Part shown: positions 1 to 39,273 of the stretch, piece by piece
How the letters are laid out: each line of letters starts with the position of its first letter
Position numbering within the stretch: position 1 is the first letter of the stretch
NCBI GenBank assembly: GCA_030834185.1
Contig: JAURFT010000008.1
Span: 1-39,273 of the forward strand
DNA from: Candidatus Nanopelagicales bacterium
GTDB taxonomy: Bacteria > Actinomycetota > Actinomycetes > S36-B12 > UBA5976
DNA: 39,273 bases
Direction: 5' to 3'
Program-made: the position numbers and the translations under genes
Notes under the pieces: generated by a model
Databases searched by the model: none
Told to the model about the DNA's origin: nothing
Seen by the model: the letters and a program-made list of their open reading frames with translations, nothing else

Positions 1-615
1 TCGTGGAGCTCCGGCTTCAACTACTGCCAATGTCACAGTATTTGCTGGGCCAGCAACGCCATTTGCTGTTGATTTTGAGGCTGTACCTGAAGCTAAGCCA
101 TCGGCGGTAACAGCATATAGAGCTGCAAGGGTAAATGTAATTGTTTTAGCAGTCATTCCTGCTGCAATTCCATTTGCGCCTGGTGTGATTGTTACTACAT
201 AAACACCAGGTTTATTTGCTGTAAGTGTTACTGTGTGTGTTCCTGCTACTGCAGCTGCTGTTGCCGGAGTCACAGTTGCAACTGTGTTAGTTACAGTTAA
301 TGGTGCTGTTGCGTTTGTAGCGTTAGAGATTGCACCAATTGCAACAGTTGGAGTTGCACCTGTTACCGAAGTAGAAACACTAGCTGTCATGGTTACAGTA
401 TCTGAAATTGCACCAGCGGTGTAACCGTAGGTGAATGATCCAGTGGCAGTTGAGGATGTGCCACCAAAATTTGCATCTACAGTCGCAGCTGCAACTGTTA
501 GAGTGCCAGATGCAGCTGTAATCGCAGCACTAGCTGGAGCAATAGCAGCAAATGGTGCAAACACCAAACCTGCAATAACTCCAAGCGCTAAGCGCTTAGT
601 TGTCTTAATAGACAT
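1..615 (-). CDS. Secreted Thr/Ala/Val-rich surface protein, N-terminal part
   Basis: An open frame starts at the ATG whose first base is 615 and stays open to the left edge (205 codons seen), so the gene is cut by the window. The Shine-Dalgarno GAAAGGA lies just upstream. The product begins MSIKTTKRLALGVIAGLVF, a basic n-region plus hydrophobic core, ending in a type I signal peptidase site of the APASAA kind near residue 30. The rest is rich in Thr, Ala, Val and Gly with almost no charge, cysteine or aromatic residues, as in beta-rich exported surface or S-layer-like proteins. No family is recognised. The long structured leader upstream suggests a strongly expressed or RNA-controlled gene. 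Exported surface protein is likely; any more precise role is unknown. Confidence 0.75.
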   Translation of the reverse strand, partial: MSIKTTKRLALGVIAGLVFAPFAAIAPASAAITAASGTLTVAAATVDANFGGTSSTATGSFTYGYTAGAISDTVTMTASVSTSVTGATPTVAIGAISNATNATAPLTVTNTVATVTPATAAAVAGTHTVTLTANKPGVYVVTITPGANGIAAGMTAKTITFTLAALYAVTADGLASGTASKSTANGVAGPANTVTLAVVEAGAPR

Positions 616-900
616 TTAATTCCTTTCAAAGAATTTCCATTTCAAGATTCCCTTAAGGGATTCCGGCGGATCCGTCCGTCTAGTTGGTTTCCCAGCTAGT
701 GAAATCCCGCTTAGTTAGTCCTGAAATGAGTCCAGGAACCACGGGTGTGGTTCCCAACTGATAGTCAATCAGATGGGAGACCCCAATATCCCTCTATGAG
801 AAGGTATTTAAGGGTATCTTGGGATAGTTCTCAGGTAACGGAATCAGTTGGGAATATCAGCCCTAAATCGGACAAATACCCCAGAATTCCCAATCTGTAA
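616..900 (-). ncRNA. Structured 5' leader of the surface protein gene
   Basis: The roughly 285 bases between the likely promoter and the start codon hold several stems, given in plus coordinates. One has arms 752-762 and 768-778. A perfect 8-bp stem has arms 735-742 and 747-754, overlapping the first by three bases, so the two compete. A stem with arms 680-687 and 692-699 has a GAAA loop on the minus strand and sits inside a closing helix 657-662/703-708 (GGGATT with AATCCC). A 4-bp stem 667-670/675-678 would complete a three-way junction. I could not match this to a riboswitch class I know (c-di-AMP, c-di-GMP, SAM, purine, cobalamin all fail). It may be an mRNA-stabilising leader or an undescribed cis-regulatory RNA. 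Confidence 0.4.
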
Positions 901-912
901 CCCCTTTTGGTT

Positions 913-928
913 ATACCTTATATATAGG
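913..928 (-). promoter_or_regulatory. Probable promoter/operator of the surface protein gene
   Basis: Read on the minus strand this is CCTATATATAAGGTAT, followed by AACC. It contains plausible -10 hexamers (TATAAG, TATAAC) and lies about 300 bases upstream of the surface protein start and downstream of a terminator-like hairpin. The same 16 bases recur at 19756-19771. It is a near-palindrome (CCT...AGG), so it could also be a protein site. Confidence 0.4.
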
Positions 929-944
929 CAGCTGGGATAAGACC

Positions 945-1061
945 CAAAAAAGCCCAAATCCCCTCACAAATCCAGCCAGTTCTCATGCTGGATCTAATCA
1001 TCCTGAAAGCTCCCCAACTGATTTTAGGTGTAAGGGTGATCTGGCTGGGATTTATGAGGGG
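945..1061 (-). terminator. Long interrupted hairpin followed by a U-run
   Basis: Plus-strand arms 960-979 and 1041-1061 pair as CCCCTCA/TGAGGGG, AAATCC/GGATTT and GCCAG/CTGGC, with one- or two-base interruptions, enclosing about 60 bases. On the minus strand the stem is followed after 8 bases by TTTTTT (946-951). It follows the amidohydrolase stop at 1145 on the same strand, so it fits a large terminator for that gene, or the 3' end of a small structured RNA. The remaining bases 1062-1144 show no gene. Confidence 0.5.
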
Positions 1062-1144
1062 GGAACTCCAGCTCAGTGAAACCCTGATCTCACCTGGCTA
1101 TCCCTGGCCCCCTCTAAGGGCGGCGGCTAGCTGCTTGAATGGGG

Positions 1145-2503
1145 CTAGGCCGATAGGCCAGCTGTTTTAAGTAAATACTGCTGCTGGAGATTTGCTTCCG
1201 CAATGATCTCAGCCAGATTCATATTCACTGGCTGAAAATCCCAGAGCTGCCAGTTACCTGCAATCGCTACGTGTTTCACATGATTAGCCTTGGCTCCAGT
1301 AACGAGCTGCTCGATTAACCCACCTAAGGGTTGCAGCTGTGGTTGAGTTCTATCAATCACAATCAAATCAGCTTGTTTGCCTATTTCTAATGAGCCAATC
1401 TGATCAGCCATACCCAGCGCGTTTGCGCCATCAATTGTTGCCATCTCTAGCACGCGCTGGGCAGAGCAAGCATCTTGATCTAATTTCAAACTGCGCTGGG
1501 TGAGCATGGTTGTTTTCATAGTTTCAAAGAAATCATGACTGCCATTTGGATGATCTAGTCCTAACCCAACTGGGATGCCTGCAGTTTGCAGTCGGGATAG
1601 ATCTGGCACGGCCAGCCCCATATGCTGATTGCTCACTACACAGTAACTGGTTTTAGCTGCTGCTTGCGCAAGTAATTGCACTTCCGCATCGTCATAATGA
1701 ACAGGATGAGCAAGCAGCAGCTTCTCATCTAATACTCCCAATCGAGCAAGATGCTCAATTGCCGGATAGCCAAACTCTTTTCTAGCCCAAGCATCAAATT
1801 CAGCTGAATAGGTAGAGTGCATTGCCATTAAGTGATTGCGCTCTTGATGCAGCGCAATTATTAACTCATCTGTCACTCGCGGCAGTGATAGCGGTTCTGG
1901 CTCAATAATTACATGCTGGCTTTGGTAATCGCTGCGCAATCGAGCCAGCTCCGCTACAGATTCGCTGACGCTGAGTTGATACTCCCTTGGGACGAGCTCT
2001 GTTTTGTTGCTAAATGCTGCTGTGAAAATAACTCGCAGGCCAGAGTTGATCGCTGCGGTAATTGAGCCATCTAATTTGCCCAGACCGCGCCAGCTTGATT
2101 GCGAATCGGTGGTAGTTGTAATTCCGCTAGCTAACAGCTGCGCGTAACCTAGCGCTGCTCCTGCTAGGCATTGTGCTTGATCAAAAGCCACTGAGAGCTT
2201 TAACCAGCTGCCATCTCGCACGGTGCCAACTGCCATTTTGTGTTTTGGTTCAATGCCTTGCAGTAATGAGCTGGCAATATGGTGATGGGTGTTGATAAAG
2301 CCAGGCAGTAATACGTCATTTCCAAAGTCCTGCACAGTTTCAGCTTCAGTTGGTGCTGGCCGGCCCGAGCCAATTTCTATGATTTTGTCTTGCGCTATGC
2401 GCAGATAGCCTGGGGCAAAGATCTCGCTGTGATCATTCATCGTAATAACTGCGCCGGCATAAATTAGCTGGTTTTGATTTCGCGTTGTTTGGTTAAGCGT
2501 CAT
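1145..2503 (-). CDS. TRZ/ATZ-type metal-dependent amidohydrolase (purine or triazine deaminase-like)
   Basis: A 452-residue cytosolic hydrolase of the amidohydrolase superfamily, nearest in pattern to the AtzA/TrzN/8-oxoguanine deaminase branch, which removes amino or related groups from heterocycles using one metal ion. The N-terminal beta part ends in PGFINTHHH (about residues 68-75; metal histidines in the HxH). Further ligands and catalytic residues are the His of AMHSTYS (about 229), LLAHPVH (His about 266) and the Asp of GLGLDHPNG (about 317). Several ATGs lie near the start; I chose the one at 2503 because AAAGGA lies five bases upstream, whereas the ATG at 2524 has no ribosome site. 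It is divergent from the collagen-like gene. Substrate unknown; a catabolic deaminase or dechlorinase-like enzyme is most likely. Confidence 0.85.
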   Translation of the reverse strand: MTLNQTTRNQNQLIYAGAVITMNDHSEIFAPGYLRIAQDKIIEIGSGRPAPTEAETVQDFGNDVLLPGFINTHHHIASSLLQGIEPKHKMAVGTVRDGSWLKLSVAFDQAQCLAGAALGYAQLLASGITTTTDSQSSWRGLGKLDGSITAAINSGLRVIFTAAFSNKTELVPREYQLSVSESVAELARLRSDYQSQHVIIEPEPLSLPRVTDELIIALHQERNHLMAMHSTYSAEFDAWARKEFGYPAIEHLARLGVLDEKLLLAHPVHYDDAEVQLLAQAAAKTSYCVVSNQHMGLAVPDLSRLQTAGIPVGLGLDHPNGSHDFFETMKTTMLTQRSLKLDQDACSAQRVLEMATIDGANALGMADQIGSLEIGKQADLIVIDRTQPQLQPLGGLIEQLVTGAKANHVKHVAIAGNWQLWDFQPVNMNLAEIIAEANLQQQYLLKTAGLSA

Positions 2504-2868
2504 TATCATCCTTTGCAAAGCCATAACTGACCATAAAATCTAGTTCGTAGCGCAACTAGATTTTGTAGCTACTCAGAGCGTAGCAGCGAGTGAGCGTGGA
2601 TAATAACTTGAGAATCTGGCTAGATTCTGCTTTTAGCTATTAACTGGGGCTGGCTAACCTTGAGATTATTGCTACCCCTTTGCCTAAAGGGGTAGCAATA
2701 GTAAAGCTTTGATCAATTGGTGAGATTTGTGTTGTTTGAAACAACTTTTTAGCCTGGTGTGATTTAGCAGCTAGCTTAAAAACTGCCTCATATCCTTGAA
2801 CCCCCTAGACTTTGGGCTAAGTTTTAAAGCTTCGAATTAGAAATTGCCCTAGCGTTAGGAGCTTTAAA
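2504..2868. other. Divergent intergenic region with three inverted repeats
   Basis: This gap between the amidohydrolase and the collagen-like gene holds no open frame I can support. It carries three hairpin-forming repeats: 2535-2545/2554-2564 (AAAATCTAGTT), 2611-2617/2622-2628 (AGAATCT, loop GGCT) and a perfect 15-bp stem 2667-2681/2686-2700 (TATTGCTACCCCTTT, loop GCCT). None is followed by a T-run on either strand, so they are not obvious terminators. Both promoters must lie here. Confidence 0.6.
2667..2700. repeat. Perfect 15-bp inverted repeat
   Basis: Arms 2667-2681 and 2686-2700 are exact reverse complements around a 4-base loop. There is no adjoining T-run. It lies in the shared upstream region of two divergent genes and could be an operator, an RNA hairpin in either leader or a small repeat element. 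Confidence 0.7.
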
Positions 2869-3792
2869 ATGTCTATCAAAATCAATGTCTTATCTCGTAA
2901 TAAGCCTAGCTTGCTACTGCTTATTTTTGCCTTGATTATGGCAGGGGCAGGTGCTTCGGCAACTAATGCTTTAAACACAGCTACAGGTGGTTATCTTGTT
3001 TGTGTTGATGCACAGACAAAATTAATTACACATCCGGGCACAAAGCGCTGCCCAAAGGGCACTAAAAGATTAGTACTTGGAGCGCAAGGATTAACTGGTG
3101 CTGCAGGTTTAGCTGGCACAAATGGTAAAACCTTGTGGAGCGGTGATCAAGATCCTGATAGCACCCTGGGCTTGCCAGGCGATATGTTTATAAATTCTGT
3201 TACTAAAACATTATTTGGACCAAAAGATCTAACAACTAATTGGCCTGTTGGAGTTTCACTAATTGGTCCACGAGGATCTTCAGGGGCCACAGGTGCGCAA
3301 GGTCCAGGTGGTGCGCAAGGTCCAGGTGGTGCGACAGGTGCAACAGGTGCAACTGGTGCAGCTGGTGCAACTGGTGCAACAGGTGCTGCTGGGGCTTTGG
3401 GGCCAGCAGGTGGAGTAACAGGTAATTTGTATCAAAAAACACATCTCGATGTGACACTTAACGACACTGTTCAAAACGTAATCACACTTGCTTTACCAGC
3501 GGGCTCTTACTTGGTTACTTATACCGGGATGGCGTATACAGGCACTGCTGGTGGAAAGTATGTCTCTTCTAATATATCAATTGCGACTCCAGGGCAGAAC
3601 TTGGGTGGAGAGTACGCGATTATGGTGGATGGTTCCATTAATGATGGTCGCGCTTTCGTAACACGCCAACTAGGAATAACCCTTGCCGATCCCGGAAGTG
3701 TGAGCCTGTTTGCAAATACCCTAAGTTCTACAGCAACAATAACTGTCGGTACGTTGTCTGCCGTTCAAGTTGCAGCTGTCAACAACCAATGA
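2869..3792 (+). CDS. Secreted collagen-like protein with C-terminal beta domain
   Basis: A 307-residue exported protein. Residues about 14-33 form a signal peptide or membrane anchor. Next comes a short domain with paired cysteines (YLVCVD ... RCPKGTKRL), a pattern often found just before Gly-X-Y tracts in bacterial collagen-like proteins. A first short Gly-X-Y run (GAQGLTGAAGLAGTNG) is followed by a spacer, then the main collagen-like tract at about residues 133-184, made of repeated GAT, GAA and GAQGPG triplets. The last 120 residues are hydrophobic and beta-patterned, resembling the C1q/TNF-like or BclA-type trimerisation domains at the ends of such fibres. AGGAG lies 8 bases before the ATG. 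Probably a trimeric cell-surface or secreted fibre; its role in adhesion or protection is inferred. Confidence 0.85.
   Translation: MSIKINVLSRNKPSLLLLIFALIMAGAGASATNALNTATGGYLVCVDAQTKLITHPGTKRCPKGTKRLVLGAQGLTGAAGLAGTNGKTLWSGDQDPDSTLGLPGDMFINSVTKTLFGPKDLTTNWPVGVSLIGPRGSSGATGAQGPGGAQGPGGATGATGATGAAGATGATGAAGALGPAGGVTGNLYQKTHLDVTLNDTVQNVITLALPAGSYLVTYTGMAYTGTAGGKYVSSNISIATPGQNLGGEYAIMVDGSINDGRAFVTRQLGITLADPGSVSLFANTLSSTATITVGTLSAVQVAAVNNQ
3287..3425 (+). repeat. Short tandem repeats encoding Gly-X-Y
   Basis: Within the collagen-like gene the DNA is built from near-identical 9-base units such as GGTGCAACA/GGTGCAACT and the 15-base unit GGTGCGCAAGGTCCA, which is duplicated. Such arrays can change length in multiples of 9 bases without shifting frame. 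They also create long spurious open frames on other strands. Confidence 0.8.
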
Positions 3793-3966
3793 TGGCAAAT
3801 GAATCACGACGAAGTCCAAATGATTCAAACCCTCATAAAATCTAGTTGGAGTGCTTTTCAAGTTTGATAAGCACAACTATTAATTCACACTATGCCAAAT
3901 CTACACACTGTTACAATTACACTTTAGTTTATTGTTCAAGGGTGGCAGATTAGGAAAGGCAGATTG

Positions 3967-4392
3967 ATGGCATTTATTCATGATCCTGAGATTGCTCAAC
4001 AGGTTGTGCTGGCCGGCATTAAAAAGGCCGATGAGCTTGGCTTAAATATGGCCGTTGCGATGGTTGATGATGCTGGCAATTTAGTTGCGTTTGCCCGCAC
4101 TAAAAATGCCCGATTAGCTGCAATTGAATCTGTGCCAGCTAAAGCTCGAACTGCAGTTTGGTTCGGTCGACCAACCGCGCAAACAGTTGAAGCAGCCGAG
4201 AAGCGGCCAACAGTTTATGCCAGCATTTTAAGCACCAGTGTGAATAAATTAGTACTTTCCATGGGGGGCGAGCTGCTGTTTAACGGCGAAGAAATTGTTG
4301 GAGCGATTGGCTCTGCTGGGGCATCTGGAGCCGAAGACATAATTGTTTCAAAAGTCTGCGTTGAGCTTTGGCAGCAGTTAACCCAGTTATAA
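3967..4392 (+). CDS. GlcG/HbpS-family protein (DUF336)
   Basis: A 141-residue single-domain protein of the GlcG/HbpS family (Pfam Haem_degrading). Members are small oligomeric alpha/beta proteins found beside catabolic operons, and some bind haem or cobalamin-type cofactors. The typical pattern is visible: an N-terminal helix with QQVVLAGIKKADELG, the strand MAVAMVDDAGNLVAFAR, the KARTAVWFGRPT segment and the C-terminal GEEIVGAIGSAGASGAEDI. I placed the start at the ATG at 3967 because AGGAAAGG ends 7 bases before it; a TTG at 3964 is too close. It has no signal peptide, so it is cytosolic. It converges on the minus-strand methyltransferase operon across a strong terminator. Its ligand here is unknown. 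Confidence 0.85.
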   Translation: MAFIHDPEIAQQVVLAGIKKADELGLNMAVAMVDDAGNLVAFARTKNARLAAIESVPAKARTAVWFGRPTAQTVEAAEKRPTVYASILSTSVNKLVLSMGGELLFNGEEIVGAIGSAGASGAEDIIVSKVCVELWQQLTQL

Positions 4393-4442
4393 GTCCTGCT
4401 GTTTTATATTCATCATAATTAATTGCGATTTTTAGCTGCCAA

Positions 4443-4498
4443 AACCTAAACCAGCTTTAAGCTGGCTTAGTTCTGCCAACTTAAAGCTGGTTTAGGTT
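4443..4498. terminator. Bidirectional terminator, 19-bp perfect stem
   Basis: Arms 4443-4461 and 4480-4498 are exact reverse complements (AACCTAAACCAGCTTTAAG) with an 18-base loop. The plus side continues AGGTTTTT; the minus side continues into TTTT. It lies exactly between two convergent genes. Confidence 0.85.
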
Positions 4499-4504
4499 AG
4501 GTTT

Positions 4505-4828
4505 TTAACTGGCTTTTTGGTTTTTGCGAGCAGCTATTGCTTCTTCCCATTGCTCGCGCAACGGATGCTCTGATGGGCCAACTTCAGTAATGATTCGCAT
4601 TAATCTGGCCATAAACTCATCGCGGTTGTGATCAAGCGTAGTTTTTTCAGCAGCAGTTGGAATAAAACTATCCACTTCGCCTGGTTTAACTGCACCTGAT
4701 CTAATTAGCAGCATCTCAAGGGCGCGCACTCTGGTATTTGCCACATGCAGATCAGCGCCTAGTTGCAGCACTAGATCAAAGAGTTTTGATACTTGAGCAT
4801 CTCCAAAGAAATCAAATTCTTTTGACAT
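4505..4828 (-). CDS. Small partner protein of methyltransferase 1, unknown family
   Basis: A 107-residue soluble protein starting MSKEFDFFGDAQ. Its ATG overlaps the stop of the upstream methyltransferase by one base (TAATG), so the two are translationally coupled; longer upstream starts would run inside that gene and lack support. The central helix (LFDLVLQLGADLHVANTRVRALE, split by a turn) looks like a short amphipathic coiled coil, followed by a linker and a second helix with NRDEFMARLMRIITEVG. It is clearly related to the 94-residue protein at 18174-18458, which follows a paralogous methyltransferase. I do not recognise the family. The repeated pairing suggests a subunit or regulator of the methyltransferase. 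Confidence 0.75.
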   Translation of the reverse strand: MSKEFDFFGDAQVSKLFDLVLQLGADLHVANTRVRALEMLLIRSGAVKPGEVDSFIPTAAEKTTLDHNRDEFMARLMRIITEVGPSEHPLREQWEEAIAARKNQKAS

Positions 4829-5901
4829 TATGCCGCCTTCGTTGCCTGCAGCACGCACCATGGGAAATGCCAATCAGATCGCGCTGGCCAACCTTTTGGT
4901 CGAAGGCCCTCGGCGCGCTCATCAAAAGCTACCCATTTAGCATCTTTAAGGCCTAGTTTTTCGCAAACCTCAATTAGATCGGTTGCAAACAGATCTCGGA
5001 AATATGGCTCGTTGTTGCGCTCTGCATGTTCATACACCGTGGCATCTCGAACTGGATCTCCAGTTGGTTGAAATTCCAAGAAGCGAATTACACCACCAGG
5101 CTTAAGCAATCTGGCTGCTTCTTCCACGGTTTGCACAATGGCAGTAGCTGGCATCTCGTGCAGCATCATGGTGCCAGTTACTAAATCAACAGATGCATCT
5201 GGCAGGTTTACGCTGCGAGCATCTTCTTGGCGGAACTCAATTGCCAGCCCTTCAGCTGCAGCTTCAGCATGCGCCAGCTTTAAACCTGGCGCTGCTAAAT
5301 CAACTCCAATTACTTCAGCGCTTGGATATTTATCAACTAGCGGCCGGGTGCTTTTACCAAAACCGCAGGCCATATCAACAACTCGAGTTGCCGCTGGCAT
5401 CTCAGGCAGCGCAGTTTGAGCAAATAATTTATGGAATTTATAACCATCGTTATCGCGCAGCATCACAATGCGAGCACCAAATTGATATACATAACCAGAT
5501 AGATCATCTGAGAAGAAGCTGCCTGGCTGCATATGAATATCAGTATCGGTATACCACTTTGGCAGTTTTAGATCTGGGTTTAGTTTTAATTTGCCAGCGC
5601 CCATGCTCGGTGCAGCTTCTAGCTGCGTGAGCAGCTCATCGCTGCAACGGAAAACCACATCACTGCCTAAGCGCCACATCATTTTCTGACCAATGCGCTC
5701 TAAATGACTAAACCATGGATACAGCGTCATTTTTTTCAGCTTTTTTTCGCCTTCTGCTGGCGAGGAGATCTTCTTACCGGATGCTTCAAATTCGTTAATA
5801 AATGCCGGATACACCGTATCGGCCCAGCGCTTGCGCAGTGCCAAAATAAAATCAGCGCTGGATCGCTCATCGAGCGTTAACATCTCGTCGATATCTCGCA
5901 T
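4828..5901 (-). CDS. SAM-dependent methyltransferase-like protein 1
   Basis: A 357-residue protein with an N-terminal extension of about 165 residues and a class I methyltransferase fold. Motif I is VVDMACGFG (174-182), the acidic residue ending strand 2 is Asp201 (GVDLAAPG), and TMMLHEMP (244-251) matches the motif IV region; LLKPGGVIRF follows. The N-terminal part holds the shared segment QPGSFFSDDLSGYVYQFGARI (two pieces around residue 135), also present in the paralogue at 18455-19540 (QPGSYHADPLGGHIYHYG). AAAGGAGAA lies before the ATG. It is near the end of the dpp-bicupin operon, 65 bases after the bicupin, and overlaps the partner gene. Substrate unknown; a small-molecule O-, N- or C-methyltransferase is likely, a non-methylating relative possible. 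Confidence 0.8.
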   Translation of the reverse strand: MRDIDEMLTLDERSSADFILALRKRWADTVYPAFINEFEASGKKISSPAEGEKKLKKMTLYPWFSHLERIGQKMMWRLGSDVVFRCSDELLTQLEAAPSMGAGKLKLNPDLKLPKWYTDTDIHMQPGSFFSDDLSGYVYQFGARIVMLRDNDGYKFHKLFAQTALPEMPAATRVVDMACGFGKSTRPLVDKYPSAEVIGVDLAAPGLKLAHAEAAAEGLAIEFRQEDARSVNLPDASVDLVTGTMMLHEMPATAIVQTVEEAARLLKPGGVIRFLEFQPTGDPVRDATVYEHAERNNEPYFRDLFATDLIEVCEKLGLKDAKWVAFDERAEGLRPKGWPARSDWHFPWCVLQATKAA

Positions 5902-5966
5902 TGGTTCTCCTTTATCAGTAGCTATTTATACCAATATTTAGTTAGTTTATGAATAGGTAGTAGTTA

Positions 5967-6803
5967 TTAATACGCCTGGCAGATACAGCCATCATATTGA
6001 TCCAGCGCTGCCAGCTCAGCTGGCAGAATTGGATCATGGGCTGGCTTCCAATTAAACGGCCTGGAATCTGGTTCATATATCGTGCTTAACGGTCCGCCAA
6101 TAGTGCGGAACAGATATAAATTTCCAGTCATTGACCCAAATGGGCCATGCAGTTCCTCAGGTGGTCGCCAAAAATAAGCACCAGGTGTCATTACACCAAG
6201 ATGTCCAACTAACTCACCTGATAATAAATACGCTTCTTCAACAACTGGGTGCTTCTCAGCTCGCATGCCATAACGCAGCGGCATGGTGCCAAGCACCCAG
6301 GTTTCATCTAGCGTCACTGGATCGCGTCGCATCCATTTTCTACCAGCTCCAGGTGGAAAATCAGGATTGAAATTGCCACCCCATTCGCCATCGAGCGCAT
6401 CTATATGTTTAATCACGCGCTGAGTTTCTAGCTCAGCGCTGTCTTTGGTTGCAGGGGTTGCAGTTGGGGTTTGGTTAAAAAACGTCAGCACAATTGCACC
6501 TGCGCTGGAAAAACTTGAGGTGTGCATGCCAGCTGGAAAATGGCCATAGTTATATCGGCCATATTTCTGGCCATCAATTGTGATCTCGCCATCAATTACA
6601 AAAAACTCTTCATCGGCATCAAGCACGTAATTAGTATCGGCTTGATAGCCAGCTGCATAACTCAACAGCAGCGAGCAGCCACCGTTTTGTGCATCGATGC
6701 TAAGTTCGCGCACTTTTACCCCAGGGCGGATCTTTGAGATTACGGCGCTCTCAATCCATGGCAGCTGCTGCGATTGCACAAACTCAATAAATGGTCTGCC
6801 CAT
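5967..6803 (-). CDS. Bicupin protein, putative metal enzyme
   Basis: A 278-residue protein with two cupin beta-barrels. The first (about residues 40-110) has DEEFFVIDGEIT and YGHFPAGMHTS. The second (about 175-250) has KHPVVEEAYLLSGEL and WRPPEELHGPFG, giving His, Glu and His in the spacing of the two cupin metal-binding motifs, so the C-terminal barrel is the likely metal site while the first looks degenerate. Members are dioxygenases, isomerases or sugar-acid binding proteins. It starts two bases after the dppF stop, with AAAGGAG directly upstream, so it belongs to the importer operon and probably acts on the imported compound. The family may be DUF4437-like, but I am not sure. Confidence 0.75.
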   Translation of the reverse strand: MGRPFIEFVQSQQLPWIESAVISKIRPGVKVRELSIDAQNGGCSLLLSYAAGYQADTNYVLDADEEFFVIDGEITIDGQKYGRYNYGHFPAGMHTSSFSSAGAIVLTFFNQTPTATPATKDSAELETQRVIKHIDALDGEWGGNFNPDFPPGAGRKWMRRDPVTLDETWVLGTMPLRYGMRAEKHPVVEEAYLLSGELVGHLGVMTPGAYFWRPPEELHGPFGSMTGNLYLFRTIGGPLSTIYEPDSRPFNWKPAHDPILPAELAALDQYDGCICQAY

Positions 6804-6805
6804 TT

Positions 6806-7825
6806 TTACTCCTTTGTTGAGGTGCTAAATTCAATATGCGGTTGTAGTTCGCCTGGAAAGAAACAGGCGACGTTTCGGCCATTTGGTAGCTGTTGTAGCT
6901 CTGGGGTCTGGGTTTTACATTGCTCTCTTGCAATTGGACAGCGCGGATGAAACGAGCAACCTGTTGGTCGAGCAATTGGAGATGGCGGTGCGCCATTAAG
7001 CACAATTCGCTCTTTACGAGATGCTTCATCTAAGGCAGGAACTGCAGATAACAGCGCTGCTGTATATGGATGCTGCGGATTTGAAACCACATCATCGCAA
7101 ACTCCCTCTTCGACCACTCGACCCAGATACATCACCACAACTCGAGTTGCCAAGTGATAAACCAAACGCAGGTCATGTGAAACTAAAACATAAGAGATGT
7201 TTCGCTCTTCTTGAATGCGCTGCAGCAAATTCACAATCTGCGCTTGCGTAGATACATCTAGCGCCGATACTGGCTCATCGGCAATAAGCACTTGTGGATT
7301 CAGCGCTAATGCTCTGGCAATTGCAATTCGCTGGCGCTGACCGCCAGAGAATTGACTGGCTCGGCGATCTAATAGATCTGCGCTAAGCCCAACTGCTTCA
7401 AGTAGTTTGCCTGCTTGTTCTCGCAGTTCAGATTTGCTTAATTTGTGATGTGCACGAAGCGGTTCACCAATTACTTTTGCAACGGTCATACGTGGATCTA
7501 AGCTGGAATATGGATCTTGAAACACCATCTGCACTTTTTTACGAAAATCTTTAAGTGCTTTCTCCGATAGATTTGTTACATCTTGATTCTCAAAATAAAT
7601 ACTGCCGCTGGATGGCGGATTAGTTCGCATCAACGATAACGCAAGGGTAGTTTTGCCAGAGCCAGATTCGCCGACAATTGCAACAGTTTCACCAGCTTTA
7701 ACCTGAAAACTTACATTATCAACAGCTTTAAGCGATCCAGTTGGGACTCGAAACGTAATTGATAAATCTACTGCTTTTAACAGCGCTGAATTCAGATCTG
7801 GCTGACTGCTAATTGGGTTGCTCAT
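6806..7825 (-). CDS. dppF: Peptide/nickel-type ABC importer ATPase, DppF/OppF-like
   Basis: A 339-residue cytoplasmic ATPase of the peptide/opine/nickel importer family. Walker A is GESGSGKTTL (about 52-61), the Q-loop lies in VFQDPYSSLDPR, the ABC signature is FSGGQRQRIAIARA, Walker B is VLIADEPVSALD and the switch His is in LVSHDL. The C-terminal oligo_HPY extension has the CSFHPRCPIA motif with cysteines seen in DppD/F and OppD/F. Its ATG overlaps the dppD stop (ATGA). With DppD it powers the DppB/DppC channel. It is the fifth gene of an operon starting at 12244. Substrate cannot be set from the ATPase. Confidence 0.93.
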   Translation of the reverse strand: MSNPISSQPDLNSALLKAVDLSITFRVPTGSLKAVDNVSFQVKAGETVAIVGESGSGKTTLALSLMRTNPPSSGSIYFENQDVTNLSEKALKDFRKKVQMVFQDPYSSLDPRMTVAKVIGEPLRAHHKLSKSELREQAGKLLEAVGLSADLLDRRASQFSGGQRQRIAIARALALNPQVLIADEPVSALDVSTQAQIVNLLQRIQEERNISYVLVSHDLRLVYHLATRVVVMYLGRVVEEGVCDDVVSNPQHPYTAALLSAVPALDEASRKERIVLNGAPPSPIARPTGCSFHPRCPIAREQCKTQTPELQQLPNGRNVACFFPGELQPHIEFSTSTKE

Positions 7826-8805
7826 CGCGTAGCTCCAATCACTGGATGAAAACAGGCAACATTGTTTTCAAACGCAGGCTCTGCTGCTTGGCAAACATGA
7901 TCGGCATAATTACATCGCGAAGCAAAGCGGCAACCAGAAACAATTTCAGTGATCTGCGGTGGTGAACCAGGAATTGGGTTCAGCGCCGGGCGAGCTGGAT
8001 CAAAGCGGGGAATTGCAGCTAATAAGCCGCGGGTATATGGGTGTTTTGGGGTGCTTAGAATTTCAGCAACCGGACCTTGCTCCACAATATTTCCCGCATA
8101 CATAACCACAATGCGATTGCAAACATCAGCTGCAACTGCAAGATCATGGGTAATTAGCATCAACGAAGCATCTCCCATGCCGCTGCGCAGTAGATCTAAA
8201 ATCTGCGCTTGAATTGTGGCATCAAGGGCGGTTGTTGGCTCATCGGCAACTACTAGCTGCGGGTTATTTATAAGTGCTAGCGCAATCATTACGCGCTGTC
8301 GCAGCCCACCAGAGAGCTGATGTGGATAGGCCTTTAATCGCTCAGCAGGAGAAGGAATACCAACTGCAGTTAGCACTTCAAGCACTTTAGCTGCTGCATC
8401 TTTTTTGTTTAAATTGGTATGTCTTGTCACAGATTCAGAGAGCTGACTAGAAACGGTGCGAACTGGATTCAGCGATGTTAGCGGCTCTTGAAATACCATT
8501 GAGATATCTTTACCGCGCAGTTTGCGAGCAACTGAATCTGGCGCGGAAACCATATCAACACCATTAATTAGCACTTCGCCTTCAACTTTAGCTGAAGTTG
8601 GCTGAATACCTAACATGCTTAACCCAAGCATGGTTTTACCTGAGCCAGATTCACCCACAATTGCCACGCGCTCGCCAGCTTTAATCGTGAGATTAATGCC
8701 GCGTACAACCGCCGAATAACCAGCTGGGGTTGGGAAGCTAACTTTTAAGTTCTTTACCTCAACTGCATTAATCATTGCAGTGTTACTCACTGCGGAATTA
8801 TTCAC
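7822..8805 (-). CDS. dppD: Peptide/nickel-type ABC importer ATPase, DppD/OppD-like
   Basis: A 327-residue ATPase paired with DppF. Walker A is GESGSGKTML, the Q-loop is VFQEPLTSLNPVR, the signature LSGGLRQRVMIALAL, and Walker B VVADEPTTALD with ITHDL following. The C-terminal oligo_HPY region has GCRFASRCNYA and a late VACFHP. The start is a GTG overlapping the dppC stop by four bases (GTGA). A small ATG-based alternative 30 bases inside (MINAVEV) is possible but would break the coupling. Confidence 0.93.
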   Translation of the reverse strand: MNNSAVSNTAMINAVEVKNLKVSFPTPAGYSAVVRGINLTIKAGERVAIVGESGSGKTMLGLSMLGIQPTSAKVEGEVLINGVDMVSAPDSVARKLRGKDISMVFQEPLTSLNPVRTVSSQLSESVTRHTNLNKKDAAAKVLEVLTAVGIPSPAERLKAYPHQLSGGLRQRVMIALALINNPQLVVADEPTTALDATIQAQILDLLRSGMGDASLMLITHDLAVAADVCNRIVVMYAGNIVEQGPVAEILSTPKHPYTRGLLAAIPRFDPARPALNPIPGSPPQITEIVSGCRFASRCNYADHVCQAAEPAFENNVACFHPVIGATR

Positions 8806-9692
8806 TGTGACACCCGTGTGCTTCTGGCTTGTTCGCGCGCATTTAATCCTTCACCTAACAAATTTGCAGTAAAAATCGTAAGCACAATTGCAACTGCCGG
8901 ACCAAGCATCATCCATGGGGCAGTTGCTAAATAGGTTCGACTTTCATTCAGCATATTTCCCCACGTTGGCGTACCAAGAGGTGCGCCTAGACCAAGAAAT
9001 GACAATCCGCTCTCAGCAATTAATAAATCTGCAAACACAAATGCTGCAATTACCTGCAGCGTTGGTCGCAGCGCGGGCAGAATATGAGTGAATATGGATC
9101 TAAATGCAGTAACGCCAAATAACCGAGCTGCTGTGACATATTCGCGCTCGCGCAGCGTTAAAGTTTCAGCATAAACAACTCGCGCAATTGTGGGCCAGCA
9201 AACCAGCCCCAGCGTAAGTCCAAGCGCCCAAAAGCCTCTACCAACAACAGAGACAATAGTTACAGCAATAATTAAATATGGGAACGAGATGCCAATATCA
9301 ATAATTCGGCTCAGCACAATTCGCACTCGATTGCGATTCCAAGCGGCGCTAATTCCAAGCGTGATCCCAATAAATCCGCCTAAAATTGTGCCAACAGATG
9401 CAATCCCAAGCGACCATCTAAAGCCAGCAATTACCCGAGAGAACACATCTTGCCCAAGGCCATCAGTGCCAAGCCAGGCGCCGCCCAAACTTGGTGATTG
9501 CAATCGAAGACCTAGATCAGCTAAAAATGGATCAACGCGATAAAACAGCGGTTGGAAAATTGCAACAATAAATAGCAGCCCTAAAAATGTTGAGCTGATG
9601 CGCAGCGTTAGCGGCGATCTATTATATTTTTTAGCAAACTTCTTTCGAGAAAACGGCATTACTACTTCAGTTGGTTTAGCTTCAGCGCTCAT
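8802..9692 (-). CDS. dppC: ABC importer permease, DppC/OppC-like
   Basis: A 296-residue inner-membrane permease with the OppC_N type first membrane segment (TLRISSTFLGLLFIVAIF) after a basic N-terminus, and five further segments. The coupling EAA region is visible as the YVTAARLFGVTAFRSIFTHILP stretch (split by its conserved Gly), which docks on the ATPases. LIAESGLSFLGLGAPLGTPT near the C-terminus is highly typical of DppC. It overlaps dppB and dppD by four bases each. It forms the channel with DppB. Confidence 0.92.
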   Translation of the reverse strand: MSAEAKPTEVVMPFSRKKFAKKYNRSPLTLRISSTFLGLLFIVAIFQPLFYRVDPFLADLGLRLQSPSLGGAWLGTDGLGQDVFSRVIAGFRWSLGIASVGTILGGFIGITLGISAAWNRNRVRIVLSRIIDIGISFPYLIIAVTIVSVVGRGFWALGLTLGLVCWPTIARVVYAETLTLREREYVTAARLFGVTAFRSIFTHILPALRPTLQVIAAFVFADLLIAESGLSFLGLGAPLGTPTWGNMLNESRTYLATAPWMMLGPAVAIVLTIFTANLLGEGLNAREQARSTRVSQ

Positions 9693-10624
9693 AGTTGGCT
9701 CTTTCGCAAGCGTGGATCGGCTAATCTAAATACTTGATCCATAACCAAATTAACAAAAAATACTAAACAGGCAACTACAAACACAGTTGCTTGAACGGTT
9801 GGAAAATCTAAATTCGTAATTGATTGCACCAAAATTAAACCTAAACCTGGCCAGGCAAAAATAAATTCAGTGATTAATGCGCCAGAAAGTAAAAATGCAA
9901 ACTGCGCGCCAAGTAAAGATGTGGCTGATAGCAACGCATTTGGCAGCGAATGCTTAATTAATAGCTCGGTTGGATTGGCGCCATTAGCTTTTGCAGTTCG
10001 GTAATAATCTTGCCGGGTGGTGTCTTCAACATTTGCTGCGAGCACGCGGATTAGATTCGGCGCTAGCGCAAAAGCTAAAGTTGCAGTTGGCAAAATCCAA
10101 GCACCAGGACCGGTATTGGCAATTGATGGCAACCAGCCCAGCCAGACTGCAAAGATCTGAATTAAAACCAGCCCAATTACATAAGAAGGGGTTCCCTGCG
10201 CCACGCTAACAATTGTGCTTAGCACTCGGCGCTTGCGCTGATTTGGTTTTGCCCCAAGCCAGATTCCCGCTGGAATGGCAACAATGGTGTTAAACACAAT
10301 TGCTAAAAAGGTTAACTTCAAAGTAGATGGTAGATATTGCAGCACAAATGAAAGCGCAGGCTGCGAATTAACTAATGAATTACCAAAATCAAGGTTGATA
10401 ACATCTCTTATAAATACAAAATATTGGGTGATCAGCGGCTTATCAAATCCATTTGCAATTCTTATGGCTTCAATAATCTCAGGTGTCGCACCTTCGCCAG
10501 CCAGGATAAGTGCTGGATCACCTGAAAGTCTAAGCAGTAAGAACAGAACTGTAGAGACGCTCCAAAGCAGAATTAGTAACTGGATAATTCGGGACCAAAG
10601 CGCTTTGCCTCTTCGATTAAGCAT
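9689..10624 (-). CDS. dppB: ABC importer permease, DppB/OppB-like
   Basis: A 311-residue permease with the first helix at about residues 11-32, a periplasmic-type N-terminal loop containing GDPALILAGEGATPE, and the EAA-type coupling loop DYYRTAKANGANPTELLIKH. The ending AVFVVACLVFFVNLVMDQVF and ADPRLR are typical of the DppB family. AAAGGTG lies before the ATG. It is separated from dppA by 90 bases that hold a strong hairpin. It is translationally coupled to dppC. Confidence 0.92.
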   Translation of the reverse strand: MLNRRGKALWSRIIQLLILLWSVSTVLFLLLRLSGDPALILAGEGATPEIIEAIRIANGFDKPLITQYFVFIRDVINLDFGNSLVNSQPALSFVLQYLPSTLKLTFLAIVFNTIVAIPAGIWLGAKPNQRKRRVLSTIVSVAQGTPSYVIGLVLIQIFAVWLGWLPSIANTGPGAWILPTATLAFALAPNLIRVLAANVEDTTRQDYYRTAKANGANPTELLIKHSLPNALLSATSLLGAQFAFLLSGALITEFIFAWPGLGLILVQSITNLDFPTVQATVFVVACLVFFVNLVMDQVFRLADPRLRKSQL

Positions 10625-10640
10625 TTCACCTTTCAGGAAC

Positions 10641-10672
10641 TTAGCTGGGCCTTCCGAAGAAGGCCCAGCTAA
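10641..10672 (-). promoter_or_regulatory. UUCG-loop hairpin between dppA and dppB
   Basis: Arms 10641-10654 and 10659-10672 pair over 14 bases. On the transcribed minus strand the loop is TTCG closed by C-G, a very stable tetraloop. No U-run follows, so it is more likely an intercistronic stabiliser or partial terminator, keeping binding-protein mRNA more abundant than permease mRNA, than a full terminator. Confidence 0.7.
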
Positions 10673-10714
10673 TTAGTTCTGTTAAATCAGTTCAGTTTTT
10701 TAAATTGAGCTGCT

Positions 10715-12244
10715 TTATCGAACAGTGAGTCGCTCGTAAGCAATCGCACGGTTTTCTACTGAGAAACCGCGGACGCCTTGACCTAGTACATAAAGATCAA
10801 TCTGCTCTACTAGGTAAAGTGCTGGTGCGCTTTCAGTTACTCGCACCGCAACTTCCTGCAAAATTGCCAGTCGCTTAGCTCCATTGAGCTCAGTTTGAGC
10901 TGACTTAACCAATGCATTTTCAGCCTGGTTGCAGTAGAACGGACTGGATTTACATACGAAGATCTCGTATGGTCGAGATGCATCACCGCGAGGTGCTGAG
11001 TTCCATGACAATCCAAATGCATCACCTTTCCAGGTGTTGCGCAGATATTGCGGCAACCACTGGGCAAAGGTAATTGTGGTGTAGTTCAAGGTAACGTTGA
11101 TTTTCGCAAGATCAGCTTTCACTGCCTGATAGATCAAGTTATCTGATGGGAATGAACCAACTGTGATATCTGCATCCAGGGTGAGTCCATTTGGAAAGCC
11201 TGCTGCAGTTAGCAATTGTCGTGCTTTTGCTGGGTCGTATGGGTAACCCTTCACATTTGAGTTATAACCATTAACTGTTGGGGTTACACCCTGAGTTGCA
11301 CCCTTGCCACGGCCAGCTAACAGGTTCTTTGCAATGGCTTCTTTATCAACACCATAATTCAAAGCCTGTCGTACTCGCACATCTGCAACTGGTCCACCGC
11401 TGGTCACGTTGAATGCCAATGACATCACCTGTGGTGCTGGCACGGTAATAACAGTTCCCTTTGCAGCACGTGCTGCTTCAATTTGATCAGGGTTAATACC
11501 CGCGATCATATTTACCTGGCCTGATTGCAGCGCCTGCAAACGAGATGCGGCATCAGCAAGCGGAATAATTACCATCTTATTTACTTTTGGTTTGCGCCAT
11601 GAACCTTTAAATGCACTTAGCTCAATTCGAGTGGTGCTAACTGAATCAAACTTAAATGGTCCAGTACCAACTGGCTTAGCAGTGACAATATCTTCGCCAG
11701 CATCTTTCCATGCCTTTGGCGCCACAATGTAAACCGCAGCTAATTTGGCTGGCAGAATTGCATCCACCGTGCTGGTGTAAATATCTACGGTGTATCTGTT
11801 AACAACACGTGCACCAGTAACTGTTGGTAGCTCAGTTGAACCAATAACAGTTCGACGGCCCGCTTCACTTACTAGATAATCAAAAGTTGCTTTTACAGCT
11901 GCGGCATCAAAATCTTCACCATTTGAGAATTTCACGCCTTTACGTAAATTAAAGCGCCATGATTTCTTTGAAATTGGCTTCCATGAAAGTGCAAGCTTTG
12001 GCTTTGCTGCGCCTTTGCCATCCACGCGTACTAGCGCGTCGAATACTGCGGCGTAAGTGTGAACACCAGGAGTTCCTGGACCTTCACGATAAGGATTACC
12101 CTGGCTTGGTGGCAAACCTGCAACACCAACTGTAAGAGTTCCTCCTGATTTACCAGCTGCATTAGCTGGTGCTTGACCAACAACTGCTGTTGCAAACAAC
12201 ATTGCTGTAATGGTCATCACACTAAATATCTTGTTACGGCGCAT
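10715..12244 (-). CDS. dppA: Extracellular solute-binding protein, family 5 (DppA-like)
   Basis: A 509-residue substrate receptor of the SBP_bac_5 family. A signal peptide (basic MRRNK, hydrophobic core to about residue 22) ends in PANAAGKSG, a type I cleavage site with no lipobox cysteine, unusual for a monoderm receptor. The mature part starts GGTLTVGVAGLPPSQGNPY. Family hallmarks include LALSWKPISKKSWRFNLRKGVKFSNGE (two adjoining segments), VGTGPFKFDS and VADVRVRQALNYGVDKEAIA. It is the first gene of its operon, with GAGGAGA upstream, divergent from the VOC gene across a palindrome-rich region. The ligand may be a short peptide, but many family members bind opines, sugars or aromatic compounds; the catabolic genes nearby favour a non-peptide ligand. 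Confidence 0.9.
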   Translation of the reverse strand: MRRNKIFSVMTITAMLFATAVVGQAPANAAGKSGGTLTVGVAGLPPSQGNPYREGPGTPGVHTYAAVFDALVRVDGKGAAKPKLALSWKPISKKSWRFNLRKGVKFSNGEDFDAAAVKATFDYLVSEAGRRTVIGSTELPTVTGARVVNRYTVDIYTSTVDAILPAKLAAVYIVAPKAWKDAGEDIVTAKPVGTGPFKFDSVSTTRIELSAFKGSWRKPKVNKMVIIPLADAASRLQALQSGQVNMIAGINPDQIEAARAAKGTVITVPAPQVMSLAFNVTSGGPVADVRVRQALNYGVDKEAIAKNLLAGRGKGATQGVTPTVNGYNSNVKGYPYDPAKARQLLTAAGFPNGLTLDADITVGSFPSDNLIYQAVKADLAKINVTLNYTTITFAQWLPQYLRNTWKGDAFGLSWNSAPRGDASRPYEIFVCKSSPFYCNQAENALVKSAQTELNGAKRLAILQEVAVRVTESAPALYLVEQIDLYVLGQGVRGFSVENRAIAYERLTVR

Positions 12245-12320
12245 TCAATCTCCTCTTTTTTTCCCCGCTGACAGGGGGTGTAACTCTTGCTGCTTTAAAA
12301 CTCAAAGTCAAGGCAGCGAA

Positions 12321-12359
12321 CTTAAATAAGATAATTCACCAGGAATTATTTTATTTAAG
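12321..12359. promoter_or_regulatory. 39-bp palindrome in the dppA/VOC divergent region
   Basis: Arms CTTAAATAAGATAATTC (12321-12337) and 12343-12359 are complementary at 16 of 17 positions, the exception being a G-T pair, around ACCAG. It lies 77 bases from dppA and 87 bases from the VOC start. Likely an operator or a cruciform/RNA hairpin. Confidence 0.65.
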
Positions 12360-12364
12360 TGTGC

Positions 12365-12384
12365 AAGTGTGACATGTGTCACTT
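12365..12384. promoter_or_regulatory. Second operator-like dyad upstream of the VOC gene
   Basis: AAGTGTGACATGTGTCACTT is symmetric at 16 of 20 positions. It also contains GTGACA-TG-TGTCAC as an overlapping perfect 6-bp inverted repeat. The position and form suit a dimeric repressor site controlling one or both divergent units. No regulator gene is visible in the accessory region. Confidence 0.5.
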
Positions 12385-12445
12385 TAAACCCCGCATCGGG
12401 AGTCAGCTACAGTTAAATTCAGGGCTGAGGTAACTAAGGGGACAG

Positions 12446-13264
12446 ATGAAAATCGGACCAATTGCGCAAGTGACGATGCTGAGTTCAGATATTGCTAAAT
12501 CTGTGCAGTTATATTCACAGGCTTTTGGCTGGGATAAAACTAATTACCTAAAAGTTACTAGTGCTCAGGCGCAATCTTGGGGAGCAGATTTACATGCCGG
12601 AGCAGAACTGGCAATAGTCGGTGGAAAATCAGGATCTGTCCGATTTATTGAATGTAACAGCTATCCCGAACAGGTTGCGCTTAAAACTTTTGGTTGGACA
12701 GCGCTTGAAGTATGTGTTGATGATGTTTATGGCTACACCGATCGCGCCATTGCCGCCGGCTTTAAGATGTTAAACGAGCCAGTTAAATTAGCAGGCTCAG
12801 CAAATCCGCTGCCGCTAATTGCAGCTCAGCTAGCTGGCCCAAACGGCGAATGTATTTATATCACTCAGATTTTAGGTGATGTTCCCAACTTTGAGCTACC
12901 CGATGTTTCAACGCACTCTGGCAGCATTTTTATCTGCGTGCTTGGCGCTTCAGATCTAGCTGCATCTCGCGAAGTGCTGGAATCAAAATTTCAACTACGC
13001 CGCGCCAGTGATAGAGAAGTTGCAATCAAAGTGCTTAATAAGGTGTATCAGAAACCACTTACTGATTTACATCATATTAGTTCACTGCAGCTAAATGGTA
13101 GAAATGCAATTGAGATTGATCAACTACCAACAGCTGCAAGCGCAAGAGCCAAACTGCCTGGATATCTGCCACCTGGCATTAGCATTGTTTCAGTAAAAGC
13201 AGAAGTTACATCGCCAACCATTATTTCGCTGCCAGATAATGCGTTACTTGAGCTAATTGATTAA
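12446..13264 (+). CDS. Two-domain VOC (glyoxalase/extradiol dioxygenase fold) protein
   Basis: A 272-residue cytosolic protein with two vicinal-oxygen-chelate modules. The first covers about residues 1-65 (IAQVTMLSSDIAKSVQLYSQAFGW) and 75-140 (GWTALEVCVDDVYGYTDRAI ... GPNGECIYITQ); the second half, 155-272, is more diverged (SIFICVLGASDLAASREVLE). The metal ligands are not clear: the usual N-terminal His after the first strand is Gln8 here. AGGGGA precedes the ATG at good spacing. It is the only plus-strand gene in the accessory region, divergent from dppA, and its stop overlaps the ALDH stop. It may be a ring-cleaving, isomerase or binding protein for the imported compound; I cannot decide. 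Confidence 0.75.
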   Translation: MKIGPIAQVTMLSSDIAKSVQLYSQAFGWDKTNYLKVTSAQAQSWGADLHAGAELAIVGGKSGSVRFIECNSYPEQVALKTFGWTALEVCVDDVYGYTDRAIAAGFKMLNEPVKLAGSANPLPLIAAQLAGPNGECIYITQILGDVPNFELPDVSTHSGSIFICVLGASDLAASREVLESKFQLRRASDREVAIKVLNKVYQKPLTDLHHISSLQLNGRNAIEIDQLPTAASARAKLPGYLPPGISIVSVKAEVTSPTIISLPDNALLELID

Positions 13265-14754
13265 TTCATATAGTGAGTTGATTTATATCTGGCATAAGCT
13301 AAAAAGCCTTCAGTGCCCAGCTCAGTTCCAATGCCGCTGTTTTTGCGGCCACCAAATGGCGCTGCCGTATTAAAACCAAATCCATTAATTCCAATTGAGC
13401 CAGTATCAATTTGATCTGCCACACTGCGAGCACGATTTTCATCTGTTGACCAAACTGATCCAGCTAACCCAAACTGTGAATCATTTGCTACTGCAATTGC
13501 CTCTTGATCATTCTCAACAGCAATTACAGCAACAACTGGTCCAAAAATTTCGCTCTGACAGATATCCATTTCAGTGCTGGCGTTTACGAAAATAGTTGGA
13601 TTTAAATACCAGCCTTTAGCTAAATCGCTTGGCCGATCGCCACCTAGTGCAAGCTGCGCACCTTGCTTTAGGCCTGAAGCAATAAATCCTTCAACCTTTT
13701 CCCGATGCTGCTCGCTGATCAGCGGCCCGTTCTGAGTTGCTTCATCAAATGGATCACCTATTTTGATAGCAGCTGCAGCTTCAACCATCGCTTGCACAAC
13801 TTGATCATGAATTGATTTTGGCACTATTACTCTGGAGTGAATAAAACAATTTTGACCAGTAAAAGTAAAACCAAGATATGGCAGATTGCGAGCAAAGCTA
13901 GCAATATCTGCATCATCTAATAACACAGCTGCGGATTTGCCACCAAGCTCAAGCACTACAGATTTAAATGAGCCTGCACATGTTTGCGCAATTGCTCTGC
14001 CAGTTTCAGTTGAACCAGTAAACCCAACAATGTTTACACCAGGATGGGCAACTAGCGCTTCACCTGCTTCGCGCGATCCTGGTAATACATTTATAACTCC
14101 AGCTGGAAATCCAGCTTGCGCTGCAGCTTCGGCAAAAATATAACCTTCAAGCGGAGATTGCGGACTTGGCTTAAGCACAACTGTGCCACCAAGGGCCAAA
14201 GTTGGTCCGATCTTAAACAGCCCCATCTCTAGCGTGCCGTTGTAAGGAACAATCACTGCGCTTACTCCGCGCGATTCGAGCTTAACTGAGCTGCGCTTTA
14301 CTAAGCCTGGATTTTGTAGCGCGGGTATTGCTCTGATTTGATCAAACTCAAGCTCTTCAGCAAGTCCTGCGTAATAACGCAGCAGCTCAGCTGCTCGACT
14401 TGGTCGAGTGACAGTTGGGATAAATGGTCTACCAAGCTCATGGGCATAAAGCACGGAGAGCTCTTGATGTCGTACTTCTAAAATATCTGCTAAACGCCGC
14501 ATTGCCGCAGCGCGCTCAGCTACCGGCCAGCTGCTCCAGCCAGATTTTTTATCAAAGGCTGATCGAGCAGCTAATACAGCTGAATTAATATCATTGGTAT
14601 TTGCATCTGGCACTTCACCAATTACGTTTTGCGTGCTTGGGCTAATGATGCGAATTTTATTTTTTGTATCAGGCTTAACCCAATCGCCATTTATATAAAA
14701 ACTACTGCGAGTATATGAATCATGAAATTTATCTTTTACTAACAAGCTATCCAT
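13261..14754 (-). CDS. NAD(P)-dependent aldehyde dehydrogenase 2
   Basis: A 497-residue ALDH-superfamily oxidoreductase. From the chosen start the general-base Glu is about 269 (VLELGGKS), the nucleophilic Cys about 303 (FTGQNCFIHSR), FTGSTETGR marks the cofactor loop, and the late motifs EIFGPVV and PFGGRKNSG are present. The frame is open further upstream, but the ATG at 14754 overlaps the end of the preceding ALDH gene by 8 bases and gives the usual ALDH length; an ATG at 14766 is possible. It is last in the operon with the monooxygenase and ALDH1 and meets the VOC gene tail to tail with overlapping stops. It probably oxidises an aldehyde intermediate; the substrate is unknown. Confidence 0.87.
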   Translation of the reverse strand: MDSLLVKDKFHDSYTRSSFYINGDWVKPDTKNKIRIISPSTQNVIGEVPDANTNDINSAVLAARSAFDKKSGWSSWPVAERAAAMRRLADILEVRHQELSVLYAHELGRPFIPTVTRPSRAAELLRYYAGLAEELEFDQIRAIPALQNPGLVKRSSVKLESRGVSAVIVPYNGTLEMGLFKIGPTLALGGTVVLKPSPQSPLEGYIFAEAAAQAGFPAGVINVLPGSREAGEALVAHPGVNIVGFTGSTETGRAIAQTCAGSFKSVVLELGGKSAAVLLDDADIASFARNLPYLGFTFTGQNCFIHSRVIVPKSIHDQVVQAMVEAAAAIKIGDPFDEATQNGPLISEQHREKVEGFIASGLKQGAQLALGGDRPSDLAKGWYLNPTIFVNASTEMDICQSEIFGPVVAVIAVENDQEAIAVANDSQFGLAGSVWSTDENRARSVADQIDTGSIGINGFGFNTAAPFGGRKNSGIGTELGTEGFLAYARYKSTHYMN

Positions 14755-16162
14755 TAGCGCCGCCATATGCCGCTGGCATCCCTGGTGACTTAGATACCCA
14801 GACGCTTTTAGTCCAGGTATATAAATAAGGTGCATCTGTGCCGCCTTCGCGGCCATAGCCAGAATGTCTAACCCCACCAAATGGCATTAGATCAGAAAGG
14901 ATTCGGTACGTATTCACCCAGATATTGCCAACTCGAAGCTCACTGGCCACTCGATGCGCTCGGCTGATATCAGTTGTCCAAACTCCAGCAGCTAAGCCAA
15001 AATTAGTATCGTGTGCTTTTATAACTGCATCTGTTTCATCTTTAAATGAGCCAATAGTTAAAACTGGTCCAAAGATCTCCTCTTGCACTGCAATTGAGCT
15101 AGTTGGTAGATCAATAAACGCAGTTGGTGGCACATAAAAACCATTTGCAATTGCTACATCCAGATTTAATTTTGGCTGCGCTAATACTTTGCCGCCATCG
15201 CGCTTAGCAGTTTCAATGTATTCAATTGTTTTTTGCGCCTGCAGTTTAGTAACTTGCGGCCCAACATTGGTTTTAGCATCTCTTGGATCTCCAATAACTA
15301 AACTATTGAATCTAGCTGCTAGTTTTTCTACAAATTCTTTCTGTATTGCTTCTTGTACAAATAAGCGAGAGCCTGCAATACACATCTGCCCGCATGATCC
15401 AGTGACTCCTTCAACCACACCAGTAATTGCTGCATCAATATCAGCATCGGCAAAAACTAATTGCGCTGATTTGCCGCCAAGCTCTAAAGCGGCAGGGGCA
15501 AAGTGATTTGCCGCGGCAGCGCCAACGGCAGCTCCACTTTTATCTGAACCAGTAAACACAACTAATTTGGTGCGCGGATCTGAAACTAATTTCTTACCAA
15601 CTTCAGGGCCACCAGTTAACACTTGCACTACACCTTGTGGCACACCTGCTTTAGTTAAAATCTCTAGCAATTTAAGCGCGGTAAGCGGAGTTTCAGCTGC
15701 TGGCTTTAATATTGAGACATTACCAAAGGCAATTGCAGGTGCAATTTTTTTGGCAGCAAAAAAATATGGCACATTCCACGGAATAATTCCAACCACAACA
15801 CCATAAGGTTCGCGCTCGGTAAAAGCATGAAAATTTCCAGGCACTGGAACTACAGTGCCAGTTAATTTATCGGCATAGCCGCCGTAATACTCAAAACATT
15901 CAGCTGCTCGCAGCGCTTCTCTTGCGGTATCAGCTAATTTCTTGCCGGTGTTTAAAGTTTCAAGCTCTGAGATCTCAGTTATCTGCTCTCGCATGATTCG
16001 AGCCACATTAAGCAAGATCCGACCACGCTCACTTGCCCCAAGTCTGCGCCAGCTATCAAAACTTGCCTCCGCTAGCTCCAAAGCTGCATCTACTTGAGCC
16101 AAACTGGTCTCTGCTACCTCGCCAATTACTTCACCAGTAATCGGGGTCAGGATCTGGGTCAT
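14747..16162 (-). CDS. NAD(P)-dependent aldehyde dehydrogenase 1
   Basis: A 471-residue aldehyde dehydrogenase resembling the betaine-, aminobutyraldehyde- and hydroxymuconic-semialdehyde-dehydrogenase part of the family. IIPWNVP (about 126-132) holds the conserved Asn, Glu is 227 (LELGGKS), the nucleophile is Cys261 (GQMCIAGSR), and EEIFGPV and PFGGVRHSGYGREGG near the C-terminus are intact. It starts 12 bases after the FAD monooxygenase stop and overlaps the second ALDH. Two different ALDHs in one operon suggest two oxidation steps, or a dialdehyde or ring-opened semialdehyde being converted to acids. Confidence 0.9.
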   Translation of the reverse strand: MTQILTPITGEVIGEVAETSLAQVDAALELAEASFDSWRRLGASERGRILLNVARIMREQITEISELETLNTGKKLADTAREALRAAECFEYYGGYADKLTGTVVPVPGNFHAFTEREPYGVVVGIIPWNVPYFFAAKKIAPAIAFGNVSILKPAAETPLTALKLLEILTKAGVPQGVVQVLTGGPEVGKKLVSDPRTKLVVFTGSDKSGAAVGAAAANHFAPAALELGGKSAQLVFADADIDAAITGVVEGVTGSCGQMCIAGSRLFVQEAIQKEFVEKLAARFNSLVIGDPRDAKTNVGPQVTKLQAQKTIEYIETAKRDGGKVLAQPKLNLDVAIANGFYVPPTAFIDLPTSSIAVQEEIFGPVLTIGSFKDETDAVIKAHDTNFGLAAGVWTTDISRAHRVASELRVGNIWVNTYRILSDLMPFGGVRHSGYGREGGTDAPYLYTWTKSVWVSKSPGMPAAYGGANG

Positions 16163-16174
16163 CTAAGTTGCTCC

Positions 16175-17395
16175 TTAATTCTGCAGTGCTAAATCAGTTA
16201 ACATGCTTGCTTTTGCCACAGCTGCTAGTTCTTGAGCTGGATCTGCTGCTTGGGCTGCAAGTTTAGCCAATCGTGCTGCTCGAGTAGCTTGGTCTGGATT
16301 ATCAACAGTTTCATGATTGGCTGTGGTTGTTGGCTGTAAAAAGCGCTCACAGAATTGTTTGCGGGCGCTGGCGTAACTAGTAATTGGCTCAGTTGAGTTT
16401 TCAGCTATTGCTGCAAGTAACGCCGTTACAAGGGCCGATGCATCTTGCACCCCAGAATTTAGCCCCATCCCACCATTTGTTGATGTTAGATGTGCAGCAT
16501 CACCAGCTAGCGCAACTCGGCCAAAGCTAAATTCAGCTGCCACTCGCTGATGTGAGCGATAAACCTCATATTGTTTTAAATCTAAATCAGATAGCGTGGT
16601 ACCTGGAATTAGTTTTAACAATAAATTTATCGCAGCCACAAAATCTGCCGCTGGCTTTTCTATGGTACCGCGCTCAGTTGAATCATCAACTGCCTGCGTA
16701 GTCATTGCAATTCGCCAGATATCAGGAGTTCTAATCATTGATAACCGACCTAACGGACCAGACCAGTAACTAACTGGCGCTAAATCACTGAAATAGTTCT
16801 CAAATGGGAAAGCGGTTGCTACAACTGTGGTTGGTAGCGGATAGGTAAATCCAGACAGCTCAATGCCAATACTTTTTCGCACTTTACTATGACTGCCATC
16901 AGCTGCAACTAACCAATTGGTCTCAAGCTGCTCAGTTACACCTAAAGTTTCTATCTCCAGCAAAACGCTTGCTGGTGAAACTGTGACAGATTTTACTTCA
17001 GCTTGATATCTAAGCTCAATATTTTCATGCTCTGCTGCGGTATCGCGCAGCAGTTTTAAAACTTTATATTGCTCATACTGCAATCGATATGGAAACTTAA
17101 CTAATCCCGATATTGAACTGTACTTAAAATTAACCACATCAGGTAGTTCTAAATCTCGATACTGCAGCAGCTCAACTTTAACTGCACCGTTAATTATAGT
17201 TTCTGCTAATCCCAGCTGATCAAAGATTTCAAGAGTGGGCGGATGAATTGTGGAGCCGCGCCATTGCGGCGCAACTTCTGCTGAGTTCTGCTCTAACACT
17301 ATTACTTTAACTCCGCGCTGCGCTAACCCAATTGCAGTTACTAAACCAACCGGACCTGCTCCAACAACTACAACGTCATTTATTGATTTAGTCAT
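16175..17395 (-). CDS. FAD-dependent aromatic-ring-hydroxylase-like monooxygenase
   Basis: A 406-residue group A flavoprotein monooxygenase (p-hydroxybenzoate/salicylate/6-hydroxynicotinate hydroxylase family). The N-terminal dinucleotide site is VGAGPVGLVTA (11-21), the DG motif VAADGSHSKVR is at 163-173, and the FAD ribityl site GRVALAGDAAHLTSTNGGMG is at 292-311. These enzymes use NAD(P)H and O2 to hydroxylate, often decarboxylate, a ring acid. Its ATG overlaps the stop of the racemase-like gene (ATGA), and it precedes two ALDHs, so it probably makes the first oxidative attack. The C-terminus is Ala-rich and variable. Aromatic or N-heterocyclic substrate is inferred from family and context. 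Confidence 0.88.
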   Translation of the reverse strand: MTKSINDVVVVGAGPVGLVTAIGLAQRGVKVIVLEQNSAEVAPQWRGSTIHPPTLEIFDQLGLAETIINGAVKVELLQYRDLELPDVVNFKYSSISGLVKFPYRLQYEQYKVLKLLRDTAAEHENIELRYQAEVKSVTVSPASVLLEIETLGVTEQLETNWLVAADGSHSKVRKSIGIELSGFTYPLPTTVVATAFPFENYFSDLAPVSYWSGPLGRLSMIRTPDIWRIAMTTQAVDDSTERGTIEKPAADFVAAINLLLKLIPGTTLSDLDLKQYEVYRSHQRVAAEFSFGRVALAGDAAHLTSTNGGMGLNSGVQDASALVTALLAAIAENSTEPITSYASARKQFCERFLQPTTTANHETVDNPDQATRAARLAKLAAQAADPAQELAAVAKASMLTDLALQN

Positions 17396-18165
17396 TTTTG
17401 CGTTACCTTTAAACTAATTTGATTATCTAATTTTCGCAAAGCCGCGCTGTTAGAGTTTTGAATATCATAAGCTGCGCCAATTGTCGTTAGCAAACTCCAA
17501 ATACCCGCAAGTTGTGAAGTAATAATAGGAACAGCTGTGGTTGGTGCAACTGCGTCTGCTGCACTTAAGCTGGGAACTCCAGTGCCGGCAATTAAAATTA
17601 CAATATCTGGCTGCTGCGCAATTTCAGTTAAAGCAGTATGAACTGCAACTGCAATATCAGCTGCAGTTAGATCATAAATTTGTCCTGATTTATCTAGCTC
17701 AACTACTTTTTTAATCACATAACCTGCATCACTCCAAAACTGCGTTACTTCTTGAGTTAACCAGCTGGGATATGGCGAGATTAAATAGATTTCTTTAGGT
17801 TGCAGTTTTGTTAACACCTGCGCTACCGCGCCTGCCGCTGAAACTACCGGTGCCTGCAGTTGTGCTGTGGCTTGCTTAGTCCAGGCTTGATCACCTGATA
17901 TCCCAAGTGGATATGAAGAGCCTGTGCAGGCAACTAAAACCCCAGCAGGCTTCAGGCCGCTTAGGGTTTGAATGGTTTGAGTTAAATCTGGCACATATCG
18001 CGCTAAGCGCTGCTTTAGATCTAGCTGATCATAAAACGGCAATCGGGCTACATATGGAAAAAAATTACTAGGCAGCAGCGCATGCACTTCAGGTTCAACT
18101 GTTGGATTTGCGCAGGGCACCACAATTGCAACTGGAGTAGCCAAATTCCTTTGAATATTGCTCAC
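17392..18165 (-). CDS. Asp/Glu racemase-fold protein, maleate isomerase/arylmalonate decarboxylase-like
   Basis: A 257-residue protein of the Asp/Glu/hydantoin racemase superfamily, in the maleate isomerase/arylmalonate decarboxylase branch: PCANPTVEPEVHALLP near the N-terminus, GVLVACTGSSYPLG with Cys80 in the first catalytic loop, and VILIAGTGVPSLSAADAV for the second. The usual second-loop Cys is replaced by Gly/Thr around 194-196; only Cys18 and Cys80 are present. Maleate isomerases use both cysteines, so activity may be altered. The start is GTG at 18165 just after the small partner gene. Together with the monooxygenase, this recalls pathways ending in maleate to fumarate, such as the nicotinate route, but other pathway genes are absent. 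Confidence 0.75.
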   Translation of the reverse strand: MSNIQRNLATPVAIVVPCANPTVEPEVHALLPSNFFPYVARLPFYDQLDLKQRLARYVPDLTQTIQTLSGLKPAGVLVACTGSSYPLGISGDQAWTKQATAQLQAPVVSAAGAVAQVLTKLQPKEIYLISPYPSWLTQEVTQFWSDAGYVIKKVVELDKSGQIYDLTAADIAVAVHTALTEIAQQPDIVILIAGTGVPSLSAADAVAPTTAVPIITSQLAGIWSLLTTIGAAYDIQNSNSAALRKLDNQISLKVTQK

Positions 18166-18173
18166 AGCAATAA

Positions 18174-18458
18174 TTACTGAGTATCTAGTTTGGCGCCAAT
18201 ATCTTTCAAGGAACCAAAAATGCGTTCAACGAAAGCATCGCGATCGGTGTTGTCGAATTGAAATGAATCATCTCGCACAATCGCATCTGGACTTTCAATA
18301 ACACCTTTTGCTACTGCAGCTCCCTCAACTTCAGCCAAGCGGCGCTTAACCACCCAAAGCTCAGCTGCAAGTTCAAAGATCACATGCAAGATATGGTCAT
18401 TGATTCCCTCTGGTGCAAATTTTCCTAGCGGCTCACGTTCACGTTTTGGATTGGTCAT
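18174..18458 (-). CDS. Small partner protein of methyltransferase 2, unknown family
   Basis: A 94-residue soluble protein whose ATG overlaps the stop of the upstream methyltransferase (ATGA). A basic N-terminus (MTNPKREREPLGKF) leads to a long helix, VIFELAAELWVVKRRLAEVE, with heptad-like spacing, an acidic loop, and a final helix with TDRDAFVERIFGSLKDIG. Aligned with the 107-residue protein at 4505-4828 it shares the order of helix, GV-turn, D-rich loop and RD-F-R-G ending, so the two are homologous. No known domain is recognised. Coupling to a methyltransferase in both copies suggests a stable complex. Confidence 0.75.
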   Translation of the reverse strand: MTNPKREREPLGKFAPEGINDHILHVIFELAAELWVVKRRLAEVEGAAVAKGVIESPDAIVRDDSFQFDNTDRDAFVERIFGSLKDIGAKLDTQ

Positions 18459-19540
18459 TTATGACAATTCCAAGTTGAAGTCTTGCCGTGCACGCTGTTC
18501 TCAACTTCGGCAAACTCAGCTTTTAGGAATGAATCAATATCTGAATGCACATACTTATAGGCATATGGCTCATTATTGAATCGATGATCGAAATATCGAT
18601 CATAATCACTCCAAATATCAAGCGGAGTTGTTGCTTGCACCATGTCATGGATAACTAGCAAACCACCTGGTCGCAGCACTCGCTTTGCTTCTTGAATTGC
18701 TTTGCGTCCTTCAGCAACAGGCATCTCATGCAACAGGGTGCTCATATAGATTAAATCAAAAGTGTTATCAGCAAAATCTAGCTTCTCAGCTAACTGCTGT
18801 GAGAATTTCACATCTGCATTTAATCTGGTTGCTCGCATATGCGCATAGCGCACTAGCGGAGCTGCAAGTTCAATGCCATGAATTTCAGCGTTTGGCCAAC
18901 GCAATTTAGCAGCCACTGTGCCAGAACCAATGGCACATGCAACATCTAGAAACTTTTCAACTTTGCCATCTTTTGGAGTTGGCAGTTCATAGATGCGCTC
19001 AATCTTTGCTTCATCTTTATCATTTGAGCCGCCATGAAATACCTTGGTGCCGTAATGATAAATATGACCACCTAGTGGATCAGCGTGATAACTTCCTGGC
19101 TGACGGTGATAAGGCACGGCGGTGAAATATTCTGGATATTTAAAATCTGGATCCCAACGCAAACTGCCAGGTCCAGCAGTTTCAGCATCGGTTAGCTCTT
19201 GCTCAAGCGCTGCTCGGTTCTTGTCATATGAATCTACGATTCGATCCCAATTTAATCCCTGTGTGCTTCGCAGCATGCGGTTTCTAATTCCAACTGCTGG
19301 CAGCGGATCGGCAACTGCGCGCGTTTCAGAAATATCTGGATTCTCGGATTTAATTTTGCCAGCGGCAATCTCAGCTTTTAATGCTTTAGCAGATGCTGGG
19401 TTCATTGATTTCAGCGCGAACATGCGCAAGCCCTCAATAAAATCTAAATAGCTTTCATCATCATATGAAGACATCGCTGCCATGGTGCCAATATGGCCTC
19501 GACCAGTTGGGCCTACTTTGCCAGTTACTTCAGCTGTCAT
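18455..19540 (-). CDS. SAM-dependent methyltransferase-like protein 2
   Basis: A 361-residue paralogue of the protein at 4828-5901, with the same plan: an N-terminal region of about 190 residues followed by a class I methyltransferase fold. The shared pre-domain segment is QPGSYHADPLGGHIYHYG (about 148-164). Motif I reads FLDVACAIGSG (197-207), with Ala in place of two usual glycines; the acidic residue is Glu224 (GIELAAPL), and STLLHEMP (267-274) matches its paralogue, then RVLRPGGLLVIHD. TAGGAGC precedes the ATG. It is first in the catabolic operon, coupled to its partner protein. Its weakened SAM motif makes a changed or non-methylating role possible. Confidence 0.8.
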   Translation of the reverse strand: MTAEVTGKVGPTGRGHIGTMAAMSSYDDESYLDFIEGLRMFALKSMNPASAKALKAEIAAGKIKSENPDISETRAVADPLPAVGIRNRMLRSTQGLNWDRIVDSYDKNRAALEQELTDAETAGPGSLRWDPDFKYPEYFTAVPYHRQPGSYHADPLGGHIYHYGTKVFHGGSNDKDEAKIERIYELPTPKDGKVEKFLDVACAIGSGTVAAKLRWPNAEIHGIELAAPLVRYAHMRATRLNADVKFSQQLAEKLDFADNTFDLIYMSTLLHEMPVAEGRKAIQEAKRVLRPGGLLVIHDMVQATTPLDIWSDYDRYFDHRFNNEPYAYKYVHSDIDSFLKAEFAEVENSVHGKTSTWNCHK

Positions 19541-20001
19541 TTCTAGCTCCTACTCTTGGGAACTCAAAGCCAAGCTCAGTTTTGGATGTTTTGCTGGGTT
19601 TAAAGTTAGCATCTTCCATATTAGGTAGCAAGGTTACTAAATTGTCAGATAGGTCATAAAACCCCTGTTTTATATTGGTTGCGCTACCTGCTATCGCTTT
19701 TTTAGGTAGGCAACTTTGGCAATTTTTGTTTGCGAGATTCGTCGCCTTTAATTTGATACCTTATATATAGGTATATATGCACCATTTGGGGTGCTCAATA
19801 ATCCAGCTGCAACGGACCCTTAAAGCAATCGAGCCCAGCCATGAGAGTAATAGTGACTTGATTCAAGGAAAAATAACAGTTGAGTGGGTTACTTGAGCCG
19901 TATCGGCTCAAGTAATCTATACTGACTCTTATCACGAAATTGGGTTTTTGAGCTAAAACCGTCATTATTCGGGCATTAGTTCGGAAAAAGGAGTATTCCC
20001 C
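19541..20001. promoter_or_regulatory. Divergent control region, methyltransferase 2 operon and dnaK
   Basis: This 461-base gap holds both promoters. On the minus strand CCTATATATAAGGTAT (19756-19771) repeats the motif upstream of the surface protein and could be the methyltransferase promoter, giving a leader of about 215 bases. The dnaK side carries CTTGATTCAAG (19857-19867), the HAIR-like operator and a -10. A possible 29-codon minus-strand frame (19530-19619) overlaps the methyltransferase start; I do not call it a gene. Confidence 0.5.
19891..19923 (+). promoter_or_regulatory. HAIR-like HspR operator and dnaK promoter
   Basis: The inverted repeat ACTTGAGCCG-TAT-CGGCTCAAGT (19891-19913) contains CTTGAGC-N7-GCTCAAG, matching the HspR-associated inverted repeat CTTGAGT-N7-ACTCAAG at 12 of 14 positions. 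TATACT (19918-19923) is a good -10, and TTGAGC within the operator could be the -35 (19-base spacing), so HspR binding would block the polymerase. This implies autoregulation, since hspR is in the operon. Confidence 0.8.
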
Positions 20002-21831
20002 ATGGGTAGAGCAGTAGGAATTGATCTTGGAACCACCAACAGTGTGGTCTCCGTATTAGAAGGTGGCGAGCCAACAGTTATCGCCAATGCCGAAGGGGCC
20101 AGAACCACCCCATCAATTGTGGCATTTAGCAAAGCTGGTGAAGTGCTAGTTGGTGAAGTAGCTAAGCGCCAGGCAGTAACAAACCCAGAGCGAACTTTGC
20201 GATCAGTAAAGCGCCATATGGGAACTACTTGGACCGAGAAAATTGATGGCAAGGCATACACCGCCCAAGAGATTTCAGCTCGCACGTTAATGAAGCTAAA
20301 GCGCGATGCCGAAGCTTATTTAGGTGAAACTATTACTGATGCAGTTATTACTGTGCCCGCATATTTCAACGATTCACAACGCCAAGCAACTAAAGAAGCA
20401 GGTGAAATTGCCGGCTTTAATGTGCTGCGCATTATTAATGAGCCAACAGCTGCCGCTTTAGCGTATGGCTTAGATAAAGCAGATAAAGAACAGACAATAT
20501 TGGTGTTTGACCTTGGTGGCGGAACTTTTGACGTGTCGCTACTTGAGATTGGTGATGGTGTTGTTGAAGTTAAAGCAACAAGTGGTGATAACAATTTAGG
20601 TGGCGATGACTGGGATGAAAAGATCATCACCTGGTTGACTGACACTTTTAAGAGCAAAACTGGTGTTGATCTAAAGGCAGATAAAATGGCAATGCAGCGA
20701 CTACGAGAAGCTGCGGAAAAAGCCAAAATAGAACTCTCTAGCTCAACTCAAACTGCAATTAACTTGCCATACCTAACTGCATCTGCCGATGGCCCAATGC
20801 ATTTAGATGAGACGCTTACTCGGGCGCAATTTGAACAACTAACTGCCGATCTACTTGAGCGCACTCGCAAACCATTTGAATCTGTAATTAAAGATGCCGG
20901 TGTAGCGATTAGCGCAATTGATCAGGTAGTAATGGTTGGTGGTTCAACTCGAATGCCAGCAGTAACAGAGCTTGTTAAGAAACTTACAAACGGCAAAGAG
21001 CCAAACAAATCTGTTAACCCAGATGAGGTAGTGGCAGTTGGCGCAGCGCTACAAGCGGGCGTGCTAAAAGGTGAAGTTAAAGATGTGTTGTTACTTGATG
21101 TGACACCGCTATCGCTTGGTATTGAAACCAAAGGCGGCATCATGACAAAACTCATTGAGCGCAATACCACTATTCCAACAAAGCGAAGTGAAACCTTTAC
21201 TACCGCTGAAGATGGTCAGCCGGCAGTAATGATCCAGGTGTTTCAAGGTGAGCGCGAAATGGCAGCTTATAACAAGAAGTTAGGCACTTTTGAGCTTACG
21301 GGAATAGCCCCTGCACCACGCGGTGTGCCACAAATTGAGGTTACATTTGATATTGATGCTGATGGCATTGTGCATGTAAAAGCAACTGATAAGGGCACTG
21401 GCAAAGAGCAGTCAATGACAATTAGCGGTGGCTCAGCGCTTTCTAAAGAAGATATTGAGCGCATGACTAAAGATGCTGAAGCACATGCTGAAGAAGACAA
21501 AGCTCGCAAAGAGGCAGTTGAACTGCGTAACTCAGCGGAATCATTGGTTTATCAAACTGAGAAATTCATCCAAGAAAACGATGACAAGCTGCCAGCAGAT
21601 GCCAAGAGCAATGTGGAGACCCCGCTTGCCGAGCTGAAAAAAGCACTTGAAGAAACTGCCAACGTTGATGTCACAGATGCACCAGCGCAGGAGCGAATCA
21701 AAGCTGCCGTTGAAGCTGTAGCAACTGCATCGCAGGCATTAGGTGCAGCGCTGTATCAGCAACAGCAAGCTGGCGCTGATGACAGCGTGATTGATGCTGA
21801 AGTGGTTGAAGAAGAAAGCACCACCGCGTGA
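20002..21831 (+). CDS. dnaK: Hsp70 chaperone DnaK
   Basis: A complete 609-residue Hsp70. The nucleotide-binding domain opens with [20 protein letters not shown], with [11 protein letters not shown] at about 173 and [13 protein letters not shown] at about 311. The linker [16 protein letters not shown] precedes the substrate-binding domain, and the helical lid ends in an acidic tail ([14 protein letters not shown]). Short actinobacterial-type N-terminal lobe, full length. AAAGGAG lies before the ATG. It binds unfolded proteins in an ATP cycle helped by GrpE and a J-protein. It heads the operon and shares GTGA with grpE. Confidence 0.98.
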
Positions 21832-22403
21832 GCGAAGAAACCACTGAAGGCATAAAAGTTACTGATAAGCGGCGCATTGATCCAGAAACAGGTGAAATTA
21901 GAGCGGGGGCTCCGGCCCCCGCTGCTGCATCAGATGAACCAACTGAGGTTTCTGATTTAGCAGCTGAACCCACTGCTGAACTCACTGCAGATCTGCAACG
22001 CATTACTGCTGAATATGCCAACTATCGCAAACGAGTTGATCGAGATCGCGACCTCATTAAAGATCTTGCAATTGCAACTGTGTTAGAGCAGCTGCTGCCA
22101 CTTTTGGATGATATTGATCGCGCTAAAGAGCATCAAGAACTTACCGGTGGCTTTGCAGCTGTGGCTGATAACTTAGCTAAAGTTGTGGAGCGATTTAATT
22201 TAGTTCCAACAGGTGCAGTTGGTGATGAATTTAATCCAACCGAGCATGAAGCGCTGCAGGTGATTGAATCAACAGATTTCACAGTGCCATCGGTTGCAAC
22301 CGTGCTTAGAAAAGGTTATCGCCGCGGTGAGAAGTTAATTCGCCCAGCGCAAGTAGTAGTTGCCGAACCAATAACTGTTCAAGTTACTGAGGAAGTTAAC
22401 TAA
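21828..22403 (+). CDS. grpE: Nucleotide exchange factor GrpE
   Basis: A 191-residue GrpE. It begins at a GTG overlapping the dnaK stop by four bases. A disordered acidic N-terminus (to about residue 55) leads to the coiled-coil part with [24 protein letters not shown] (two adjoining pieces), then the dimer helix region [11 protein letters not shown], and the beta-wing with FNPTEHEAL and [21 protein letters not shown], the GrpE signature. It drives ADP release from DnaK. Its stop overlaps the hspR start (TAATG). Confidence 0.96.
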
Positions 22404-22756
22404 TGCGTTACGGGGTGCCGCAAGATGAGAACACCCCGGCCTATGTGATTTCAGTTGCTGCTGAAATGGCGCAGCTGCATCCGCAGACGCTGCGTCATTA
22501 CGACAAAATGGATCTAGTTTCTCCAGCTCGATCTGGTCGACAACGGCTTTATTCGATTCGAGATATTGCGCTAGTTCGATATGTGGCAGCGCTAGTTAAA
22601 GAGGGTGTTAACCATGAAGGGATTAAGCGCATCATTGCGCTTAATCAAGAAGTGGGAGAGCTTAAAAATCAACTCGCAATTGTGACTGAGCGATTAGCTG
22701 ATTTTGAGCATAAAGATCGAAATAGTAAATTAGCTGTTTATCAGCCACGTCGTTAA
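22403..22756 (+). CDS. hspR: MerR-family heat-shock repressor HspR
   Basis: A 117-residue MerR-type regulator. The winged-helix domain contains YVISVAAEMAQLHPQTLRHYD, a nearly exact HspR pattern (given here in a 20-residue core: VISVAAEMAQLHPQTLRHYD), then SPARSGRQRLYSIRDIALVRYV and the helix VNHEGIKRIIALN. A short C-terminal coiled coil follows, without a metal or ligand domain. HspR represses the dnaK operon through HAIR sites, often with DnaK as co-repressor. The operator upstream of dnaK fits. In most actinobacteria dnaJ lies between grpE and hspR; here hspR directly overlaps grpE. Confidence 0.93.
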   Translation: MRYGVPQDENTPAYVISVAAEMAQLHPQTLRHYDKMDLVSPARSGRQRLYSIRDIALVRYVAALVKEGVNHEGIKRIIALNQEVGELKNQLAIVTERLADFEHKDRNSKLAVYQPRR

Positions 22757-22857
22757 ACAGCTTTTGCATCATTGATACATTAATTGGGCCTCCTACATAC
22801 TTGTTGTGATCTTGATTCAAATTTAAACTTATTACTGTCTCAAAATGGCCTGCGAAT

Positions 22858-23292
22858 TTGGCCTATCTGCCCTACGCTGACCCTATAAGTGGTGAGTTTC
22901 ACCACGGAAGGAAAACAACGACCGAAAAAGAATTATTAAGACTTTGGAATGCCAAGCGGATGCAGATCATCACCGCTCAGATTGCCCCAGCCTTTGTGTT
23001 GATTGCAATTTTTGTGCTAGTCGCTCAAGGCACCCTTGCCGAAGCATCAGATCCTGCTAAATACCTAGTTATTGCAGTAGCTGGTGTTACTGGATTTCTA
23101 GCAATCGTTTCACAATATGCTGCAATCAGAGAAGCTCAGGCATTAGTTGTGGATCTTGCTGCAATTAAAGATAGCTCAAGGCTTGCTCGGCAGGTCTCGG
23201 CATCTAGCAGCTTCTTGCAGTTAACTGCAGTTGCAGTGGTTGGCCTAGGGCTAGTCATATTTGCGCTAGTTACCTGGAGCGTTCTGGGTTAA
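22858..23292 (+). CDS. Small membrane protein with three helices, unknown function; start uncertain
   Basis: The frame from TTG 22858 encodes 144 residues. Three membrane helices are visible: IAPAFVLIAIFVLVAQG, YLVIAVAGVTGFLAIVSQY and LQLTAVAVVGLGLVIFALVTW, with a charged cytoplasmic-type loop (REAQALVVDLAAIKDSSRLARQ). No family is recognised. No start codon with a ribosome site is found at 22858. Further in, GGAAGGAAA (22906-22914) stands 6 bases before ACG (22918), which would give an N-terminus MTEKELLRLWNAKRM of 124 residues; a -10-like TATAAG at 22884-22889 supports a transcript start between the two. So the real start may be ACG, or ATG with a base error. It follows hspR by about 100 bases. 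Confidence 0.6.
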   Translation: MAYLPYADPISGEFHHGRKTTTEKELLRLWNAKRMQIITAQIAPAFVLIAIFVLVAQGTLAEASDPAKYLVIAVAGVTGFLAIVSQYAAIREAQALVVDLAAIKDSSRLARQVSASSSFLQLTAVAVVGLGLVIFALVTWSVLG

Positions 23293-23294
23293 TT

Positions 23295-23420
23295 GTGGAA
23301 ATAGGAATTGGAATTTTTATCTTGTTTACGTTTTTAGTAGGAGTTTTAATATTTAAATATGAACGGCCCAGCTCAACGCCGCAGAAGCTAACTGGCAGAG
23401 GTGGGGATTTTCAAGAGTAA
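23295..23420 (+). CDS. 41-residue single-helix membrane peptide
   Basis: A short frame starts at GTG two bases after the preceding stop and ends at 23418-23420. It encodes one membrane helix (IGIGIFILFTFLVGVLIF), then KYERPSSTPQKL and a polar tail, which looks like a genuine small membrane protein with the positive-inside rule satisfied at its C-terminal side. No strong ribosome site; translation could be coupled to the upstream membrane gene. Function unknown. Confidence 0.5.
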   Translation: MEIGIGIFILFTFLVGVLIFKYERPSSTPQKLTGRGGDFQE

Positions 23421-23468
23421 TTTGTATTAACACCAGCTGTGCTGTTAAAAAACTAGCAGAGCAGTTAA

Positions 23469-23505
23469 TTAAAGGTCGGAGATAATTATTATTTCCTACC
23501 TTTAA
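23469..23505. terminator. Terminator between convergent genes
   Basis: Arms TTAAAGGT (23469-23476) and ACCTTTAA (23498-23505) pair and extend inward through GGA/TCC with small bulges around an AT-rich loop. It lies between the small membrane gene (+) and dnaB (-). Confidence 0.55.
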
Positions 23506-23534
23506 TGCATTAACAATTAGTTTTGATTACTCAT

Positions 23535-24944
23535 TTACTCAAAATCTCGATCACTGGTTACTTCAGTTGCATTAAATGGCTCAGGAACATCGCGAGCCAT
23601 ATCGCCAAAGCGTGAGTAATGGCCTTGGAACACAACTTCAATATTTGCCGTTGGACCATTTCGATGTTTAGCCACAATTAAATCTGCTTCACCCTTCTTA
23701 GGCGATGATCTGTCATATGCATCATCGCGGTGAATTAGCACCACCATATCTGCATCCTGCTCAAGCGAGCCAGATTCACGAAGATCTGCCAGCTGTGGTC
23801 GCTTATCAGTTCGTTGTTCAGGTCCACGGTTTAGCTGGGAGATTGCAATTACTGGCACATCTAGCTCTTTAGCTAGTAGCTTTAAAGAACGTGAAAATTC
23901 TGAAACTTCTTGCTGGCGAGATTCAACTCGGCGCCCTGATGTCATCAGCTGTAGATAGTCGACAATGATTAAACGTAAATTATGGCGCTGCTTTAATCGT
24001 CTAGCTTTGGCACGAATCTCCATCATGGTGAGATTTGCCGAGTCATCTATAAATAGCGGGGAATCTGAGATTGAGCTCATTTTTCTAGCTAACCGCTGCC
24101 ATTCCACATCGCTCATTTTGTTGGTGCGCATATTACTTAAAAAGATATTTGATTCTGCCGAAAGCAGTCGCATCACAATTTCAGTGCGACTCATTTCCAG
24201 AGAGAAAATCGCTGTTGTTAGATTGTTTTTAATTGCAGCAGCACGCGCAATATCTAAACCAAGTGTGGATTTACCAAGACCAGGTCGAGCTGCCACAATT
24301 ACTAATTGGCCTGGGTGTAAACCGTTTGTTAATTTATCAAGCTCAGTTATGCCAGTTGGCACACCAGTCATAATGCCATCTCTGGAACCAAGTGCTTCAA
24401 TCTCTGTTAACGCACCAGAAAGTAAAACGCTAAGCGGTTGATAATCATCATGTGCTCGGTTATCGGTTACGTCATAAACCTCTGCTTGCGCGGCATCAAC
24501 AATTTGATCAACATCGCCTTCGCCTTTATAACCAAGCTGCGCAATTTTAGTTCCAGCTTCTACTAGTCTTCGAAGCATTGCTTTATCACGCACAATCTGC
24601 GCGTAGTATTCTGCATTTGCAGCTGTTGGCACACCGTTTACTAAGGTGTGTAAATAAGGTGCGCCACCAATTTTAATTAACTCACCGGTTTTACCAAGCT
24701 GCGCTGAAACTGTAACTGGATCAACTGGTTCTCCACGACCATAAAGATCTAATATTGCGGCATAAATAGTTGCATGTGCTGGTCGATAAAAATCAAGCTC
24801 GCGCAAACTTTCAACTACATCGGCGATTGCATCTTTGCTAAGCAACATAGCGCCTAGTGCGGATGCTTCAGCGGCAATATCTTGTGGGGGTAGTCGATCA
24901 AAGCCGGCATCACCAGCTGCTAAGGGAAACTCCGCCACACTCAT
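23535..24944 (-). CDS. dnaB: Replicative DNA helicase DnaB
   Basis: A 469-residue replicative helicase without intein. The N-terminal domain begins PPQDIAAEASALGAMLLSKDAI (primase-interacting, residues about 19-120), followed by a linker and the RecA-like motor: Walker A ARPGLGKSTLGLD (about 217-229), FSLEMSR, Walker B LIIVDYLQLM, and ISQLNRGPEQR with the arginine-finger region DLRESGSLEQDADMV. It forms the hexameric ring unwinding DNA at the fork. Upstream lies a cluster of DnaA-box-like sites, then rplI on the same strand. Confidence 0.97.
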   Translation of the reverse strand: MSVAEFPLAAGDAGFDRLPPQDIAAEASALGAMLLSKDAIADVVESLRELDFYRPAHATIYAAILDLYGRGEPVDPVTVSAQLGKTGELIKIGGAPYLHTLVNGVPTAANAEYYAQIVRDKAMLRRLVEAGTKIAQLGYKGEGDVDQIVDAAQAEVYDVTDNRAHDDYQPLSVLLSGALTEIEALGSRDGIMTGVPTGITELDKLTNGLHPGQLVIVAARPGLGKSTLGLDIARAAAIKNNLTTAIFSLEMSRTEIVMRLLSAESNIFLSNMRTNKMSDVEWQRLARKMSSISDSPLFIDDSANLTMMEIRAKARRLKQRHNLRLIIVDYLQLMTSGRRVESRQQEVSEFSRSLKLLAKELDVPVIAISQLNRGPEQRTDKRPQLADLRESGSLEQDADMVVLIHRDDAYDRSSPKKGEADLIVAKHRNGPTANIEVVFQGHYSRFGDMARDVPEPFNATEVTSDRDFE

Positions 24945-25020
24945 GAGGGCATTGTGCCTACTTACCCAGACAAATGCGCTGCACGCTGTGAGGTAAGCAG
25001 GGGATGAGTTGGGGATTCGC

Positions 25021-25127
25021 TGTGGATAAGGTGTTTTATGCTGTGGGTAGCGCTGTGGATAAACTTCACAGGTTCAGCTGAAAGCGCCTATTTATAGGGG
25101 AAATTCTTACCCACACCCTGTAGATAA
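25021..25127. promoter_or_regulatory. Cluster of DnaA-box-like sites upstream of dnaB
   Basis: TGTGGATAA, the exact reverse complement of the DnaA box TTATCCACA, occurs at 25021-25029 and 25054-25062. Near matches are TGTGGGTAG (25042), TTACCCACA (25107-25115) and TGTAGATAA (25119). The 306-base gap 24945-25250 contains no gene; it also holds the dnaB promoter and the rplI terminator. DnaA control of dnaB, or a titration site, is more likely than an origin. Confidence 0.6.
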
Positions 25128-25200
25128 CAAATAGTTTTGGTATTTCTTTCCCCAACTGATTCTAAATGTAATTTAGCGCTCAAATAGGGGCCCAAATAAC

Positions 25201-25228
25201 TAACGGCGCCTATTGCTAGGCGCCGTTA
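25201..25228 (-). terminator. Terminator of the rpsF-ssb-rpsR-rplI operon
   Basis: A perfect 12-bp stem, TAACGGCGCCTA with its complement, around a 4-base loop, 22 bases after the rplI stop. On the minus strand the following bases are GTTATTTGG, a weak U-rich tract. Confidence 0.75.
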
Positions 25229-25250
25229 GGTTAATTTGAAAACGTATTAA

Positions 25251-25697
25251 TTAAGCTGAAACAACCTCAATAGTTGCAGTAGCAACTAGATCAGCATGCA
25301 GTTTTAGCTGCACTTTATGGCTACCAGCTAATTTAATTGGGTGTTGCAACTGCACAATTCGCTTATCCAACTTATCGCCACCAGCTCGATAAATTGCCTC
25401 CACAATGTCACTTGCACCAATTGAACCAAACAATTTACCTGACTCACCTACGCGAGTTTTAATTGTAACTTTGTTGGCTTTCAACCATGCCGCAACTTCT
25501 TGGGCGTGATCTTTGCTGCGAATCGCACGATCAGTTCGAGCGCGACGAATAGCAGCTACTTGATTAGCGCCACCTTTAGTCCATAGCACTGCAAGCTTGC
25601 GTGGGAATAAAAAGTTTCTCCCATAACCTGATTTAACTTCAACTACATCTCCAGCATCGCCTAGACCTGCAATGTTGTTAGTAAGAATTATTTTCAT
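25251..25697 (-). CDS. rplI: 50S ribosomal protein L9
   Basis: A 148-residue L9. The N-terminal rRNA-binding domain starts MKIILTNNIAGLGDAGDVVEVKSGYGRNFL in two overlapping conserved blocks (residues 1-30), with the signature GYGRNFLFPRKLAV. A connecting helix leads to the C-terminal domain with GESGKLFGSIGASDI and the ending KVQLKLHADLVATATIEVV. L9 sits at the base of the L1 stalk and helps maintain reading frame. AGGAAT lies before the ATG, 9 bases after rpsR. Confidence 0.97.
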   Translation of the reverse strand: MKIILTNNIAGLGDAGDVVEVKSGYGRNFLFPRKLAVLWTKGGANQVAAIRRARTDRAIRSKDHAQEVAAWLKANKVTIKTRVGESGKLFGSIGASDIVEAIYRAGGDKLDKRIVQLQHPIKLAGSHKVQLKLHADLVATATIEVVSA

Positions 25698-25706
25698 TGT
25701 TATTCC

Positions 25707-25991
25707 TTACCGGCCTGTTGAGGCATAAGGCAGCAGCGCCATTTCACGAGCATTACGAACGGCGGTTGCCACTGCGCGCTGCTGCTGCACAGTTAGTCCG
25801 GTAACTCGGCGAGCACGAATCTTGCCGCGATCAGATACAAACTTGCGTAGCAAGTTCACATCTTTGTAATCCACCACAGTTACATCTTTAGGTAGCTGCG
25901 GGGTTACTTTCTTGAAAACCTTTTTGTTTTTATCATCATCTTTACCACGACGACGATTTGAATTCGTATTTGATTTAGTGTCTTTTGCCAT
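25707..25991 (-). CDS. rpsR: 30S ribosomal protein S18
   Basis: A 94-residue S18 with a lysine- and asparagine-rich N-terminal extension (about 30 residues), then the conserved core [19 protein letters not shown] (about 40-58) and the ending [20 protein letters not shown] with ALLPYAS. S18 binds S6 on the small-subunit platform. AAGGAGA precedes the ATG. It lies between ssb and rplI, the usual arrangement. No zinc-binding cysteines are present, so it is the zinc-independent form. Confidence 0.97.
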
Positions 25992-26000
25992 TAGCTCTCC

Positions 26001-26483
26001 TTAAAACGGTGGCTCGTCGGCGAAGCCGCCGCCCCATGAATCGGTTTGATTGCCGCTTGCTGCCCATGGGTCATTGGCAGCAGGGCCAGTTCCAGTGCTT
26101 CCGCTGTTATCGCTGCGAGTCATGCGAGTGACTTTTGCAGTTGCATTACGCAAGGCTGGTCCAACATCATCAACTTCTAGCTCAACTACTTGGCGCTGCT
26201 GACCTTCTTTGGTCTCATAGCTGCGTTGCTTTAGTCGGCCAGTAACAATGACGCGAGTTCCTTTGGTTAGCGTCTCAGCAACATTTTCAGCGTATTGACG
26301 CCAAACATTGCAACGCATAAAGACGGTGTCGCCGTCTTTCCATTCGTTTGTGTTGCGATCCAAAATTCGACTGCTTGATGCAACTGTGAAAGATGCCACA
26401 GCTAAGCCGTTTGGTGTGAATCGCAGCTCAGGATCATTTGTTAAATTACCAGTGATGGTAACTGTAACGTCGCCGGCAGCCAT
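26001..26483 (-). CDS. ssb: Single-stranded DNA-binding protein
   Basis: A 160-residue SSB. The OB-fold (about 1-115) begins [20 protein letters not shown] with [41 protein letters not shown] split by its conserved Lys-Gly, and [14 protein letters not shown] flexible Gly/Asn/Ser-rich linker ends in the acidic tip DEPPF, which recruits partner proteins. Its ATG overlaps the rpsF stop (TAATG), ensuring coupled synthesis. Confidence 0.97.
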
Positions 26484-26779
26484 TATTTTTCTTTATCTTC
26501 GCGGCGGAGGACTTTGGTTCGAAGCACTGCTTCGTTAAGGTTGAGCTGACGGTCCAACTCCGCTACTGCAGCAGCAGAGCAAGTTAGATCCATAACGGCA
26601 TAAATGCCTTCGCTCTTTTTGGCGATGTCGTAAGCCATGCGGCGACGACCCCACACATCAACACCATCAACAGTGCCGCCATCTTTCTTAACTACGTTAA
26701 GAAATGTATCAAGGCTTGGCTTGACGGTTTTTTCTTCTAGATCTGGGTCAAGAATGACCATAACTTCATAGGCACGCAT
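26483..26779 (-). CDS. rpsF: 30S ribosomal protein S6
   Basis: A 98-residue S6 starting [19 protein letters not shown], with the conserved [24 protein letters not shown] in two adjoining blocks (about residues 38-62) and [13 protein letters not shown] near the end. It lies on the platform with S18. It is first in the operon rpsF-ssb-rpsR-rplI. The leader has an 8-bp hairpin. The actinobacterial S6 lacks the glutamate-rich tail of enterobacteria. Confidence 0.97.
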
Positions 26780-26808
26780 ACCTAAATAAGCCCCCTCTGG
26801 ACTAAACG

Positions 26809-26830
26809 GCCACTGACTTGTTTCAGTGGC
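26809..26830 (-). promoter_or_regulatory. Hairpin in the rpsF leader
   Basis: Arms GCCACTGA (26809-26816) and TCAGTGGC (26823-26830) close a 6-base loop about 30 bases upstream of the rpsF start. S6-S18 leaders in many bacteria carry an autoregulatory stem, but I cannot confirm its characteristic bulged CCG here. Confidence 0.4.
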
Positions 26831-26939
26831 AGGAGGTAATTGGGTTTCCCCAAGAACGGGCGCAAGAGTAGCAAGGAGAACTTCAGCTCAGTTATGGGGG
26901 CGGAACGGGGCCAACTTTACTTTTCCACACCCAAATAGG

Positions 26940-26969
26940 TATGCTATGCGTTATTAACGTGAAACGTTA
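26940..26969 (+). promoter_or_regulatory. higA promoter and operator
   Basis: A -10-like TATGCT (26940-26945) is followed by the inverted repeat TAACGT-GAA-ACGTTA (26955-26969), which would overlap the transcript start. The position suits autorepression by the encoded HTH protein. Confidence 0.5.
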
Positions 26970-27000
26970 TTACAGTCCAGAGAGGGTTAAGGGATTAGCT

Positions 27001-27345
27001 ATGAAATTAACTGATGCTTTAAATCCCAACGCAGAGGTCCGAAACCTCGATCCTGTCTCTCCTGGTGAACTCTTATCAGAAGAGTTTCTTAAGCCAATGA
27101 AGCTAACTAAATATCGCCTAGCAAAAGAGATTGATGTTCCAGCGCAGCGCATCGGTGAAATAGTTAAAGGTAAGCGAGCAATAACTCCAGATACAGATTT
27201 AAGGCTCTGCCGTTTTTTCGGGTTGTCAGATGGTTACTGGTTACGCGTGCAGGCAAACTACGATCTTCACTTGGCCCGTGCTGCCATGAGGGATAAATTA
27301 ATTAAAATTCAACCGTGGACACATGGTTCACCAGCTAGTTCTTGA
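27001..27345 (+). CDS. higA: HigA-type antitoxin/XRE regulator without a toxin partner
   Basis: A 114-residue HTH protein of the HigA/VapI family. The hallmark SPGELLSEEFLKPMKLTKYRLAKEIDVPAQRI (two adjoining blocks, about residues 20-51) holds the helix-turn-helix; GKRAITPDTDLRLCRFFGLSDGYWLRVQANYDL, again in two blocks, is the typical HigA C-terminal dimer region. The ATG at 26941 is open in frame, but the promoter and operator cover that stretch and AAGGGA lies 6 bases before the ATG at 27001, so I chose the latter. HigA normally pairs with a HigB mRNase encoded just upstream; here the upstream 160 bases hold no such frame. It may be a solitary regulator. Confidence 0.85.
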   Translation: MKLTDALNPNAEVRNLDPVSPGELLSEEFLKPMKLTKYRLAKEIDVPAQRIGEIVKGKRAITPDTDLRLCRFFGLSDGYWLRVQANYDLHLARAAMRDKLIKIQPWTHGSPASS

Positions 27346-27402
27346 ATCAATAGCCAATATCTATTTGTTGGAGCTCACTATTAACTCAATAAAGGAAAAA
27401 AA

Positions 27403-28131
27403 TTGAATCAATCTTTAACTGCAGCCAAAATAAATCAAGAATTAAATCGACTTAGCAATCCCAAACTGGCTAAAGCCCAGCTTGGGTTTTATCAAACCCA
27501 AAAGGGTGGCTATGGCGAGGGTGATAAGTTTTTAGGTATTCGAGTGCCAGCATCAAGAGCTGTTGCAAAAGCAAATATCAATTTACCGCTAACTGAAATT
27601 GCTAAATTAACTGCTAGTAAGTATCACGAAGTTCGATTTGTTGGACTTGCAATATTAGTGCTGCAGTTTCAAAAAACTAAAGATCCAAAGCAACAAAAGC
27701 AGCTATTTGATTTTTATCTAAAACTGGTTAAACAAAACAGTGTCAACAATTGGGATTTAGTAGATGCTACAGCTCCTTATCTAGGTGTGTATTTAATTGA
27801 TCAACCAGGTGCTAGCAAGCTACTTGTTCAGCTAGCTAAAGCTAAGAATCTCTGGGTGCAGCGCGTAGCTGTGCTTTTTACCTTTGCGTTTATTAGAGCA
27901 GGAGATAATCAGCCAACACTGCTGCTAGCTAAACAACTACTTAATCACCCACATGATCTAATACATAAAGCAACGGGTTGGATGCTCCGAGAAGCAGGCA
28001 AGCGCAACCTTGCCGATCTACGGGGATTCTTAGCAGCTTATGCAAACATCATGCCGCGCACCATGCTGCGATATGCCATTGAGAAACTGTCAGCGACTGA
28101 GCGAAAAAAATGGCTGGCTAAAAAGAGTTAG
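27403..28131 (+). CDS. AlkD-like DNA alkylation repair protein (DNA glycosylase)
   Basis: A 242-residue all-helical HEAT-like-repeat protein of the DNA alkylation repair family, which excises bulky or cationic N3-/N7-alkylpurines without base flipping. Family marks: GDKFLGIRVPASRAVAK near residue 45, YHEVRFVGLAIL, the active-site NNWDLVDATAP (Trp and Asp at about 110-114), WVQRVAVLFTFAFI, and the end block KATGWMLREAGKR ... MPRTMLRYAIEKL. The start is TTG with AAAGGA upstream; no ATG fits. It converges on the acetoacetyl-CoA synthetase gene with four bases shared, leaving no terminator. Confidence 0.92.
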   Translation: MNQSLTAAKINQELNRLSNPKLAKAQLGFYQTQKGGYGEGDKFLGIRVPASRAVAKANINLPLTEIAKLTASKYHEVRFVGLAILVLQFQKTKDPKQQKQLFDFYLKLVKQNSVNNWDLVDATAPYLGVYLIDQPGASKLLVQLAKAKNLWVQRVAVLFTFAFIRAGDNQPTLLLAKQLLNHPHDLIHKATGWMLREAGKRNLADLRGFLAAYANIMPRTMLRYAIEKLSATERKKWLAKKS

Positions 28132-30020
28132 CTTTGCAGTTCAATTAGATTCTTAAACCAAGCCAAACTATCTGGATTAGCAAGTGCTTCTAGGTTTTTA
28201 ACTTCGCGGTTATTTATTACTTCAGTTACTGCTAACTCAACTAATTTATTGCTCTTGGTTCGAGGTAGCTCTGGTGCGGCAATTATTTTTACCGGCACAT
28301 GGCGCGGACTGGCTTTTGAACGCAGCGCATATTTAATATCTGAGATCAGCGATTCTGTTAACTCATAACCATCTCGCAGTTTCACAAATAAAATCACTCG
28401 AGTGTCACTATCCCATTCTTGGGCGACCGCCATTGCTTCTTGAATTGGCACAAACTCTTCTACGATTCGATATATCTCAGCTGTGCCAATTCGCACCCCA
28501 CCGCTATTTAACGTGGCATCACTTCTGCCATAAATTACAAATCCGCCGTTCTGGGTTGTGGCAGCGAAATCTCCATGCGCCCATACCCCAGCAAATTTCT
28601 CAAAATAGGCAGCTTTGAATTTTGCGTTATTTTCATCCGCGCCAAAATAAAGTGGTCTAGATGGAAATGACTGCAGACAAACCAGCTCACCTTTTTCACC
28701 AACTGCAGCTGCTTCGCCGTTATCGCTATAAACCGCCATATTCATTCCCAGCGCAGGCGCTTGAATCTCACCGGCATAAACCGGCAGATTTGGCGCACCC
28801 ATCACAAAGCAACCACAAATATCAGTGCCACCAGAGATGGATGCCAGATGCAGATCGGCTTTTATTGATTCATACACATAATCAAAGCCTTCAGGTGAGA
28901 GCGGAGATCCAGTTGAAGTAATAGTGCGCAGCTCGCTTAGGTCATGGGTTTTAATTGGCTCCAGATTAAATTTTCTAAGCGAATCAATGTATTTAGCACT
29001 TACTCCAAACAGTGTGAATTTTTCTTCTTGGGCCATATCAAATAATCGAGCTGGACGCGGAAATGCCGGATTGCCGTCATAAAGCACAATCGATGCGCCA
29101 ACCGCTAGCGTCATTAATAGCCAGTTCCACATCATCCAGCCACAGGTGGTGTAATAAAAGACGTTATCGCCTGGTTTTATATCTAAGTTATATCGCTGCT
29201 CTGAGATTACTTTTAACATTACGCCAGCTGCTGAATGCACAATGCATTTTGGTTTTCCAGTTGTGCCTGAAGAGAACAAAATAAATCCAGGTTGATCAAA
29301 TGGCAGCAGCACTGGCTCATGTTGATCTGAGAACTCGCTGCGCCAATTTTCAAAGTTCTGCGCAGTTGAGCTCTGCCCGCCAATTAATAACACTTTTTTA
29401 AGCGTAGGTAAGCCTGCGCTAATTTCAGGTAATCGATCTAAACAATCAACATCTTTACCGTTGTATTGATAACTGGTTGCAGCTAACAGCACTTTGGGCG
29501 CAATTTGCCCAAATCGATCCAGCACTCCGGTAGTGCCAAAATCAGGTGAAGCAGTTGAAACTGTAGCGCCAATGCTAAGCGCTGCTAATCCATAAATTAC
29601 GACATCAGCTAGATTTGGCACCCAAGCTGCTACGACATCTCCTGGCTTTACGCCAAGTGAGATAAGGCCGTTTGCGGTTTGATTAACTGCTTTTTTTATT
29701 TCACCACGAGAGTATCTGCGCCGAATTCCAGCTTCAGAGATCTCGGTAATAATAATTTGGTCTAGGTCGCCGCTTAATAACGTATTTACTACATTAAGTT
29801 TGGCAGTTGGAAAAAACTTAGTATCAAAAAATCCAGCACCAGCAATTACAGTTTCGCCTGCGTCACCAATCACATTGTTATCCCAGACATAACCCCAAAA
29901 TTCAGCAGGATTTGTAATGGACCAATCATGGAGCTGCTGGTAATTTGATACGCCAGCAAAATTTTGCAGGTTAGTAATTTCTAAATTAGCAGAGCTGGGA
30001 TTCCACAGAAGTTTTGCCAT
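28128..30020 (-). CDS. aacS: Acetoacetyl-CoA synthetase
   Basis: A 630-residue acyl-adenylate-forming ligase that joins acetoacetate to CoA using ATP. It matches AacS over its full length: HDWSITNPAEFWGYVW near the N-terminus, SPDFGTTGVLDRFGQIAPK (about 155-175), YQYNGKDVD, the P-loop FSSGTTGKPKCIVHSAAG, YYTTCGWMMWNWL, LASISGGTDICGCFV, GRSDATLNSGGVRIGTAEIY, and the catalytic-lysine block PRTKSNKLVELAV. These tell it apart from acetyl-CoA synthetase. It is the last gene of the livK-G-F-H-M operon, 12 bases after livM, so the imported acid may be acetoacetate or become it. AacS serves ketone-body or PHB breakdown. Confidence 0.95.
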   Translation of the reverse strand: MAKLLWNPSSANLEITNLQNFAGVSNYQQLHDWSITNPAEFWGYVWDNNVIGDAGETVIAGAGFFDTKFFPTAKLNVVNTLLSGDLDQIIITEISEAGIRRRYSRGEIKKAVNQTANGLISLGVKPGDVVAAWVPNLADVVIYGLAALSIGATVSTASPDFGTTGVLDRFGQIAPKVLLAATSYQYNGKDVDCLDRLPEISAGLPTLKKVLLIGGQSSTAQNFENWRSEFSDQHEPVLLPFDQPGFILFSSGTTGKPKCIVHSAAGVMLKVISEQRYNLDIKPGDNVFYYTTCGWMMWNWLLMTLAVGASIVLYDGNPAFPRPARLFDMAQEEKFTLFGVSAKYIDSLRKFNLEPIKTHDLSELRTITSTGSPLSPEGFDYVYESIKADLHLASISGGTDICGCFVMGAPNLPVYAGEIQAPALGMNMAVYSDNGEAAAVGEKGELVCLQSFPSRPLYFGADENNAKFKAAYFEKFAGVWAHGDFAATTQNGGFVIYGRSDATLNSGGVRIGTAEIYRIVEEFVPIQEAMAVAQEWDSDTRVILFVKLRDGYELTESLISDIKYALRSKASPRHVPVKIIAAPELPRTKSNKLVELAVTEVINNREVKNLEALANPDSLAWFKNLIELQS

Positions 30021-30032
30021 AGGGCGCTAATT

Positions 30033-31046
30033 TTACTTGAAGCTGGCGATTTTTAGCCGCAGCCGATACAGCGCACCTGCAATACCGCCTGGTGAGAACA
30101 TCACTACCAAGATAAAAATCACACCTAAAATAAATGCAGGCTCACTCATTGGGCCGCCAATCCATTCCGGCAGACCAGCTAGCGCACCTTGAGTATCTAA
30201 AGTTGTAAGTCGCTGCGATAGCACCACATAAATTAACCCACCAATTACAGCTCCCCAACGAGTTGCAATGCCACCAAGAATCACCATCAATAACAATGAA
30301 ATAGTGGTCTGGGTGGATGCCATAACAGGATTTGCGTTATTAGTTACCACAACTGCAACTACACCAACAAAGGCTGCCATCACACCTGCAAGCACAAATG
30401 CAATCAGCTTAAAGCTAAATGGTCGAAGCCCTAGCACGCTGACTCGCTCTTCGTTTTCACGCAGCGCCTGCCACACACGTCCTACCGAAGATTGAGTTAG
30501 CCACCAAACAGCCAAATAAATTATCGCTAATGTGATTAGCGCTAACAAATACAGATTTCGAGTGTTTGCTACACCTAAGAAGAAATCTGGCACAGAGTCA
30601 AAATTCAGCTGCAAGGTTTTATCACCCTCGCTTAAACCCCAAAGGTTTAAAGTAACAATCACATGGCCAGCTTCAGCAAAAGCTAACGTCACCATGGCAA
30701 ATGCAATGCCTTTTACCCGAAGTGCGGCAGTTCCGGTAAACAGCGCAACTAAAAATGCAAAAAATAGTGCAAAAATGCCAGCTGGGATGATCCCCCAATC
30801 CCAGCGCGCCATCGCAAAGGCTGCGCCATATGCACCAGCGGCATAAAACAGCGCATGGCCAAATGAAAGCAGCCCAGTAAAGCCAAGTAGTAGATCATAA
30901 GTTAGCGCTAGCCCACCAAATAAAAATGCCACTGCAAATGTTTGCTGTAAACCTGGCTCATCAATTAGCGGAGTGAATGCACCAAATCCAGCAATCAACA
31001 TAAATATCAGTGGCACAAATCGATATTTGCTAGGTAACAGAATCAT
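30033..31046 (-). CDS. livM: Branched-chain-amino-acid-type ABC permease LivM
   Basis: A 337-residue permease with about eight to ten membrane helices. Family marks are LTYDLLLGFTGLLSFGHALFYAAGAYGAA in two adjoining blocks (about 48-76), the coupling segment VGRVWQALRENEERVSVLGLRPFSFKLIAFVLAG (two blocks, about 190-220), and ILGGIATRWGAVIGGL. AGGAAAGG precedes the ATG, which directly follows the livH stop. It pairs with LivH in a HAAT-type importer. Substrate here probably not amino acids, given aacS downstream. Confidence 0.93.
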   Translation of the reverse strand: MILLPSKYRFVPLIFMLIAGFGAFTPLIDEPGLQQTFAVAFLFGGLALTYDLLLGFTGLLSFGHALFYAAGAYGAAFAMARWDWGIIPAGIFALFFAFLVALFTGTAALRVKGIAFAMVTLAFAEAGHVIVTLNLWGLSEGDKTLQLNFDSVPDFFLGVANTRNLYLLALITLAIIYLAVWWLTQSSVGRVWQALRENEERVSVLGLRPFSFKLIAFVLAGVMAAFVGVVAVVVTNNANPVMASTQTTISLLLMVILGGIATRWGAVIGGLIYVVLSQRLTTLDTQGALAGLPEWIGGPMSEPAFILGVIFILVVMFSPGGIAGALYRLRLKIASFK

Positions 31047-31928
31047 TTAATGAGCTACCTTTCCTAGCAATCCTTGTGGTCTTGTTAGCAGCACAACTGC
31101 AAGCAGCAGCACCACCACAAAATCACCCAAGCCTTGTACGTAATAATTTACTAACACCTGAGTTGTGCCCACAATTACAGCTGCAATGGCAGTGCCAGGG
31201 ATAGATCCCATGCCACCAATTACAACTGTGATAAATGCGTAAATTAAAAATGCATCACCAAGCGTTGGTCCAACACCTGAGGCGTATGTGGTGGCTAGCG
31301 CACCACCAAGACCAGCTGCAAATCCACCAATAAAGAACACAAAAGTAAACGCTTTTCGAACATCAATGCCAAGCGCGGTAACCATGGCGCGATTCTCCAC
31401 GCCAGCTCGAATCACTAAACCAATTCGGGTGTAGCGCAGCATCAAGAAGTTTGCAAGTAAAACTAAACCGGCAACAGTGATATATAAGAATCTATCAATA
31501 CCAACAAATGCATCGCCAATTTGAACTACGTCATATAACTGAGTTGGCGGCAGGGCAATGAGCGGATCTGAGCCAAACCAACCTAAATATGCGCTTACTG
31601 CAACTAGGCCAAGCCCAACTGTGACTAGCGCCTGATCAATATGGCGGTCATACAGATGCTTAATTAATAACTGCTCAGTTGCCACCGCAAATATTGCCCC
31701 AACTAAACCTGAAAGCACCAAGCTAATGGCATAGCTAGTTAATGAGCCATCTGCGCGAACTTCAGTTGTGAAATACCAAGCGGCATAGGCGCCAGCAGTT
31801 AAAAATGCGCCGTGCGCAAAGTTCAATACTCCCATTAAGCCATAAATTAAGCTCAAACCAGATGCTACTAAGAAATACAGCGCACCAAGCCCCACACCGG
31901 TAATAAATAGCGTGATAAAGATTTCCAT
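31047..31928 (-). CDS. livH: Branched-chain-amino-acid-type ABC permease LivH
   Basis: A 293-residue permease: GLGALYFLVASGLSLIYGLMGVLNFAHGAFLTAG across residues 12-45 in two blocks is the LivH signature, and LRYTRIGLVIRAGVENRAMVTALGIDV (two blocks, about 165-190) is the ATPase-coupling loop. IGGMGSIPGTAIAAVIVG is near the C-terminus. Its start overlaps the livF stop by one base (TAATG). It forms the translocation channel with LivM. Confidence 0.93.
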   Translation of the reverse strand: MEIFITLFITGVGLGALYFLVASGLSLIYGLMGVLNFAHGAFLTAGAYAAWYFTTEVRADGSLTSYAISLVLSGLVGAIFAVATEQLLIKHLYDRHIDQALVTVGLGLVAVSAYLGWFGSDPLIALPPTQLYDVVQIGDAFVGIDRFLYITVAGLVLLANFLMLRYTRIGLVIRAGVENRAMVTALGIDVRKAFTFVFFIGGFAAGLGGALATTYASGVGPTLGDAFLIYAFITVVIGGMGSIPGTAIAAVIVGTTQVLVNYYVQGLGDFVVVLLLAVVLLTRPQGLLGKVAH

Positions 31929-32629
31929 TAGTGACTGCCTCCGCTCACGCCAAGCATTCGCTTTGCAAAATCAGCATCAGCTAGTTCAGCTGGGGTGCCG
32001 TTATGAACCACAACACCTTGATCCATCACAATAATATTTTTAGCTACTCGCTTTACTAGCGGCAAATTCTGCTCAACAAGCAAAATGGTTGTGGCTTGAG
32101 CTGCAATTTCAAGAGCTGCTGCAACTTCTGTTACAAGTTTTGGTGCTAAACCTTTAGTTGGCTCATCAACTAGCAGTAATCTGGTTTTATTTAGCAGCGC
32201 TCTGGCAACTGCAACCATCTGCTGCTGACCGCCAGAGAGCGTGCCAGCTCGCTGGTTTTTGCGCTGTAATAACTCAGGAAACAACTGGTGCACCGTGTCG
32301 TAATCTGGATTTTTATCGCGCTCAGCCAGTTTTAGATTCTCTGCAACAGTTAAAGATGCAAAAATTTCTCGATCCTCTGGCACAAAGGCCACTCCAGCAC
32401 GAATTACTTCATGCGTGCGTAAACCTGAGATCTCTTCACCAAATAAGTTAATCGATCCAACTCGTGGCACTAGTCCAACTATGGAGCGCAGCGTGGTTGA
32501 TTTACCAACTCCGTTTCGGCCTAGTAATCCCGTTACAACTCCTGCTTCAATTTCGAAGTTAACGCCTTGCAGAATATGTGATCCTTTTATTGTGACATTC
32601 ACATCAGTTAGCGTTAATGCATTAGTCAT
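31928..32629 (-). CDS. livF: Liv-type ABC ATPase LivF
   Basis: A 233-residue ATPase. Walker A is GRNGVGKSTTLRS (about 37-49), the Q-loop region is AFVPEDREIFASLTV, which is diagnostic of LivF, the signature TLSGGQQQMVAVARAL, and Walker B LLLVDEPTKGLAP. Its ATG overlaps the livG stop by four bases. It energises the LivH-LivM channel together with LivG. Confidence 0.94.
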   Translation of the reverse strand: MTNALTLTDVNVTIKGSHILQGVNFEIEAGVVTGLLGRNGVGKSTTLRSIVGLVPRVGSINLFGEEISGLRTHEVIRAGVAFVPEDREIFASLTVAENLKLAERDKNPDYDTVHQLFPELLQRKNQRAGTLSGGQQQMVAVARALLNKTRLLLVDEPTKGLAPKLVTEVAAALEIAAQATTILLVEQNLPLVKRVAKNIIVMDQGVVVHNGTPAELADADFAKRMLGVSGGSH

Positions 32630-33384
32630 AATGATTCAACTAAATAAGCACTTTGCACTGTTGGATCATTAATTACAGTCTGCGGATCAGCACAAATTAG
32701 TAGCTCACCTTGATGCATCACAGCAATTCGATCAGCTAAACCTAAAACTACATGCATATGGTGCTCCACCATCAAAACTGTTCGGTTGTAATCGCGAGAT
32801 AACGAGCGGATAATTTCTGTTAATACTGGCACATTCTCTACCGACATACCCGCCATTGGCTCATCGAGCATCACAACTTTGGCATCACTTGCTAACACAA
32901 TGGCAATCTCTAAGCGTCGCTTATCTCCATGAGAAAGCGATCCGGCAAAACTAAATTTTTTATCACTTAAACCAACAGCCTCTAATGCCTGTTCAGCTTT
33001 TTCAATTGCTGGTTTAAAACTATATGCGCGGCGTGTAATCTTCATCGAGCCGCCCATAGCAGCTTCTGCTGCTAAGCGAACATTTTCTAGCACTGACAGC
33101 ATGGTAAATACGCTGGAGGTTTGAAATGTTCGACCTAATCCTTTGCTAGCTCTGCTAGCAGTTGATTCAGTAGTGATGTCATCATCACCTAAAAATATTT
33201 TACCTCGAGTTGCAGGACGCAATCCGGAGATTAAATTAAACAAACTTGTTTTGCCCGCACCATTTGGGCCAATAATCCCAAGTAGTTCACCTGGTGCAAC
33301 TTCAAGAGTTACACCATCAACAATTTTGGCACCGCCAATTGCGAGGCTCAGATCGGAAACGCGTATTGCCGCGTTACTGGTCAC
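32626..33384 (-). CDS. livG: Liv-type ABC ATPase LivG
   Basis: A 252-residue ATPase. Walker A is GPNGAGKTSLFNLISG, GLGRTFQTSSVF is the Q-loop of LivG, the signature segment is LSHGDKRRLEIAIVLA, slightly unusual in reading LSHGD for LSYGQ, and Walker B is VVMLDEPMAGMS. A longer frame opens at TTG 33396, but GTG at 33384 has GCGAGG five bases upstream, so I prefer it. It follows livK by about 40 bases. Confidence 0.93.
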   Translation of the reverse strand: MTSNAAIRVSDLSLAIGGAKIVDGVTLEVAPGELLGIIGPNGAGKTSLFNLISGLRPATRGKIFLGDDDITTESTASRASKGLGRTFQTSSVFTMLSVLENVRLAAEAAMGGSMKITRRAYSFKPAIEKAEQALEAVGLSDKKFSFAGSLSHGDKRRLEIAIVLASDAKVVMLDEPMAGMSVENVPVLTEIIRSLSRDYNRTVLMVEHHMHVVLGLADRIAVMHQGELLICADPQTVINDPTVQSAYLVESL

Positions 33385-33426
33385 TGAGCCTCGCAATCGT
33401 TAGTCGGTTTTAACTAGTTGTAGATC

Positions 33427-34650
33427 TTAGTTCAGCGGTGGCGCTGCGTTTGGATACAACTTAACTAGTTTAGGAATGAAGTTTGCACCTTCACGCACTA
33501 GACGAGTTTGATACATTGGCTGAACCAAAGCATGATCGTCTTTACGGATCTGGGTAACACCCTTCATTGATGTGAATCTCCAACCTTCAAGGCCGTTAAT
33601 CATGGCGTTAACGCCAGTTTTTCCGGACTTCTTGTTTGCCTTCATGCTTAACGCACGAACAATCATCTGAGCTGCAGTAACACCATCTGGAGTGAATAGA
33701 TCTTCACCATAGAAAGGTGCTGCAGTTGGATTGGCTCTTCGGTAATCTGCACGTAGTGCATTTCCGATGTTATTTGTAGAAGCACCTGGGAAATAGCTGC
33801 TTGAGTAAATAACGTTTCGGTCACCAAGTAGCTGGCCGAAGATTGGGTATGCAGCAGTTTGAGCAAGACCAGTAACAATATTGATATTACCCAAAATTCC
33901 CTGCTGACGCATTGCAGTCCACATGGCTAGTGATGTTGCAGTGTTTGACCATGCAACGAATACTGTATCTGGGTTTGACTGACGAAGTCGCAGCACATCT
34001 GCGGTGTAATCAGATTTTGTTCCAGTTACTTTTTGGCCAATAACGGTTGCACCTGGGAATAGCTTTGGTGCAGCTGAGATATAAGCATCTCCGAATGCAT
34101 TGTCTTCAACAAACAACACGATTCGTTTACCAGCAAAGTTATTTCCAAGTGCACCTTTAATTGGAATTAGATCCTGTTCGGTCTGAACGCCAGAACGGAA
34201 GGTGTATTTGTTTGCAAACGGGCTACCCTTTTGGGTAATGAGGAACATCTTGGCAGGACCAGAGATGTAAAGAACTTTGTTTTGGGAAGCAAGTGGAGCA
34301 AGGGCTAGTGCTACACCACTGCTTACGGTTCCAACTACAATTTTGCTCTTCTTGCCTACTGCGGTTTTGAAGTGAGTGGTTGCGGTATCTGGCAAGCCAC
34401 CGTCATCGTATTTGGTGAGCACAATTTTTTGGTTGTTAACAACCATGGTTCCCTTGGTGAAATAATTAAGTCCCCACTCAAGACCTGCAACATATGCGTC
34501 ACCAAATGGCTTTAGGCCACCTGAAGTTGAAGAAATAACTGAAACCTCAACATTTTTTGGTGCAGCGTTAGCTGCAGTTGAGCCCGCGAAAACCAGTGCG
34601 GCAGAAACACCTAGCACGGTGGCGTTGCGGAGCATCTTTCGCACTGACAT
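33427..34650 (-). CDS. livK: Liv-type periplasmic-binding-fold receptor
   Basis: A 407-residue receptor of the Peripla_BP_6 (LivJ/LivK) family. A signal peptide (residues 1-30) ends in AANAAPKN, a type I site with no lipobox cysteine. The mature part shows VISSTSGGLKPFGDAYVAGLEWGLNYF split at the Gly (about 38-64), GTVSSGVALALAPLASQNKVLYI, and VFVAWSNTATSLAMWTAMRQQGI, typical of the two lobes. It is first in the operon with AAGGAGTT upstream. Given aacS in the same operon and a hydroxybutyrate-dehydrogenase-like gene opposite, the ligand may be a short hydroxy- or keto-acid; amino acids remain possible. Confidence 0.9.
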   Translation of the reverse strand: MSVRKMLRNATVLGVSAALVFAGSTAANAAPKNVEVSVISSTSGGLKPFGDAYVAGLEWGLNYFTKGTMVVNNQKIVLTKYDDGGLPDTATTHFKTAVGKKSKIVVGTVSSGVALALAPLASQNKVLYISGPAKMFLITQKGSPFANKYTFRSGVQTEQDLIPIKGALGNNFAGKRIVLFVEDNAFGDAYISAAPKLFPGATVIGQKVTGTKSDYTADVLRLRQSNPDTVFVAWSNTATSLAMWTAMRQQGILGNINIVTGLAQTAAYPIFGQLLGDRNVIYSSSYFPGASTNNIGNALRADYRRANPTAAPFYGEDLFTPDGVTAAQMIVRALSMKANKKSGKTGVNAMINGLEGWRFTSMKGVTQIRKDDHALVQPMYQTRLVREGANFIPKLVKLYPNAAPPLN

Positions 34651-34763
34651 GCGAACTCCTTCTCTTACAAAAGCGGGCTACCTGATGGCAGCCCTCGTTA
34701 AGCCTACCTTGCCCTATCGGGCAGGATTAAAGCAACTGAATAGGCCGATAATTTCTCACAATT

Positions 34764-34799
34764 TTGAGCGTGCTCAATAGTTGTCGAATTTACTATTGA
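34764..34799. promoter_or_regulatory. Overlapping dyads between livK and the SDR gene
   Basis: TTGAGC-GT-GCTCAA (34764-34777) is directly followed by TCAATAGT-N10-ACTATTGA (34774-34799). Both are perfect inverted repeats in the 211-base divergent region. They suit one or two dimeric regulators controlling the Liv-aacS operon and the SDR-hydrolase pair. No regulator gene is adjacent. Confidence 0.55.
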
Positions 34800-34861
34800 A
34801 TTACTCACCAGTAGCATTTTCACTAAGTTAAGTTGTCACAACGTTGCCATCAAAGGAACAT

Positions 34862-35620
34862 ATGCGCGGAATTGAGATCGACCTCAGCGGAAAAAAAGCT
34901 GCTGTCAGCGGAGCTGCTAGTGGCATTGGTAAAGCGGTGGCGATTGCGCTAGCTGCAGCTGGGGCAAAAGTTACAGTGATTGATTTTAATGAATCAGCAA
35001 CGATACAAGTTGCTGATGAAATCAATGGCACACCGCTAATACTTGATTTATCCGATAGCGCAAAAGTAGAACAGACCAAATTAGATGTTGATATTTTAGT
35101 TAATAACGCTGGCTTACAAACTGTTTCTAAAGTTGAAGAGTTTGATCCAGAGCGATTTGGTTATATGCATCGCGTGATGTTAATTGCACCATTTTTATTA
35201 ACTCGAAATGCAATTGCTGGGATGTATCAGAAAAAATGGGGCAGATTAATTCATATTTCATCTGCTCATGGTCATCGTGCCTCACCATATAAATCTGCTT
35301 ACGTTTCAGCTAAACATGGGCTGGAAGGATTTTCAAAAACTATTGCGTTAGAAGCAGGACCTTTTGGTGTAACTTCAAACACAATTGCACCGGCATATGT
35401 GCGCACTCCACTTGTTGAAAAACAAATAACAGCACAAGCTGAACTACATGGTATTTCTGAAGCAGAAGTAGTTGAGAAAATTATGTTAACTGCTCCAGTA
35501 ATTAAACGATTAATCGAACCAAGCGAGATTGGTGATGCTGCGCTTTATTTATGCAGTGAATCAGCTGGCATGATTACTGGCACATCACTTGTTATTGATG
35601 GCGGTTGGTTAGCTCGATGA
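34862..35620 (+). CDS. Short-chain dehydrogenase, 3-hydroxybutyrate dehydrogenase-like
   Basis: A 252-residue classical SDR. The cofactor loop is SGAASGIGKA (about 14-23), NNAG is present, catalytic Ser lies in LIHISSAHGHRASP and Tyr-Lys in SAYVSAKHG. NNAGLQTVSKVEEF, APAYVRTPLVEKQI and LCSESAGMITGTSLVIDGGWLA match D-3-hydroxybutyrate dehydrogenase closely, which oxidises 3-hydroxybutyrate to acetoacetate with NAD+. An in-frame TTG at 34844 exists, but AAAGGA precedes the ATG at 34862. It is divergent from the Liv-aacS operon, whose AacS would take the product. Exact substrate is inferred. Confidence 0.87.
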   Translation: MRGIEIDLSGKKAAVSGAASGIGKAVAIALAAAGAKVTVIDFNESATIQVADEINGTPLILDLSDSAKVEQTKLDVDILVNNAGLQTVSKVEEFDPERFGYMHRVMLIAPFLLTRNAIAGMYQKKWGRLIHISSAHGHRASPYKSAYVSAKHGLEGFSKTIALEAGPFGVTSNTIAPAYVRTPLVEKQITAQAELHGISEAEVVEKIMLTAPVIKRLIEPSEIGDAALYLCSESAGMITGTSLVIDGGWLAR

Positions 35621-36498
35621 CCTCAATTACGCCAATCAAAAAACATTTAATAAATGTTGCCGGTGGTGAACTTACAGTTTTTCAATACGGCGAAACAACT
35701 GCAAAATCAATGCTGGCAATTCACGGCATTACCTCTAATCACTTAGCTTGGCAGCACTTTGCTGCGCATGCCATTAACAGTGGTTATGTGGTTTATGCGC
35801 CGGACTTAAGAGGCAGAGCAGCATCAAACAAATTGCTAGCACCTTTTGGCATGAAAGCTCATGCTGCAGATATGCATGCTGTAATTGAGCAGCTGCAGTT
35901 AACTAAACCGTTTGTAATTGGTCATTCCATGGGTGGGTTTGTAGCAATTGCACTTAATCATTTTTATCCAGACTTGATTGGCAAACTAGTTTTAATTGAT
36001 GGCGGCTTACCACTTGCGCTGCCAGCAGGTATGACTGTGGAACAAGTGCTACCACTTGTGTTAGGTCCAGCGCTGGCGCGGCTTGCGATGAAATTTGAAT
36101 CTACGGACGCTTATGTTGATTATTGGCGAGCACATCCAGCATTTGCTGATGGCATAACGCCAGAGATGGAAAATTACATTCGTCATGATTTAGTTGGTGT
36201 TGCGCCAGAGTTAATGCCAAGCACAAATCCTGATTGTGTAAATGAAGATTCAGTTGATTTGTGGTCAAGCGACTTGATAGATAATGCGTTAATTGAATTA
36301 AATCAAGATGTGATTTTGTTGCGAGCCGTTCGCGGCTTACAAAATGAACCAACTGGGCTTTATCCTGAGTTGCTGCTTGCTGATTTAGCAGCTAAATATC
36401 CAAAGGTTGAAATTATTACGATTACCGATACAAATCATTATTCAATTTTGATGAGTGATGCAGGAGCATCGGCAATTCGCGCGCAGATTCAGCTGTGA
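35617..36498 (+). CDS. Alpha/beta hydrolase
   Basis: A 293-residue alpha/beta-hydrolase-fold protein. The oxyanion-hole segment is LAIHGITSNHLAWQHF, the nucleophile elbow VIGHSMGGFVAIA (Ser about 105), followed by LVLIDGGLPLALP and a cap domain; the catalytic His is in TDTNHYSILM near the C-terminus. The ATG at 35617 overlaps the SDR stop (ATGA), so the two are co-translated; the earlier frame opening at 35605 is inside the SDR gene. No signal peptide. It might cleave a hydroxybutyrate oligomer or ester, feeding the SDR. Generic hydrolase is certain, the substrate is not. Confidence 0.88.
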   Translation: MTSITPIKKHLINVAGGELTVFQYGETTAKSMLAIHGITSNHLAWQHFAAHAINSGYVVYAPDLRGRAASNKLLAPFGMKAHAADMHAVIEQLQLTKPFVIGHSMGGFVAIALNHFYPDLIGKLVLIDGGLPLALPAGMTVEQVLPLVLGPALARLAMKFESTDAYVDYWRAHPAFADGITPEMENYIRHDLVGVAPELMPSTNPDCVNEDSVDLWSSDLIDNALIELNQDVILLRAVRGLQNEPTGLYPELLLADLAAKYPKVEIITITDTNHYSILMSDAGASAIRAQIQL

Positions 36499-36534
36499 TT
36501 AGTGCGTTAAGCCCAAATTCGCTCTACCCCCCTC

Positions 36535-36546
36535 TACGCTAGGCCT
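36535..36546 (+). promoter_or_regulatory. -10-like element spaced for a leaderless nfo transcript
   Basis: TACGCT (36535-36540, form TANNNT) ends 6 bases before the ATG at 36547, the spacing at which transcription starts at the A of ATG. No ribosome site is seen, consistent with a leaderless mRNA, common in actinobacteria. No clear -35 is visible. Confidence 0.45.
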
Positions 36547-37329
36547 ATGACCAAAATCGGTGCGCATGTATCTCCTGGCAATGTAGTAGCTGAAGCCCAA
36601 GCTCGCAGCGCCGATATCGTGCAGGTCTTTTTAGGCAATCCACAATCTTGGTCCGCCCCTACCTTCTCCCATGCCGGTGGTGCTGCTGGGATGAAGCAGG
36701 CGCTGTTGGATGCAAATATTGATGCTTATGTGCATGCTCCTTATTTAATAAATATTCCAACCACAAATAACAAGGTGCGAATTCCATCTCGCAAAGCCCT
36801 ACAACAAACTGTTGATGCCGCCTTTGAGATTGGCGCTAAAGGTGTGATTGTGCACGGCGGCCATGTGCCAGAAGCAGATGAGCCAGCAGCTGGCTTTGCT
36901 AATTGGAAAAAAGCAGTAGATCAACTCGATATGAAAGTGCCAGTATTTATTGAAAATACTGCTGGCGGCAAACGAGCAATGGCACGCCATCTAGATGCGA
37001 TAGCTCAGCTATGGGATCACGTTGGACACACTGATGTTGGTTTTTGTTTTGACACCTGCCATGCCTGGGCAGGCGGAATTGATTTAACTGATGCGGTAGC
37101 AAAAATTAAAGCAATCACCGGTCGAATTGATTTAGTTCATGCCAATGATTCCAAAGATATTGCCAACTCAGGTCGAGACCGACATGACAATATTGGTAAC
37201 GGCAATATTGATTTAGAAATATTAGTTGCCGCAATCATTGCTGCCGATGCGCCAGTTATTACTGAAACTCCCGGCGAAGCCCCAGAACAAGCTGCTGATA
37301 TTGCGCTGCTGCGCGCTCGCTTAGGTTAA
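36547..37329 (+). CDS. nfo: Endonuclease IV (AP endonuclease)
   Basis: A 260-residue TIM-barrel endonuclease of the AP_endonuc_2 family that cuts abasic sites and 3'-blocked ends with a tri-zinc centre. It opens [24 protein letters not shown] (about 60-73), GVIVHGGH (His 94-101), FIENTAGG (Glu ligand), [34 protein letters not shown] in two blocks, and ITETPG give the metal ligands in order. Slightly shorter than E. coli Nfo (285). It starts a plus-strand operon with the FemAB gene two bases after its stop. Confidence 0.95.
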
Positions 37330-37331
37330 GC

Positions 37332-38411
37332 ATGCGCATTGTTAAGTTAACTCAGAGCGAATATCAAGATTATTTAGCAACTCAAAGCGATTATTCGTTT
37401 TTACAAACTCCTGCTTGGGGAAAAATTAAAACTGGCTGGAGTTTTGAGTTGCTGGGTTTTAAAACTACCGCGCTAATTGGAGTTGCGCTGGTGCTTTATA
37501 AATCAGCGCCAATTTTTTCTAAATACAAACTCGCTTACATTCCAGAGGGGCCAATTTTAAACTGGGATGAGTTTGATCCTGCTGCTTTAACTTTACTTGC
37601 AGAGTATTTAAAACAACAAAACTGCTTTTTATTAAAAATTGGTCCAAAGGTAATGCTGCATCGCTACAGCAATGCTGAACTTAAAACTGCACTTGCAGCT
37701 GCCGATATTAAAAATATCTCTGAGTTAACACCTGACCAAACTAAAAACACCAATTTGAAATCACAGCTAGCAGCAGCTGGGTTCACACAAGAAACTGCTT
37801 CAAGTTTTGGAGATGTGCAGCCCCGCTACACATTTGAGCTTGATTTAACTCAAACTGAAACTGAATTACTTGCTAGCTTTAATCAACAATGGCGACGTAA
37901 TATTAAAAAAGCCGAAACTGCAGGTGTCTCAACTCGGATTGGCACAATTTTAGATCTTGCACAATTTCATCAAATCTATTTAGAAACTGCAAAGCGAGAT
38001 GGCTTTGCACCACGATCAATTAGTTACTTTGAAAAGTATCTAACTGAATTTGGTGATGCCGCAAAACTTTATCTAGCACAGCACAATGGCAAAGTTGAAG
38101 CTGCCGCAATCTGGGTTGCTGCTGGAGATCGTGCTTGGTATTCCTATGGCGCCTCAAGCACGGCAGGCCGCGAGCTTCGACCGAGCAATGCTTTGCAATG
38201 GCGAATGATTCAAGACAGCAAAGCTGCCGGATACCTGATCTATGACTTACGCGGAATTTCAGCCTCATTAGATAGTAATGATCCCTTAGTTGGGCTGTTA
38301 AATTTCAAGCTAGGCCTTGGGGGTAGCGCTGTTGAATGGCTGGGCGAATTTGATCTGGTGCTTAATAAACCAATCGCTACCGCTTACGCTTTGGCGCGGA
38401 GGTTTAAATGA
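37332..38411 (+). CDS. FemAB-family aminoacyltransferase (peptidoglycan bridge type)
   Basis: A 359-residue FemABX-family protein with two GNAT-like domains. SFLQTPAWGKIKTGW is the typical opening; YTFELDLTQTETELLASFNQQWRRNIKKAETAGV, read in two blocks at about residues 170-205, is the conserved core; AAAIWVAAGDRAWYSYGASS, LRPSNALQWRMIQDSK and YDLRGIS complete the second domain. Members transfer an amino acid from aminoacyl-tRNA to the lipid II stem peptide. No long coiled-coil (tRNA-synthetase-like) insertion is present. It overlaps the next gene, an alanine-racemase-like protein, by four bases (ATGA), suggesting a shared role in cross-bridge building. Confidence 0.9.
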   Translation: MRIVKLTQSEYQDYLATQSDYSFLQTPAWGKIKTGWSFELLGFKTTALIGVALVLYKSAPIFSKYKLAYIPEGPILNWDEFDPAALTLLAEYLKQQNCFLLKIGPKVMLHRYSNAELKTALAAADIKNISELTPDQTKNTNLKSQLAAAGFTQETASSFGDVQPRYTFELDLTQTETELLASFNQQWRRNIKKAETAGVSTRIGTILDLAQFHQIYLETAKRDGFAPRSISYFEKYLTEFGDAAKLYLAQHNGKVEAAAIWVAAGDRAWYSYGASSTAGRELRPSNALQWRMIQDSKAAGYLIYDLRGISASLDSNDPLVGLLNFKLGLGGSAVEWLGEFDLVLNKPIATAYALARRFK

Positions 38412-39273
38412 GCCTAGTGCTGCAACTAGAACAAGCTAACTGGCGCAAGCATCTAACCCAGTTTGCAACTGGAATTGATCTTGTGCCAGTTATAAAAGGT
38501 AATGGCTACGGCTTGGGTTTTAATAGATTAGTTGCTGAAGTTAACCGATTAGGCATAAATTTAATTGCAGTTGATACTTTAACTGAAGCCGCCCAGCTAC
38601 GCGAAATTTGGCAGCAACAGATTTTGGTGATGCAACCTGTTCGAGAACATGATGATTATCATGCGGAGAATTTAATTCTGACTATTGATAATCATTCACC
38701 AAAAGTTACAACGCCGGTAGTAATTGAGCTAAAAACTAAACTGCAGCGCTTTGGAGTTGAGCTTGATCAACTAAAAAACTTTGCTGATTACAACATCATA
38801 GGTTTCGGCGTGCATCTGCCAATTGGAGATCATACAAATTTTATTACCGCAAAAGAAATTGCTGAAGCATTACCTGATGAAACCATTTTTGTCAGCCACT
38901 TAACTAAAGCAGAGTTCACACAGCTACCAAATGCCAGACTTCGAGTTGGCACAAGTTTCTGGCTGGGAGATCGAGCTGCAATAAGTATGTATGGCGAGGT
39001 ATTAGAGATTCGTAAAACCACTGGCAAGTTAGGTTATGGTCAGGTTGCTAGTGCTAGCGAAATTGCGGTGATTAGCGGTGGCACCCGACATGGCATAGGT
39101 ATGCGTGCGCCAACTATGCCAAAAAATACGCGGCAGCGATTAGTGGCTATTGGGCTGGGAGTTTATGAAGCAATGCGCAAAGCTAAATCACCGTTTTATT
39201 TAGATAATAAATCTTTATCGAGTGATCCTGCGTTAACGCCAATTCTTATTGGGATATCAGCATCTAGACAAGC
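38408..39273 (+). CDS. Alanine-racemase-like PLP protein, cut at the right edge
   Basis: An open frame of 288 codons from an ATG overlapping the FemAB stop runs off the window. The PLP-lysine motif PVIKGNGYGLG (Lys about 30) matches VVKANAYGHG of alanine racemases; RFGVE, VHLPIGDHTN, LRVGTSFWLGDR and GKLGYGQVASAS follow the same barrel and hinge order. Where racemases have the catalytic-Tyr motif GYADG, this protein reads VISGGTRHGIG (about 220-230), so the second acid/base is missing. It may bind PLP and have another role, such as one-base chemistry or substrate delivery for the FemAB protein. Fold confident, activity doubtful. Confidence 0.8.
   Translation, partial: MSLVLQLEQANWRKHLTQFATGIDLVPVIKGNGYGLGFNRLVAEVNRLGINLIAVDTLTEAAQLREIWQQQILVMQPVREHDDYHAENLILTIDNHSPKVTTPVVIELKTKLQRFGVELDQLKNFADYNIIGFGVHLPIGDHTNFITAKEIAEALPDETIFVSHLTKAEFTQLPNARLRVGTSFWLGDRAAISMYGEVLEIRKTTGKLGYGQVASASEIAVISGGTRHGIGMRAPTMPKNTRQRLVAIGLGVYEAMRKAKSPFYLDNKSLSSDPALTPILIGISASRQ

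Follow-up and report, generated by a model that had tools for sequence, protein, structure and literature searches.

The window (39,273 nucleotides of contig JAURFT010000008.1, from a Candidatus Nanopelagicales bacterium) contains an island of eight genes, all of which are intact open frames in the window sequence at the coordinates given in Table 1. Six of them lie on the minus strand in the order receptor, livG, livF, livH, livM and aacS, and form a tight single operon in which consecutive genes, from the receptor to aacS, are separated by a gap of 30 bases, an overlap of 4, an overlap of 1, a gap of 0 and a gap of 12 bases. The preliminary description had placed aacS at the end of a livKGFHM operon, and its start is indeed located 12 bases past the livM stop. 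The other two genes are divergently oriented on the plus strand, a gene of the SDR family being followed by an alpha/beta hydrolase gene whose start overlaps the SDR stop in the sequence ATGA, so that the earlier term "co-translated" is correct. The SDR start is very likely ATG 34862 (252 amino acids), to which it was moved from TTG 34844, since a plausible ribosome site lies upstream and the sister species uses the same start. For the hydrolase, the sequence and the sister genome make ATG 35617 (293 amino acids) the very likely start. A perfect palindrome at 34774-34799, in the divergent intergenic region, was considered as a conserved operator; only one half can be recognised in the sister species, and the second group of genomes described below has none of it, so that it is not claimed as such.

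Table 1. Features of the aacS-liv island and the models or observations on which their assignment is based.
Feature	Position	Strand	Basis or remark
aacS, acetoacetate--CoA ligase	28128..30020	-	last operon gene; NF002937 and TIGR01217
livM-type permease	30033..31046	-	PF02653
livH-type permease	31047..31928	-	PF02653
livF-type ATPase	31928..32629	-	PF00005; one-base overlap with livH
livG-type ATPase	32626..33396	-	PF00005; four-base overlap with livF
periplasmic-type receptor (Peripla_BP_6), proposed 3-hydroxybutyrate/oligomer binder	33427..34650	-	PF13458
divergent intergenic region, expected promoters of both arms	34651..34861	.	sequence
3-hydroxybutyrate dehydrogenase (SDR), corrected start	34862..35620	+	NF009093
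alpha/beta hydrolase, proposed 3-hydroxybutyrate-oligomer (ester) hydrolase	35617..36498	+	PF00561/PF12697

The product of aacS scored above the cut-offs of two curated models (NF002937, 780 bits, cut-off 639; TIGR01217 equivalog, 691, cut-off 521), and its closest solved structure is an acetoacetate-CoA ligase (4wd1, E 8e-127). This strong family evidence points to the conversion of acetoacetate to acetoacetyl-CoA. The SDR, initially described as 3-hydroxybutyrate-dehydrogenase-like, was compared with two models of 3-hydroxybutyrate dehydrogenase (HBDH), and it scored above the cut-off of NF009093 (264 bits, cut-off 258) and just below that of TIGR01963 (285, cut-off 307); among solved structures it is closest to D-3-hydroxybutyrate dehydrogenases (E 3e-55). 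In the HBDH of P. fragi, Gln94, His144, Lys152 and Gln196 bind the carboxylate, and Ser142, Tyr155 and Lys159 are catalytic. The alignment shows that the SDR keeps all of these residues (Q94, H144, K152 and Q196; S142, Y155 and K159), and that Asn114 of the SDR tetrad is replaced by Met, as it is in the actinobacterial relatives. With this family and active-site evidence, the enzyme can be predicted with good confidence to oxidise 3-hydroxybutyrate (3HB) to acetoacetate.

The hydrolase residues S108, D215 and H278 (numbered in the 297-aa frame) are invariant in 16 orthologues. Its family assignment is generic (PF00561/PF12697), no close characterised relative was found by sequence and fold searches, and the intracellular PHA depolymerase model NF050089 gave 55 bits against a cut-off of 300. 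The polyhydroxybutyrate (PHB) depolymerase 8ynv was among the sequence and fold matches, not at the top; because generic esterases came first in the fold search and the PHB depolymerase 15th, this search was not taken as a decisive identification. In the previously proposed chain from an ester or oligomer through 3HB and acetoacetate to acetoacetyl-CoA, the SDR and AacS steps are thus supported by family and active-site evidence, and the first step, in which the hydrolase would split imported oligomers to 3HB, is a prediction.

The linkage of aacS to the importer genes was found to extend beyond one genome. The sister species (G009) carries the same eight genes (74-89% identity), flanked by rplI/ssb/alkD-type genes on one side and by endonuclease IV on the other, with one extra gene before endonuclease IV. 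In a third genome of the genus (G008), a contig starts inside the hydrolase gene, directly before endonuclease IV, and hence the island was probably cut by the assembly. When AacS was searched across 395 genomes of the class, its nearest relatives were found in one family of another order, in which four genomes (G232, G341, G449 and G463) carry the full island. In these, aacS lies directly after livM or overlaps it by about 4 bases, and the hydrolase and HBDH genes are likewise divergent, their internal order being reversed relative to the window. A related genome (G387) has aacS and HBDH with adjoining livM and hydrolase fragments, i.e. a decayed island, and other members of its family have aacS alone. 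The aacS-linked receptors form one clade with full support in the tree, and AacS of G232 and of locus L087 also scores above the curated models. The HBDH of the four genomes belongs to a different HBDH lineage (34-36% identical) that occupies the equivalent place with all key residues present, which suggests that the function has been conserved rather than one gene. Neither hydrolase nor HBDH was present in the 14 aacS-centred regions that have no receptor (L147-L150 and L157-L166). Because the arrangement recurs in other genomes, it is far beyond chance.

With a PF13458 receptor, two PF02653 permeases and two PF00005 ATPases in one operon, the carrier is by anatomy a member of the Liv-type (HAAT) ABC importers, yet it falls outside the branched-chain-specific subfamily: the receptor scored 38 bits with the curated NCBIfam Liv receptor model NF011933 (cut-off 477), and Glu226 and Thr102 of LivJ are not kept. 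A urea importer (Urt) was excluded by the curated models, all five components (UrtA-E) being under the cut-off. The five-gene layout and the domain families are shared with LivJ/LivK-LivHMGF of E. coli (HAAT, TC 3.A.1.4), whereas the partner genes in the window encode ketone-body enzymes, and LivJ itself is a weak sequence match of the receptor (E 1e-4).

In the established LivJ structures, Glu226 and Thr102 hold the alpha-ammonium group of the ligand. For the comparison of the pockets, LivJ and LivK of E. coli K-12 were aligned with the receptors in two separate alignments, in which the known ligand residues appeared at the expected numbers. In both alignments the window receptor lacks an acidic residue at LivJ position 226 or close to it (GLAQT), and the equivalent of Thr102 is K134 or M135, depending on the register. 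Position 100 of LivJ corresponds to Pro or Ala and position 150 to Phe, and Ser79 (Ser111 in the window receptor) is the sole main-chain anchoring residue that is kept. The comparison with LivJ, suggested in the preliminary description, therefore shows that the full alpha-amino-acid recognition set has not been retained. All six aacS-linked receptors have PAK at the Thr102 motif. The register at Thr102 is ambiguous, since some relatives have PAAT and perhaps keep the Thr; the window receptor has no Thr in either register. Position 226 was also considered as a marker separating PHB-linked from unlinked receptors, and as the linked ones have Asp, Gly or Ala, it is no clean marker.

The AlphaFold model of the receptor (pLDDT 88) has 3n0x as its closest fold, hydroxybenzoate binders are among the matches that follow, and LivJ (1z15) ranks 49th. 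The structure 3n0x/3nnd is that of RPA4397 of Rhodopseudomonas palustris, which is the closest solved structure in the sequence search (1e-26) as well as in the fold search (1.9e-26) and is about 28% identical to the window receptor. The aromatic-acid HAAT receptors of R. palustris (4evs, 4ey3 and 4f06) provide a precedent for a non-amino-acid ligand, as they bind hydroxy-carboxylates lacking an amino group in a Liv-type fold; they are 15-20% identical to the window receptor and their ligands are aromatic. Taken from alignment and model, the pocket argues against an alpha-amino-acid ligand and does not name the true one.

These results bear on the possibility of an ordinary branched-chain amino-acid importer, next to which aacS would be present because leucine breakdown ends in acetoacetate. 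The Liv operon layout agrees with it, and a role of AacS in leucine catabolism is established for some bacteria. However, HMG-CoA lyase was not found in the window's genome or in the sister G009, where all HMGL-like genes are of the size of LeuA or CimA; in the window's genome these are two (578 and 528 aa), located beside leuB and ilvE. The complete genome G232, which has the full island, likewise contains only two long HMGL-like genes. The window's genome is about 87% complete and absences from it are provisional, this being offset for HMG-CoA lyase by G009 and G232. Moreover, the window's genome has on contig 32 a second, separate and complete Liv operon, which is a better candidate for branched-chain amino acids. 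The lack of HMG-CoA lyase together with this second operon indicates that leucine breakdown is not the likely explanation of aacS, and leucine catabolism was rejected as the reason for its presence in the window's genome. G463 does have HMG-CoA lyase, with adjoining leucine-breakdown genes (carboxylase, acyl-CoA dehydrogenase and hydratase), and G341 has an HMG-CoA-lyase-sized gene, so that AacS could have a second role in these two genomes. Given also the loss of Glu226 and Thr102, the low score with the Liv receptor model, and neighbourhoods with HBDH, hydrolase and PHB depolymerase genes that leucine does not explain, we consider a branched-chain amino-acid importer highly improbable, in agreement with the initial proposal that hydroxybutyrate or acetoacetate may be carried instead.

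In a genome-wide scan with the receptor alignment, 80 actinobacterial loci (36-43% identity) were obtained as best hits. At least one ketone-body or PHB gene is located nearby in 35 of the 43 loci outside Micromonosporaceae. In most Micromonosporaceae the receptor and Liv genes stand without any partner genes, and the receptor family is thus not always coupled to PHB. Counterparts of the window's hydrolase (33-45%) and HBDH (39-58%) recur near the receptor in Arthrobacter, Glutamicibacter, Streptomyces, Promicromonospora, Terrabacter, Microbacterium, Nocardiopsis and others. ScoAB also activates acetoacetate and is non-homologous to AacS. The scoAB genes, whose products score above the cut-offs of their curated models, adjoin the receptor locus in Streptomyces, Kitasatospora, Microbacterium and Catenulispora. 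Genes for a secreted PHB depolymerase occur nearby in Catellatospora, Catelliglobosispora, Streptomyces, Kitasatospora, Nocardiopsis, Nocardioides, Promicromonospora and Sphaerimonospora, and two representatives scored 306 and 174 bits with NF050058 (extracellular short-chain PHA depolymerase, cut-off 150).

As best hits may be biased, 395 evenly sampled genomes of the class were also analyzed, and the receptor (E <= 1e-40) is present in 32 of them. In the 27 neighbourhoods other than the window and the four full islands, the hydrolase was found in 23, HBDH in 20, scoAB in 8 and PHB depolymerase in 7. Outside the actinobacteria, an alphaproteobacterial plasmid has the order HBDH, receptor, livGFHM and alpha/beta hydrolase. 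Since the same transporter adjoins PHB-digesting enzymes in many distantly related bacteria, the importer is most likely a carrier of PHB fragments, and the secreted depolymerase and scoAB near the same receptor elsewhere are an independent pointer to 3HB and acetoacetate.

An importer within the same pathway that carries only the monomer 3HB (or acetoacetate), the hydrolase acting elsewhere, for instance on another 3HB ester or a lactone, is a possibility that we regard as real although not the favoured one. HBDH with AacS or ScoAB would suffice for the monomer, and the hydrolase lacks a close characterised relative. Against this, no other partner gene accompanies the receptor as regularly as that of the hydrolase (23/27), and its proximity to genes for extracellular PHB depolymerase in several genera agrees with an oligomer hydrolase that works inside the cell. 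It is also conceivable, though unlikely, that the HBDH-like SDR and AacS have drifted to a different substrate, a short ester of a hydroxy- or keto-acid other than C4, and that the importer serves this compound. An AMP ligase gene does occur in the receptor operon of several alphaproteobacteria and Micrococcaceae, the alphaproteobacteria adding an enoyl-CoA hydratase and a MaoC gene, and the receptor family includes hydroxybenzoate binders; but two different HBDH lineages retain the active-site residues for 3HB, AacS scores above its curated models in the window, G232 and L087, and the linkage to PHB depolymerase also speaks against this reading.

We therefore consider it likely that the island serves to scavenge and catabolise PHB breakdown products, its best reading being a Liv-type (HAAT) ABC importer with PHB-derived 3HB, and probably short oligomers, as the predicted substrate. 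Depolymerases of other organisms would cut released PHB extracellularly to 3HB and short oligomers, which would be taken up through the receptor that has lost the ammonium site. Flux would then run from the oligomers to 3HB by the co-translated hydrolase, to acetoacetate by the SDR, to acetoacetyl-CoA by AacS made along with the importer, and, on family evidence, to two acetyl-CoA by a thiolase encoded elsewhere in the window's genome (TIGR01930, 425 bits). PHB synthase (PhaC) was not found in the window's genome or its sister, and a PF10503 depolymerase is absent from the window's genome, G009 and G008, so that there is no sign of PHB storage or PHB depolymerisation by the window's organism itself. 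With a thiolase present and the synthase and a recognised depolymerase absent, the window's organism probably scavenges what others release, as the preliminary description had supposed in deriving the acids from PHB of other bacteria. The post-uptake enzymes are those of known extracellular PHB degradation (PhaZ depolymerase, 3HB-oligomer hydrolase, HBDH and ScoAB/AacS), and relatives of the operon have the depolymerase adjoining; unlike that complete system, the window's genome lacks a PF10503 depolymerase.

A wider proposal, to which we give about an even chance, is that 3HB oligomers derived from PHB are taken up by a widespread actinobacterial Liv-type subfamily with alphaproteobacterial relatives, whose members bear the annotation of branched-chain amino-acid importers. 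Actinobacteria with streamlined genomes would have kept only uptake and catabolism, feeding on PHB that others digest, AacS and ScoAB would be interchangeable as activating enzymes, and HBDH would have been recruited from more than one lineage. The best reading of the island would already add a substrate class to a known transporter family, and would not be a new kind of machine. No carrier assigned to PHB-product uptake was found in the searchable actinobacterial literature, and no paper assigning a Liv-type importer to PHB products in the open-access literature; for RPA4397 or a bacterial 3HB transporter, nothing was found beyond HbtABC. HbtABC of Ruegeria pomeroyi (SPO2571-2573) is an experimentally identified 3HB importer, described in 2023 as the only confirmed bacterial one (PMC10130141). 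Compared by description and gene count, it has three genes versus the five of the Liv system (PMC10130141). If the proposal is true, the amino-acid label of this importer is mistaken in many genomes, where it really serves for PHB products, and metabolic models err in treating it as a route of nitrogen uptake. A marker gene for the uptake step would furthermore become available for PHB turnover and for the fate of PHB bioplastics, and a cheater-type niche, in which uptake and catabolism occur without a depolymerase, would become directly testable.

The divergent promoter region of the island contains a perfect palindrome, TCAATAGT-N10-ACTATTGA, of which the right half alone is kept in the sister species that carries the whole island (G009). 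The 3-hydroxybutyrate dehydrogenase (HBDH) and its actinobacterial relatives have in common a Met at the position of the catalytic Asn114 of classical SDR enzymes. Elsewhere in the window, a HigA-like antitoxin gene was recognised by eye, and no toxin gene was called adjoining it.

Coordinates of the features discussed
Sequence	Feature	Position	Strand
Window	HigA-like antitoxin gene	26941-27345	
Window	Palindrome	34774-34799	
Window	HBDH	34862-35620	+
L155 (G387)	Decayed island	7079-10614	
L154 (G449)	livM	7679-8540	

A GAF-PucR type regulator of about 650 aa adjoins HBDH and the polyhydroxybutyrate (PHB) depolymerase at L054, L063, L065, L176 and L183, and is likely to be a regulator of actinomycete PHB use. 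In Micrococcaceae and relatives (L019, L027, L174, L177 and similar loci), an AMP-dependent acyl-CoA ligase and a TetR-like regulator lie between livM and HBDH; this pair was also found at loci with scoAB. On alphaproteobacterial plasmids (L006, L007, L008 and L010) the order is receptor-livGFHM-alpha/beta hydrolase, accompanied by AMP ligase, enoyl-CoA hydratase, MaoC and TetR genes; the whole arrangement possibly represents a related hydroxy-acid pathway. The Micromonospora group (L014-L068) has the same receptor and Liv operon, but for most Micromonosporaceae its neighbourhood holds no gene of PHB or ketone-body metabolism.

Two sister-genus genomes, G507 (L172) and G394 (L173), carry the set HBDH-hydrolase-receptor-livGFHM with no aacS within reach; the receptor match of G507 contains one in-frame stop. 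In the decayed island of G387, aacS and HBDH are still intact, the receptor and livGFH are absent, and only mutually adjoining fragments of the hydrolase and livM are left. The livM of G449, a genome of another order with the full island, is split into two separate frames, reflecting either an assembly frameshift or a pseudogene.
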